This document shows, one piece after another, positions 1 to 43,706 of a DNA stretch of 43,706 bases. The stretch's first letter is position 1. The number at the start of each line of letters is the position of its first letter. Source of the DNA: Pseudokineococcus marinus (GTDB lineage: Bacteria; Actinomycetota; Actinomycetes; Actinomycetales; Quadrisphaeraceae); the NCBI RefSeq assembly GCF_013004605.1, contig NZ_JABEMA010000004.1, positions 1 through 43,706 on the forward strand, in the 5' to 3' direction. Position numbers and translations under genes: made by a program. The notes under the pieces were generated by a model. That model did no database searches, had not been told where the DNA came from, and saw only the letters and a program-made list of their open reading frames with translations.

Positions 1-8
1 CGTCGCGC

Positions 9-398
9 TCAGGCGGCGCTGCGACGCCGCGCGAGCACCAGGCCGCCGACCCCGGCGGCGGCGAGCAGCCCGCCTGAGGCGAGCAGGGCGCCGACATCAC
101 CCGCGGTGCCGCCGGCGCCGGCGTCGACGCCGCCGGAGGGCATGGCCATGCCCTCCTCGCCGCCGCCGGTGCTGCTGGAGCCGCTGCTGGCGTAGTCCGT
201 GTTCTCGCAGGCCTGGCCGTCGTCGTCCCGGTCGAGGCCGGACGGGTCGCCGGAGACCCGGTCGAACTCCGCCTGGGCCTCCGCCTGGCTGCTGAAGTCG
301 TCGCAGTCGTAGGGGTCCGCCGCGAGGGCCGGGGAGCCGGCGAGGCCGACGACGCCGGCGGCCAGGGCGATGGACAGAGCGGTGCGGTAGGTGCGCAT
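9..398 (-). CDS. Secreted excalibur-domain protein, probably host
   Basis: A 129-residue exported protein. The start is the ATG at 398, followed by a Sec signal peptide (residues 1-27, cleavage near ALA|AD). Residues 29-65 match the excalibur calcium-binding domain: DCDDF at the front and the Asp-rich DRDDDGQAC loop with paired cysteines. A Ser/Gly-rich linker follows, then a hydrophobic segment (about 103-124) and an RRR tail, an arrangement like a cell-wall sorting signal, but no LPxTG is visible. The family is common in Actinobacteria and its exact job is unclear; calcium binding at the surface is inferred. It lies outside the attachment core, on the 3' side of the tRNA fragment, so it is probably chromosomal. 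A start further upstream is possible in frame but would bury the signal peptide. Confidence 0.85.
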   Translation of the reverse strand: MRTYRTALSIALAAGVVGLAGSPALAADPYDCDDFSSQAEAQAEFDRVSGDPSGLDRDDDGQACENTDYASSGSSSTGGGEEGMAMPSGGVDAGAGGTAGDVGALLASGGLLAAAGVGGLVLARRRSAA

Positions 399-531
399 GT
401 GTCGTGGTTCCCCCGTGTGAGTCGTCTTGCCCAGGTCGAGCACGCATGACGCTAGGCGCGCACTGCACCCCTCGTGCGGCTTTCGGGAGACCCGAACGGG
501 TGACTCTCCGCGATGGAGAGGCAGGACGACG

Positions 532-566
532 ACGGCCCCCGCCCGACTGCGTCGGACGAGGGCCGT
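532..566 (-). terminator. Hairpin just 3' of the tRNA fragment
   Basis: Arms ACGGCCC (532-538) and GGGCCGT (560-566) pair, with an inner CCGAC/GTCGG stem (543-547 and 551-555). It begins five bases after the CCA end of the tRNA fragment, where a tRNA terminator would sit. There is no clear T tract. Confidence 0.5.
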
Positions 567-570
567 GAGG

Positions 571-610
571 TGGTGCGCCGCCTGGGACTCGAACCCAGAA
601 CCCACTGGTT
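571..610 (-). other. Partial tRNA 3' end serving as attachment-site core (probable tRNA-Lys)
   Basis: On the minus strand these 40 bases fit tRNA positions 37-76: anticodon-stem 3' strand CCAGT, variable loop GGGTT, T stem CTGGG/CCCAG around loop TTCGAGT, acceptor strand GCGGCGC, discriminator A and encoded CCA. Upstream of position 37 the match stops: no anticodon with a preceding U, no D arm and no 5' acceptor strand GCGCCGC. It therefore cannot be a functional tRNA. Its place between a host-like gene and a tyrosine integrase makes it the att core. The polarity (3' side toward position 1) suits attR with host DNA on the left; an attP is the alternative. The tRNA-Lys identity rests on resemblance of the variable and T regions only. 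Confidence 0.75.
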
Positions 611-614
611 CTGG
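595..614. repeat. Inverted repeat in the att core (possible integrase core-binding sites)
   Basis: CCAGAACC (595-602) and GGTTCTGG (607-614) form a perfect 8-bp dyad around CACT. The right arm reaches four bases past the tRNA match, into the presumed phage side. Paired inverted core sites flanking the crossover are usual for tyrosine recombinases. Confidence 0.45.
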
Positions 615-762
615 TCGAGCCGCACCGACGGTGCCACGGTCACGCCGATCCGCCGTGCGGCCGAGCGCCGTGCACCTGGCGAGCGCGAGCTCGCTCCGGC
701 GGCGGCTGCGGCGTGACGCGCTACGGCGCCGCGGTGGTCGGCGTTCAGGCGGCCGTGCCGGT

Positions 763-846
763 GTCCCCCGATGAGGGGACGCGACGTGCCCACCTTCGTG
801 TGGTTGCCCCAACGACGCGTAGCGCTGTGCATCGAACGGGTGTTCG
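763..846. promoter_or_regulatory. Integrase upstream region with two dyads
   Basis: The 245 bases between the att core and the integrase hold no convincing gene. Two dyads stand out: GTCCCC/GGGGAC (763-768, 775-780) and CGAAC/GTTCG around GGGT (833-846), the latter ending ten bases before the integrase ATG, so it could be an operator. Both are inferences from symmetry alone. Confidence 0.3.
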
Positions 847-856
847 GGTGGCGCCC

Positions 857-1735
857 ATGGGGGAACTGACCGTCACGACGGCGTGGCAGCAGCAGCTCGA
901 CGAGTGGGACCGGTGGCTGACCGTCGCCGGACGCCCGTCCACGACTAGAGGTCTGCGGACCTACCACCTGCGCCGGCTCGCGCACCGCTACCGCGACCGG
1001 GCGCCCTTCGACCTCACCCATGACGACCTCGTCGGCTGGATGGCCGAGCACGAGTGGGGGCCGTCGACGCTCAGGTCGGTGCGCGCGTCCCTGCGTGGCT
1101 TCTACGGGTGGGCTGTGCGCACCCGGCTCCTCGAGGACGACCCGACCACTGCGCTGCCCATCGTGAAGGCGCCTCGGCGGACGCCCCGGCCCACCCCCGA
1201 CGACGTTCTCCTCGACGCGCTCGAGCGGGCCCCGCTGCGGGAGCGGCTCATGCTCGTCATCGCCCACCGCACCGGCCTGCGCGCCGGGGAGGTTGCCCGC
1301 GTCCGCCGCGAGGACGTCGTCCCCGGCGTCGCCGGCGCGTCGCTGCACGTGCGCGGCAAGGGCGCCCGCGAGCGCCTGGTGCCCCTCGACGACGAGCTGG
1401 CGCGGATCCTGCGGCTCATGCCCGCCGGGTGGGTCTTCCCGTCCTCGACGAGGCCGGGGGAGCACCTGACCGCGCACACGGTGTCCCGGCTCATGTCCGA
1501 CGCCCTCGGGCCCGGGTGGACCGCTCACACGCTGCGGCACCGCTACGCCTCGCTGGCCTACTCCGTCGAGCGGGACCTGCGCGCCGTGCAGGAGCTCCTC
1601 GGCCACGCCCAGGTCACGACCACGCAGGTCTACACGCTCGTCCCCGACGAGGCCCGACGTCGCGCCGCCGCCGGCGCCGGCGTCATCGGCGGTCACGGCG
1701 GCGAGCGCTGGTCGGTGCTGCGGCCGGCGGCGTGA
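857..1735 (+). CDS. int: Tyrosine recombinase (phage integrase)
   Basis: A 292-residue site-specific recombinase that integrates and excises the element. An N-terminal SAM-like core-binding domain (about 10-90) precedes the catalytic domain (about 115-270). The catalytic set is visible: R142 in TGLRAGE, K168 in GKGARER, H224-x-x-R227 in HTLRH, H250 in LLGHA and the nucleophile Y259 in TQVYT. The ATG at 857 was chosen because residues encoded further upstream look non-coding and the domain begins soon after it. The size fits XerC/D-like phage integrases without a separate arm-binding domain. It lies 246 bases from the att core and points away from it. Part of the region upstream shows dyads that may regulate it. 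Confidence 0.93.
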   Translation: MGELTVTTAWQQQLDEWDRWLTVAGRPSTTRGLRTYHLRRLAHRYRDRAPFDLTHDDLVGWMAEHEWGPSTLRSVRASLRGFYGWAVRTRLLEDDPTTALPIVKAPRRTPRPTPDDVLLDALERAPLRERLMLVIAHRTGLRAGEVARVRREDVVPGVAGASLHVRGKGARERLVPLDDELARILRLMPAGWVFPSSTRPGEHLTAHTVSRLMSDALGPGWTAHTLRHRYASLAYSVERDLRAVQELLGHAQVTTTQVYTLVPDEARRRAAAGAGVIGGHGGERWSVLRPAA

Positions 1736-1839
1736 CCCGATCGAGTGGCCCCGGTCACGAACCGGTCACGTCGCTGCGAGATGGACGACGCCTCGCAGAC
1801 CATGCCAGCACCGCACGTCACGACCACGGGGGATCCACC

Positions 1840-2529
1840 ATGCGCCGCTCACTGCTCGTCACCACCACGGCCCTCGCGGCCGCGGCCGCCCTCGCGGGCT
1901 GCGCCCTCGGCCAGCCCGCCTCGCCCGCGACCGTCACCGTCACCGCGCCGGCGCCCGCGGCGGCCGAGGAGACGCCCGAGGACGCTGTCGAGGCGGTCCC
2001 GGCCGACGTCGAGACCACCGACGGCGCACCGATGGACGACATCGACGTCGAGGACGAGGAGGCGGCCGCCAGCGAGACCGACCTCTTCGCCGACAACAGC
2101 GTCGATCCCGGCGCGGCGCCGGTCGGCACCGAGCGGCCCGTCGGCGACTACCGCGTGACGCTGCTGTCCCTCGACCCGGACGCGACCGACGAGGCCGTCG
2201 GCGGCAACTTCTTCAACGAGCCGCCCACTAACGGCGCCTACGCCATCGCCCGCGTGAGAGCGACCTACACGGGTAACGACGAAGGCAACGTCAGCTACGA
2301 CACGTCGATGCACGTGAACGGCACCGACGGCGTCCAGTACACCGACTACGACTGCGCCGCCACGCTCGAGGACGGCGTCTACAGCGCCCCCACCCTCAAC
2401 AACGGCGGCACCGCCGAGTTCAGCCTCTGCTTCGACGTCCCCCCGGGCGCCCTCGACGACGGCGCCACGTTCGAGGTCCAGGACGACCTCGGCTTCACCG
2501 GCGCCAGCGAAGAGTGGGACATCCGCTGA
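1840..2529 (+). CDS. Secreted lipoprotein with DUF4352-like Ig fold
   Basis: A 229-residue protein with a lipoprotein signal: RR at 2-3, a hydrophobic stretch, and lipobox LAGC with Cys21. A Pro/Ala/Glu-rich acidic linker (about 28-95) leads to a beta-rich domain with two cysteines, resembling DUF4352 (telokin-like) domains. GGGGG precedes the start by about eight bases. Small DUF4352 lipoproteins are common beside actinophage integrases and are suspected of lysogenic conversion or blocking DNA entry; that role is inference here. The gene lies 104 bases after the integrase on the same strand and ends at a strong terminator. The family call rests on resemblance. Confidence 0.8.
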   Translation: MRRSLLVTTTALAAAAALAGCALGQPASPATVTVTAPAPAAAEETPEDAVEAVPADVETTDGAPMDDIDVEDEEAAASETDLFADNSVDPGAAPVGTERPVGDYRVTLLSLDPDATDEAVGGNFFNEPPTNGAYAIARVRATYTGNDEGNVSYDTSMHVNGTDGVQYTDYDCAATLEDGVYSAPTLNNGGTAEFSLCFDVPPGALDDGATFEVQDDLGFTGASEEWDIR

Positions 2530-2549
2530 CCCACGCGGTCAGCGCGCCA

Positions 2550-2586
2550 CGACGCCCCGCCCACCACTCAGGTGGGCGGGGCGTCG
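2550..2586. terminator. Bidirectional terminator
   Basis: A perfect 16-bp stem (2550-2565 with 2571-2586) around loop ACTCA, between two convergent genes. It overlaps the 3' end of the small HTH gene at 2568-2828. It can serve both strands. Confidence 0.85.
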
Positions 2587-2828
2587 TCGTCCCGGGTCGG
2601 CGGCGCGCCGCGGCCGCGGCGAAGGACGCCGCGGCGCTGCAGCAGGTTCCGCACCGCGCTGTGCGACCGGTCGGTGAGCTCGGCGATCTCCCGTAGCGAG
2701 CGCCCCGCGGCGTACTGCTCGAGCACGAAGGCGACGAGCTCGGGGTCGGCGTAGGCGCCGCCGCCCTGCCCGGCGGTGCCGGCGAAGCGGGGGAGCGGCC
2801 GGAGGACGGGGCGACCCGGGTAGCTCAT
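2568..2828 (-). CDS. Small helix-turn-helix protein
   Basis: An 86-residue protein. Residues about 30-70 form a helix-turn-helix: YAAGRSLREIAELTDRS is the turn region, followed by the recognition helix HSAVRNLLQRRG and a basic RRGRG tail. This pattern resembles small actinobacterial HTH proteins with the SIRELAE-type helix. DNA binding is likely; the target is unknown. It is the last gene of a three-gene operon, its ATG overlapping the TGA of the previous gene (ATGA), and its 3' end lies inside the terminator. Because it sits in the lysogeny region it could be a phage repressor or a regulator of its own operon. No C-terminal oligomerisation or cleavage domain is seen, so it is not a LexA-type repressor. 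Confidence 0.75.
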   Translation of the reverse strand: MSYPGRPVLRPLPRFAGTAGQGGGAYADPELVAFVLEQYAAGRSLREIAELTDRSHSAVRNLLQRRGVLRRGRGAPPTRDDDAPPT

Positions 2829-3559
2829 GGCTCGGGCAGTGACTCGTCTGCGTCGAGGAGGTCGCGCAGGAGGCGCTGCCCGGCGGGCGAGATCTTGAAG
2901 AGCGGATTGCCGACGTGGCCGAGGAGGCTCTGGCCCCCCAGCGTGTCGACGAGACCGTCCCGGAGGAGGCCCGCCAGCAGGAGCGAGACCTCCTCTTCGA
3001 GCTCTGGAAGCGCGAGGCTCATCTGCCCGGGCGACCAGACGCCCGGCGGATCATCCGCCGGCTCGTCGTCCTGGCTCACCCCCGTTCGTGGAGGGACGTC
3101 TCGGTCCATCGTCTCGAGGAGCCAGAGCTGCGGCTCCTCGAGACGGGCGATGGCCTGCGCCCAGAGCCGGTGCTTGTCGCAACTGGCCGGCTCGCGCAGA
3201 CCAGCGGCCAGAGCGCGCGCGAGCACATGGATCTTCGCCTCTACGACGGCGTCGGCGGCGGCTCGCCACGTCTCGTCCGCCAGCGCGCGCGTGCTCCCGT
3301 CGACGCGCATGCGCTGAGCCACCGTCTCCACGCTGACGCCCGCCTGAGCCGAGGCGAGCGCGAGGGCGGTCTGCGCCTGAGCCAGCTGCTGTTCTCGCGG
3401 GACCTGGTCGAACCGCGCGAGGACGGCTTCTACGGCGGGCGCCAACATCGCGGCGCCGACAGCCAAGGCTGTCTCGCCGGAGACGCCGGCAGCAGCCACG
3501 CCGCCCGCGAGGACGACGCGCGAGGGCGTCTTCCGCCAGTGACGCAAGTGGTTGGTCAT
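2825..3559 (-). CDS. Protein of unknown function with C-terminal winged-helix-like segment
   Basis: A 244-residue protein I do not recognise. An Ala/Gly-rich hydrophobic segment (about 15-46) could be a membrane or packing helix. The middle is all-helical, with repeated ARALAAG and IARLEEPQ patterns. The C terminus (about 188-240) reads like a winged helix: LLRDGLVDTLGG, then FKISPAGQRLLRDL. It is coupled by ATGA overlaps to both neighbours. The mix of helical sensor-like core and winged helix, in the phage accessory region, suggests a regulator or an exclusion or defence component; this is inference. Confidence 0.7.
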   Translation of the reverse strand: MTNHLRHWRKTPSRVVLAGGVAAAGVSGETALAVGAAMLAPAVEAVLARFDQVPREQQLAQAQTALALASAQAGVSVETVAQRMRVDGSTRALADETWRAAADAVVEAKIHVLARALAAGLREPASCDKHRLWAQAIARLEEPQLWLLETMDRDVPPRTGVSQDDEPADDPPGVWSPGQMSLALPELEEEVSLLLAGLLRDGLVDTLGGQSLLGHVGNPLFKISPAGQRLLRDLLDADESLPEP

Positions 3560-3894
3560 CGGGTCGCTTCCGGCGGCGAGCCGACGAGCTGCCGGACCTG
3601 GTCTGCAGCGAGGTACGACTCGATGAGGTCGCCGTCGAGGGCGTAGACCACGCGGACGCGGTCGCCGCGGACCTCGCAGATGATCCCGGGTAGGGCCCCG
3701 TCGACGTCGTCGCCGAGGCGGGACTCGGCGAGCACCTCGCAGTGCCCTACGCGCATGGGCGGGGACTGGCGGCCCATGAGCCGGTCGAAGGCCCGCGTCG
3801 TCGGCGGGGGCGCCGGCGCGTCGAGGTGCCCGTCAACCGAGCGCGCGCCGAGCGGGGTCCCGGGGCCGCGCCGGGGATGCATGCCGCCTGCCAT
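3556..3894 (-). CDS. Hypothetical protein with small beta-barrel-like C terminus
   Basis: First gene of the minus-strand trio, up to 112 residues. The N-terminal 40 residues are Pro/Arg-rich and look disordered; the true start may be the Met at about residue 40 or 47, since no clear ribosome site precedes any candidate. The C-terminal part (about 50-105) alternates hydrophobic and polar residues (GIICEVRGDRVRVVYAL), like an SH3 or KOW-type barrel. Function unknown. Its stop overlaps the next ATG, which supports co-translation with the gene at 2825-3559. Confidence 0.6.
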   Translation of the reverse strand: MAGGMHPRRGPGTPLGARSVDGHLDAPAPPPTTRAFDRLMGRQSPPMRVGHCEVLAESRLGDDVDGALPGIICEVRGDRVRVVYALDGDLIESYLAADQVRQLVGSPPEATR

Positions 3895-4031
3895 GGGGCA
3901 GGAGCGTAGGCGCGGGGGCGGACGGTGAGCTGTCCCTCATCGAGGCGACGAAGCCTGCGAGGGATCGGCCTCGCACCCCCGCTGGCCTGGTTACCCTCCG
4001 GCGACCACGTCGCAAGGGGGAAGTTGCCGGG
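3895..4031. promoter_or_regulatory. Divergent intergenic region with operator-like dyad
   Basis: These 137 bases separate the minus-strand trio from the plus-strand membrane genes, so promoters in both directions should be here. The dyad TGCGAG/CTCGCA (3956-3961, 3970-3975) is a plausible operator for the adjacent HTH protein. AAGGGGGAAG ahead of the ATG at 4032 may be the ribosome site. No clear -35/-10 pair was identified. Confidence 0.35.
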
Positions 4032-4331
4032 ATGTCTCACTCAGCTCAACCGTCCTCACACCTGGGCGCTGGCGAGGTGCTCATCCAGGTGGTGAAGCTC
4101 CTCGTGTGGCCCGCCGCAGTCTTCGGCTCGGTCGTGCTGGGGTTGCCGCGCCTCGGTGAAGCGATCGCTGGGCAGGAGACGGACGTGGCCTTCCACTTGG
4201 AGACGGGTCTCGGCTTGAGCCTCGGCATCAACGTCTTCCTAGGAGGCGGGCTGCTCGCATCCGAGCGGCTCCGCCGGCGAGCCGAGGGGCGGCTCTCGGC
4301 CTCGGTGCAGCCGCCCGGGAGAGCCCATTGA
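4032..4331 (+). CDS. Small two-TM membrane protein
   Basis: A 99-residue protein with two hydrophobic segments, about 16-40 (VLIQVVKLLVWPAAVFGSVV) and 57-76 (LGLSLGINVFLGGGLLA). They are separated by a short acidic loop and followed by a basic tail RLRRRAEGR that should be cytoplasmic. No family recognised. It is the first of two small plus-strand membrane proteins in the accessory region. Such genes beside an integrase often alter the host envelope or block superinfection; that is inference. A longer ORF runs antisense but is compositionally a shadow. Confidence 0.6.
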   Translation: MSHSAQPSSHLGAGEVLIQVVKLLVWPAAVFGSVVLGLPRLGEAIAGQETDVAFHLETGLGLSLGINVFLGGGLLASERLRRRAEGRLSASVQPPGRAH

Positions 4332-4426
4332 GCCGAACGTGAACAGATCGGCGAGACTGTTCCCGCGGACACGTGAGGCTGCGACGATGCAGCCTCAGGC
4401 GCGTTGAGTCCAGGAGGTGGCGTCCC

Positions 4427-4975
4427 ATGGAGGCGTCGGAGCTGATCCTCATGCTGCTGCTGCTGGGCACCACGGCGGCCTTCTTCTACATGCTGATCGT
4501 CGTCATGCCGAGCCTCGCACGCACTCGCTTCACGATCCGGCTCTACGACGCGCTGCGTGAGCTCGACCGACTCACCGAGAGCCCGCGGTTGGCCAAGCAG
4601 CCTCGTCTGCTGGAGGTTCGCCAGCGCATCCTCGCGCTCATGAGCACGCCGACCCCAATCGGGGCGCGGCCACTGCTGCGCGCCTACCGCTCGATCATGA
4701 CGGGTGAGGCGCAGAGCCAGATGGAGTCCATGCCCAAGCCCGAGCATCTCGGCCTCACCACCGCGGAGAGGAGCACCGTCGCACGCTGCAACCGGGTGCT
4801 GGTCTTCGAGCTGACTCGCAGCGCCTTCCTCGGCAGCGTCGTGTGGCCAGTCCTAGTGCCCGCCTGGTGGATGGCGCGTTGGGTGCTGTCCGGGCGACGT
4901 CCTGTGCCCAACGCTGCAGTCGTCGTCGACCGCACGGTCAGCAACCACCGGGACGACTTCTTGCACGTCCGCTAG
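4427..4975 (+). CDS. Membrane protein with N- and C-terminal TM segments
   Basis: A 182-residue protein. The ATG at 4427 is chosen because GGAGGTGG lies six bases upstream; an earlier in-frame start would add only an Arg-rich stretch. Residues 4-26 are a strong TM helix (LILMLLLLGTTAAFFYML) and about 128-153 a second (LGSVVWPVLVPAWWMARWVL), with a helical, charged domain of about 100 residues between them. No enzyme motif seen. Downstream is a strong terminator. The gene follows the two-TM protein by about 95 bases and may share its transcript. A role in envelope modification or exclusion is possible. Confidence 0.72.
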   Translation: MEASELILMLLLLGTTAAFFYMLIVVMPSLARTRFTIRLYDALRELDRLTESPRLAKQPRLLEVRQRILALMSTPTPIGARPLLRAYRSIMTGEAQSQMESMPKPEHLGLTTAERSTVARCNRVLVFELTRSAFLGSVVWPVLVPAWWMARWVLSGRRPVPNAAVVVDRTVSNHRDDFLHVR

Positions 4976-4991
4976 CGGACCTGCGCGACGA

Positions 4992-5033
4992 AGAGCGCCC
5001 CCGCCCGGCCGTGTGGCCGAGCGGGGGCGCTCT
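4992..5033. terminator. Bidirectional terminator
   Basis: A 13-bp stem AGAGCGCCCCCGC (4992-5004) with its complement at 5021-5033; the loop carries an inner CGGCC/GGCCG stem. It closes the plus-strand membrane genes and the convergent gene at 5059-5511. Read on the minus strand it is followed by CTTCGTCG. Confidence 0.85.
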
Positions 5034-5058
5034 GTCGTGCTGGGCGGTGCTGAGGGCA

Positions 5059-5511
5059 TCAGGTGCCGAAGGGAAGACCGGCAGCGACCGCCCGGTAGGC
5101 GGCGTAGTGGTCCGTCGGGTTGCTCGGGCTGCCGTGCGCGAGCGCCTCGAGGAGGTAGGCGCGGGCGTCGCCGCCGAGGTTGGGCACGTCGACCTGCTCG
5201 CCTGAGGGCAGACGGACGCTGTACGGGCCCGTGTGCTCAGAGGTGGGCATGGGCGTCACGGTGGTCTCCGGGAGCTCGTGTCCGCCCGGGAGCGTGCTGA
5301 GGAAGTGCGCTGCGGCCGGCTCGAGGTAGTGGCTGTCGCCGCGGGGCGCCAGCTCGGTGAAACCGACCGTCGTAACGGTGGGGGCGCCCGGGCGGTTGGT
5401 GTAGGCCCCCGCCGCTGGCGGCACTTCTCCGTGCGGGTCGAAGGAGAGCATGATTACCCGGCCCTGCTCGTCAAGTCTGTCCCACCACTGCTGCAGCTCT
5501 TCCGTCGTCAT
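5059..5511 (-). CDS. Unknown protein in an isolated moron-like cassette
   Basis: A 150-residue soluble protein I do not recognise. The ATG at 5511 starts at MTTEELQQWWDRL; a Met 22 codons upstream would add a basic, unlikely stretch. The sequence opens with a helix, then a beta-rich part with VIMLSFDPHGEVPP and an aromatic-poor core, and ends with helices containing DARAYLLEAL and DHYAAYRAVAAGL. The gene stands alone between two hairpins of similar sequence (4992-5033 and 5571-5619), the usual layout of a moron with its own promoter. A TACCGT hexamer lies six bases before the ATG. Function unknown; expression in the lysogen is plausible. Confidence 0.72.
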   Translation of the reverse strand: MTTEELQQWWDRLDEQGRVIMLSFDPHGEVPPAAGAYTNRPGAPTVTTVGFTELAPRGDSHYLEPAAAHFLSTLPGGHELPETTVTPMPTSEHTGPYSVRLPSGEQVDVPNLGGDARAYLLEALAHGSPSNPTDHYAAYRAVAAGLPFGT

Positions 5512-5517
5512 GCATCG

Positions 5518-5523
5518 ACGGTA
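5518..5523 (-). promoter_or_regulatory. Candidate -10 box for a leaderless transcript
   Basis: TACCGT on the minus strand fits the actinobacterial TANNNT -10 pattern and ends six bases before the ATG at 5511, the spacing expected if transcription begins at the start codon. There is no Shine-Dalgarno and no obvious -35. Confidence 0.35.
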
Positions 5524-5570
5524 GGGAAGACGGCGGCGGCGCGTGCTCGCCGTGCACAGGGGTACGACGA

Positions 5571-5619
5571 AGAGCACCCCACTCGCGCTGTCTGGTGGCC
5601 GTTCGGGTGGGGGGCGCTG
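5571..5619 (-). terminator. Imperfect terminator hairpin after the holin
   Basis: AGCACCCCACTCG (5573-5585) pairs imperfectly with the CGGGTGGGGGGCGCT run (5604-5618). Both flanks resemble those of the 4992-5033 terminator (ACGAAGAGC on the left, GGCGCTNTGTCGTGCT type on the right). It would end the late lysis transcript. Confidence 0.6.
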
Positions 5620-5647
5620 TCGTGCTCGAGGCGCGGCAGGTGAGCGG

Positions 5648-6130
5648 TCAGGTGCCGAGCTGGTCGTCCTGGACCCACTCCGACCAGGGGTCGGTGTTGG
5701 GGAGGATGACGACGCCAGCAGCGGTGAGGACGGCGATGGCGACCTGCAGCCACGCGGACAGGTCGACGCCGTCGCCGAGTACGGCGACGGCGAGCGCCTG
5801 CAGCCCTGCGGCGATGGCCGCGGCGGCGAGCTTGGCGTAACGGCGCCACCCGGCCTCGAGGTTCGGGACGAGGTAGACGACGACGGCGCTGACGAGGGCG
5901 ATGCCCACGTTGATCAGCTCGACGGTGGTGACGGTGTTGTCGGCGAGCGCGGCGACGAGGACGACGAGGACGGCGCCGATGATCGAGGCGACGGCCTTGG
6001 CGTAGTTGCTGGCGCGCTCGATGGGCTGGGCGTCGCGGAAGTGGCCGTCGTCGGGGCCGGGGAGGTCGGCGGGGTCGGTGACGGTGCCGCGGGTGGGCTC
6101 GCCGGCGGGGGCGGGGTAGGCGGTGGCCAT
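5648..6130 (-). CDS. Holin-like protein with an internally repeated membrane unit
   Basis: A 160-residue protein, the last late gene. A polar 40-residue N terminus is followed by four hydrophobic segments (about 44-64, 72-88, 98-118, 126-143). It resembles the actinophage holins whose second TM ends in a Pro-Asn motif, and here that unit occurs twice: INVGIALVSAVVVYLVPN (ending at 90) and LQVAIAVLTAAGVVILPN (ending at 145), a 55-residue period. It should make the membrane lesion that releases or activates the endolysin. The start is two bases after the endolysin stop, indicating coupled translation. Confidence 0.8.
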   Translation of the reverse strand: MATAYPAPAGEPTRGTVTDPADLPGPDDGHFRDAQPIERASNYAKAVASIIGAVLVVLVAALADNTVTTVELINVGIALVSAVVVYLVPNLEAGWRRYAKLAAAAIAAGLQALAVAVLGDGVDLSAWLQVAIAVLTAAGVVILPNTDPWSEWVQDDQLGT

Positions 6131-6132
6131 GG

Positions 6133-7212
6133 TCAGGCTCCGGGGGTGAGGGCGGGCGCCTGGGGGGCGGGCGCGTGGACGGTGACGTCGACGGCGACGG
6201 CGCCGCCGGTGAGGGCGGCGCGGACGGCGGCGGTGATCTGGGCCTCGGTGAGGGGGGCGCCGCTGTCGGTGGTGGCGGCGGCGAGGTCGCGAATGGTGCG
6301 CTCGACGCGGAGGGCGACGAGGCGGGCATCGGCGGCGTCGGCCTGGGCCTGGGCGGCGTAGCCGAGGACGGTGTCGTCGCGGACGAGCGCGCCAGCCTTG
6401 CGGGCGGGCAGGCGGAGGGTGGCCTCGTGCCAGGTCTCGTGGAGCAGCTGGACGAGGGTGCGGCGGCGGCCTCCGCCGACGTCGTGGCCGGTCTCGGCGG
6501 AGCGGAAGACCTTGGAGCCCTCGGCGGGCGGGCCCATGTGCTCGACGAGGAGCCGCTCGAGGATGTCGCTGAAGCGGGCGTCGTCGGCGCGGGCGGCCTT
6601 CAGCCACGCGTAGACCTCGTCCTGCTGGGCGTCGGTGAGGGCCATGAGGAAGCCTCCTGCTCGGGTGGTGCCGGTGAGGTCGTGGCGGGCCCGGAAGGGG
6701 CCCATGGGGAAGTTCGGGTCGGACTTGCGGCCGGCGGGCGCGGCGATCTCCTTGTGGCCGAAGAGCCGGCCGATCGGCAGGCCGAACTCGCGGAGCAGCT
6801 CCTCGTTGAGCGCGATGAGCGCGACGAGGACAGTCCCGGACCACGGCTCGGTGGTGCCGTTGTTCGCGACCTCGATGCCGACGGCCCGGGAGTTGCCCTG
6901 GTAGGGGTGGAAGGTGCGGCCGGCGTGGTTGGCCAGGCCCGCCGCGATGAGGCGGATCGCGCCGGTGCGGCCGACGCCCCACTGCGCGAGCGGGCCCGGC
7001 AGGTCCGACCGGCCGTCGCGGACCACCCGCAGGGACGGGTAGTCGCCGGGCGGCTGGTCGACGGTGTGGTGGTCGACGACGGACTCGACCGCCGTCAGCG
7101 ACCGACCCTTGTAGCCCCGGTCGACCCAGCCGGGCTCCTCGAGGACGGTGAAGCCGCGAGCGCGCAGCCGGGTCGCGACCCGGGCGAACGCCGCGGCGTG
7201 GCGCATGGGCAT
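6133..7212 (-). CDS. Endolysin, N-acetylmuramoyl-L-alanine amidase
   Basis: A 359-residue peptidoglycan amidase. The ATG at 7212 has AGGAG eight bases upstream; an alternative start at 7242 lacks one. Residues about 38-180 are an Amidase_2 (PGRP-like) zinc amidase: VVDHHT (H48/H49), GIEVANN with E114, GHKEI (H153) and GRKSDPNF (D165) supply ligands and catalytic residues. A helical stretch follows from about 200, with no known wall-binding motif that I can name; it ends in a Pro/Ala tail. It cleaves the amide between MurNAc and the stem peptide. A strong hairpin lies just upstream, so it may have its own promoter or be attenuated from the tail operon. Confidence 0.88.
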   Translation of the reverse strand: MPMRHAAAFARVATRLRARGFTVLEEPGWVDRGYKGRSLTAVESVVDHHTVDQPPGDYPSLRVVRDGRSDLPGPLAQWGVGRTGAIRLIAAGLANHAGRTFHPYQGNSRAVGIEVANNGTTEPWSGTVLVALIALNEELLREFGLPIGRLFGHKEIAAPAGRKSDPNFPMGPFRARHDLTGTTRAGGFLMALTDAQQDEVYAWLKAARADDARFSDILERLLVEHMGPPAEGSKVFRSAETGHDVGGGRRRTLVQLLHETWHEATLRLPARKAGALVRDDTVLGYAAQAQADAADARLVALRVERTIRDLAAATTDSGAPLTEAQITAAVRAALTGGAVAVDVTVHAPAPQAPALTPGA

Positions 7213-7244
7213 GAGGTGGCTCCTGCCAGTCGGGGCGGGCATGG

Positions 7245-7282
7245 GCGAGGGCCGGCACCCGGGGTGGGGTGCCGGCCCTCGC
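7245..7282 (-). terminator. Strong hairpin ahead of the endolysin
   Basis: A perfect 16-bp stem (7245-7260 with 7267-7282) around GGGGTG, between the coiled-coil membrane gene and the endolysin. It overlaps the candidate upstream start of the endolysin, which argues against that start. No T tract follows. Confidence 0.75.
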
Positions 7283-7312
7283 GGGTCGGTCGGCGAGCGC
7301 TGCTCGCGAGCG

Positions 7313-7942
7313 TCAGGTCGGTGGGCTGGGGGTCTCGGTGCGCTGCTCGGGGTCAGGGAGCAGCAGCGGGACGTCGGGCCGCTCGGGGTCCAGGTGGGGT
7401 GGCAGGCCGCCGGGCGTGGCGGCGAGCGCGACGCGGAGCTGGTGGGTCTCGGCGACGAGGCGGACCTCGCGGCGGCGGCACTCCTCGAGCTGGGCGCGGT
7501 GGCGGGTCTCCTGGGCTTCGCGGCGGGCGTGCTGCTCGGCTTCGACGGCGCGGACCTTCTCGGCGTGGGCGACGTCGCGGGAGCGGAGCTCGGCGGCGTG
7601 CTGGCCGTCGCGCTCGGACATGGCGCGGCGGACGCCGGCGAGCTCTTCGCGGACGCCCTCGAGCTCGGCGCGGACCTCGTCGAGCTTCTCGTCCCGCTCG
7701 GTCTCGGCCCGCTCGGCGCGCTCCTCTGCGGCCTTGGCGCGCTCCTGGGCGGCGGAGTACCCGTCGTGGCGGAGCTTGGAGATGTCGCCGACGAGCTTGA
7801 TGGCCAGGCCGATGACGGTGGCGATGCCGGCGAGGACGGCGCCGGCGGCGCCGGCCGTGGCCAGCGGCACCGCGGGGACGGCGGGCGCCGCCGTGAGCGC
7901 CGCGGTGGTGAGGAGGTCGGCCAGGGCGGCGGCGGGCGTCAC
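7313..7942 (-). CDS. Membrane-anchored coiled-coil protein near lysis genes
   Basis: A 209-residue protein starting at GTG 7942, overlapping the previous stop as GTGA. Residues 1-52 are Ala-rich and hydrophobic with a TM helix at about 32-52 (GAVLAGIATVIGLAIKL). Residues about 65-170 are a long charged coiled coil rich in AEERAERAETERDEK-type heptads, and the tail is Pro-rich. This architecture, next to holin and endolysin, resembles accessory lysis or spanin-like proteins, but an actinobacterial host has no typical Gram-negative outer membrane and a scaffold or regulatory holin role is as likely. Confidence 0.78.
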   Translation of the reverse strand: MTPAAALADLLTTAALTAAPAVPAVPLATAGAAGAVLAGIATVIGLAIKLVGDISKLRHDGYSAAQERAKAAEERAERAETERDEKLDEVRAELEGVREELAGVRRAMSERDGQHAAELRSRDVAHAEKVRAVEAEQHARREAQETRHRAQLEECRRREVRLVAETHQLRVALAATPGGLPPHLDPERPDVPLLLPDPEQRTETPSPPT

Positions 7943-8490
7943 GTGGCGGTGCTCCTGTCGTCGCGGCGGCGGGCGTGATGGCGCCGCTCGGCCGCCGGGG
8001 GCAGCCCGGTGAGGGGGTCGGCGGCGAGGGTGCGGACGACGAGGCTGATGTGGACGAGCGTCAGCAGGACCCACAGGACGGCCGCCACCGCGGTGGTGAG
8101 GGGGAAGCGGGCGCCCGGTCCTGCGCCGGCCTCGAGCCACCCGCCCGTCAGGGAGGCGGCGTAGGAGACGTAGGTCCCGGCGATGAAGGCGTGCGCGGCG
8201 AGCACGACCCAGTTGCGGCGCGCGAGCGGCACGAGCATCGACAGGATCACCGCGAGGGACGCCGCGACGAGGGCGATCCCCCACTCGAGCTGGCCGATCT
8301 GGGAGACCCACAGGTTGATCTCCGCGGTCGACGTCGGCGAGCGCACGAGGTCGGCGCCGCGGACGAGGCCGGCGCAGGCGACGACGACCGACAGGGTCGG
8401 CGTCATCCACGTCGGCAGCTGCTGCGGCGCCCAAGGGCGCAGGGCGCCCGACATGACGGTGCCGTAGCGGACGCGCTGACGGGCGATCAC
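7939..8490 (-). CDS. Polytopic membrane protein, holin-like
   Basis: A 183-residue protein from GTG 8490, overlapping its upstream neighbour by GTGA. Four hydrophobic segments: about 30-46, 68-90 (WGIALVAASLAVILSMLVPL), 94-113 and 128-152 (TAVAAVLWVLLTLVHISLVV). The tail RRHHARRRDD is basic. No enzyme motif. It sits between tail-tip genes and the lysis genes, so a holin or antiholin role is inferred. The phage thus has three successive membrane proteins around one endolysin. Confidence 0.75.
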   Translation of the reverse strand: MIARQRVRYGTVMSGALRPWAPQQLPTWMTPTLSVVVACAGLVRGADLVRSPTSTAEINLWVSQIGQLEWGIALVAASLAVILSMLVPLARRNWVVLAAHAFIAGTYVSYAASLTGGWLEAGAGPGARFPLTTAVAAVLWVLLTLVHISLVVRTLAADPLTGLPPAAERRHHARRRDDRSTAT

Positions 8491-9215
8491 GTGCCGTTCC
8501 TGACCGTCGTGGTGGTCAGGAGCCGCTCGACGCCGCCGGCCCGGTAGACCACCGACTCGACGGGCCGGTCGATGCCGCCGGCCCGGTAGGTCCAGCTGGG
8601 AGCCGACGGGGAGGGCGCGGCGTAGGGGCCGGGGTCGGCCGTGGTGTCCCAGGCGTGCTGGTCGGTGAGCATGACCAGGGTGCCGCCGGGGGCGTTGACG
8701 AAGCCGTCGTGGGTGCGGTCGAAGCCGCCCGCGCCGAACGGCGCGCTGATGGTCTCGAGGACGACGTCGTCGGCGGCGCGGCGCACGGTCAGGGACTGGG
8801 TGGCCCCGTCGATGGCGTGCACGAGCCGGTAGGTGCCCGGCCCGTAGGCGGCGGTGGTCTCGGTCCGCAGCGACTGGACCTCGCGGAGGCCGAGCGTGCC
8901 CGTCGCGCGGCGGGTGACCTCCCCGCGGAAGGTAGTCCCGGAGATGACCGAAGACAGGACCGCGTTGCCGGCGGTGGTGGTCCCGTCGTCGAAGGTGACG
9001 TACCAGGAGTGCACCAGGGCGCTCCGGGTGCCCGTCAGGAAGCGCAGGAAGCCGGAGCCGTCGGCCGCGGACCGGCGCGCCGCGAAGCCCCCGTCGACGG
9101 GCGACGGGGCGTAGACGGCGGCCACGCCGACCTGGGCGGCGTGGACGGTGTCAGCGGCGTCGATCGGCTCGCCGGCGGGGCCCTTGCTGTAGCTCTCCCG
9201 CGCGAGCAGCGTCAC
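8487..9215 (-). CDS. Tail-tip or fibre-associated protein
   Basis: A 242-residue protein. GTG 9215 was preferred because it gives the recurring GTGA coupling; 9239 is also possible. The sequence is beta-rich with many Thr/Gly turns and no enzyme motif. The C terminus carries two copies of a short motif, YRAGGIDRPVES and YRAGGVERLLTT, about 14 residues apart. Position among tail fibre genes suggests a minor structural or receptor-binding part. Confidence 0.72.
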   Translation of the reverse strand: MTLLARESYSKGPAGEPIDAADTVHAAQVGVAAVYAPSPVDGGFAARRSAADGSGFLRFLTGTRSALVHSWYVTFDDGTTTAGNAVLSSVISGTTFRGEVTRRATGTLGLREVQSLRTETTAAYGPGTYRLVHAIDGATQSLTVRRAADDVVLETISAPFGAGGFDRTHDGFVNAPGGTLVMLTDQHAWDTTADPGPYAAPSPSAPSWTYRAGGIDRPVESVVYRAGGVERLLTTTTVRNGT

Positions 9216-9691
9216 GGCGTGTACCTCACGACCACGCACGGGTCGGGCAGGTCGGCGGGGAGGGTCGCGCCGGTCGGGAGGGCCACGACGGGGGTGCGGA
9301 CGTTCGGGGCGGTGACCTTGCCGGTGCCGTCGACGCCGAAGAGCGTGACCCGGTTGTCGCGGGCGTCCTGCACCTCGAGCACCGACCCGACGTGCGCCGG
9401 GTCAGCGGCGGCGGTGCGCGAGAAGATCCGCAGCGCGACGGTGTTCACCTTCGCGGGCACGAGGCGGTGCTCGCCGTACTCGTTGACCCACTGCACGAGC
9501 GTGCCGGTGGCCTTGCCGACGGCCCGGAACAGCCACTCCCACCGGTTGGGCCAACCGGCCGTCGACGAGCCGTCGTCGACGACCGTGTAGCTCGCGACCA
9601 GGCCCGTCGCAGCCGGCTGGTCCCCGCCGAGGGTCGGGGCCGGGCCCGGGGTGCTCGTGCCGCCCTTGCCGGGGCCGAAGCTCAGCGGCAT
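9212..9691 (-). CDS. Minor tail protein, hypothetical
   Basis: A 159-residue protein starting at MPLSFGPGKGG; its ATG overlaps the previous stop by one base (TGATG). A Gly/Pro-rich leader is followed by a compact beta-rich domain with WPNRWEWLFRAVG and HVGSVLEVQDARDNRVTLFGVDGTGKV. That last segment resembles the junction repeats seen at the ends of phage fibres. No enzymatic residues. Coupled to the genes on both sides. Confidence 0.7.
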   Translation of the reverse strand: MPLSFGPGKGGTSTPGPAPTLGGDQPAATGLVASYTVVDDGSSTAGWPNRWEWLFRAVGKATGTLVQWVNEYGEHRLVPAKVNTVALRIFSRTAAADPAHVGSVLEVQDARDNRVTLFGVDGTGKVTAPNVRTPVVALPTGATLPADLPDPCVVVRYTP

Positions 9692-10038
9692 CAGCGCACC
9701 GCCTGCACCGAGACGACCGCCGCCGCAGCCGAGAGCAGCTTCACCACGCTGGGGCGGAAGGTCGCCGGCGTCCGCAGGTCCGAGGCGGGGGCGGCGGGGA
9801 TGACGAAGGAACGGGGCCCGCGGACGGCCGGGTCGGTGCCGTCGACCGTCAGCCACACCGGCGCGGTCGAGGAGTGCACGACCACCTCGACCTCGAGCAC
9901 CGCCCGCGACGGCAGCGGGCCCGGCGCGGCGGGCTCGGTGGTGAAGCGGATCTCGGTGATGACGCCGGCGGCCAGGTCGACGTGCGCGGCGACCTCCGGG
10001 GTCGGGGTGGCGGTCCCGTTGACGGTGACGGTGGGCAT
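9691..10038 (-). CDS. Small tail-associated protein, hypothetical
   Basis: A 115-residue protein with a regular beta pattern: MPTVTVNGT opening, HVDLAAGVITEIRF, AVLEVEVVVHSSTAPVWLTVDGT. It looks like a single small beta-sandwich, as in phage fibre accessory or carbohydrate-binding domains, but no family is recognised. It starts at the ATG 10038 and ends coupled to the next gene. Confidence 0.68.
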   Translation of the reverse strand: MPTVTVNGTATPTPEVAAHVDLAAGVITEIRFTTEPAAPGPLPSRAVLEVEVVVHSSTAPVWLTVDGTDPAVRGPRSFVIPAAPASDLRTPATFRPSVVKLLSAAAAVVSVQAVR

Positions 10039-10087
10039 GGCTCTCCCGAGGGGCGGGGGCGCGCGAGCGCCCGGCAGGTGGGTGGGC

Positions 10088-10408
10088 TCAGGTGGTGGGC
10101 ATGTGGGTGGCGACCACGCCCACCCGGGTGCCGTCGGCCATGAGGGCGGCCAGGCCGGCGTTGCGGACCCGGACCGTCACCGCGGTGCGGGTCTGCGCGG
10201 AGACGCCGTCGATGACGACCTTCCCCAGCAGCGACGACGACGCCATGAGCACGGGCGCGGCGACGTAGGTCGCGTCCGGCATGGGCTGCTCGAGCGCCAC
10301 GACGACGTCGCGGGTGCCGCCGGCGAGCAGCTGCCCGGCGACCGCGACGGCGCCCTTGGTCACGACCTGCCCCCGGGACGGCGGGGGTGGGCCCATCCGC
10401 AGTGGCAC
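10088..10408 (-). CDS. Small tail-associated beta protein
   Basis: A protein of about 106 residues from GTG 10408 (ATG 10396 is an alternative). It is beta-rich: TRDVVVALEQPMPDATYVAAPV followed by TRTAVTVRVRNAGLAAL, a pattern reminiscent of the small H-type lectin-like modules found in phage fibres. It lies 12 bases after the beta-helix fibre gene, so the two probably work together. Function inferred from position only. Confidence 0.65.
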   Translation of the reverse strand: MPLRMGPPPPSRGQVVTKGAVAVAGQLLAGGTRDVVVALEQPMPDATYVAAPVLMASSSLLGKVVIDGVSAQTRTAVTVRVRNAGLAALMADGTRVGVVATHMPTT

Positions 10409-10420
10409 GGCGCGCTGGGC

Positions 10421-11704
10421 CTAGGCGCTGAAGAGGGTGGTGCCGTCGCGGACGACGCGGGCGTAGGAGTTCGCGCCGGGCGCGCCGACGACATGGGTCC
10501 CGCCGGAGGGGACGGTCACGAAGGCGGACAGGAGAACCTGCGGGGTGCCCGCGAACTCCAGGCCCGTCGTCTGAGGCCAGCGGCCGCCTGCGCGGGAGGT
10601 CGCCCGCAGGCCGGTGAAGACGCCGGCGCCGGCGATGCGGAAGCCGGCGCTGTTGGAGTCGGCGAGGAAGCCGGTGACGGTGGCGTCCGCGGAGGAGACG
10701 TTGAGGCCGTAGCCGCCGCAGTCCTGCGCGGCGCAGCCGGTGACCTCGCACCGTGACGAGGAGATCTTGATGCCGTCGGCCCCGGTGGTCGACCCGTCGG
10801 TGTTGCCGCGGTAGTAGACCTTCGAGTTGGCCAGGCGCGTGTTCCCACCGCCGAGCTCGATGCCGGGGAAGGCGCTGCCGCCGGTGGCGCGGATGTCGCT
10901 GATCTGGGAGTCCGAGGAGGAGTCGACGAGGAGGCCCTGCTCGAAGCAGTTGAAGAGGACGCACTCGAAGATCTGCATCTCCCGCGAGCCACCGGACGAG
11001 CCGGTGCACCAGATGCCCTTGCCGGCGGCCTTGTGGACGTTGACCCCGGAGATGCGGTTGAAGGGGTCGTTGCCGGTCTTCAGCTCGTAGGTGTCGCCCG
11101 TCCCGGCGCCGACGTACTTGATCCCGTGGCCGTTGAAGGCCGAGGCGTTGGCGCGGGCGATCGTGAGGTCGCTGACCCTCGACCGCGTCACGTTGGCGTT
11201 GACCAGCTGGATGGCGCCCCGGTCGATGGCGGAGGGGTACATGGGCTGGATGAGGGTGCCGTCACCGGCGCCCCGCAGGTGTGTCGAGGGGTGCATGAGG
11301 ATCGACGTGGCCCCGTCGTGGCCGACGTAGAAGTTCGGGCCCACGAGCTCGACGCCGACGTACCCCTGGCCCCCGAAGCCGTCAGCGGGGCGGGACGCCT
11401 TGACCAGTGCGGCGGTGATCTCCGCCTGGTCGTTGGTGCCGTCGCACACGAAGTCGGCGCCGGCCTTCACGTCGGCGGGCAGGTCCGCGGACGCGACCTT
11501 CAACAGCCCCGGGCGGGGCGTCGTGGTCGCCGGCGTGGTGCCCTTGCCGGCGTCGTAGTCCCGCGCCAGCGCGCGCAGCGCCTGCCCGAGCCGGAAGAGG
11601 TCCGGGCCGCTCTTGCGGGCGGCCTGGGCGGTGTCCGACGGCAGCGTGGCCGGCGCCGCGTCGTCGAAGGTCTTGAAGTCCGGCTCGCGGTCGATCAGCG
11701 CCAC
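10421..11704 (-). CDS. Tail fibre or tailspike with right-handed beta-helix
   Basis: A 427-residue protein from GTG 11704, with GAGGAGG five bases before it. The N terminus (1-65) is helical and probably joins the virion. Residues about 70-400 have the spacing of a right-handed parallel beta-helix: FVCDGTNDQAEITAAL is the typical opening, followed by short Asn/Gly/Ser-punctuated turns such as HKAAGKGIWCTGSSGG and CFEQGLLVDSSSDSQISDI. This is the pectate-lyase-like fold of phage tailspikes; polysaccharide cleavage is possible, but no catalytic pair can be assigned. Confidence 0.83.
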   Translation of the reverse strand: MALIDREPDFKTFDDAAPATLPSDTAQAARKSGPDLFRLGQALRALARDYDAGKGTTPATTTPRPGLLKVASADLPADVKAGADFVCDGTNDQAEITAALVKASRPADGFGGQGYVGVELVGPNFYVGHDGATSILMHPSTHLRGAGDGTLIQPMYPSAIDRGAIQLVNANVTRSRVSDLTIARANASAFNGHGIKYVGAGTGDTYELKTGNDPFNRISGVNVHKAAGKGIWCTGSSGGSREMQIFECVLFNCFEQGLLVDSSSDSQISDIRATGGSAFPGIELGGGNTRLANSKVYYRGNTDGSTTGADGIKISSSRCEVTGCAAQDCGGYGLNVSSADATVTGFLADSNSAGFRIAGAGVFTGLRATSRAGGRWPQTTGLEFAGTPQVLLSAFVTVPSGGTHVVGAPGANSYARVVRDGTTLFSA

Positions 11705-11750
11705 GGGTCCTCCTCAGGTGATGGCTGCCGCTTGACGTTCATGCCCACGA

Positions 11751-11774
11751 GCCGGCCCACGTGCCGGCCCACGT
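11751..11774. repeat. Tandem 12-bp duplication
   Basis: GCCGGCCCACGT occurs twice head to tail, preceded by a partial copy, in the 111-base gap between two fibre genes. Confidence 0.7.
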
Positions 11775-11789
11775 GCTCGAGGTGGTGTC

Positions 11790-11816
11790 ACCCCCGGGGG
11801 ACTCGCCCCCGGGGGT
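11790..11816 (-). terminator. Hairpin at the end of the large fibre gene
   Basis: ACCCCCGGGGG (11790-11800) pairs with 11806-11816 around ACTCG, touching the stop codon of the 1260-residue gene. It may reduce expression of the distal fibre genes. Confidence 0.65.
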
Positions 11817-14800
11817 CAGCGAGGGTCGTAGAGGTTCACCGCCACCCCGGGCGCGTAGGGGCCCGGTCCGACGTTGTTGACGGCCCGGACGTCGTAGAAG
11901 TAGCCGTTGCCCGAGCCCAGTCCCGTGTCATCGAGGCTGGTGCCGGTGACCCGCCGCGGGGTGACGGCCCCGATGTCCTGGCCCTGGACGACCCGGCGGA
12001 CGTCGTAGCCGGTGACCGGCTGCCCCGTCGGCGCCGTCCACGAGACCGTGGCCGTCGTCGTCGAGGTCCTCTGGCCGGTCAGCCCGGTCGGGGCGGCCGG
12101 AGCGGCGGTGGCCGTCGTCGGCGCCGTGTAGGTGCCGAGCGTGGCCGCGGCCGAGGGGTCGGAGACGTTGGGCACCGCGTCGAAGGCGACCACGGTGACC
12201 CGGTAGGACGACGTCGCGCTGAGGTTCGGCAGCGTGGCGCTGGTCGTCGTCGTCTCGACGGTGACCGAGCTGCCCGAGGCCAGCGAGACGCGGGTGACGC
12301 GGTAGCCGCGCACCCCGGTGCCGGCGTCGGTGGACGCCTGCCAGGTCACGCGGCCCTCGGTGTCGCTGGTGCGGGTCGCCACCACCCCGGTCGGTGCGGT
12401 CGGTGGGGTGGAGTCCACCGGCGCCGGGGTGGTCGAGCCGCCGCCGGCGGGCGTGGTCGCCCCGATCGTCCCGTCGGTCACCGACACGCCCATCACCGAC
12501 CGCGAGCCCGGCGGGGTCGCGTTCGGCCCGGTCGGCGCTGAGGTGATGGCCGTGGCGCCGACCGGGCGCACGCCCCGCCAGTCCAGGTGCTGGGGGTAGG
12601 TCCCCTCGTCGCGCCAGGACAGGCCCGCGTTGACCTTGCCGTCCATGACGACGTCACGGAGGACCACCGTGCCGTCGTCCATCGCCGATGACCCGTACTG
12701 CACCATCTGGATGAAGGCGCCGTCGACGACGCGGCCCTTCTCCAGCAGGACGTTCGACTGCTTCTTCCCGCCGGTCACGTTGCTGGCGATCATCTTCAGC
12801 CACATGCCGTCCTGGATGAGGCTGCTCGTGCTGCCGCCCTGGGAGTAGTAGGGCCGCAGGCCCAGGCGGTACCGCGAGCGCAGGAAGGTGAAGCGGCGCA
12901 GCTGCACGTCGGAGGTGTTCGCCATGTCGCCGTCGGAGCCGACGAGGATGTTGGCCTGCGCGCCGCCGTCGACGAGCATGTCGGTGACCAGGCAGTGGTG
13001 GGTGCCGCCGAAGGCGAGGCCGCGGCCCCAGTCCTGGCCGATGGTGACCGGCGCGTCGAAGTAGATGTTGTAGGGGCGGTTGGCGTCCCCGTTGCTGCGG
13101 TAGCCGATGATCCCGTCGTCGTCGCCGCAGTAGACCGAGGTCTTGCGCACGAAGTAGCCGTCGTGGGCGCTGGCGGTGACGTGGGTGCCGTCGGCGTTGG
13201 TGTGGTCGGCGACGACGTCGACGATGTGCCAGTCGGAGGGGCCGTTGTAGACCAGGAAGCCGGCGTCGCGGCCCCGCTCGGCGTAGCAGCGGAGCAGGCG
13301 GATGCCGACGGCTCCGGCGCCCTCGATGAACCACTGCCCGGAGTCGCCGTTCTTCCCGTCGCCGCGGGTGCCGGGGCGGGCCGGGTACTTGGGGTCGGCG
13401 CCGGTGGGGGCCCACAGCTGGTGGACGTCGCGGTAGGTGACGTCCGGGAGCGTGATGCGGGTGCCGGCGGTGTCGTAGCGGTTGGAGGTGAACAGGCACC
13501 CGGCGCCGTCGAGGGTGAAGCCGCCGCGGCCGGCGTTCGTCCCGCCGAGGCCACCGTCGAGGTCCATGTGGTTCACGAGGTAGGTGGGGTAGCCGACGAC
13601 GGCAGTGGTGCCCGTCACGGCGGTCGTGACGGCCTTGGCGAGCGTCGCAGTGCGCCCGTCGCTGCTGACGGCGGTGATGGTCGTGCGGTGCACCCAGTTG
13701 TCGAGGGGGTCCGCGGCGCCGGCGTTGCCGGCCGCGAGGGGCCCGTCGGTGCGGCCGGCCCGGTGGACCATGACCTTCTTGCCGACCATCGAGGACGGGA
13801 AGGAGCCCGCCGCGGCGGTCAGCGACGTCCCGGACGCCGTCACCGCGGTGACGACCGTGCCGGGCTTCTTGGAGCGCACGACGTCGCCCGGGTTGCAGGC
13901 GCGCAGCGCCTCCCGCAGCGGGCCGGTGCCGACGCCCGCGACGAAGTCCGTGCCGTCGACGGCGACGCCGTCGCCGACCGCGCCGAAGTCCTCGAGGAAC
14001 AGCACCCGGCCGGTGGGCGCGACGAAGCGGGTGGAGTGCGTCAGCGACCACTGCCCGTCGGAGGCCTGCACGCGCACCACACCGCGGTAGCGGCGCCCGG
14101 CCACCGGGGCGGCCGTCGACGGGGCGGTCCAGGACTCCGCCGCGCCCTGCGCGACGCCGGAGGTGACCACGACTCGCCCGGCGGTGCCGCCGTCGCCGCC
14201 GACCTCCTCGACCCACGCCTCGTAGGCCGTCTGCGTCAGGACCGGCACGTCGACCTCGAGGAGGGTGGACGGGAGCCGGGAGTCGGGCATCGAGGAGACC
14301 CACGCCACCTGGAAGCGGCCGCCGGTGCCGGTGGCGCCGCCGACGACGTCGGTCTCGTAGGTCGCCCGGGCGTGCGGCTTGGAGGCGAAGGGGATCCACC
14401 AGCGGCAGCCGCTCGGCGGAGCCGGGTTGGTGCCGACGACCTGGTTGGCCACCGAGACCGTCAGCTCCGTCGAGCCGGTGTTGCCCGACCCGTCGGTCGC
14501 GAGCGCCCGCAGGGTGATGGGGCCGTTCTGCACGGACGTCGTCGACCAGGCCGGCAGGGACCACTCGAGGTCGGCGCCGGTGCCGGTGAGGGTCGCCAGG
14601 CCCAGGTCGATGGTGCCGGCGAAGACGCGCACGGACGTGACGACGACGTCGTCGGAGGTGGTGCCCCGCAGGGTGAGCGTCCCGGCGACCGAGGCCCCGG
14701 AGGCGGGGAAGGTGAAGGCGACCAGAGGGGACTGGGTGTCGCTCTTGGACTGCTGCAGCGCGGCGACCTGGTCGCGCAGCTGCTGCACCGACGCGCGGAG

Positions 14801-15598
14801 CTCGGCGACCGCGAGCGCGGCGGTCGCGTCGACGGTGGCGAGGCGGTCGGTCTCGGTGACGGCGGCGGCGCCGATGTCTCCGCGCAGGGCGGCGGCGTCG
14901 ACGGCGTCGACGAGCTCGCGGAAGAAGTCCGACGCCGCGGGCAGGCCCTGCAGGCCGAGCTCGCGGACGATGTCGGTGAGCGTGTCCAGGCGCAGGACGC
15001 GCTTGCCGCCGGAGCGGGCGTCCTTGATGTCGTCGACGGTCGGCTGGTAGTCGCCGCGCAGGGCGTCCGTCGCGGCGGTGCCGACCTTGACGTTGGAGGT
15101 GCCGGCGCCGATGCCCTCGCGCCACGACGACCCGGTGCCGCGCTGCAGCAGCTCGGCGGAGAACGCCGACGCCGACACCCCACCGCCCCCGCCGCTGAAG
15201 CCCTGCAGGGCCTCAGCGAGCTCGTCGTCGGTGACGTAGCCGCCGAGGGAGGCCTCGAGGCGCGCCAGGGCAGCGGCCATCTCGGTCACGGTGGCGAGCG
15301 CGTCGACGCCGGCGCGGGTGGCCTCGACGGACACCGTCGGCAGCTGCACCGACCCGAAGTCCCACACCGCGGTAGCCGCCGTCGTCAGGACCGCGGGGAA
15401 GGTGCCCAGCGCGGCGGACGTCGCCACCTGCGCGAGGGGCTCCCGGGAGACCGGGTCGAACATCGGCAGGACCGCGGTCGACCCCGCCTCGGGGCGCAGG
15501 ACGCCGGTGGCGCCGCGAGCGGTCGTAGCCCCGTCGGCGGACAGGGCCACGCCCGGAGGGATCGTCCAGCCGGTCGAGCCGTCGGGCAGCGTGGGCAT
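11816..15598 (-). CDS. Giant tail fibre: Ig-like, beta-helix and two FN3 domains
   Basis: A 1260-residue virion protein from ATG 15598, with GGAGG five bases upstream; the frame runs further upstream but that part is antisense-like. N-terminal 1-240 holds Ala-rich helical and linker segments; 262-286 is a coiled coil (ELRASVQQLRDQVAALQQ); about 290-385 a bacterial Ig-like domain. About 390-530 is a beta domain; from 535 the pectate-lyase-type start DFGAVGDGV opens a beta-helix that runs to about 1030, with CGDDDGIIGYRSNGD within it. Two FN3 domains (about 1065-1155 and 1165-1255) close the protein. FN3 modules commonly bind sugars. It is probably the main host-recognition or cell-surface-degrading fibre. 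Confidence 0.88.
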   Translation of the reverse strand: MPTLPDGSTGWTIPPGVALSADGATTARGATGVLRPEAGSTAVLPMFDPVSREPLAQVATSAALGTFPAVLTTAATAVWDFGSVQLPTVSVEATRAGVDALATVTEMAAALARLEASLGGYVTDDELAEALQGFSGGGGGVSASAFSAELLQRGTGSSWREGIGAGTSNVKVGTAATDALRGDYQPTVDDIKDARSGGKRVLRLDTLTDIVRELGLQGLPAASDFFRELVDAVDAAALRGDIGAAAVTETDRLATVDATAALAVAELRASVQQLRDQVAALQQSKSDTQSPLVAFTFPASGASVAGTLTLRGTTSDDVVVTSVRVFAGTIDLGLATLTGTGADLEWSLPAWSTTSVQNGPITLRALATDGSGNTGSTELTVSVANQVVGTNPAPPSGCRWWIPFASKPHARATYETDVVGGATGTGGRFQVAWVSSMPDSRLPSTLLEVDVPVLTQTAYEAWVEEVGGDGGTAGRVVVTSGVAQGAAESWTAPSTAAPVAGRRYRGVVRVQASDGQWSLTHSTRFVAPTGRVLFLEDFGAVGDGVAVDGTDFVAGVGTGPLREALRACNPGDVVRSKKPGTVVTAVTASGTSLTAAAGSFPSSMVGKKVMVHRAGRTDGPLAAGNAGAADPLDNWVHRTTITAVSSDGRTATLAKAVTTAVTGTTAVVGYPTYLVNHMDLDGGLGGTNAGRGGFTLDGAGCLFTSNRYDTAGTRITLPDVTYRDVHQLWAPTGADPKYPARPGTRGDGKNGDSGQWFIEGAGAVGIRLLRCYAERGRDAGFLVYNGPSDWHIVDVVADHTNADGTHVTASAHDGYFVRKTSVYCGDDDGIIGYRSNGDANRPYNIYFDAPVTIGQDWGRGLAFGGTHHCLVTDMLVDGGAQANILVGSDGDMANTSDVQLRRFTFLRSRYRLGLRPYYSQGGSTSSLIQDGMWLKMIASNVTGGKKQSNVLLEKGRVVDGAFIQMVQYGSSAMDDGTVVLRDVVMDGKVNAGLSWRDEGTYPQHLDWRGVRPVGATAITSAPTGPNATPPGSRSVMGVSVTDGTIGATTPAGGGSTTPAPVDSTPPTAPTGVVATRTSDTEGRVTWQASTDAGTGVRGYRVTRVSLASGSSVTVETTTTSATLPNLSATSSYRVTVVAFDAVPNVSDPSAAATLGTYTAPTTATAAPAAPTGLTGQRTSTTTATVSWTAPTGQPVTGYDVRRVVQGQDIGAVTPRRVTGTSLDDTGLGSGNGYFYDVRAVNNVGPGPYAPGVAVNLYDPR

Positions 15599-15677
15599 CG
15601 GGCCTCCGTAGGCGCGCGAGCGGGGAGGACGCGCCAGAGGCGGCCCTCGCGGGGGACGAGCGGTGTGGGGAGCGCGG

Positions 15678-16739
15678 TCAGGCGGCGAAAGGCGTGGCGC
15701 GCAGCAGCCCCGAGGGCGCGTGGTACTCGCCGCGTGAGGTCCCGTAGACCCGCTCGGCGACGACGTAGACCTTCTGGGAGCCGGTGAAGACCTGGTTGTA
15801 GGGCGTCGTGACCAGCTGCCGCCAGATCGCCCTCTCCTGCTCCCGGCCGCCCAGGCACAGCAACTGCCCGATCTGCGGGCCCGTGGCGGAGCCGACGCGG
15901 GCGAAGAAGTCGAAGCGGGTGCCAGAGCCCTCGGCGCCGGCCCAGAAGCCCCAGTCGACCGCGAGGCGGTACGGGCGCCCCGGGTCGGGGACCGCGACCT
16001 CGCCGAGGGTGATCGTGTCGGAGTTCCAGATCTTCCAGTTCGCGTCCCCACGGACCGGGGACGCCGACCGGGTCGTGTACATGCCGCCGGCGGCCGAGTC
16101 GAGGACGCCGCCGCGCTCGACGAAGCCCTGCACGACGATGTTGCCCGCGGCGTCGCGCCAGTAGCGGAAGGCCTCCCCGTTCGGCTTGCGCACCTCGGTG
16201 CCCGCCGGGGCGTCGCCGCCGCGGCCCAGGGCCGCCGCGAAGTCGCTGAGGGTGGCGTACTGCGGGGACGCCACCACCCGCAGGTCGTCGATCGCCTGCA
16301 CGGCCGTCGAGCCACCCCGCACCCGCACCCGAGCCAGCATCTGGTCGGCGACCACGCCCGGGTTCTTCGCCAGCGACGACGGGACCGCCGCATTCGACGA
16401 GCCGCCCGCCACCCGGGTGAAGGCACTAGTGCCCTCCGGGGTCGGCCGCCAGTCCCGGCGCACCGTGATCCAGTCCCACCGGTCGGCCGTCCCGGACGGC
16501 ACCGGCAGGGTCATCCGGAACGCCGCGTCCGTGGTGTCCCGCACCGCGTCCCCGACACCCGCCCCGGGCGCGATCTGGATGGTCGGCTCCGGCTGACCCG
16601 GCACCGCCGTGACCTTCCACGACCCGTCGCCCAGCACCACCGGCAGGCTCCCCAGGGCCGCGCCCCACACCGCGAGCTGCCCCTCGGTGATCGTGCCGTC
16701 GTAGCCGATGGACTCCACGAACGGGGCGACGAGCGGCAT
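15678..16739 (-). CDS. Minor tail protein (tail tip)
   Basis: A 353-residue protein from ATG 16739, with TAGGAG eight bases upstream. The first 60 residues (MPLVAPFVESIGYDGTI) resemble the N-terminal part of actinophage base-plate or tail-tip proteins that dock onto the tail. A middle region has WDWITVRRDWRPTPEG and ADQMLARVRV, and the last 150 residues are beta-rich (DWGFWAGAEGSGTRFDFFARV). It lies between the Gp37-like protein and the giant fibre, so an adaptor that links fibre to tail tip is the likely job. Confidence 0.76.
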   Translation of the reverse strand: MPLVAPFVESIGYDGTITEGQLAVWGAALGSLPVVLGDGSWKVTAVPGQPEPTIQIAPGAGVGDAVRDTTDAAFRMTLPVPSGTADRWDWITVRRDWRPTPEGTSAFTRVAGGSSNAAVPSSLAKNPGVVADQMLARVRVRGGSTAVQAIDDLRVVASPQYATLSDFAAALGRGGDAPAGTEVRKPNGEAFRYWRDAAGNIVVQGFVERGGVLDSAAGGMYTTRSASPVRGDANWKIWNSDTITLGEVAVPDPGRPYRLAVDWGFWAGAEGSGTRFDFFARVGSATGPQIGQLLCLGGREQERAIWRQLVTTPYNQVFTGSQKVYVVAERVYGTSRGEYHAPSGLLRATPFAA

Positions 16740-16748
16740 GGGGGTCTC

Positions 16749-18032
16749 CTACCTGCGGGTGAGCCTGCGGACGGTCGACTGCGCCTTCTTCAGCGCCTTG
16801 ATGAGCACCACGTCGGGGGACTCGTCCCGGTCGCCCACCGACAGGGCCGGGACCTGCTGCTGACCGCCCCAGGAGACGGTCACCTCCCGCAGCCGCTCCG
16901 TGAGCTGCACACCGCCCGCGAGCGCCATCGGCAGGCGGGCGCCCAGCTGCACCGCGCCGGTGCCGAAGCGGAAGGTCCTCGTCTCGGAGAGCTGCACCGA
17001 GGCTGAGCCGCGGGGAGCGCCCTCAGCGAGCGCGGCCGCGCCGCGGGCGGCGAGCTCGGCCTCGTACTCGGTGCGCTCGGTCGCGACGAGCGCGGCCGCG
17101 GCGCTCTTCTGGGCGGTGGTGGCGTCGGGGTCCTCGGCCAGGCGCTCCTGGTCGGCGAGCGCGCGGTCGAGGTCGGAGCGGGCGTCGCGGGCGTCGACGG
17201 TCGTCTCGATCGCGACGTTGTACTGGGCCTCGAGGGGGTAGTCGGCGAAGTGCCGCAGGTCCCGGTCCTTGCCCTCGCCGCCGCCCATGACGATGACGCG
17301 GGTGGCGGTGGGACGGCCGAGGCTGACGCGGGAGGAGCGCACGACGCCGGAGGCCTTCGTCAGGCGCACCGGGTAGGTGGGGGGCTCGTGGACGTCGAGG
17401 ACGAGGCCGGTGCGGCGGTGCTCGGGCCCGGTGGGGCGGATGGTGAGGCCGAGGCCGGCTTCCTCGAGGAGGGGGTAGACGAGCTCGTCGAGCTGGTCGA
17501 AGCGGGACCGGACGGTGACCTTCGGCAGCCCGCGGCCGAGGTTGGGGGCGATCTGCACGGGTAGGCCGACGCGGGCGAACTGCCCACCCACGATGGCCTT
17601 CACGACGCCCTCGGTGGTGCCCCGCCAGGTGGCGTACTCCCGGCCCTGGTCCTCGATGGGGCGGGAGGCGTCGACCCACCCGAGGGTCTGGCGGAGCAGC
17701 TCGGCGTAGTCGAAGACCTGCAGGCGCAGGACCTCGACGTCGCCGGTGTCCTCGGGCTCGACGACGGTGCGACCGCCGAGGAGGTACTGGTCGCGCCAGT
17801 CGACCTCCACGCGGGCGGCCTGCTGCTGCAGGGCCGTCGCGCGCGGGTGGTCGAGGGGCACCTCGATCGTCGCCGTGCTGACGCCGAGGTGGCGGCCCGT
17901 GGCGACGAGCAGCCGCGGCGCGCCGAGCAGCCCCAGGCGCCGCCGCTCCCGGTCGTAGACCCGCACCCGGAACGGATGCGCCTCGTCGGGCTCCAGGGCG
18001 GCGAGGACGGCAGCCGCGGCGGGGGAGGGCAC
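16749..18032 (-). CDS. Siphovirus ReqiPepy6 Gp37-like tail protein
   Basis: A 427-residue tail-tip protein from GTG 18032. It matches the Gp37-like family in layout: PFRVRVYDRERRRLG opening, ATIEVPLDHPRA, then FDYAELLRQTLGW, a helical insertion and EAGLGLTIRPTG. Further on are VIVMGGGEGKDRDLRHF and a C-terminal REVTVSWGG core. This family forms part of the tail hub or base plate of actinophages, comparable to gpL/gp27-type hubs. It begins one base after the Dit-like stop. The final 25 residues are basic. No enzymatic motif is expected. Confidence 0.86.
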   Translation of the reverse strand: MPSPAAAAVLAALEPDEAHPFRVRVYDRERRRLGLLGAPRLLVATGRHLGVSTATIEVPLDHPRATALQQQAARVEVDWRDQYLLGGRTVVEPEDTGDVEVLRLQVFDYAELLRQTLGWVDASRPIEDQGREYATWRGTTEGVVKAIVGGQFARVGLPVQIAPNLGRGLPKVTVRSRFDQLDELVYPLLEEAGLGLTIRPTGPEHRRTGLVLDVHEPPTYPVRLTKASGVVRSSRVSLGRPTATRVIVMGGGEGKDRDLRHFADYPLEAQYNVAIETTVDARDARSDLDRALADQERLAEDPDATTAQKSAAAALVATERTEYEAELAARGAAALAEGAPRGSASVQLSETRTFRFGTGAVQLGARLPMALAGGVQLTERLREVTVSWGGQQQVPALSVGDRDESPDVVLIKALKKAQSTVRRLTRR

Positions 18033-18033
18033 C

Positions 18034-19071
18034 TCAGAACCCCCTGTCGTGCAGCGGGACGAGGGAGGCGCCCACCAGGCCCGTGCCGCCGTCCATGCGG
18101 ATCGTCAGGGGCACGTCCCGCCCCGGCGGCACCGGGGCGAAGGACAGGCGGGTCAGCTCGTGGGTGCGGTCGCCCGCCGAGCCGGGCGCCGCGATGTCGC
18201 GGACCCGCACCCGCCCCGCCTCGTCGAACGTCGGCCGCCCGGCGGCGTCGGTGACGACGGTCGCCTCGAGCGCCCACTGACGGCCCGGGTCGCCGTCGAG
18301 GACGACGGCGCGCCCGTCGGCGATCTCGAAGCCGAGGATGTCGACCTTCCCGTTCACGCCGAGCTGCAGGCCCGGCGGGCACGGCCCGCACGCGATCCAC
18401 TCGACCCACGTCTCGACGTCGCCCGGGTTGTCGATCCGCGCGCGGGCGAAGGAGGACCCCGAGCCGATGACCAGCGGCGGGCCGGCGCCCGGCTCACCGA
18501 CCGGGCCGCCGCCGAGGAAGGACCGCGGCTCGGCCGACTTGAAGGCCGTGACGACCGGCTCGCCCTCCCAGTACGGCTGGTCGTCGGCCATCAGCGACAC
18601 CCGGTAGCGGGCCCACCCGAAGCGCACCGGGTCCCGCAGGTACGCCCACTCGCCGTCGGACTCGAACCGGCACGTCAGCGTCCGCGCCGGCCGCCCCGGC
18701 GCCCGGACCGTGAAGCGGCCCGGGCGCCGCGGCGACATGGTCCGCCAGAAGGCCTCCTCCTGGTCGAGGTAGGCCTGCTCGTCGCCCTTGGAGAAGACGT
18801 ACAGGTCCCACTCCACCGGGCGGGGCTTCGCCTGCCACGACAGCCACCGCTCACCCGGCAGCGCCGGCGAGGAGTCCCGCCGGTGCTCGCCGGGCCCCTT
18901 CCCCAGGCCCTTCGTGCCCGTCGTCAGCCGCACCGTCGACCCAGCCGCGTTCAGCGGCCAGACCGACCCGTCCCAGCCCTCCCACGTCAGCTCCAGCGCC
19001 TCCCGCGGCGGGACCGCGGGGAAGGGCTGCGTGGGCGGGAGGTAGGCGGCGGGGAAGACCCCGACGCTCAC
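18034..19071 (-). CDS. Distal tail (Dit-like) protein
   Basis: A 345-residue protein from GTG 19071, coupled to the tape measure stop by GTGA. Features of Dit/siphovirus tail component proteins are present: ALELTWEGWDGSVWPL near the start, RPVEWDLYVF, then RYRVSLMADDQPYWEGEPV. The C-terminal half (about 190-345) is a galectin-like or ARM domain with VNGKVDILGFEIADGRAVV and DVPLTIRMD. It should form the ring that joins the tail tube to the tip. Order after the tape measure is the standard one. Confidence 0.83.
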   Translation of the reverse strand: MSVGVFPAAYLPPTQPFPAVPPREALELTWEGWDGSVWPLNAAGSTVRLTTGTKGLGKGPGEHRRDSSPALPGERWLSWQAKPRPVEWDLYVFSKGDEQAYLDQEEAFWRTMSPRRPGRFTVRAPGRPARTLTCRFESDGEWAYLRDPVRFGWARYRVSLMADDQPYWEGEPVVTAFKSAEPRSFLGGGPVGEPGAGPPLVIGSGSSFARARIDNPGDVETWVEWIACGPCPPGLQLGVNGKVDILGFEIADGRAVVLDGDPGRQWALEATVVTDAAGRPTFDEAGRVRVRDIAAPGSAGDRTHELTRLSFAPVPPGRDVPLTIRMDGGTGLVGASLVPLHDRGF

Positions 19072-22000
19072 GACAGCAGCCCCGCCGCCGCGAGCGCGTC
19101 CCGCTGCGAGCGCTGCAGCTCGCGGAGGTCCTCGTCGCTGCGGATGACGACGTCGCCCGACACGTAGAGCCCTCCGATCTGCTGCTCGCCGGCGCCGGTC
19201 AGCTGCCCGCGCTGCTCGACGAGCTCGACGAGCCGCTCGAGCACCGGCAGGGACCGGTCGTAGGTGTCGGTCTGCCGGGGCGAGAGGACCCGCTCGGGGC
19301 GGGGCGTCAGCTTCGGCAGGTAGCCGCGGCCGGTGGCCACGCCGCCGTCGTCGTAGACGCCGAGGCGGCGAGGGTTGATGAAGGAGCCGTTGAGCTTGAC
19401 GTTCTGGTGCAGGTGCTTGCCCGTCACGCCGCCCGTGGCGCCCTCGAGGCCGACCAGGCCGCCCCGGGCGATGACCTGCCCGGCGCGCGCCTGGATGGCG
19501 CGCAGGTGGGCGTAGCCCGTGACGTAGCCACCGGCGTGGGCGATCTGCACGAAGTTGCCGTAGGACCCCGAGGGTCCCGCCGACAGCACCCGCCCGGCCT
19601 GCATGGCGTAGACCTGCCCGCCGTTGGCGCCGCCGGCGAGGTCGATGCCGTTGTGCAGGCGCATCACCCGACGGATCGGGTGGAAGCGCATGCCGAACTC
19701 GCTGGTGACCCGCCCGCCGCGCATCGGCCGCATCCACGGCCCGGCGGTCGGCGGCAGCGGCCCCGTCCCGTTCGACGTCGCCACCGCCGCCGCGGCCGCG
19801 GCCTTGTTGACCGCGCCCGTCATCGTGGAGACCGCCGCAGCGCCCTCCTGCACCAGCCGCAGCGACGACGCGTTGAGCGTGCCCACCAGGTCGTCGATCG
19901 CGCCCGTGGGCGGCGTCGTGCTCGTGACGTGCACGCCGCGCCCCGTGCGGCCCGGGGAGGACGAGGAGCCCTGTCGGCGCGCCAGCTCGGCGCGGGCAGC
20001 CGCCGCAGCCGCAGCGCCCGCCGCGGTGCCGCCAGCCGTGCGCGGACGCCACGACCCGTCCTCGAACATGACGTCCGTGGCCGCGTCGTAGGCGCGGCCG
20101 AAGCGGGCCGCCGACTCCCGGCCGTTGACGACCGGACCGCCGTCACGACGACGAAGCACGCCGCGACGCATCGCCTCGACAGCGGCGTGCCCACCCGCGG
20201 CGGAGACCTCCTTCGCCGACCAGACGTGCTCGTTGTTCGAGAGCATCGCCGGGATCGAGTCGGAGGTCTCCGTGCCGGGGCCGCGCACGGCACCGCCCGA
20301 CGCAAGCATCTTGCGCGCGAGCGCTTGCGCCTCGGACGCCGAGACGCCGCGGGAGGCGGCCAGGTACTTCGCGCCGGCGTCGAGCTGGGCGCGGATGTTG
20401 ACGTCGCGGTCCTGGATGCCCGACAGCTGTGCGTTGACCTTGTCCTTGAACTTCGAGAACTCGTCGGCCGCCGTCTGCAGCTTGGGGCCGATGCCCGGCA
20501 CCCAGCCGAAGGCGTCGGCCGCGCCCCGGATGACCTTCTCGACCAGGTCGAGGAAGGACCCGACGGCCGCTCGCGCGCCCTCACGGAAGGCGATCTTGAC
20601 GACCTCCCAGACGGCGGAGAGTCGGTCCCGGAACTCCTGGAAGCGCAGCCACCCGTCGATGACCGCGGCGACGAGGGCCTGGAAGACCGGCTGCAGGACG
20701 TTCTCCCACATCCAACGGCCGGCGTCGGCGACCGCACGCAGCGCGCCGTCGACGATGTTCCTGAAGGTCTCGCTGTTCTTGTAGGCGAAGACCAGCCCGC
20801 CGACGAGGAGGGCGAGCGCGGCGATGACCAGCCCGATGGGGTTGGCCGTCATCGCCGCGTTGAGCGCCCACTGCGCGGCCGTCATCGCTCCGGTCGCGAC
20901 CGTCGAGGCGACCTGCGCCACTCGAGCCGCCACGGTCGCGGCCACCTGCTTCGTGGACGCGACGACGCCGCCGTTCTTCGCGACCGTGCTCGCGACCTCC
21001 GAGGCGGTCGCGCCCTTGGTCGCCGCGGACGACGCGTTGATCGCCACGGTGTTCGCCGCGAGCGCCGCGGTGTGCCGCTGGTTGGAGAGGATCTCCGCGA
21101 CCCGCAGGGGCACCGCGGCGGCCATGGCGACGTTCCCGGCCGCCTGGGCGACCTTGACGGCGACGAAGCCGGCCACGAGCAGCGGCATGAGCTCGATGAG
21201 CGTGTCGACGTGGTCGGCGAAGAAGCCGAGCACGGGAGCCGCGACCGAGAGGACGTCCGAGAGGGACGGGACCTCGCGGATGAGCTCGACGACGAAGGGC
21301 AGCAGCTCGCCCGCCGACGTCGCGATCGACGACAGGGCGGGGCCGAGCTCGTCGCCGTCGCCGGCGGCGCCCTTGATGGCCGCGCCGAGGGAGGACCAGT
21401 CGAAGGCGGCGATCGCGTCGACGGCGTCGCGGGCGGCGTAGGCGGCGTCACCGACGCGGCCGAGCCACCCGACGGTGGTGACGTCCTCGCCGGCGAAGGC
21501 CGCACGGGCGACGGTGGCGGCGCGCTGCACCTGGTCGCCGGCGTCCTTGACGACGTCGATGACCTCGCCGATCTTCACGCCGGCGCGCTCCATGTCGCCG
21601 ACGAAGCCGTCGGAGGTGACGTCGCCGTCGCGCATGGCGTCGAAGAGAGCGCGCACGCCGAGGCCGGCCGTGTTCGCCCGGCCGGTGAAGCCGTCGATCG
21701 GGCCGCGGCGGTCCAGCCCGACGATGAAGGCGCCGACCTGCTCGGCGGCGTCACCGAGCGCCGCACCGACCGCGGGCGCCTTCTCCTCGGCGAGGGCCGT
21801 CAGCGCGGGCAGCACCGCGGTGTTGACCTGGTTGACCAGGGTCGTCTGCGCGGGCAGGAGGCCCTTGCCGATGACGCCGGTGAGGTTGCCCCACCCGGCG
21901 GCGGCGATCCGCTGCGCGTTGGCCAGGCCCGTCGAGGTGTTGGCGAAGTCGCCCTGCACGTCGGCGGTCTGCTGGGTGATGAGCGCGAGGGTGGCCTGCG

Positions 22001-22964
22001 CCTTGGCGTTGGCGTCGAGGGCGCCCTTGCCGGAGTACATGCCCATCTCGAGCGCCTTGGCCTTCACCCGGGCGTCGTCGATGGTCACGTTGAAGGCGCG
22101 GATCGGCTCGGTCTCCCCGCGCAGGGCGGCGCCGATCGCCTCGACGGCCTGCGCCGGGTCCTTGTTGAAGGCCGACCCCAGGTCGGCGCCGAGAGTCAGC
22201 ACCGCCTTCGACGTCTGCGCCGACTCGCTACGCGTGTAGCCCATGTTGTTGAGCAGGCCGCCGATGTTCGACGCCGCCTGCCGCGCCGCTGCCTCGGTGA
22301 GGCCGATGGACTGCGCGCTGGTCTTGAAGAAGGTGTCCAGCTCCGGCGTGGCCTCGCGGAAGGTCAGCGAGACGACGTTCATCGACTCGTCCAGGTCGGA
22401 GGCCTGAGCGACGGCGTCCTTGAAGAACGAGCCGACCTGCAGCGCACCGAAGGCCGCCGCGGCGACGCCGGCCGCCCGGCGCATCGTGCGGCCGATGCGC
22501 TCGGGGACCTCGCGGTCGAAGCGCCGCGTGTCCGGGCGCACCTCCACCTCGGACGCGCCGGAGCGCTCCACCCGCCGGGCCGCGTCCTCCACGCGGGTCT
22601 GCAGCTCGCGGGGCAGGCGGGCGCCGTCGACGCCCACCTCGACGTCACCGGCGCCCGAGCGGGACACCCGGCGCGACGCCTCGATGACCCGGCCCTCGAG
22701 GACCCGCGGCAGACGGCGCGTGTCCGCGCCCACCTCGACGTCCGCGCCGCCCCCGCGGGAGACCCGCGCGGTGATGGCCCGCACGTCCGCCTGCAGCTGG
22801 CGGGGCAGCTGGCGGGTGTCCGCGCCAACCTCGACGTCGGTGACGCCGCGGCCCGACGCCCGGGAGAAGATCGCCCGCAGGTCACGCTCGAGCTCGCGGG
22901 GGAACACAGAGGTGTCCGGGCGCACCGTCACGAAGGCGTCGCCGAGGGTGCGAGCCACGAGCAC
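19068..22964 (-). CDS. Tape measure protein with LytM (M23) peptidase domain
   Basis: A 1298-residue protein that sets tail length and travels into the cell on infection. GTG 22964 is used; GTG 22958, two codons on, fits GAGGGGG better. Residues 11-170 are five 32-residue repeats. Then comes a long helical body with Ala/Val-rich membrane-active segments (for example about 720-742, NPIGLVIAALALLVGGLVF). Near the C terminus an M23 domain shows HNGIDLAGG, YAHLRAI and GKHLHQNV, i.e. the HxxxD and HxH zinc ligands. It could open peptidoglycan locally during DNA entry. The chaperone genes lie just upstream. Confidence 0.93.
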   Translation of the reverse strand: MLVARTLGDAFVTVRPDTSVFPRELERDLRAIFSRASGRGVTDVEVGADTRQLPRQLQADVRAITARVSRGGGADVEVGADTRRLPRVLEGRVIEASRRVSRSGAGDVEVGVDGARLPRELQTRVEDAARRVERSGASEVEVRPDTRRFDREVPERIGRTMRRAAGVAAAAFGALQVGSFFKDAVAQASDLDESMNVVSLTFREATPELDTFFKTSAQSIGLTEAAARQAASNIGGLLNNMGYTRSESAQTSKAVLTLGADLGSAFNKDPAQAVEAIGAALRGETEPIRAFNVTIDDARVKAKALEMGMYSGKGALDANAKAQATLALITQQTADVQGDFANTSTGLANAQRIAAAGWGNLTGVIGKGLLPAQTTLVNQVNTAVLPALTALAEEKAPAVGAALGDAAEQVGAFIVGLDRRGPIDGFTGRANTAGLGVRALFDAMRDGDVTSDGFVGDMERAGVKIGEVIDVVKDAGDQVQRAATVARAAFAGEDVTTVGWLGRVGDAAYAARDAVDAIAAFDWSSLGAAIKGAAGDGDELGPALSSIATSAGELLPFVVELIREVPSLSDVLSVAAPVLGFFADHVDTLIELMPLLVAGFVAVKVAQAAGNVAMAAAVPLRVAEILSNQRHTAALAANTVAINASSAATKGATASEVASTVAKNGGVVASTKQVAATVAARVAQVASTVATGAMTAAQWALNAAMTANPIGLVIAALALLVGGLVFAYKNSETFRNIVDGALRAVADAGRWMWENVLQPVFQALVAAVIDGWLRFQEFRDRLSAVWEVVKIAFREGARAAVGSFLDLVEKVIRGAADAFGWVPGIGPKLQTAADEFSKFKDKVNAQLSGIQDRDVNIRAQLDAGAKYLAASRGVSASEAQALARKMLASGGAVRGPGTETSDSIPAMLSNNEHVWSAKEVSAAGGHAAVEAMRRGVLRRRDGGPVVNGRESAARFGRAYDAATDVMFEDGSWRPRTAGGTAAGAAAAAAARAELARRQGSSSSPGRTGRGVHVTSTTPPTGAIDDLVGTLNASSLRLVQEGAAAVSTMTGAVNKAAAAAAVATSNGTGPLPPTAGPWMRPMRGGRVTSEFGMRFHPIRRVMRLHNGIDLAGGANGGQVYAMQAGRVLSAGPSGSYGNFVQIAHAGGYVTGYAHLRAIQARAGQVIARGGLVGLEGATGGVTGKHLHQNVKLNGSFINPRRLGVYDDGGVATGRGYLPKLTPRPERVLSPRQTDTYDRSLPVLERLVELVEQRGQLTGAGEQQIGGLYVSGDVVIRSDEDLRELQRSQRDALAAAGLLS
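22455..22934 (-). repeat. Five 32-residue tandem repeats in the tape measure
   Basis: Units at residues 11-42, 43-74, 75-106, 107-138 and 139-170 keep exact 96-base spacing. The consensus is VEVGADTRRLPREL followed by an amphipathic helix and a Gly/Ser turn. Units 2-4 begin DVEVG; units 1 and 5 are diverged (FVTVRPDTSVF, EVEVRPDTRRF). Confidence 0.85.
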
Positions 22965-23003
22965 CTACCCCCTCGACGACGTCCGTACCCGCCAGGACGG
23001 GCC

Positions 23004-23779
23004 TCAGCCCGCCTCGGCTTCCATCTGCGCGATCAGCGCCCGCCGCGACGTCGACGGGCCGCCGGTGCCGCCGGGGGCGGTCAGGTCGCCTTCGAGCGCC
23101 GCGTCGACCGCGCGGCGGTGCTCGCGCTCCGCCTCCGAGGCGACGTCGTCGACGACGTGGGCGTAGACGACGTCGAGGAAGTCCCCGAGCTCGAGGTCGA
23201 GGAGTCCGCCGGCGCCTTCCTGGCCGCGAGCACCGCGGCGAGCTCGTCCTCGGACAGCTGCACCGCGACCGGCGGCCCGTCCCCGGCCAGCGTCACCACC
23301 GGCCCCTCGAGCGCCGCCGCCGGCGACCCACCTCCCGTTGAGGAGGTGCCAGTCGGCGAGGGCCCAGGCGCAGAGGTTGAGGGCCGCTCGGTAGGGCGGC
23401 CTCCGAAGTCCTCCACCAGGCCGGCGAGGACGTCCATGAGGACGTCGTCGTCGAAGCGCTCACCGACGAGCCGGTAGAAGCGCTTGTACTCGCGGACGTC
23501 GTCCTCGCCGGGCCCGAAGGCGTGGCGGAAGAAGTCCGCGATGAGCGCGGCACCCTCGGGGGTCGCCGCGTCGAGGTCGGCCTGCCGGGCGAACTCCGAC
23601 AGCAGCAGCACCGGGACGCGGCCGCGGCAGGTGAAGGTCTCCACCTGCTCGCGGACCGCGTCGGGCACCGGCTGGCCGGTGGCCTCGTCGGGCGTGAGGT
23701 CGGGGACCTCGTAGGTCAGCTCGAAGGTGACCGGCTCGGCGACGGCGGCCCGCTTGGCGGCGGCGTAGCGGCGGCTCAC
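23004..23779 (-). CDS. Tail assembly chaperone, frameshifted long form (gpGT-like)
   Basis: The short chaperone ORF ends at 23081, but the reading frame one base back continues with a well-formed protein from about 23219 (GLLDLELGDFLDVVYAHVVDD) to a TGA at 23004. The short ORF in the same stretch becomes Ser/Thr/Arg-only, which is not protein-like. A -1 shift near 23210-23230 would join them into about 258 residues. Long-tailed phages make such a second chaperone at low level to load the tape measure. No canonical X-XXY-YYZ heptamer is visible, so the slip site is uncertain. The tape measure starts 39 bases downstream. Confidence 0.75.
23081..23779 (-). CDS. Tail assembly chaperone, short form (gpG-like)
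   Basis: A 232-residue reading from GTG 23779, which overlaps the major tail stop as GTGA. The core (about 1-150) contains VTFELTYEVPDLTPDE, FRHAFGPGEDDVREYKRFYRLVGERFDDDVLMDVLAG, typical of actinophage tail chaperones placed between major tail and tape measure. A Gly/Pro/Ser linker and LSEDELAAVLAARK follow. The last 40 residues lie in the region probably translated mostly out of frame. It coats the tape measure during tail assembly and is not part of the virion. Confidence 0.82.
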   Translation of the reverse strand: MSRRYAAAKRAAVAEPVTFELTYEVPDLTPDEATGQPVPDAVREQVETFTCRGRVPVLLLSEFARQADLDAATPEGAALIADFFRHAFGPGEDDVREYKRFYRLVGERFDDDVLMDVLAGLVEDFGGRPTERPSTSAPGPSPTGTSSTGGGSPAAALEGPVVTLAGDGPPVAVQLSEDELAAVLAARKAPADSSTSSSGTSSTSSTPTSSTTSPRRRSASTAARSTRRSKAT

Positions 23780-24342
23780 GCCGCAGGCTCGCGCTCGTCG
23801 CTGATGATGCTCTTGAAGAACTTCTTGCCGTCGTCGGGCTTGTACAGCGTGAAGGTGTTGCTGATGGTCGTCTTCGCGGCGCCCTTGCGACGCGCCATCT
23901 CGACCGACCCGGTCTGCTTGCCCTTGCGCCAGACGTGGCGCTCCTTGCCGTCCTCGGACTCGAAGCCGATCATCACGTAGAGCTCCTCGCCGAGCTCCGG
24001 CGGCTCGAACGTCTTGAAGCCCGCCCCGGTCGTGATGGTGCCGCCGTTCATCGCCCGGCGCAGCGACTGCGTCGTCACCTCGGCCGAGGCGAAGGACACC
24101 GAGCCGGTGCGGCCCGTCGGGGCCGAGTCGAGGGGCTCGAGCTCCTCGGCGACGGGGACGTCCTCGAAGGACGTCTCCATGTTGAAGGTCGAGCCCTCCT
24201 CGGTGTAGCCGATGCGACCCCAGGCCGCCGGCCACGGCGACGACAGGTCGACCGGCTCCTCCGAGCCGATGGGGGCCATGAGCAGGTGGCCCGGCCCGAG
24301 GGACAGGGCGCGGGGGTTGCCGCGAGCGCCAGCGACGGCCAT
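23776..24342 (-). CDS. Major tail tube protein
   Basis: A 188-residue protein from ATG 24342, with AAGGA upstream. The N terminus GHLLMAPIGSEEPVDLSSPWPAAWGRIGYTEEG is typical of actinophage major tail proteins, and the two-sheet body contains TGSVSFASAEVT and KTTISNTFTLYKPDDGKKFFKSII. It polymerises to the tail tube. Position after neck genes and before the chaperones agrees. A hairpin lies just before the gene, perhaps tuning its level. Confidence 0.86.
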   Translation of the reverse strand: MAVAGARGNPRALSLGPGHLLMAPIGSEEPVDLSSPWPAAWGRIGYTEEGSTFNMETSFEDVPVAEELEPLDSAPTGRTGSVSFASAEVTTQSLRRAMNGGTITTGAGFKTFEPPELGEELYVMIGFESEDGKERHVWRKGKQTGSVEMARRKGAAKTTISNTFTLYKPDDGKKFFKSIISDEREPAA

Positions 24343-24370
24343 GAGCGGAGTCCTTCCAGGACGGGGACAG

Positions 24371-24430
24371 CACGAAGAGCCCCGAGGCGGGCGCCAGGGG
24401 GCCGGAGACCGGCGCGGGCGGCGCCGGGGT
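24371..24430 (-). terminator. Terminator- or attenuator-like hairpin between neck and tail tube genes
   Basis: GCCCCGAGGCGGGCGCC on the left (from 24379) can fold with GGCGCCGGGGT on the right, with bulges. On the minus strand it is followed by CTCTTCGTGC, as in the terminators at 4992 and 5571. Partial read-through would be needed for the tail genes. Confidence 0.4.
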
Positions 24431-24432
24431 GG

Positions 24433-24741
24433 TCAGATGCGGGTCGCCTCGAACGCCGGCCGCAGGAACGGCTGGGCGCGCTGGCGCACGGTGCCCTCCT
24501 CCGCGAAGCGGAGGTAGAACTGCTCGGGGGACCAGCCCACAGCGACGAACGGCCCTTGGGCGTCCACGTCGAGCTCGGCGTGGATGCTGCGAGCGCCAGC
24601 CCCGGTGAGCACCGGGGCGCCCTCACGGGCTCGGTCGGCGATGTCGTCGCCGATGTCCTCGAGGAGGTCTTCGACGTCGTCGTCGTCCTCCAGGTCGTCG
24701 ATCGCCGCCTGGTCGAGGACGAGCCGGACGTCGACGGCCAC
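24433..24741 (-). CDS. Neck or tail-completion protein (HK97 gp10-like)
   Basis: A 102-residue protein from GTG 24741. An acidic helical start (DDLEDDDDVEDLLEDIGDDIADRAREGAPVLTGA) and a short beta part ending in EEGTVRQRAQPFLRPAFEA match the HK97 gp10 / minor tail family, where the PFLRPAF ending is characteristic. Its likely job is to close the neck or complete the tail end. Two bases separate it from the upstream gene. Confidence 0.8.
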   Translation of the reverse strand: MAVDVRLVLDQAAIDDLEDDDDVEDLLEDIGDDIADRAREGAPVLTGAGARSIHAELDVDAQGPFVAVGWSPEQFYLRFAEEGTVRQRAQPFLRPAFEATRI

Positions 24742-24743
24742 GG

Positions 24744-24974
24744 TCAGCTGCGGGTGGAGGAGGACGCCTGGGCGGCGGCCTCGGCCTGGGAGGCGGTGGC
24801 GTCGCTGGTCAGGCCGAGGGCCTTGCGGCCGGCGGCCGTGGACGCCTTCGCGACGTCCTTCTCCCAGCCGTTGCGCTCGACGTTCTCGGGCGGGACGACG
24901 TCGCCGACGTTGTGGGCGCGGGCGCGGCCGATGTACAGCGGCTTCGTCGCGACGACGGTCTCGGTGGTGGCCAT
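24744..24974 (-). CDS. Small virion-region protein, hypothetical
   Basis: A 76-residue protein from ATG 24974. The first 40 residues contain KPLYIGRARAHNVGDVVPPENV, a beta-hairpin pattern seen in small head-tail proteins of actinophages, and the tail is Ala/Ser-rich. The function is unknown; its place among the connector genes suggests a neck component or regulator of the tail terminator. Confidence 0.68.
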   Translation of the reverse strand: MATTETVVATKPLYIGRARAHNVGDVVPPENVERNGWEKDVAKASTAAGRKALGLTSDATASQAEAAAQASSSTRS

Positions 24975-24978
24975 GGGC

Positions 24979-25395
24979 TCACTCCAGGGGGCTCGTGTGC
25001 ATGCGCACGGTCAGCAGGTAGCGGGGGCGGTCGTTGGTCGGGTCCGGGGAGGTGTAGGGCTGCAGGTCGATGCCGACGCCGGCGACCCACCCGCCGTCGA
25101 GCTCCCCGCGGATCGACTCGACGCCGACCCGGTCGGCGGTCACCGCGGAGGCGAGCTGCCACGCGGACCCGTCGTCGGTGCCGTCGCCGAGGTAGCGGCC
25201 CCAGCAGCCGATCTGCACGAGCGGGGACGCGGAGCCGTAGCCCATCGGCCCGCCGATGACGTCGAGCTGGATGCACGGCTCGTCGCCGACGACCTCGGTG
25301 CCGACCCGGTCGCCGGCGAGCGCGGCCACGTCCGGGAGGGCGAGGAGGCCGAGGCGCAGGGCCTCGGTCGCCTCGGGGTAGCGACCACCGGCCAC
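24979..25395 (-). CDS. Tail terminator (gpU/gp17-like)
   Basis: A 138-residue protein from GTG 25395, chosen because GGGAGG lies seven bases ahead and because the preceding frame is not protein-like. The pattern is that of DUF3168-type tail terminators: an N-terminal helix (PEATEALRLGLLALPDVAALAGDRVGT) then strands CIQLDVIGG, VQIGCWG and RYLLTVRMHTS. Such proteins cap the finished tail for joining to the head. Gene order agrees. Confidence 0.77.
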   Translation of the reverse strand: MAGGRYPEATEALRLGLLALPDVAALAGDRVGTEVVGDEPCIQLDVIGGPMGYGSASPLVQIGCWGRYLGDGTDDGSAWQLASAVTADRVGVESIRGELDGGWVAGVGIDLQPYTSPDPTNDRPRYLLTVRMHTSPLE

Positions 25396-25406
25396 GTGGC
25401 CCTCCC

Positions 25407-25766
25407 TCAGCTGGTCACGCGGCGCAGGACCGCCTCGACGTGGTGCGGGACGCCGCGGTGACGCCACCGGGCGACCTCGCCGTCCACCTCGAGCGGGGCT
25501 GGCTGTCCGGTGGTCTCGTCGAGGACGCCGTCCCACTCGATCCGGTCGGTGGGCAGCAGGTCCGTGGCCGGGCCGGCGAAGAGCCGCCAGCTCGTCACGG
25601 TGGTCTGCCGTCCGCCGGCGTCCTCGTCGGCCGCCTGCGGCTGCACCGACGCCGCCAGCGGCTGCGAGCGCTGCGCCGCCGACCAGTCCCGCGCCCGGAC
25701 GCCGTTGCGGCCCGGCTCGCCGAGGCTCGCCCGGACGACGACGACGCGGTCGTGGTAGCGGCTCAC
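25407..25766 (-). CDS. Head closure or stopper protein (gp16-like)
   Basis: A 119-residue protein from GTG 25766, overlapping the adaptor stop by GTGA. It is a small beta-barrel-type sequence (DRVVVVRASLGEPGRNGV, VTSWRLFAGPATDLLPTDRIEWDG, ARWRHRGVPHHVEAVLRRV). This matches head-tail joining proteins of the SPP1 gp16 or HK97 gp9 kind, where DxIxxDG and the closing HHxEAxL are typical. It would plug the portal after packaging. Confidence 0.78.
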   Translation of the reverse strand: MSRYHDRVVVVRASLGEPGRNGVRARDWSAAQRSQPLAASVQPQAADEDAGGRQTTVTSWRLFAGPATDLLPTDRIEWDGVLDETTGQPAPLEVDGEVARWRHRGVPHHVEAVLRRVTS

Positions 25767-26119
25767 GGCCACGCCACCGGGTCGGGGAAGGACCCGGACG
25801 GCGTCCCGCCGGTGCGCAGCGCCGCGGTGACGCCGGCGAGGATCTCGGCCCGGCGGGCGGCGAACCACCCGTCGGACTCGTCGCCGGTGACGGACTGCGA
25901 GCGCGACGTCGGGTTGTCGACGGCCAGGCCCGCGAGCTCCAGGCACGCGGACCACAGCGCCTCGGGCACCGGGTCGGGCCACTCGGCCAGGCCGGTCGCG
26001 CCGCGGAGCCAGCCCTCGACGACCCGGACGGCGAGGACCGCCCGGCCGTCGGGGACGGCCGTGTCGTCGCGGCCGAGCCACTCGCGGACCTCGTCGGGCG
26101 TCACGAGCGGCTCGGCCAC
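25763..26119 (-). CDS. Head-tail adaptor (gp15/gp6-like)
   Basis: A 118-residue all-helical protein from GTG 26119: VTPDEVREWLGR, VLAVRVVEGWLRGATGL, LWSACLELAGLAVDNPT, WFAARRAEILAGVTAAL. Helical bundles of this length at this position form the ring under the portal. The SYS/VTG-type loop after helix three, common to the family, is present as SQSVTGDES. Confidence 0.78.
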   Translation of the reverse strand: MAEPLVTPDEVREWLGRDDTAVPDGRAVLAVRVVEGWLRGATGLAEWPDPVPEALWSACLELAGLAVDNPTSRSQSVTGDESDGWFAARRAEILAGVTAALRTGGTPSGSFPDPVAWP

Positions 26120-26120
26120 G

Positions 26121-26720
26121 TCAGCCCTCCGTCTGCTGCGCCTCGTGCTCGCGGACCCGGGCCACGAGCTCGTCCTTCGTCAGGGCGTCGGCCTCCTCGC
26201 GGGGCAGCACGCCGGTCTCGACGACGTAGTCGGCCCACACGGCCTTCGCCGCGACGCGCGGCGGACGCTGCGGCCCGTCGCTGTCCTGGCCGCCGTCGGG
26301 CGCCTCGTCCGGCTCGTCGGCGCCCTCGGCGTCGTCGTCCGGCTCGTCGGCGCCCGTGTCGGTCTCCGTCGGCGGGGGCGTCGGGGCGCCCCCGGTCGGC
26401 GGGGTCGACGGCTGCGCGCGCCGGCGCCGCACCGGCTGCCCCGTGATGGCCGCGCGGGCCTCCGGGGACAGCGCCGCGAGCGCCGCCTCGTAGACGGCCT
26501 TCGCGGCCTCCGCGGCGGCCTTCTCCCGGGCGCCCGGCTCGACGACCGCGCCCGCGAGCACGAGCCGCCGGGCCTCGGCCGCGTCGAGGTCGACGAGCGC
26601 GCCGGTGCGGTGCCGGACGTAGGTCAGCGGCTGCCCGGGCTTCGACGTCGGCACGTCGAGCTGGACGGCGGCGACCTCGTACCGGCCGGCCTTGATCTCG
26701 TCGGGGGACGTCACGCTCAC
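26121..26720 (-). CDS. Virion-region protein with acidic linker and LEM/HeH-like tail
   Basis: A 199-residue protein from GTG 26720 (GTGA overlap with the capsid stop). Residues 1-65 form a small beta domain (RYEVAAVQLDVPTSKPGQPLTYVRHRTGALVDL), 66-95 a helix, 100-150 a Pro/Asp/Glu/Thr-rich disordered linker, and the last 40 a helix-extended-helix (ALTKDELVARVREHEAQ), a motif known in phage head-region proteins. Function unknown; probably a minor head or connector-assembly protein. Confidence 0.7.
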   Translation of the reverse strand: MSVTSPDEIKAGRYEVAAVQLDVPTSKPGQPLTYVRHRTGALVDLDAAEARRLVLAGAVVEPGAREKAAAEAAKAVYEAALAALSPEARAAITGQPVRRRRAQPSTPPTGGAPTPPPTETDTGADEPDDDAEGADEPDEAPDGGQDSDGPQRPPRVAAKAVWADYVVETGVLPREEADALTKDELVARVREHEAQQTEG

Positions 26721-27649
26721 GCCGACCGCACCCCCGTGATCCAGCACGCCGCCTTGGGCTGGTCGACGCCGAGGACCCGCTTGCGGGTGGCGTCGCAGCG
26801 CCAGGACTCCGTCGGGCCGCCGTTGGGGCCGCCGCCCTCGCCGTACAGCGGGGTGACGCCGAGCGGGCGGGTGTCGGACCAGAAGCCGACGGTGCCGGCC
26901 TCGGTGACGAGCACCCGGTCACGCGGCCAGAAGCGCGACGTGAGCCCCGTCATCCCGGCGATGGTCCGCGGGAGCGTGCCCGTGTAGGCCGGGTTCTCCT
27001 CCGCGAGCCCGTCCTTGTAGATCGCGAGGAACTCGTCGTTGTCCATGAGCGCCGGCTTGAGACCGCCGTGCATGACGACGGTGTCCGCCTCGAAGGCGAA
27101 GGTGTCATCGTCCTGGCCGGTGTCCGGCTTGGCCGAGGCGACGATCTCCTGCGCGGCGAAGATGTCGTGGCGGATGCGCGCCGTCGGGGTGTCCCACGCC
27201 GCCGCGGCCGGCACGGTCGGGATCGCCGGGTTGAGGAGCGTGGCCCGCAGGGCCCGCACCTCGGCGCGCAGCATCGTGTTGACGAGCTGCCGGACCTGGG
27301 TGTTGACCTGGTCCAGCTTGTTCTCGTCCCGCATCTCGAGGGACACGCGGATGCCGAGGGCGTCCTTGAGGCCGATGGAGATGCGCGGCAGGCCGCGCTG
27401 GCCGGCCGCCACCGGGATCTCGCCGAACTCGGCGACGGTGGCGACGTCGTCGCCGAGGAAGAGGGGTGTGGACTCCTCGAAGGAGACCAGGCCGTTGGTG
27501 TTCGCGCCGGCGTCGCGCAGCAGCGCCGGGATCACCGACGTGCCCTGCAGCATCTCGATGATGCGGGCGGGGATCGCGAGGGGGGCGCCGACGAGGTCGG
27601 CGACCGTGGTGCGGCCGCCGTCCGTGACGCTCGTGACGGTCGTGGGCAT
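26717..27649 (-). CDS. Major capsid protein (HK97 fold)
   Basis: A 310-residue shell protein from ATG 27649, with GGAGG eight bases upstream. It has the layout of HK97-fold capsids: N arm, LVSFEESTPLFLGDDVATVAEFGEIPVAAG strand region, the long spine helix with NKLDQVNTQVRQLVNTMLRAEVRALRATLL, a P-domain and an A-domain loop with PRTIAGMTGLTSRFWPRDRVLV. No long N-terminal delta domain is present, which agrees with a separate scaffold fused to the protease gene. Decoration protein and protease lie directly upstream. Confidence 0.87.
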   Translation of the reverse strand: MPTTVTSVTDGGRTTVADLVGAPLAIPARIIEMLQGTSVIPALLRDAGANTNGLVSFEESTPLFLGDDVATVAEFGEIPVAAGQRGLPRISIGLKDALGIRVSLEMRDENKLDQVNTQVRQLVNTMLRAEVRALRATLLNPAIPTVPAAAAWDTPTARIRHDIFAAQEIVASAKPDTGQDDDTFAFEADTVVMHGGLKPALMDNDEFLAIYKDGLAEENPAYTGTLPRTIAGMTGLTSRFWPRDRVLVTEAGTVGFWSDTRPLGVTPLYGEGGGPNGGPTESWRCDATRKRVLGVDQPKAACWITGVRSA

Positions 27650-27666
27650 CTTCTTCTCCTCCAGGC

Positions 27667-28104
27667 TCAGGCGGTCCGCATGAGCCCGGTGGCGCCGGAG
27701 GCGACCCCCAGGGGCTCGGTGCAGATGCCGACGACGAGACGGGCGTCCGGCGTGGCGCCGGCCGCGACGACGGTGCCGCCGGCGGCGGCCTTGAGGCGGT
27801 CGCCGAAGGCGGCCGCGCCGGAGTACCTCACGGGCACCTCGATGCCGCCGTAGGCGACCGAGACGGCCGCCGGGAGCACCGCGGTGTTGAGCACCGAGCG
27901 CCCGCCGACGTCGACCGGCGTGGTGACCTGGGCCTCGGGGGCGATGCCGTCGACGACGGCGACCCCGAGGACCTTCGCGGAGTCCGCGGCGGCGACGCCG
28001 ACGCGGCCCGCGGCGCGGGCCTCCACCAGCTGGCCACCGAGGATCGGCTCGGCCGGGACGAAGGTCTTCGGCCCGGTCTTCGTGCGCATGACTGCTCCGG
28101 CCAT
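27667..28104 (-). CDS. Capsid decoration or stabilising protein
   Basis: A 145-residue protein from ATG 28104, one base after the protease stop. Beta-rich with Ala/Gly/Val, and short repeats of the kind GGQLVEARAAGRVGVAAADSAKVLGVAVVDG that resemble DUF2190 or lambda gpD-like capsid decoration proteins. Order protease - decoration - capsid is common in siphoviruses. Confidence 0.74.
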   Translation of the reverse strand: MAGAVMRTKTGPKTFVPAEPILGGQLVEARAAGRVGVAAADSAKVLGVAVVDGIAPEAQVTTPVDVGGRSVLNTAVLPAAVSVAYGGIEVPVRYSGAAAFGDRLKAAAGGTVVAAGATPDARLVVGICTEPLGVASGATGLMRTA

Positions 28105-28105
28105 G

Positions 28106-29341
28106 TCAGACCCTCCAGTTCCGGTAGACGGGGCTCTCGCGGACGTCGGCGACCGGGTCGTTGCCCGCGCCGTCGTGGTCGCCGTCGTGGCCCTTGGCGG
28201 CCAGCGGCACGGTGCCGGGCTCGAGCGAGGCCAGGACCTCGGCGGCGCCCGGGTCGGCGGCCAGCTGGGCACGCCAGTGGTCGGCGCGCACCGGCGGGAT
28301 GCGCCCGTCGTCGACGGCCGCGCGCACCAGAGCGTCGTTGCGGTCGGTGATCTGCTGCGTGCGGGCCTCGCGGCCCGCGCGGGCGTCCGCGCGCAGCTCG
28401 TCGAGCGTCGCCGTCTCGATGAGGGACGTGCCCTCGGGCAGCGACGCGGTGGGGGAGGGCGCCGACGGCTCGGCGCGCTCGGCGAGCGCCTCGGTGAGCG
28501 CGGCGACGATGGTCGCCTCGTCGGCGTCACCGCCGAGCCCGAGCTCCTGGCGCATGGTCGTGAGCTGCTCGTCCGTGAAGGCCACGGCGCGGCTCCCTTC
28601 CTGCAGGGGGGTGGACCCGGACCCGGCGGGCGCCGGAGCGGGGGTGTGGGGGGCCGGCGCGGCGGCGCGGCCGGCGTGGGCGAAGACCGACAGGTCGAAG
28701 CGGGCCCGCGCGGTCGCGGCCTGCTCCTCGTCGCCGTCCTCGTCGACGCGGTCAGCGAGCCCTGAGGCGACGGCCTCCTCGGCGGTGAACCACGTCTCGG
28801 CGCGCATGACGTCGCGCCACTCGTCGGCGGTGCCGCCGGCGCGGCGGGCGTACAGCCCGGCGAGGTTCTGGGACTCGCGGGAGAGGTCCGCGGCCATGCG
28901 CTCCATCTCGGCGGCGTCGCCGACGCACAGGCCCCACGCGTCGTGGACCATCAGTTCGGCGCCGGGCGACATGACGACCTCGTCGCCGGCCATCGCGACT
29001 ACGGACGCGGCGGAGGCGGCGATGCCGTCGACGACCACAACGACGCGAGCCGGGTGCTGGCGCAGCGCGTTGTAGATCGCCAGGCCCTCCCACACCTCGC
29101 CGCCGGGGGAGTTGACGTGCAGCTCGACCGTCGTCGTGGTGGCGGGCAGCTCGTCGAGGACCGCGGCGAACTCCTTCGCCGAGACGCCGAACCACTCGCC
29201 CCACGAGTCGATCGGGTCGTACAGCCGCAGCACCGCTACGGCCGCCGTCCCGCCGACCGACGGCGCGGTCGCGCGCACCGGCGTCTTGTCCCGGCCGCCC
29301 GTTCGGGCGAGGAAGTGGAAGCGGTCGGCCAGCTGCGTCAC
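28106..29341 (-). CDS. ClpP-like prohead protease fused to scaffold
   Basis: A 411-residue protein from GTG 29341 (GTGA overlap with the portal stop). Residues about 35-205 are a ClpP/S14 serine protease: HVNSPGGEVWEGLAIYNAL, catalytic S110 in GIAASAAS and H133 in LMVHDAWG. Where ClpP has its catalytic Asp, ETWFTAEEA offers E182. A Pro-rich hinge (about 220-245) joins a helical, acidic C-terminal part (about 250-411) with FTDEQLTTMRQELG, which looks like a scaffold. It would organise the procapsid and then cleave head proteins, including its own scaffold. Confidence 0.87.
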   Translation of the reverse strand: MTQLADRFHFLARTGGRDKTPVRATAPSVGGTAAVAVLRLYDPIDSWGEWFGVSAKEFAAVLDELPATTTTVELHVNSPGGEVWEGLAIYNALRQHPARVVVVVDGIAASAASVVAMAGDEVVMSPGAELMVHDAWGLCVGDAAEMERMAADLSRESQNLAGLYARRAGGTADEWRDVMRAETWFTAEEAVASGLADRVDEDGDEEQAATARARFDLSVFAHAGRAAAPAPHTPAPAPAGSGSTPLQEGSRAVAFTDEQLTTMRQELGLGGDADEATIVAALTEALAERAEPSAPSPTASLPEGTSLIETATLDELRADARAGREARTQQITDRNDALVRAAVDDGRIPPVRADHWRAQLAADPGAAEVLASLEPGTVPLAAKGHDGDHDGAGNDPVADVRESPVYRNWRV

Positions 29342-30693
29342 GACGTCGTCCCCTCTGTCGGTGCGGGCGGGAGCGCCTTGGGCGGCAGGCCGAAGGTCGT
29401 GCGCACGAACTCCTCGAGCTCGCGGTCGGGGAAGACCACCCCGGCGTCGACGAGCCACTTGATGGCGTCGGCCGTCGCGGCGTTCCGCGAGCCGATCTCG
29501 TCGAAGCGCAGCAGCGGCACCGCGGCGTCGGGCCCGAAGTTGAGGTCGACGAGGTCCTCGACGACGTGCTGGTTGGCGATGTCGGCGATCTGCATGGCGA
29601 CCGTCTGCAGCGACAGCGTGAAGAAGTCCGCGAAGGTGCTGCCGAGCGCCCACGAGCCGGTCTGCTGACCGAGGTTGAGGAAGTGCCCCAGCGCCGTCCG
29701 GCCGATCTGCTCGTCGTGGTAGCGGATCGGCGCCATGGCGTCGGGCAGGTCGCCCTCGACGCCGCGGAGCACGAGGTCGGCGTCGGCGGGCACCGCCGCG
29801 CCGGCCGTCAGGCCCGAGCGCCACTGCGTCGCGAGCTTCCGTCCCGCGGTGAGCTCCTCCTCGAGCGCGCTGGCCGCCTTGTACAGCGGCACGCCCATCC
29901 CGTTCCGGTCGATCATCTGCGCCTGCGTGCGGATGAGCCGGTCCTTGATGAGCCAGTGCTTGTAGGCCGCCCGGAGCATCGACGTGCCCCGCCAGTCGCC
30001 GCCCTCACGCTCGTTGACGTAGGCGACGAGCCGGTCCACCGGGATGACGACCTTCTCGACCCGGCCGCGCCGGTCCGCCGGCGGCTGCTGCTCGATCGAC
30101 ACGAGCCCGCCGTCCGAGGCGACGTTGATGGCCGACAGCGTCCGGGGGAGCCGCGGCGCGAGCTTGCGCAGCCGCGCCCGGCCCTGCCCGTCGATCCGGT
30201 ACACCTGCTCGAAGAAGGAGTGCCCGAACGGCAGGCACAGCAGCGCCTCCTGCAGGTGCTGCGGCCACGAGAAGCGGTCCCGCGAGCGCGGCACCGTCGT
30301 GGCCGGGCCGGCGCCCTCGCCGGGCACGCCCATCCCGACGGGCAGCCCGAGGTCCTCGGCGACGAGCTGCACGACGGCCGGGTCAGCGCCGTTCGGGTCG
30401 ACGTACCAGCGGGTGCGCTGCAGCGGCATCGTCACGGCCCGCAGGACCGAGCGGACCTGCCCGTCCTGCTTGCGCATCCGGTCGTAGACCTGGACCGCCT
30501 GCGGCCACCGCAGCTCGGGCGTCTCCTCCTCGAGGAGCGCCGACCACCACGACGTCGAGGACAGCGCGTAGCCGACCTCCGACGTCGGTGCGGCGACGAC
30601 CGGCGGCGCCGGCTCCACCGCGGCGCGCGGGCGGGCGATCGCGGCGGGGCGGTGCCCAGCGACGCGGGAGGCGCGGACCGTGGGACGGGCCAC
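29338..30693 (-). CDS. Portal protein (DUF935/gp29-like)
   Basis: A 451-residue protein forming the DNA gate and packaging base. GTG 30693 was chosen because GGGAGG lies five bases before it; GTG 30699 overlaps that site. The family pattern is clear: VYDRMRKQDGQVRSVLRAVTMPLQRTRWYVDP, CLPFGHSFFEQVY, then GSTFADFFTLSLQTVAMQIADIANQHVVEDLVDLNFG, the hallmark of Mu gp29-like portals found in actinophages. It precedes the protease and follows the terminase by 15 bases. Confidence 0.87.
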   Translation of the reverse strand: MARPTVRASRVAGHRPAAIARPRAAVEPAPPVVAAPTSEVGYALSSTSWWSALLEEETPELRWPQAVQVYDRMRKQDGQVRSVLRAVTMPLQRTRWYVDPNGADPAVVQLVAEDLGLPVGMGVPGEGAGPATTVPRSRDRFSWPQHLQEALLCLPFGHSFFEQVYRIDGQGRARLRKLAPRLPRTLSAINVASDGGLVSIEQQPPADRRGRVEKVVIPVDRLVAYVNEREGGDWRGTSMLRAAYKHWLIKDRLIRTQAQMIDRNGMGVPLYKAASALEEELTAGRKLATQWRSGLTAGAAVPADADLVLRGVEGDLPDAMAPIRYHDEQIGRTALGHFLNLGQQTGSWALGSTFADFFTLSLQTVAMQIADIANQHVVEDLVDLNFGPDAAVPLLRFDEIGSRNAATADAIKWLVDAGVVFPDRELEEFVRTTFGLPPKALPPAPTEGTTS

Positions 30694-30708
30694 GAGCACC
30701 TCCCGTCG

Positions 30709-32298
30709 TCAGAAGCCGATCGTGGCCAGGTCGCCGCCGCCGGCGGCGTCGGCGGCCGCAGCGGCGGCCAAGACGTCGGACTGCGGCAGCGCCATCGGGG
30801 CGGGCGCCTCGCCGAAGCGGCGCAGCCCCCACACCGCGAGCGCTCCGCCGACGAGCGGGGTGATGTCCTCGCCGCCCTTCGCGCGGGCGAAGAGCAGCTG
30901 GTCGGACGTGCCGCGCCGCTGGGCGGTGCGGACGGCGTCGTTGAGGCGGACGTCATCGCGGTGCGCGAGCAGCCCGTCGTTGAGGGCGTCGGTCCACCCG
31001 CTGCAGGCCTCGACGAGCTCGCCGTAGGTGGTGACGGCCGGCTCGATGCCTGCCTTGCGGAGGTCCGGCAGGAGCGCGGCGGCGGGGCCCTTGGCGTCGA
31101 GCACGAGCGCGCACGGGTCCCACTTCGCGATGAGCCCGAGCAGCCGGTCGACGACCCACCCGGTGCCGCGCTCACGCTCGACGACCTCGACGCGGATCCG
31201 CCCGGACGGGGTCCACCCGGCGACCATGACGGCCGTCGAGGAGCGCACCGGGTTGGTGTCGACGGCGAGAGCGACCGGGTCGGTGATGGGCTCGTCGTGG
31301 TCGGCGAGCTCGCGCCACCGGGCGAAGTCGAGGGCGCCGCCGGCGGCCTGCTGCTCGACCGGCCACGCGCCGACGCCCATGCGCTCGACGGCGAAGCCGC
31401 GGCGGGTCATGTCGGGCCGCTCCGCGTCGATGCCCGCCCACGACAGCCGGTAGCCCAGCGCCGGGTTGGCCGTGGCGATCGCGTCGTCGTCGTCGACGTC
31501 GGCCTGCTCCGGGTTGTCGCCGGGGGAGGACCACTCGCCGTAGAAGAGCGACGGGTCGCCGCCGGCGAGCGCGCGGTTGCGGACCCGGGTCAGGGTGAGC
31601 CCGTCGGGGTGCTCGCTGACGTCGACGGCCGACGCCGCGTAGATCAGCTGCGGGTTCGGGCGGGCGGCCATCGTCGGGCGCAGCGCGTTGACCTGCGCCG
31701 CCGGGGCGTACATGGCCTCGTCGAAGACGACGAGGTCACCGGAGAAGCCGCGGCCGCCGGACTTCGTGCGGGTGCGGAACTCGATCGTCGCCCCGGTGCG
31801 CAGGCGGATCGCCTGCTCGCCGTTGGCGAAGCGGAAGGACCGCGACGGGTCGCCGGGCAGCAGCTGCTTGCGCAGGTCGCGGTGGGACTCGAAGAGCCGC
31901 CGCAGCCGGGCGAAGTGCTTCCCGGCCGTCGAGGCCTCGTGCGCGGAGTGCACGACGAGCTCGTCGCCGAGCAGGTACAGCGCCACGGCCTCGCGGGCCT
32001 CGAGCACCGTGCCCTTGCCGTTCTGCCGGGGCACGACCAGCCCAGCCGTGCCGGCGGCCCACCGCAGCGGCGGGCCCTCGCCGTCGTCGTCCCCGGCTGG
32101 ACGCTCGCCGAGCATCATCTTCAGCGACCACGCCTGCCACGGGTCCAGGCGCATGCCCACGGACTCGCACCACGCGACGGCGTCCTCGCCGAGGCCGTAG
32201 TCAGCGCCCGGCGGGGTCCACAGCACCCGGGGCCGCTGAGCCCCGTGCCGCGGCCTCGCGGGCCTGACGGCGGCGGGTGAACTCGTTGGCGTCGACAC
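30709..32298 (-). CDS. terL: Terminase large subunit
   Basis: A 529-residue packaging motor. GTG 32298 is backed by AGGAGG six bases upstream, although it places the start 98 bases inside the small-subunit gene; GTG 32226 is an alternative. The ATPase has Walker A PRQNGKGT (90-97) and Walker B LVVFDE (189-194). The RNase H-like nuclease shows D347 in LAVDTNP and D401 in LVLDAKG. It cuts concatemers and drives DNA into the head. The GKG in place of the usual GKT is a small deviation. Confidence 0.9.
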   Translation of the reverse strand: MSTPTSSPAAVRPARPRHGAQRPRVLWTPPGADYGLGEDAVAWCESVGMRLDPWQAWSLKMMLGERPAGDDDGEGPPLRWAAGTAGLVVPRQNGKGTVLEAREAVALYLLGDELVVHSAHEASTAGKHFARLRRLFESHRDLRKQLLPGDPSRSFRFANGEQAIRLRTGATIEFRTRTKSGGRGFSGDLVVFDEAMYAPAAQVNALRPTMAARPNPQLIYAASAVDVSEHPDGLTLTRVRNRALAGGDPSLFYGEWSSPGDNPEQADVDDDDAIATANPALGYRLSWAGIDAERPDMTRRGFAVERMGVGAWPVEQQAAGGALDFARWRELADHDEPITDPVALAVDTNPVRSSTAVMVAGWTPSGRIRVEVVERERGTGWVVDRLLGLIAKWDPCALVLDAKGPAAALLPDLRKAGIEPAVTTYGELVEACSGWTDALNDGLLAHRDDVRLNDAVRTAQRRGTSDQLLFARAKGGEDITPLVGGALAVWGLRRFGEAPAPMALPQSDVLAAAAAADAAGGGDLATIGF

Positions 32299-32665
32299 CG
32301 CCCGCCTCCTCGTCGGCGTCCTGGCCCGCCGCGGCGGTCGTCAGCTGGCCCAGCAGGTGCCGCAGCCCGGTCGCCGTCTGCCGCGCCTCGACCATCGCGT
32401 TGCCGACCTGCAGCACGAGCGGCTCCCCCTCGCGGGCGGGGAGAGAGATCTGAGCCCACGTCTCGCCGTCACCGTCGAGCACCCGGTCGAGGTGCTCGAG
32501 GCGGTCGACCATGCGCGCGGCCTCCATAACGAGGAGCCGCCGCGCCGTCGTTACGGTCCCGGTCGCCGTGAGCTCGTCGTAGAGCGCCCGGCCCTGCGGC
32601 GCGAGACGCGCTACGGCGGTGGAGAAGACGTCCCCGCCGTCGTGCTCGACGTCGTCACCGTCCAC
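32201..32665 (-). CDS. terS: Terminase small subunit (P27-like)
   Basis: A 154-residue protein from GTG 32665, with GGGAGG seven bases upstream. The core (LAPQGRALYDELTATGTVTTARRLLVMEAARMVDRLEHLDRVL) matches P27-family small subunits, then a strand pair (WAQISLPAREGEPLVLQVGNAM) and helices. The C-terminal 40 residues are Ala/Gly/Arg-rich. It recognises the packaging site, which should lie nearby; a nested palindrome lies just upstream at 32722-32787. Confidence 0.8.
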   Translation of the reverse strand: MDGDDVEHDGGDVFSTAVARLAPQGRALYDELTATGTVTTARRLLVMEAARMVDRLEHLDRVLDGDGETWAQISLPAREGEPLVLQVGNAMVEARQTATGLRHLLGQLTTAAAGQDADEEAGGVDANEFTRRRQAREAAARGSAAPGAVDPAGR

Positions 32666-32721
32666 CGCTACGCCTCCCGCTCATCCGGCTCGGGCGTTCG
32701 ACCCGTGGGGAGAGATTTCCT

Positions 32722-32787
32722 GGCTGGGCGCGGGGTCTAGGCGCCGGCTCGCTGGATTTTCTAGCGGTCCGGCGCTGCGCCCCAGCC
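32722..32787. repeat. Nested imperfect palindrome, possible cos or packaging site
   Basis: Outer arms GGCTGGG (32722-32728) and CCCAGCC (32781-32787), middle arms GCGCCGG (32741-32747) and CCGGCGC (32769-32775), and an AT-rich centre GGATTTTCTAG (32754-32764). It lies between the HNH nuclease and the small terminase, where HK97-like phages carry cos. A terminator is the other reading. Confidence 0.45.
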
Positions 32788-32791
32788 GGTC

Positions 32792-33115
32792 TCACCAGTC
32801 CCGGCTGGTCACGGGCCGCCGCGAGCGCTGCACCGGCACGCCGGTCAGGGCCGGGCGCAGGTGGTCGCGGGACCCGTCACCCCGGGACCGGTTGCACGGT
32901 GAGTGGAGCAGTCGGTCCGCCTGGTGCCCGCCGTGAGCCCTCGCTCGGCCGTGGTCGGCATCAAGCGTCCCCGGCTGGGTCTGCGGGTACATCGGCCGCC
33001 CGCACCACCAGCACGGCGTTCCGTCCGGTGTGACGCGCAGCAGGTAGGCCCGGCGCTGCTGGTGGCGGTAGCCCAGGCCTCGCGCGGTGGAGCTCGTCGG
33101 CTTACCCACGCTCAC
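32792..33115 (-). CDS. HNH endonuclease beside terminase
   Basis: A 107-residue nuclease from GTG 33115. Residues C35 and C38 (CWWC) hold zinc with C74 and a His, and LDADHGRARAHGG with HSPCNRSRGDG forms the ββα-metal HNH site (D54-H55, N75). In HK97-type and many actinophages a small HNH protein next to terminase is required for cos cleavage. A free homing nuclease is less likely, given the position as first late gene. Confidence 0.83.
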   Translation of the reverse strand: MSVGKPTSSTARGLGYRHQQRRAYLLRVTPDGTPCWWCGRPMYPQTQPGTLDADHGRARAHGGHQADRLLHSPCNRSRGDGSRDHLRPALTGVPVQRSRRPVTSRDW

Positions 33116-33132
33116 CGCCCCCGAGATGACGC

Positions 33133-33160
33133 GAGCCCCGGGCCGGCGGCCGCGGGGCTC
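33133..33160 (-). terminator. Hairpin upstream of the late operon
   Basis: GAGCCCCG (33133-33140) pairs with CGGGGCTC (33153-33160) around a GC-rich loop. It lies 18 bases before the HNH start, so it is either the leader of the late transcript or a stop for early minus-strand transcription. Confidence 0.45.
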
Positions 33161-33194
33161 AACCCGCCGACTAGGCAGACGGGTGCTGTTGGGA

Positions 33195-33223
33195 AGTGTG
33201 GCATCACCCAGCGTCTACGGCAA
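33195..33223 (-). promoter_or_regulatory. Candidate late promoter
   Basis: Minus strand TTGCCG (33218-33223), a 17-base spacer, then CACACT (33195-33200). It faces the HNH and terminase genes. The -10 match is weak. Confidence 0.3.
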
Positions 33224-33232
33224 GAACCCGCC

Positions 33233-33238
33233 TACGGT
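33233..33238 (+). promoter_or_regulatory. Candidate -10 box for a leaderless moron transcript
   Basis: TACGGT fits TANNNT and ends seven bases before the ATG at 33246. There is no ribosome site between them. No -35 is seen. Confidence 0.35.
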
Positions 33239-33245
33239 GCGCGCC

Positions 33246-33680
33246 ATGGATGCTCTGCTGGTTGCCCTAGCGGCTGCCGTCCTCGGCGCCTACCTCGGCC
33301 ATCGTGGCTGGTTGCGACAGGCCAGGGCCGAGCACTACGCCGCCTTCGTCACCAGCGCTCTGACGACGCTCCGCTTGCGCATTGAGAGGGATCACTACTC
33401 AGGAGATAAGCAGGCCATTCTGGACCTCCAAGAAAATATGCGTGCTTTCCAGATGGTCCGCATGTTTGCCGGTCCGGAAGTCGAGGCAAGCGCCCAGCAG
33501 CTTTTCACCGAAATGACGACCGTCAGTCAAATGACGTCCATGGAAGCGACTGGCCGTGTCGGTGCGGCCGTCGACGCCTTCCGGGAGGATGCCCGCCAAG
33601 AGGTGGTGCCCCTCTTCCCCTGGCGGCTGTGGCGTCAGCGCGTTGAGGTTCGACCTGAGCAGTCCCGAGAGAATGTCTGA
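33246..33680 (+). CDS. Membrane-anchored moron of unknown function
   Basis: A 144-residue protein encoded against the strand of its neighbours. Residues 3-20 (ALLVALAAAVLGAYLGHR) are a TM anchor; the rest is a charged helical domain (AEHYAAFVTSALTTLRLRIERDHYSGDKQAILDLQENMRAF). The DNA is clearly less GC-rich than around it: positions 33421-33480 hold 32 G or C in 60, against roughly three quarters elsewhere. The ATG at 33246 starts right at the anchor. The 3' end overlaps the convergent HTH gene by 46 bases. Recent acquisition and expression in the lysogen, perhaps for exclusion, are inferred. Confidence 0.8.
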   Translation: MDALLVALAAAVLGAYLGHRGWLRQARAEHYAAFVTSALTTLRLRIERDHYSGDKQAILDLQENMRAFQMVRMFAGPEVEASAQQLFTEMTTVSQMTSMEATGRVGAAVDAFREDARQEVVPLFPWRLWRQRVEVRPEQSRENV

Positions 33681-33841
33681 GCTTCGACGTCCAGAATATC
33701 GTCAGCCGCCCAGAGAGACGAGCGACCGCGTCGCCCCCGCGCCTTGAGGAGGCCGCGACGTTGCCAGTCGCGCACGGTCGCCGGGGACACGCCCGCTAAT
33801 AGGGCGGCGTCCGCCGTCGTGAGAAGCGCGGGCCCGCTCAT
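33635..33841 (-). CDS. MerR/excisionase-like HTH protein
   Basis: A 68-residue DNA-binding protein from ATG 33841, overlapping the previous stop by ATGA. Residues 6-45 (LLTTADAALLAGVSPATVRDWQRRGLLKARGRRG) are a winged HTH_17 domain, the type found in excisionases and small phage regulators. It may be the excisionase or a switch protein; distance from the integrase in the window is large, but the two would be near each other on the circular genome only if the element were short to the right. Confidence 0.8.
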   Translation of the reverse strand: MSGPALLTTADAALLAGVSPATVRDWQRRGLLKARGRRGRSSLWAADDILDVEAQTFSRDCSGRTSTR

Positions 33842-34854
33842 GCGGTCCGCCCGCGACGTGCCTCGAGGCGCTGGCGCCGGGCCTCGGCGCGCTGGGCGGC
33901 CTCGGTCTCGGCGCGGCCGAGGAGGTAGTCGGCGTGGGTCTTCGACCAGCCGCAGCGGCCGCAGCGCACGACGTCGTCGCCGACGGCGCGCGTCAGCGCC
34001 CGGGTGCTGCAGCCGGGGCAGCGGCCCGGGAGCCGGTGCACGAGGTCGAGGCCCGTGGCTCGCTCGAGGTCGGTCTCCCACCGCAGCGTCGCCCGCCCGG
34101 CGGTCTCGCCGTCGACGAGGTCGCCGAGCCAGACGTCGGCGTGCTCGACGAGGTAGGCGACCGCCCGGGTCAGCCACTGCTCCGAGAGCGCGGCCAGCGG
34201 GTCGTTGTCGGCGCCCCGGCCGCCGGTGACCGCCTCGGCCACCCGGGCCGCCTCGGCTGCGGCCCACCGGACCGCGGCGTCGAAGAGGTCGTGGGCCGGC
34301 GAGGGCGAGGGTGCGTGCACCTCGGTCGAGCGGACGTCGACCTCACCGTCGCGGCCGGCGTTGAGCCGGCCGTCGCCGCGGACGTTGACCGCGGCGACCA
34401 GGTCCGGCAGCCGACCCAGCGCCTTCACGATCGCCGCGGCGTCGTCGGCGCACCACACCGGCTCGCCGGCGTTCGGGAACGCCCGCCCCTGCAGCGCCAC
34501 CGGGTCGACCGCCCGGTCGGTCCGCTCGGCATCGGCCACGGCCTCGACGGCGCGGCGCACCGCCGACCGCCACCGGGCACCGCACTGGCCCGGACACAGC
34601 CGCGGCGTCGACTCGTGGGTGAGCTCCTGCACCACCGCGGTGGTCGCGCGCGGGACGTTGCCACCCTCGGCCTGTAGCAGCGACGAGACGGCGTCGACGT
34701 CGACGAGCACCTCGGACCGCACGACGTGAGTTGGCGGCGCGACGGCGATGTGGTCCGCGCCCGACAGGACGTGCAGCCACCGAGCGTCCTCGTCATCCCA
34801 GACCACCTCGCCGCCGCAGGCCGCGCACGAGCGGACGTCGTCCCAGCGCTTCAC
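33838..34854 (-). CDS. Zinc-ribbon phage protein, hypothetical
   Basis: A 338-residue protein from GTG 34854 (GTGA). It opens with a CAACGG zinc knuckle and ends with a second ribbon, CPGC ... CGRCG, followed by a basic helix (AQRAEARRQRLEARRG). The middle is helical with LSEQWLTRAVAYLVEHADVWLGDL. Similar actinophage early proteins bind nucleic acid or act as small Zn-finger regulators; nothing specific is assignable. Coupled on both sides. Confidence 0.72.
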   Translation of the reverse strand: MKRWDDVRSCAACGGEVVWDDEDARWLHVLSGADHIAVAPPTHVVRSEVLVDVDAVSSLLQAEGGNVPRATTAVVQELTHESTPRLCPGQCGARWRSAVRRAVEAVADAERTDRAVDPVALQGRAFPNAGEPVWCADDAAAIVKALGRLPDLVAAVNVRGDGRLNAGRDGEVDVRSTEVHAPSPSPAHDLFDAAVRWAAAEAARVAEAVTGGRGADNDPLAALSEQWLTRAVAYLVEHADVWLGDLVDGETAGRATLRWETDLERATGLDLVHRLPGRCPGCSTRALTRAVGDDVVRCGRCGWSKTHADYLLGRAETEAAQRAEARRQRLEARRGRTA

Positions 34855-35012
34855 GTGCGCTTCCTCCTGGTCGTGGTCTTGGGGAACAGCGGCCCGCAGG
34901 TCGCGTGCCGGGTGTGGCCCTCCTCGACGTCGAGGACGGGCAGCAGCTGACGGCAGCCGGCGCAGGCGACTCGCGACATCTCGACGCAGCACGGCTGCGC
35001 GGCCGTCTTCAC
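34851..35012 (-). CDS. Tiny zinc-ribbon protein
   Basis: A 53-residue protein from GTG 35012, GTGA-coupled on both ends. Cysteines in CC, CAGC and C (residues about 8, 9, 18, 21, 40) plus a His suggest a single zinc ribbon, with basic ends RRKRT. Too small for a confident family. Confidence 0.68.
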   Translation of the reverse strand: MKTAAQPCCVEMSRVACAGCRQLLPVLDVEEGHTRHATCGPLFPKTTTRRKRT

Positions 35013-35533
35013 CGCGGCCGCCGGCGGCGCGCGGGCGGGCCGGGCAGGGCCTCGCCGAGGTCGGTGACGAGCAGCGTCACCGCCGCCATCGGCGGATCCA
35101 TCACGGCGTGGCGCGCCCACCCGGTGGGCGACCCGACGCGGAGGTCCGGGCCCTCGAGGTGGCGGCGGTCGTCGTCGGGCAGCAGCCCTCCGTCGACGAG
35201 GCCGTCCACGACGGCCTTGACCGTCGGCGCGTAGTTCGCCGTGTCGCGCCGCTGGCCGTCACCGTGGTGCAGCACCGCGACGATGTGCGCGCGCTGCAGG
35301 CGGACGCTGCGCAGCCGCCCCCTGACGGCCCACCCGGCGGCGGCCCGCCAGTTCTGCGTCAGGCGGTTCTGGGCGTGGCGGTTCCTGCGGTCGTTGGCCG
35401 ACAGCCACGACGCCGGGTCCTGGACGCCACACTCCACGCGCAGCAGCCAGCGGTCGGCGTCAGCCGCCTCGGCCGGCGGCTGGTGGGTCAGCAGCAGCGC
35501 CTCCTGCGCGACCGACAGCGCCTGCCCGGTCAC
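35009..35533 (-). CDS. RusA-like Holliday junction resolvase
   Basis: A 174-residue nuclease from GTG 35533 (GTGA). The RusA pattern is visible: SWLSANDRRNRHAQ, RRDTANYAPTVKAVVDGLVDGGLLPDDDRRHLEGP, with acidic residues D97, D110 and D120-D122 as metal ligands and K106. RusA cuts four-way junctions to resolve recombination intermediates before packaging. The C-terminal 25 residues are Arg/Pro-rich. Confidence 0.83.
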   Translation of the reverse strand: MTGQALSVAQEALLLTHQPPAEAADADRWLLRVECGVQDPASWLSANDRRNRHAQNRLTQNWRAAAGWAVRGRLRSVRLQRAHIVAVLHHGDGQRRDTANYAPTVKAVVDGLVDGGLLPDDDRRHLEGPDLRVGSPTGWARHAVMDPPMAAVTLLVTDLGEALPGPPARRRRPR

Positions 35534-35949
35534 GACGCCACCTCGGCGGGGACGACGCGAAGCTGGCCGCGGCGACGCTGCTCCGCCCGCCGCCACGACT
35601 GGTAGCGGCGCTCACCCGCGGCGGTCTCCTCGTCGCGGCGTCCGCGCTTCCACGCCGCGTGCCAGGAGCGCAGCTGCTCGGGCGACTCGGGCGCCGGCTC
35701 AGCCCAGGCGAGCAGGTCGGACGCCGGCGCGTCGACGTCGACCAGCGCGGCCAGGGCGACGGCCAGGGCCACGAGCTCGTCCCGCTCCAGCCGGTCGGTG
35801 ACGGCGGCGACTCCCTCGACGCCCTCGTCCCGCACGGCACCGGCCAGCGCCAGCGCCCGGGGCATGGCCTCCTCGAGCAGCTGCTCGCCGTCAGGGTGAG
35901 CTTCGCGCGACGGCCCGGTCGGCAGCACGAGCTCTCGTGGTCGTGGCAT
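35530..35949 (-). CDS. Early helical protein, hypothetical
   Basis: A 139-residue protein from ATG 35949, overlapping the previous stop by TGATG. Residues 50-80 (VAAVTDRLERDELVALAVALAALV) and the tail WKRGRRDEETAAGERRYQSWRRAEQ match a family of actinophage early proteins in which the C terminus carries a basic helix. Function unknown; nucleic-acid binding is possible. Confidence 0.68.
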   Translation of the reverse strand: MPRPRELVLPTGPSREAHPDGEQLLEEAMPRALALAGAVRDEGVEGVAAVTDRLERDELVALAVALAALVDVDAPASDLLAWAEPAPESPEQLRSWHAAWKRGRRDEETAAGERRYQSWRRAEQRRRGQLRVVPAEVAS

Positions 35950-37019
35950 CAGGTCTCCTCGGTGGTGCGGCGTGCTCCTCGACCGCGGGCGCCTCGCCGA
36001 CGTGGCGGGCGGGCGCGGCCTGGTGAGGGCAGGGGGATGGCGTCGGTCGGGGATGGCGATGCGCGTGCGGCAGGTGGAGGGCTGGGGGAAGCGGCGCCCG
36101 ACCCGTCCCGTCCCGGCCCGTCCCGACACGGAGGGCACGGATCTGCCGGACCGGCAGAAGCGGTGAGCCCGTCGGGGGTGGCTGACGTCTCGCGCTGGGC
36201 GCCTGTGGCTGCTCCTGCTGCGGTGGCGGGGCGGGGCCGGGCGCTGGGCGCTGCCTGCTGCTCCTGGGCCCGCGTGGCGCGGGTCTGGGCGCTGGGCGCT
36301 GGCTGCTGCTCCTGCTGCACCGTGCCGTCGCCCGTGGGGGTGACGTGGTAGCCGAGCCGGGTGAGGAATTCGGCGCTCTCCCGCGAGTAGTACGGGCGCA
36401 CCGGGGCGGGCTTGAGCGGGGGGAGCTGGTCGCGGACGTTGTCCGGCGGCGCGGGCTGGCCGACGCGGCCGTTGCGCTGGGTGTTGCACTTGCCGCAGAC
36501 GACGAAGAGCGTGTCGACGGTCGCGGCCTGGCGGGGCGGGAAGTGGTCGTAGGTGCCGTAGATGTTGCCGACGCGGTGGCCGGGCCCCCAGGTCACGATC
36601 CGGGGGCAGTAGCGGCACTCGTCGCCGTCGCGGAGCCGGACGGGCCCGATGAGCCGGTCGTCGCGGAGGTCCCGCTTGCGCTGGGCCTCCCAGTCGACGT
36701 CGGCCTTGAGGCGGAGGTGCACGTAGGCCGGGTCGTCGAAGAGCATCCACTCGCGGCGCCGCGGCACCTTGGTCATCAGCCCGACCTTGACCGCGACGCG
36801 CACGAGCTCCTCCCAGCGCTCGACGCCGCCCTGGTCGATGGCCATGCCCTCGGTGACGAGGTAGTCCGTCTTGTGGCCGGCGCTCTCGCTGTAGCACCCG
36901 TCGATGAAGCCGCGGACCTCGTTGAAGAGCCGGGGGTCGCCCTCGCGGACGGCGAGGGCCTTGACCGCGAGCGCCTTGGGGTGGGTCGCGGCGTTGTCGC
37001 CCTTGCGGCTCCACACCAT
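35949..37019 (-). CDS. Replication-region protein with winged-helix-like N terminus and HNH/zinc motif
   Basis: A 356-residue protein from ATG 37019, with AGGAG ten bases ahead. Residues 1-110 (GDNAATHPKALAVKALAVREGD, VERWEELVRVAVKVGLM) look like a helical DNA-binding domain of phage replisome proteins. Residues about 130-185 contain CRYC, GTYDHFPP and CGKCNTQRNG, an HNH-type zinc site where the DH pair could be catalytic. From 230 on it is Pro/Ala/Arg/Ser-rich and disordered. Both a replication initiator and an HNH nuclease fit. Confidence 0.7.
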   Translation of the reverse strand: MVWSRKGDNAATHPKALAVKALAVREGDPRLFNEVRGFIDGCYSESAGHKTDYLVTEGMAIDQGGVERWEELVRVAVKVGLMTKVPRRREWMLFDDPAYVHLRLKADVDWEAQRKRDLRDDRLIGPVRLRDGDECRYCPRIVTWGPGHRVGNIYGTYDHFPPRQAATVDTLFVVCGKCNTQRNGRVGQPAPPDNVRDQLPPLKPAPVRPYYSRESAEFLTRLGYHVTPTGDGTVQQEQQPAPSAQTRATRAQEQQAAPSARPRPATAAGAATGAQRETSATPDGLTASAGPADPCPPCRDGPGRDGSGAASPSPPPAARASPSPTDAIPLPSPGRARPPRRRGARGRGARRTTEET

Positions 37020-37124
37020 GGGTGGCGGTCTCCTGTCGGTGGTGGTCGGCGCGCTGGGGCGCTGGTGGGTGGTTCGCCGGGGTGGTTCTGGTCGGCGGCG
37101 GGCCGCGAGCGCGGCCGGTGACGC

Positions 37125-37316
37125 TCACGCGAGGGACCCGACGGCGCAGGCGGCCGCGAGGAGGAGCAGCGCGAGCGCGAGGAGAAGGACGCCGAGGAGG
37201 GCTGCCTCTTCGTCGCGCGATCGGAGGGCGTCGAGGGCGTGGAGGCCGGAGAGGGCGGCCGCGGCGCCGGCGAGTACCCCGAGCGCGACGGCGGCGAGGA
37301 CTGCCGCGGCAGTCAT
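37125..37316 (-). CDS. Small two-TM protein
   Basis: A 63-residue protein from ATG 37316, ATGA-coupled to the WDGH-type gene. Residues 3-24 and 38-60 are hydrophobic helices (AAAVLAAVALGVLAGAAAAL; LLGVLLLALALLLLAAA), joined by a short charged loop. Unknown function. Confidence 0.7.
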   Translation of the reverse strand: MTAAAVLAAVALGVLAGAAAALSGLHALDALRSRDEEAALLGVLLLALALLLLAAACAVGSLA

Positions 37317-37891
37317 GTACCGGCCTCGCGCTGATCGGCGTCGATGCGCACGCGCTCGACCGTGTGGCCGAGCATGGCCCAGTGGTACGCCTGCTCCCGC
37401 CCGTGGACGACGAACGAGGCGTCGACGAGCCACAGGTCGTGGTCGGCCTTCACCCGGCCGCGGAGAGCGTCGGCGCGGAGTCGGTCGGCGGCGACGGCGG
37501 GCGTGTGTCCGTCGTAGGCCGGCGGTAGGTCGACCTCGGGCACGAAGTCGAAGAGGTCCCAGTGCTCGGCGCGGTAGTGGTTGGACACCTGCCCGGTCGG
37601 CAGCGTCGCGCTCACGATGAACCACCCGCCGCCGAAGCACGGCTCGCCGTCGGAGTGCCGCCACGACCGGACGACGGCGACGCCCTCAGCCAGCCACCCG
37701 CGGGCCGCGTGGGCGTTGTAGAGCATCCGGTAGTCGTAGAGCTCGGTCATCGTGTGGTGCTCGTCGCGCGGGTCCTTGCGGAGAGCGATCAGCTCGTCGA
37801 CGGCGCGGATGGCGAGCCGAGCGTCGAGTGAGGTCTGCGGCACCAGGTGGGCGCGGAGGTCGCGCAGGTCGGCGTTGGTGAGCTCGGTCAT
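37313..37891 (-). CDS. WDGH-domain-like early protein
   Basis: A 192-residue protein from ATG 37891, ATGA-coupled. The pattern EHHTMTELYDYRMLYNAHAAR, then GWFIVSATLPTGQVSNHYRAEHWDLFDFV and DLPPAYDGHTPAVAADRL is that of the WDGH family of phage proteins; here the name motif is YDGH (126-129). The biochemical role is unknown. The remaining 50 residues (ASFVVHGREQAYHWAMLGH) may be a second small domain. Confidence 0.78.
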   Translation of the reverse strand: MTELTNADLRDLRAHLVPQTSLDARLAIRAVDELIALRKDPRDEHHTMTELYDYRMLYNAHAARGWLAEGVAVVRSWRHSDGEPCFGGGWFIVSATLPTGQVSNHYRAEHWDLFDFVPEVDLPPAYDGHTPAVAADRLRADALRGRVKADHDLWLVDASFVVHGREQAYHWAMLGHTVERVRIDADQREAGT

Positions 37892-38163
37892 CGGGGGACT
37901 CCGCTGTCGTCGATGAGCGCGTCGAGGGCGTCCAGCTGGCCGTCGACGTGGTCGTGGTGGTGGGTGCGCTGGGTGATCCAGCGGTGGATCTGTGCGCGCC
38001 GGTCGGGGGTGAGGTGGTCCCACCAGGTGTCGGCGGGGGTGGCGCCGAGGGCCGGGCGCGGGGTGGTCGCGGGGCGTGCCGCCGCCCGCCGGGGCGCCGG
38101 GGGTGGCGCGGGCGCCGGCAGCTCGAGGTCGAGGGCCGGGTGGTCGGCGGGCGGCGTGGGCAC
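37888..38163 (-). CDS. Small His-rich protein, hypothetical
   Basis: A 91-residue protein from GTG 38163. The first 45 residues are Pro/Ala-rich; the rest is helical, WWDHLTPDRRAQIHRWITQRTHHHDHVDGQLDALDALIDD, with a His cluster. ATGA-coupled to the following gene, 8 bases after the clamp stop. Confidence 0.68.
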   Translation of the reverse strand: MPTPPADHPALDLELPAPAPPPAPRRAAARPATTPRPALGATPADTWWDHLTPDRRAQIHRWITQRTHHHDHVDGQLDALDALIDDSGVPR

Positions 38164-38171
38164 GGGGCGGG

Positions 38172-39470
38172 TCAGCCGGCCATGCGGACGGGCATGAGCA
38201 GCGACACGAGGTGGTCGTCGGCCTCGGGGGTGGCGGCGAGGTCGTCGGGGTCGGGGGTGGGGCGCACCGGGGACTGCAGCGCGACGACGGGCTTGCGGGT
38301 GGGGTAGTCGTCGTCGAAGACGAGGCGCACGGTGGTGGCCGTCAGCGAGCGCAGCAGCTCGGGCGCGAACCCGCGGTTGAGCGCGATCGCGATGCGCCCG
38401 GGCTCGTCGCCGGGGGCGGACCAGGCGACGACGGGGACGGCGGTGTGGGCTTCGCCGCCGTGGGACGTCGAGGACACGCGCAGCACCGCGGCCTCGGGCC
38501 CGCGGGCGAGCTCGATGCTGAGCGGGTCGTTCATGGCCGCGAGGACGGACACGCGGGCGAAGGCGGTGAGCAGCGCGTCCCGGTCGACGTCGACCCAGGT
38601 GTGGCGGTCGGCGACGTCGGGCAGCAGGGCGTCGATCTTCGGGTACTCGCCGTCGACGACCAGCTGGGTCCAGGTCTCGCCGCCCGCGGACCAGCGCACG
38701 AGGTTGGGGCGGTTGGCGGCCCCGTCGAGGCGGTGCCACCAGACGGCCCGCTCGGCCCGCCACCGGTCCGCGAGCGCGGTCAGGGCGCCGGAGGGGACGA
38801 GGAGGTCGCGGGTGGGCTCGGTGATGGTGGCGGGGGCGGTGGCGCGGGCGAAGCGGTACCGGTCGGTCGCGGCGGTGGTGACCTGGTCGTCGTCGAGGTG
38901 GACGCGGACGGCGCTGAGGATCGGCAGCGAGTAGTCGTGGGAGGCGGCGTAGGCGGGGCGGGCGGTCGCGGCCATGGCCTCGCCGGTCATGGTGGCGAGG
39001 AGGACGGCGGGGGCGGCGTCGAGGTCGGCCCAGTCGTCGTCGAGGCTGCCGAGGGGTACGCCGTAGGAGGCGCCGGCGCCCTCGACGTACAGGCGGGGCC
39101 CGCCGTCGTGGAGCTCGGACGCGCGGGGGGCGGTCCCGACGGACAGGTGGACGGTGGCGCGGCGGCCGATGGCCCTCACGAGGGCGGGCAGGTCCGCCGC
39201 GGCGGCGAGCACCCGGCCCTTCGCGCCGGGGCAGACGATCCGGGCGGAGGCCTCGACGGTGCGGGCCTGGTCGTGGTCGCCGCCGGTGATGGTCAGGGCG
39301 GTGCCGTCGTGCTCGAGGAGCACGTGCCGGCCGCCGCGCCGGGCGCCGGCGCCGGCGGAGCGGACGAAGGCGAGCGCGCGGGCGAGCTCCTCCTGGGCGA
39401 CCTGCGCGGCCAGGCCCCGCCGTGGGCCGTCGGTGGTGGGCGTGGCTGGGGCGTCGGCGAGGACGGTCAT
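38172..39470 (-). CDS. dnaN: DNA polymerase III beta subunit (sliding clamp)
   Basis: A 432-residue clamp from ATG 39470, with GGAG five bases ahead. Three DnaN domains can be traced; signature parts are LTITGGDHDQARTVEASARIVCPG, the central DYSLPILSAVRVHLDDDQVTTAATDRYRFA and the C-terminal PVRMAG, which ends as DnaN does with LMPVRM. The dimer ring would tether a polymerase. It is longer than the usual 360-380 residues, mostly by an N-terminal extension and loops. A complete clamp on a phage suggests that the phage keeps its own replisome contacts. Confidence 0.92.
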   Translation of the reverse strand: MTVLADAPATPTTDGPRRGLAAQVAQEELARALAFVRSAGAGARRGGRHVLLEHDGTALTITGGDHDQARTVEASARIVCPGAKGRVLAAAADLPALVRAIGRRATVHLSVGTAPRASELHDGGPRLYVEGAGASYGVPLGSLDDDWADLDAAPAVLLATMTGEAMAATARPAYAASHDYSLPILSAVRVHLDDDQVTTAATDRYRFARATAPATITEPTRDLLVPSGALTALADRWRAERAVWWHRLDGAANRPNLVRWSAGGETWTQLVVDGEYPKIDALLPDVADRHTWVDVDRDALLTAFARVSVLAAMNDPLSIELARGPEAAVLRVSSTSHGGEAHTAVPVVAWSAPGDEPGRIAIALNRGFAPELLRSLTATTVRLVFDDDYPTRKPVVALQSPVRPTPDPDDLAATPEADDHLVSLLMPVRMAG

Positions 39471-40183
39471 CGAGGGCTCCTGGCGGCGTCGTGGGCGGGC
39501 GTGGACTGCTGGGGGAGGCGGCCGGTGTCGGCGAGCGCGCGGAGCTCGTCGAGAAGGGCGGAGGGGGCGGCGTCGGACCACCGGTCGAGGACCTCGACGA
39601 GGTGGCGGACGGCGACGGTCGAGCGGGGGCGCGGCGCCCGCGGCGCGGCGGCGGGGGCGTCACCGCCGCGCAGGACGGTGCAGCCGCCCGGGTTGGTCAC
39701 CTCGTGGGTGATGTCCGTGACCGGCGCCGCTGCGGCGGCGGGCGCGGGGTCCTCGACGCCGGCGCCGTAGCGCTGCACCGTGGCGACGGACACACCGAAG
39801 ATCGCCGCGACCTCCTGCCAGGTGGCCTTGAGGTCGCGCAGGCGCCGGACGGTGCGGGCGCGCTCCTGGTCGTCGATGGCGGCGCGCTGGACGTTCTCCT
39901 GCACCGACGCCGCGAGCCAGTCCCGCAGCGGCAGCGGGTCGGCGTGGATGACCGCCGGGAGCGTCTTGATGCCCGCGACCCGGGCCGCGGCGACGCGGCG
40001 GTGGCCGGCGCGCAGCCGGAGCCGGTCGCCCCACCGCTCGACGCTGATGGGCTGCACGCACCCGTAGGCGAGGAGGGAGTCCGACAGCGAGCGCAGGTCC
40101 CCGAGGTCGCGGCGAATGTTGTGGGGGTGGAAGTCGACCTGGTCGAGGCGGACCAGGCCCACCCGGGTGGCCGGCCCGGTCAC
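39467..40183 (-). CDS. ParB-like protein, short form
   Basis: A 238-residue protein from GTG 40183 (GTGA); its stop overlaps the clamp start. It has a ParB N domain: VRLDQVDFHPHNIRRDL, YGCVQPISVERWGDRL, LRAGHRRVAAARVAG (the CTP-binding R box) and SVQENVQRAAIDDQE. An HTH (LKATWQEVAAIFGVSVATVQRYG) follows, then a Pro/Ala linker and a C-terminal helix that may dimerise. No ParA or centromere array is visible, so it is more likely a regulator or replication accessory than a partition protein. Confidence 0.85.
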   Translation of the reverse strand: MTGPATRVGLVRLDQVDFHPHNIRRDLGDLRSLSDSLLAYGCVQPISVERWGDRLRLRAGHRRVAAARVAGIKTLPAVIHADPLPLRDWLAASVQENVQRAAIDDQERARTVRRLRDLKATWQEVAAIFGVSVATVQRYGAGVEDPAPAAAAAPVTDITHEVTNPGGCTVLRGGDAPAAAPRAPRPRSTVAVRHLVEVLDRWSDAAPSALLDELRALADTGRLPQQSTPAHDAARSPR

Positions 40184-41790
40184 GACCCGACGTCCTCGGA
40201 CGCGGCGTCGTCGGCGAGCACGCCCTCGGGCAGGAACTCGAGCTCGACGGGCGACCACTCGTACCCCGTCGCGGCGACCTGCTGCAGCCAGCCGGTGGCA
40301 CGGCGCCAGGCCCACGGCTCGGCGCTGGTCAGCTCCTCGTCGCGGTCGAGCAGCTGGCTCAGCGAGACGAGGCCGACGAGCTCGAGGACGCCCCACCCGG
40401 CGAGGGCCTCGGTGACGACGTCGCGGCGGTCGGCGGCGTCCTGCTCGCGGAGGCGCTGGCGGGCGTCGTAGTCGGCATTTTCGGGTGCCTGGCGGGGCGG
40501 CGGGAAGGTGATGCCGAGGACGTCGGCGATCGGCCAGGCGACGGGCTGGCGCCCGAAGCGGGTGTCGACGGTGCGTGCGACCTGGGCGACGAGGTGGCGG
40601 CGGGCGGCCTTGTCGTCGGTCCCGCGGACGTGCTCGCCGAGGTGGCGGCGGCGGACCTTGGCCGCGGCCGCGAGCGCCGCGGCCTGCTGCTCCTGACGGG
40701 CGCGCGCCTCCTCGGCCGCCCGGGCACGCTCGGCGGCCTGATCCGGCTGGGTTTCCTCGGTCGAGTCGGCGGGCGCCTGGCGGCCCGTGGCGTTGTCGTG
40801 CAGCCGGGCCTGCAGGCAGACCCATTCGACGTGGGGCACCGAGGTGAAGCTCTCGCCCTCGTAGACGACGCCGGCGTGCCCTGGGCAGGTGTGGTGGCCG
40901 TCGCGCTCGAACGCCGTCAGCGCTTCCCCGGCGGCCTCGTCGGCGGCGGCCTCACTCTCCTGGTCGACCTCGCCGTCCTCGTTGGCGTGGGCCGCGTAGA
41001 CCGCGTCGCGAGCGGCCGACATGGCGTCGGTGGCGAGGACCTCGAGGAACTCCGCCTCGCCGCCGGTGGCCACCCACTCCTGCGGGGTGAGGAGCCGCCA
41101 CTCGTTCCGCTCGGCGAGCTTCGTCTCGGTGCGCAGCTTGCGCTGGGCGACGCGGCGGTCCTTGGCCACCTGCAGCGCCCACGCCCACGACGGCGTGCCG
41201 AGCGCCGACTCGAGGGACGTGCGCACGACGTCGTCGTCCTCGAACTCCGCCAGTGCGATGGCCTGTTCCAGCGGCACCTGACCGGCGATGACGCGGGTGC
41301 GCACCGACTCCGGGGAGGTGGCCAGGGTGATGCGGCCGCGGACCATCTGCTGGGAGCGGCCGACGCGGGCGGCGAGGTCCTTGAGCGGGACGCCGTAGTC
41401 GAGGGTCAGGGCTCGGTAGGCGTCGCCCTCCTCCACCGGGGTGAGGTCCACCCGGTGGCCGTTCTCCACGAGCATCGCCTGCAGCTGGTCGGCCTCCTCG
41501 GTGAGGTCGTCGCGGACCACGCACGGCACCTCGGTCAGGCGGGCGACCTTCGCGCCGGCGAGGCGCCGGTGCCCGGCGATGACGACCCACCGGTCCTTCT
41601 TCTTCGCGGCCGGCGCGACGACGAGGGGCTGCAGCACGCCCTGCGCCTTGATCGACGCGGCGAGCTCGGACACGTCGCCGACCTCCACGCGGACGTTCTT
41701 CGCGTGCGGCACGAGCTGCTTGACCGGCAGCACCGCGAAGCGGGCGCCGGCGGCGGTGTCGATGGGCATGGGCTCGGTGGCGGTGCTCAC
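40180..41790 (-). CDS. ParB-like nuclease-domain protein, long form
   Basis: A 536-residue protein from GTG 41790, with GGAGGACCAC just ahead. ParB N domain: LPVKQLVPHAKNVRVEVGDVSELAASIKAQGVLQPLVV, then VVIAGHRRLAGAKVARL and MLVENGHRVDLTPVEEGDAYRAL; the HTH is YGVPLKDLAARVGRSQQMVRGR. A long C-terminal region (about 250-536) with a CPGHAG zinc-like piece and a coiled RAAEEARARQEQQ segment is not in ordinary ParB. The two ParB proteins here are distinct, not recent copies. Function unknown; DNA binding or CTP switching expected. Confidence 0.86.
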   Translation of the reverse strand: MSTATEPMPIDTAAGARFAVLPVKQLVPHAKNVRVEVGDVSELAASIKAQGVLQPLVVAPAAKKKDRWVVIAGHRRLAGAKVARLTEVPCVVRDDLTEEADQLQAMLVENGHRVDLTPVEEGDAYRALTLDYGVPLKDLAARVGRSQQMVRGRITLATSPESVRTRVIAGQVPLEQAIALAEFEDDDVVRTSLESALGTPSWAWALQVAKDRRVAQRKLRTETKLAERNEWRLLTPQEWVATGGEAEFLEVLATDAMSAARDAVYAAHANEDGEVDQESEAAADEAAGEALTAFERDGHHTCPGHAGVVYEGESFTSVPHVEWVCLQARLHDNATGRQAPADSTEETQPDQAAERARAAEEARARQEQQAAALAAAAKVRRRHLGEHVRGTDDKAARRHLVAQVARTVDTRFGRQPVAWPIADVLGITFPPPRQAPENADYDARQRLREQDAADRRDVVTEALAGWGVLELVGLVSLSQLLDRDEELTSAEPWAWRRATGWLQQVAATGYEWSPVELEFLPEGVLADDAASEDVGS

Positions 41791-42176
41791 GTGGTCCTCC
41801 GGGGCTTGGTGATGTCGACGACGCCCTCGGCGACCTGGGCGCCCCTGCGGGCGAGCCACCCGGCGCGGGCCGTGCAGACGTCGTCGTGGTCGTGGTGGCG
41901 GTGCTCGCCCGGCTCGAGGGGCCGGGCGGACGGGGAGCGCAGCGACCGGGCGACCCACGCGCCGGTGCCGGTACGGCGGACCGCCATGACGGCCCGGGCG
42001 TCGTCGGGCGCGGCGCGGAGCCGGTTGACGAGCACGACGTCGCCGTCGAGGGCGGCCCGCTCGACGGGGGCGCCGCACCCGTAGGGGCAGGTGGGGGTCG
42101 GGTCCGTCAGCCGCCGGGCGCGGCGGCGGCGCTCCGCCGCCCGGGCCTGCCGGGTCGGCCGGGCGCCCGGGCTCAC
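41787..42176 (-). CDS. Early protein of unknown function
   Basis: A 129-residue protein from GTG 42176, GTGA-coupled to the genes on both sides. Arg-rich start, a CPYGCG knuckle at about 30-35, then VVLVNRLRAAPDDARAVMAVRRTGTGAWV and a His-rich HRHHDHDD segment. Possibly a small zinc-binding protein. No family recognised. Confidence 0.65.
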   Translation of the reverse strand: MSPGARPTRQARAAERRRRARRLTDPTPTCPYGCGAPVERAALDGDVVLVNRLRAAPDDARAVMAVRRTGTGAWVARSLRSPSARPLEPGEHRHHDHDDVCTARAGWLARRGAQVAEGVVDITKPRRTT

Positions 42177-42406
42177 CGGGGCCGCCTTCCCAGCCGGCGG
42201 CGGCCGCGGCGGCGCCCGTCGGCGATCACCGCGTCGAGCGGCTTGAGGTACGGCGAGCGCGCCGGGTAGGTCACGCCGTCGACGACGATGACCTCGGTCG
42301 GGGACCCGGCGGCGTCGGGCACGGTGCGGCGCTCGACGACCGGCTCGACGGGAGCGGTCGCCTCGCGGCCGGTGGGCGCCTGGTCGCGCTCGTCGCCGGT
42401 CAGCAC
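42173..42406 (-). CDS. Small early protein of unknown function
   Basis: A 77-residue protein from GTG 42406. A charged first half (VEPVVERRTVPDAAG) is followed by a beta turn EVIVVDGVTYPARSPYL and a very basic tail RRRGRRRLGRRPR that should bind nucleic acid. It overlaps both neighbours. Confidence 0.62.
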   Translation of the reverse strand: MLTGDERDQAPTGREATAPVEPVVERRTVPDAAGSPTEVIVVDGVTYPARSPYLKPLDAVIADGRRRGRRRLGRRPR

Positions 42407-42834
42407 GGGGGCTCCGTAGGCGGCGGCTCGTCGTCGGTCTGCTCGGCGGCGTGCTCGAGCGCGACGGCGAGGGCGCCCTCCTCGCCGAGGAGGGCGACGA
42501 GCTCGTCGGCCTGCTCGCGGTCGCCGCGGAGGACGTCGAGGACGCGCTGCTCGACCGTGGACAAGGGGCGGCCGGGCCCGCCGTTGCGGGGGACCGGGGG
42601 AGCGTCCGGTGCGGGGTCGCCGCCGTCGGCGACGGCCTGCCGCAGGGCGCGGCGCGCGTCCTTGACGGCCAGCCGGTTCGCCGCCGACATGTGCCGTCGG
42701 CTCATGCCGTTGAGCAGCTCGAGCGCGCGGACGACGGGGGACGGGGCGGCGTGGTCGAGCCAGCGCTCGTCGACGCCGTCGCGCCACTCGTCGGCCCCGG
42801 TCACGGCGAGCGGGTGGCCCGCCTGGCCGGTCAC
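42400..42834 (-). CDS. Early helical protein of unknown function
   Basis: A 144-residue protein from GTG 42834, GTGA overlap with the gene upstream. Helical, with ALELLNGMSRRHMSAANRLAVKDARRALRQAV and VEQRVLDVLRGDREQADELVALLG separated by a Pro-rich hinge. No recognised domain. Confidence 0.65.
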   Translation of the reverse strand: MTGQAGHPLAVTGADEWRDGVDERWLDHAAPSPVVRALELLNGMSRRHMSAANRLAVKDARRALRQAVADGGDPAPDAPPVPRNGGPGRPLSTVEQRVLDVLRGDREQADELVALLGEEGALAVALEHAAEQTDDEPPPTEPPC

Positions 42835-43298
42835 CGGCTACCCCGCTGGCGGACGGCCGCGGCGACGTCGTGGAGGGCGCTGGCGCAGCGGTGCCCCGCG
42901 GAGGCGACCTGCCCGACGCTGCGGGCGGTGGCCATGGCGACCAGGACGGCGGCCTCGACGCGGCGACCCGCGACGGCCCACCGCTCGCCGGCGGCGGCCG
43001 CGGAGTCCGCGTCGTCGAGCGCCGCCTGAGCCCGGTCGAGGAGCTCGCGGGTCTCCTGCTCCGACCAAGACCGGTGCCGCTCGCCCGCGGCGGCCTGCGC
43101 GGCGGCAGACGGCTGCGGGTCGGCGGTCCCGGGCGTGCGGATCGCGTCGACGACCTCCTGCGCGGTGACGCCGCGGGCGGCCATGTGGTCGGCGAGGACG
43201 CCGACCTCCTCGAGGTTCTCGCCGAGCCAGGACCCGTCGGTCAGGCCGAGGCGGGCGGCGACGTCGCCGGGCGTGGGGACGGAGGTGGGGGTGCTCAC
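42831..43298 (-). CDS. Early helical protein of unknown function
   Basis: A 155-residue protein from GTG 43298, with GAGGAG ahead of the start. Two parts: a 45-residue N-terminal domain (PTPGDVAARLGLTDGSWLGENLEEVGVLADHM) and an Ala-rich helical bundle (ELLDRAQAALDDADSAAAAGERWAV). GTGA overlaps on both sides. Not recognised. Confidence 0.65.
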   Translation of the reverse strand: MSTPTSVPTPGDVAARLGLTDGSWLGENLEEVGVLADHMAARGVTAQEVVDAIRTPGTADPQPSAAAQAAAGERHRSWSEQETRELLDRAQAALDDADSAAAAGERWAVAGRRVEAAVLVAMATARSVGQVASAGHRCASALHDVAAAVRQRGSR

Positions 43299-43615
43299 GG
43301 CTGGCTCCTCACGGTGGCGATGGCGACCGGGTGGGCGTGGACGCGGCCGGACGCCCGGACCTGCAGGCGCCACGCCGGGTCCGGCGGCAGGACGGCCCAC
43401 CACCGGTAGGCGCCGCAGCCGGCGGGGAAGACCTCGAGGCGGGTGCCGTGCACACGGCCGATGAGGTCGGCGACGTCGAAGGCCTCCCGCTGCGTCGGGA
43501 AGCCGCGCACGACGTCCGAGCCGGCCAGCAGCGCTACCGGCGTCGCGCAGACCAGCCGCTCGGGGTGCTCCTCCGGCTCCTTCTGCGGGCGCGGCTCGGC
43601 CGCCTGCCCGCTCAC
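43295..43615 (-). CDS. Early protein of unknown function
   Basis: A 106-residue protein from GTG 43615, GTGA-coupled. The N-terminal 20 residues are charged and disordered; the rest is a compact domain (FDVADLIGRVHGTRLEVFPAGCGAYRWWAVLPPDP, LQVRASGRVHAHPVAIATV). No recognised family. Confidence 0.65.
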   Translation of the reverse strand: MSGQAAEPRPQKEPEEHPERLVCATPVALLAGSDVVRGFPTQREAFDVADLIGRVHGTRLEVFPAGCGAYRWWAVLPPDPAWRLQVRASGRVHAHPVAIATVRSQP

Positions 43616-43706
43616 CGGGCCCGCCCCTCGGTCACGAGCCGCAGACCCGGCCGCTGACCGGCGCCGGCGCGTCGCGCGTCGGCGGCGTCGAGGGCGGCGA
43701 GGGCGT
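43612..43706 (-). CDS. C-terminal end of an early gene, cut by the window edge
   Basis: The open minus-strand frame from the window end to the TGA at 43612 encodes Ala/Arg-rich residues ending in GLRLVTEGRAR. The stop overlaps the next start as GTGA, which supports a real gene continuing to the right. Confidence 0.6.
   Translation of the reverse strand, partial: ALAALDAADARRAGAGQRPGLRLVTEGRAR

Follow-up and report, generated by a model that had tools for sequence, protein, structure and literature searches.

Actinophage genes that are expressed from the prophage and block other phages are known (PMC7542560). In Sbash (gp30/31), CarolAnn (gp43/44) and Butters (gp30/31) these exclusion systems consist of two genes, one for a partner with four transmembrane segments (TMs) and one for a cytoplasmic protein (PMC7542560). 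On the plasmid side, KilB of the Streptomyces plasmid pIJ101 is a transfer-related product with a role in plasmid spread, judging from the title of Pettis et al. 2001 as cited in PMC1249576. The actinobacterial −10 element has the form TANNNT, as established in Mycobacterium tuberculosis, where leaderless transcripts account for 26% of the genes with a primary start site (PMC3898074).

Here we describe a small gene, ORF 33246–33680, in a stretch of 43,706 bp that we call the window; it is an entire contig of a 3.6 Mb draft genome in 578 contigs. Like the Sbash, CarolAnn and Butters genes, it would be a lysogeny-linked accessory gene with a membrane component, but its product has a single TM, and no sequence similarity to those exclusion genes was detected. 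A RexB-like system would combine four TMs with a partner gene, and neither the four TMs nor a recurrent partner was found. Since the cited actinophage systems have two genes and four TMs, the window gene would be of a different kind. The best overall explanation is that it is a single-gene moron, expressed in lysogeny and hindering incoming DNA, and we give this reading not quite an even chance. The identity, the expression signal and the architecture of the protein are very likely as described below; an exclusion-type function, which we infer, is possible but rather doubtful.

A temperate phage and its low-GC gene

The window represents a temperate phage, or a prophage, that has no close relatives. 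Its phage genes include a tyrosine integrase (hence a temperate phage), an endolysin, minor tail proteins, a major head protein, a portal protein, terminase subunits and an HNH endonuclease, and the early DNA-metabolism genes are found on the minus strand in the right part of the window (Table 1). Terminase identity reaches 42% with the best match in IMG/VR and stays below 40% among named phages, and no terminase relative was found in genome contigs. A tRNA-Asp (gtc) gene at 571–658 on the minus strand adjoins the integrase gene and could be the attachment site; a search for exact repeats of at least 15 bp shared by the first 1.8 kb and the part beyond 36 kb gave none. At the packaging end, a gap (32666–32791) separates the HNH gene from the terminase small subunit gene. 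In Corynebacterium phage Dina a related HNH gene is the final gene of the linear genome, so that the cohesive-end site may be in this gap. Near the integrase there is a second cargo site with two small membrane-protein ORFs (4032–4331 and 4427–4975, both on the plus strand); they match nothing in Pfam or PHROGs, and sit in the second-lowest GC trough of the window (66%, from 4327).

Table 1. Position and strand of the features discussed
Feature	Position	Strand
Tyrosine integrase	713–1735	+
Terminase large subunit	30709–32298	−
Terminase small subunit	32201–32665	−
HNH endonuclease, opens the packaging/late block	32792–33115	−
Low-GC segment (62%): promoter region, ORF and HTH gene tail; approximate extent of foreign-like DNA	33170–33704	
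TACGGT, TANNNT-type −10 box seven bases before the ATG; predicted leaderless promoter	33233–33238	+
144-amino acid single-TM protein of an unnamed actinobacterial family	33246–33680	+
HTH (MerR/HTH_17) protein, 68 amino acids, convergent to ORF 33246–33680	33635–33841	−

In this temperate actinobacterial phage, the proposed moron would have the HNH/terminase block on one side and the convergent end of the early operon on the other. A preliminary description of this DNA had already called it a membrane moron between the early and late operons, and from its sequence it does appear to be a single-TM accessory gene that has an expression signal to itself. The position of the ORF, the drop to 53% GC over 33421–33480, the TACGGT box, the missing ribosome site and the 46-base overlap with the HTH gene are all as given there. 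The ORF had also been called the only plus-strand gene in the right 38 kb, which agrees with our gene survey by PHROG matches: right of about 5 kb these fall on minus-strand genes only, and the plus-strand ORFs starting at 4032 and 4427 are just beyond the 38-kb stretch.

GC content is 53.3% in 33421–33480 and 62.3% in the whole ORF, compared to 75.0% in the window. The lowest-GC 435-bp stretch of the contig is 33291–33725 with 61.4% (mean 74.9, sd 3.0), and the 60-bp and 200-bp minima of the window are also inside the ORF. As is expected of a moron, the gene thus has a composition unlike that of the flanking phage genes. The maximum-likelihood low-GC segment (log-likelihood ratio 23) takes in about 75 bases upstream of the ORF and the last ca. 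23 codons of the HTH gene. That gene has its stop at 33635, so its last ca. 15 codons are the ones that overlap the ORF, and its Pfam HTH_17 domain ends at residue 51, before the overlap. An arrival of foreign-like DNA beside the HTH gene, giving the HTH protein its tail, would fit. The low GC had also been taken to indicate a recent insertion, and here we disagree: GC3 is below that of the long neighbouring ORFs in 19 of 20 family loci (Wilcoxon P=1e-5), which makes low GC3 a family trait that gives no date for the insertion into the window phage.

ORF 33246–33680 is a real coding gene. With GC of 0.70/0.46/0.71 at the three codon positions, and GC3 of 0.72 versus 0.97 in the phage genes, its codon-position signal is weak, as would be the case for a spurious ORF in an AT-rich intergenic spacer. 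However, homologues align to it in frame with soluble-domain scores well above decoys, and the family alignment yields a confident fold. Homology already rules a spurious ORF out, and we consider the chance of one negligible.

A predicted leaderless promoter

There is no Shine-Dalgarno sequence ahead of the ATG, and neither a sigma-70 promoter with a −35 box nor a terminator was found at the ORF. As predicted from the sequence, the TANNNT-type box would set the transcription start at or beside the ATG, and a leaderless mRNA would then be read from the prophage, independent of the early and late operons. The gene, on the strand opposite to both neighbours, would thus have the separate promoter expected of a moron. 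TANNNT sites are scarce in this DNA, with only 10 on both strands in 43.7 kb at 75% GC. Four of the 10 sit 5–8 nt ahead of an ORF start (33246 on the plus strand; 5511, 3894 and 443 on the minus strand), counting ORFs of at least 40 codons and spacings of 4–9 nt. The three minus-strand ORFs may be further prophage-expressed genes; the one starting at 443 carries an Excalibur domain.

A leaderless start is also frequent in the protein family described in the next section. Six of 21 members have TANNNT at leaderless spacing (P=3e-8; background of 0.9% at arbitrary ATG/GTG codons of their loci), and so do six of 27 further, new members (P=2e-6), one of which has an identical TACGGT six bases ahead of its ATG. 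Since these fractions are about the ordinary actinobacterial leaderless rate, they point to a working promoter and not to a special property of the family. The claim that the gene has its own expression signal therefore gains from the comparison, in that TACGGT fits the −10 element of a leaderless mRNA and recurs in relatives.

In M. tuberculosis, toxin-antitoxin genes typically have leaderless mRNAs (PMC3898074). One could therefore think that the ORF and the convergent HTH gene form a two-gene module in which the ORF is the toxin or the antitoxin, the more so as the two overlap and the HTH protein matches Pfam AbiEi_4 (E=4e-4, below the cut-off). But the genes are convergent and not co-transcribed, the HTH protein is better explained by HTH_17/MerR, and no HTH or other partner recurs next to family members, so we regard such a module as very unlikely.

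An unnamed family and its surroundings

On sequence grounds, the protein belongs to a large unnamed actinobacterial family with a single TM that is absent from the libraries searched. No Pfam model matches any member, and PHROGs, NCBIfam and PADLOC gave scattered, weak matches only and no family model. When its sequence alone was used as query, no relative came up among phages, plasmids, viral contigs or genome contigs; scans with the relatives as queries gave none either, and neither 50,697 phage records nor IMG/VR yielded a homologue. Of 297 genomes of the order searched with the single sequence, only five matched, two of them doubtfully. Two matches, in genomes G005 and G028, are weak but credible, both over the soluble domain; two of four order-level matches (L005 and L006) cross stop codons and look like chance. 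Profiles from G005 and G028 led to a further genome, G087, and in the next step to 28 of the 345 class genomes, where some weak matches are spurious.

The window copy reaches 34.8 bits over its soluble domain, compared to 10.5 for the best of 2,000 shuffles (close set of eight). In a leave-one-out test of the soluble domain (21 members, 2,000 shuffles each), 20 of 21 score above all decoys; shuffled decoys lose helical periodicity, and the score margin is wide. Membership of G371b is unconfirmed, with 156 of 2,000 decoys scoring as high. Besides a homologous soluble domain, the window copy has the other hallmark of the family, an N-terminal TM followed by positive charges, and it also shares a W-R-x-R...Y..F stretch, a V..F/LA.x.E....A stretch and an F...ARxxL end. 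It differs in having the shortest linker between TM and domain of the 21, and is 11–29% identical to the others. The family can be very common: in the genus of G503, members are found in 89 of 101 genomes, with up to ten copies each.

AlphaFold2 on the family alignment gave pLDDT 85 and pTM 0.68, with predicted helices at residues 2–48 (a long helix, its first part being the TM), 54–74, 77–95 and 98–120. The TM is at about residues 3–18, with the hydropathy peak at the extreme N-terminus (residues 1–17), and a predicted cytoplasmic helical bundle follows at about 20–120. Net charge is −1 over the two residues preceding the TM and +2 over the 17 that follow it; with arginines in this position the helical domain should, under the positive-inside rule, be cytoplasmic. 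The earlier view of one TM plus a charged helical domain is borne out, while its "unassigned fold" gives way to a predicted membrane-anchored four-helix bundle. Its suggestion of an envelope protein is weakened as far as exposure to the envelope goes, given the probable cytoplasmic location of the helical domain. The PDB entries matched are four-helix bundles of a generic kind, mostly chemoreceptor and sensor domains (Z ∼11, below the informative level for helical bundles), so the fold gives no pointer to function.

Class-wide, a tyrosine integrase is found within 8 kb of nine of the 20 other members, against an expectation of 0.43 (P=7e-11), with a mild bias because some of the nine were seen by eye before distances were counted. 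Among the members closest to the window copy the proportion is five of seven. The copy-rich genus shows no such excess (1/20 members vs 2/20 control regions), and the link to mobile elements thus holds for a part of the family only. This part, which includes the nearest relatives of the window copy, is mobile-element cargo, and another part is chromosomal. As for immediate neighbours, members adjoin a relaxase gene (G005), TIR and phage-capsid genes (G028), a DEAD/ResIII helicase and a DUF5131 gene (G393), or a DNA methylase (G517). A recurrent partner gene next to members was looked for and not found, which suggests a stand-alone unit, with the protein acting alone or with a host partner. Two of the loci are worth describing. 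In G028, a small element (L012, 7160–10780) about 2 kb from an integrase contains a capsid gene, a TIR-domain gene and a family member, and is possibly a phage satellite with defence cargo. In G371, at least two family-like single-TM genes stand next to other TM genes in a low-GC island (L058, 4401–8944).

The abundance in one genus, mostly far from integrases there, is what one would expect if the window gene were a host-derived, housekeeping-like or sensory membrane protein, i.e. a chromosomal paralogue carried as neutral cargo without a phage role. The likeness of the bundle to ligand domains of chemoreceptors and sensor kinases would agree with this, but those matches are below the informative level and have the opposite topology. 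In addition, the genome of the window has no second copy, few genomes of its order matched at all, and the closest relatives are mostly in mobile elements. We therefore think a host-derived protein of this kind somewhat unlikely.

Comparison with KilB and possible function

Among families of known role, only KilB came near. KilB of pIJ101 (NC_001387) resembles the window protein in size and in layout, with an N-terminal TM, an R-rich stretch and helices, as well as in the profile of the TM region and over the whole length. Here the profile-profile probability is 87%, with about 150 columns in order, compared to at most 21% when the soluble columns are shuffled. This looked strong, but membership in KilB failed the control without the TM: the score drops to 13.7 against a circular-shift maximum of 12.7 (probability 1.7%), KilB as a single sequence gives 2.4%, and soluble-domain similarity to the window family is not above controls. 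With the score at noise once the TM is cut, we treat common ancestry with KilB as no more than possible. The genomic setting also differs. KilB sits in the plasmid spread region (spdA, spdB), i.e. in a transfer/spread cluster, whereas the window gene is at the junction of phage packaging and early genes. It is worth noting that on the Streptomyces plasmid loci L070 and L074, kilB has flanking genes whose annotation reads Pycsar system effector family protein. If the family were distantly related to KilB and consisted of growth-modulating membrane proteins, the window copy would alter the membrane or the division site of the lysogen and would be harmful if overproduced. Intramycelial spread has no obvious use to a phage, and we consider this relationship unlikely.

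For a single-gene moron, the sequence and the structural model predict that the N-terminus would cross the membrane outward and hold the four-helix bundle at the inner face. In the lysogen, the bundle might bind a membrane-proximal partner needed for DNA entry or transfer, and this could lower infection by other phages or the entry of competing elements. A broader version, in which the unnamed family includes plasmid KilB as a distant member and forms a toolkit shared by plasmids, integrative elements and phages, with the window gene as an exclusion factor, is improbable; if it were true, the family would control the entry or spread of DNA at the membrane.

The ORF is probably ordinary cargo, a new member of a common unnamed family, and the interest rests mostly on this family, the single gene being modest. 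The family is common, often with several copies per genome in one genus, and yet it is missing from the curated libraries searched. The leaderless box offers a simple rule for finding such genes in GC-rich prophages, and the family itself provides a connection, open to testing, of phage cargo with integrative elements and perhaps with plasmid spread proteins.

Follow-up and report, generated by a model that had tools for sequence, protein, structure and literature searches.

A sliding clamp encoded with two ParA-less ParB proteins in an actinophage prophage, a candidate replication-recruitment module

KorB, VirB and Noc are ParB proteins that act as CTP switches, bind DNA independently of ParA and have no partition job; to our knowledge, none of them is encoded with a sliding clamp. 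In phage T4 the gp45 clamp acts with small co-activators, and gp33 and gp55 are small proteins with a clamp-binding motif near the C-terminus. Orphan ParB-CTPases of prophages have the ParB_N fold, with neither a ParA nor a ParA-binding motif, and passages of the survey on them do not mention a replication clamp as a neighbour, the term 'DnaN' occurring 0 times in its text (PMC12704722). Here we analyse a prophage of Pseudokineococcus marinus that resembles these orphan systems in fold and in the lack of ParA, and in which two such proteins are encoded together with a phage β clamp. We consider it plausible, with confidence evenly poised, that this module serves replication recruitment and not partition, marking phage DNA and recruiting the host polymerase by a mechanism that we infer.

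The stretch of DNA analysed (the window; 43,706 nucleotides) covers the greater part of a temperate actinophage integrated as a prophage. Its 76 bp attachment core (532–607) is identical to positions 2545–2620 of a second contig, C42, in the 3' part of a tRNA-Lys, and the other (right) end of the prophage is located on that contig. A tyrosine integrase (857–1735, plus strand) adjoins the left attachment site, and the 'tRNA-Asp' called by ARAGORN at 571–658, overlapping the core, is probably a chimaera of the duplicated tRNA-Lys 3' part. ParAB and DnaN are also encoded by the host itself, and the clamp and two ParBs are thus phage extras.

The trio lies in a minus-strand run that may well be the early (replication) operon of this phage. 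The long ParB2 (40180–41790; 536 residues, GTG start) is followed by the short ParB1 (39467–40183; 238 residues, GTG start), the clamp (38172–39470; 432 residues, ATG start) and a 91-residue WW..DRR protein that is a candidate clamp adaptor (37888–38163; phrog_33323). A small ORF of no significant family (41787–42176) is directly upstream of ParB2, and the same strand also encodes a WDGH-domain protein (37313–37891; PF25311), an HNH protein (35949–37019; phrog_15463) and a RusA-like resolvase (35009–35533; phrog_9203). The modules of phages Bowser and Popper, discussed below, also have an annotated HNH gene. Gene calls and coordinates confirm the sequence-only reading that the trio forms one minus-strand chain with overlapping stop and start codons, the ParB2/ParB1 and ParB1/clamp junctions overlapping by 4 bp each. 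That reading also took the overlaps as a mark of special coupling, which has to be given up because overlap is general across the operon: 9 of 10 junctions from 43615 to 37125 overlap (eight by 4 bp and one by 7 bp), the sole exception being an 8-bp gap directly after the clamp.

Pfam recognises ParB_N (4.1e-13) and HTH_ParB (3.7e-9) in ParB2 (phrog_6218), which ends in a family-specific C-terminus, and ParB_N (2.1e-7) and HTH_23 (5.6e-6) in ParB1. In both proteins ParB_N is above the cut-off and the GxRR and ENxxR motifs are kept (GHRR and ENVQR in ParB1), which we take to be the CTP-site motifs of canonical ParB. KorB structures and Noc chains are among the matches of the ParB2 profile, and ParA-independent DNA binding of the ParB type would be common to the window proteins and to KorB, VirB and Noc. 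The two ParBs had been called unlike each other, a fair label since they are 32% identical over 117 residues. The ParB_C dimerisation domain (PF23552), which Pfam recognises in the host ParB (4.6e-6), has no match at E ≤ 1 in ParB1 or ParB2, and this counts against a role in replication.

With ParB_N and a helix-turn-helix in both proteins, and a ParA present in the host, a ParABS-type partition system whose ParA is supplied by the host or from elsewhere might be considered; it is disfavoured and very improbable. No ParA (AAA_31) is found among the right-end genes on contig C42 or in the window gene list (inspected by eye, with Pfam on part of the list), and the same Pfam test recognises the host ParA; the earlier observation that ParA is missing therefore holds for the window and for the newly found right flank. 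Within the ParB2 family, ParA occurs in 1 of 50 viral records. The ParA-binding motif is absent from ParB2; of 108 phage proteins classed as ParB-like, 1 contains it, there at residue 319, while 13 of 14 host loci carry a ParA-binding string of the GLG[RK]G[LI]GALIP type. A search for the canonical 16-mer parS with up to 3 mismatches, which a divergent site would escape, gave 0 matches. Palindrome families in the prophage, considered as parS, are larger than in codon shuffles at 14–16 bp but resemble GC-rich codon repeats and were rejected, so that the reported lack of a parS-like array also stands. Together with integration into the host chromosome, with an integrase and both att sites found, these results bear out the proposal that this is not a partition system. 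No replication origin was found either, which counts against the replication reading.

The window clamp (phrog_947) matches DNA_pol3_beta_2 in Pfam (1.4e-9), with clamp domains 1 and 3 below the cut-offs, and its residues 23–432 align with a solved bacterial β clamp (8dj6, E 5.1e-11). It is similar to the host DnaN (contig C31) over residues 86–432, at 35% identity. Positions T172–L177 and M362–R365 are listed for the client-peptide pocket of the β clamp (PMC11139829); by eye, these correspond to the ATDRYR and LLMPVR kept in the window clamp, which ends in LLMPVRMAG. The structure model of the window clamp is poor (pLDDT 45.7), being derived from too shallow an alignment.

Clamp and ParB recur as neighbours in other viruses. 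Of 80 viral loci retrieved for the ParB2 family, 29 contain a gene for a clamp or clamp-like protein, which lies four genes or fewer from the ParB in 26 of the 29, compared with a mean of 9.7 and a maximum of 19 under random placement (10,000 placements); these counts take no account of kinship and are not independent, because the loci are related. Coupling of ParB and clamp is common, not obligatory. The clamp was not found at the other 51 of 80 loci, where many stretches are fragments, and no ParB was found at 4 of 22 loci reached from the clamp side; both figures count against the replication reading. Among Gordonia isolates, all 22 clamp records fall among 24 ParB records (lists compared by eye). 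In phages Bowser and Hedwig of this genus and their relatives, as in the window, a ParB of the phrog_6218 type is followed by a clamp-like protein within one to three called genes, although there is one long ParB rather than two. Phages of the Arthrobacter groups Richie, DrYang and Popper encode a β clamp, like the window; Popper has a ParB-like gene (47) seven genes upstream of the clamp (54), whereas Richie and DrYang have no annotated ParB in the stretches examined. Two ParBs are seen in 15 of 80 loci with a search model at a lenient threshold, an upper figure because matches of 116–120 residues are probably helix-turn-helix matches, compared with 6 of 50 records with Pfam.

Many of the ParB-linked viral clamps are two-domain proteins that lack the first domain and are labelled 'RusA-like', 'FtsK-like' or hypothetical. 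A 240-residue example is predicted to fold as a clamp, with a model pLDDT of 86.6 and with all 50 of the 50 PDB matches listed being β clamps or complexes containing one. In the Gordonia relatives tested, the two-domain clamp is fused to FtsK-gamma (L073 by Pfam; L073, L074 and L091 by search model). The missing first domain could suggest that the clamp, especially of this kind, has an anti-host role as a decoy or is a partner of phage recombination instead of a replication ring, and its neighbours at three ParB-less loci (L160, L161 and L164) include genes resembling, by eye, those for exonucleases and recombinases; the window clamp, however, aligns over nearly the whole ring subunit, and we regard this explanation as extremely improbable.

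The gene-neighbourhood search called for by the sequence-only reading thus recovered the recurrent ParB–clamp neighbourhood in other phages, and also the same trio in a congener (G001), where trio and adaptor have the gene order of the window. Identity is 48% for ParB2, 70% for ParB1, 76% for the clamp and 73% for the adaptor, and the proteins at the terminase and portal positions are unrelated to those of the window prophage, which indicates that the module travels as a unit. Rough dN/dS values between the two are 0.87 for ParB2, 0.91 for the adaptor, 0.44 for ParB1 and 0.43 for the clamp. Purifying selection on ParB2 and the adaptor is weak in this comparison, an observation that counts against the replication reading. 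The trio as such gives no sign of being widespread, being present in 2 of 99 genomes searched, its own included. Viral contigs searched with ParB1 and clamp, as single proteins or pair alignments, gave no matches, a scan of genome contigs with ParB1 yielded a single, weak locus in Streptomyces, and tblastn with ParB1 gave no match in isolated phages; the full trio therefore rests on two genomes.

The ParBs, clamp and adaptor could instead be separate early genes that share one operon and do no joint work. The generality of the overlaps, the loci with only one partner and the relatedness of the loci all fit such co-residence, but ParB and clamp lie closer than random placement allows for, the module is kept while structural genes are swapped and the adjacency of adaptor and clamp recurs, and we consider it possible though on the unlikely side.

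Homologues of the small adaptor lie beside several viral clamps and end in a clamp-binding-like motif, and one neighbours the clamp even at a locus where no ParB was found (L163; motif GQLDLPLPL). One further model match (L059_227, E 0.0039) was dropped as not an adaptor, leaving adaptors in 9 of 80 loci. The clamp-binding-like pattern is present in 9 of 9 adaptors and in 5 of 1149 other small proteins, although it was composed after the adaptors had been inspected and three of the nine are near-identical; a stricter published form is found in 1 of 9 and 11 of 1149 respectively. In the window and congener adaptors the C-terminal motif is gone, and the conserved N-terminal segment (HPALDLELP in the window) contains ALDLEL without the first Gln. 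The motif is no more than suggestive of clamp binding.

A small protein with such a motif near the C-terminus is reminiscent of T4 gp33 and gp55, and by analogy clamp and adaptor might form a mobile late-gene enhancer, with the ParBs acting as transcription regulators like KorB or VirB. The KorB structures matching the ParB2 profile and the DNA-binding FtsK-gamma domain fused to the clamp in some relatives would suit this role, which we nevertheless judge unlikely: a sigma-like phage partner is not among the genes recognised in the window cluster, and the HNH and RusA neighbours, with DnaQ-like exonucleases among the ParB–clamp neighbours of relatives, suit DNA replication or recombination better.

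Similar clusters in related viruses and the absence of a partition motor point to recruitment of the host copying machinery, not partition. For replication recruitment we infer CTP use, a ParB DNA site, a ParB–clamp link and a replication role. ParB2, probably helped by ParB1, would act as a ParA-less binder of the CTP-switch type, nucleating on the phage DNA, sliding along it and most likely marking or organising the start of phage replication; the phage clamp and small adaptor would then bring clamp clients, polymerase III of the host among them, onto that DNA. More speculatively, and doubtful at present, a CTP-loaded ParB ring on a phage site would deliver or hold the polymerase clamp through the adaptor, so that two kinds of ring are physically coupled. 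The two-domain clamp of relatives is perhaps a PCNA-like trimer.

For many phage genes annotated as 'ParB-like' no function has been assigned, and the ParB–clamp–adaptor neighbourhood offers a concrete one, the recruitment of the host replisome with neither a helicase nor a polymerase from the phage. The neighbourhood also brings to light, in public records labelled RusA-like, FtsK-like or hypothetical, two-domain clamps of which some are fused to FtsK-gamma, and two-domain clamps of bacterial type bear on the relation between PCNA-like two-domain and three-domain β rings. If the two kinds of ring are coupled, the two-domain clamps of relatives, some carrying the DNA-reading FtsK-gamma domain, would be site-directed replication clamps.

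The trio described by the sequence-only reading is correct: ParB2 (536 residues, 40180-41790), ParB1 (238 residues, 39467-40183) and a sliding clamp (432 residues, 38172-39470) are encoded on the minus strand, and since nine of the ten junctions in the gene run from 43615 to 37125 overlap, overlap is the rule within this run. Both ParB proteins retain the GHRR and ENxxR motifs, which we take to be the CTP-site motifs, and show no ParB_C, which the same test finds in the host ParB; the host genome encodes its own ParAB and its own DnaN. A WDGH-domain protein (Pfam) at 37313-37891 and a similar-looking protein at 15445-15798 of a fetched locus (L054) represent a recurrence across clamp-bearing prophages from different genera.

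The window is contig C334, one of 578 in the genome; almost all genes predicted from about 5 kb to its right end lie on the minus strand, and a tyrosine integrase is located at 857-1735. Positions 532-607 (76 bp) are identical to 2545-2620 of contig C42, where they belong to the 3' portion of a tRNA-Lys gene, an early gene from a congener's prophage has a homologue on C42, and window positions 43687-43701 repeat the first 15 bases of C42 with the reading frame running on across. Given the shared core, the homologue and the recurring 15 bases, the element is an integrated prophage with both ends known. We strongly infer from these sequences that C42 adjoins the window's right end, an adjacency that is not assembled, since the window's final five bases differ from C42. 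An ARAGORN tRNA-Asp call at 571-658, overlapping the attachment core of the tRNA-Lys gene, is probably a chimaeric false call. C42's phage part contains small ORFs plus one MerR/excisionase-like and one HTH repressor-like gene, and no ParA was found there; the earlier proposal of a replication-control or origin-marking device, which a ParA immediately to the right of the window would have counted against, is thus not refuted on this point.

Among 99 genomes searched (own included), all gave a clamp match, as dnaN is expected in every one, and the trio itself was found in the own genome and in the congener G001, which has the same gene order of ParB2, ParB1, clamp and a small candidate clamp adaptor (37888-38163 in the window). 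The two remaining congeners, G002 and G003, each gave a single clamp match and none to ParB1. Identity between the window and G001 is 48% for ParB2, 70% for ParB1, 76% for the clamp and 73% for the adaptor, with no meaningful similarity between the proteins at the terminase and portal positions (named by eye); rough dN/dS values are 0.87, 0.44, 0.43 and 0.91 for the same four genes. Elsewhere, prophages have parts of the set: one in G057 has one ParB, a full clamp (by Pfam) and, by eye, a DnaQ-like gene, all inside 4.3 kb, and one in G016 has two ParBs close together (482 and 363 residues, L055 6751-9583, the second confirmed by Pfam) with no clamp seen nearby.

Searching viral contigs with a profile of six ParB2-type proteins gave 133 relatives, from which 80 loci were kept. 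The first 50 of these 80 records include ParA (AAA_31) in one, at least two ParB_N in six and PF02767 in seven, above cut-off in one of the seven. Orphan ParBs, prophage ones included, have been surveyed, and the ParA-binding motif applied here follows the definition given in that survey (PMC12704722). Within the stretches fetched, 29 of the 80 loci have a clamp or clamp-like gene, at most four genes from a ParB in 26 of them; 10,000 random placements gave a mean of 9.7 and a maximum of 19, a comparison that is not a probability because the loci are mutually related and partly near-identical. From the clamp side, with queries that themselves came from ParB loci, a ParB is present at 18 of the 22 loci; 15 lie on contigs already in the set, and among the seven new ones ParB was found in three and not in four. 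All 22 Gordonia clamp records fall within the 24 Gordonia ParB records (lists compared by eye). The ParB-clamp link is frequent but not obligatory. Three loci with a two-domain clamp and no ParB found (L160, L161, L164) have exonuclease- and recombinase-looking genes nearby, and at L077 two unlike clamp-like genes (3472-4122 and 4163-4873) adjoin behind a single ParB.

By reading, two neighbours recur behind ParB in the ParB2-family loci: a protein of 216-421 residues, in which an ATDR[YF]-type motif is frequent, and one of 38-65 residues that mostly follows W[WF]..L..[ED]R[RQ] and ends in GQ[LFIY].[ILM]P[IL] or similar. A divergent-clamp model built only from six short proteins (239-256 residues) matches, among 2628 proteins, the annotated clamps of phage Richie (5.4e-4), the window (6.6e-4) and G001 (1.8e-4). 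The short-protein profile aligns to the middle of six full clamps, reaching into their last third (probability 95.6, E 1.3e-8), and with E values up to 1 it gives 23 PDB matches, every one a beta clamp. For an AlphaFold model of a 240-residue protein (pLDDT 86.6, pTM 0.83), each of the 50 listed PDB matches, out of 299 with E ≤ 0.001, is a beta clamp or a complex containing one, the best TM among matches listed being ~0.6 by query length. These proteins fall in phrog_12598 (L063 5755-6477 and relatives), labelled RusA-like Holliday junction resolvase; the family appears instead to be one of sliding clamps, and the label looks wrong. FtsK_gamma lies at the C-terminus of four of ten proteins scanned, three of which start with a two-domain clamp (L070 5633-6616; L073 12094-13140, Bowser gp53; L079 3212-4285), the clamp part of the fourth (L115 11933-12997) being seen by eye only; this DNA-binding domain accounts for the 'FtsK-like translocase' labels. 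Isolated phages account for 36 records of the divergent-clamp family, and the 22 from Gordonia are labelled FtsK-like translocase (10), sliding clamp (6), RusA-like (4) or hypothetical (2), so the clamp identity has already been given by some annotators and is not new.

The adaptor ORF gives a match to phrog_33323 (6.3e-6); small proteins from L060 (2e-8) and L063 (0.0032, a weak hit) match this family too. A model of these adaptors, which included the window sequence, also matches the ORF. A clamp-binding consensus has been published (PMC11139829): Q-aliphatic-x-[L/M]-[F/L], with one additional residue allowed. A near form occurs in nine viral adaptors and the strict form in one, and at L163, which yielded no ParB, GQLDLPLPL occurs beside the clamp. 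The window adaptor lacks the C-terminal motif, and its N-terminal HPALDLELP is wholly conserved in G001. Because the relatives have the motif, clamp binding is likelier for them, as a good guess, than for the window adaptor, where it is a weak one.

In the open-licence PMC literature, judged from titles and abstract starts, no report of a phage ParB-clamp pair was found. By eye, the window's predicted proteins, some of which were scanned, showed no phage-encoded polymerase, primase or replicative helicase, so the phage must depend on those of its host. The best specific rival, that the clamp is coupled to transcription as in T4, seems rather improbable. We give an even chance to the cluster being a replication-recruitment module, in which ParB2 and ParB1 would bind and mark phage DNA and the phage clamp and its adaptor would bring in the host polymerase.
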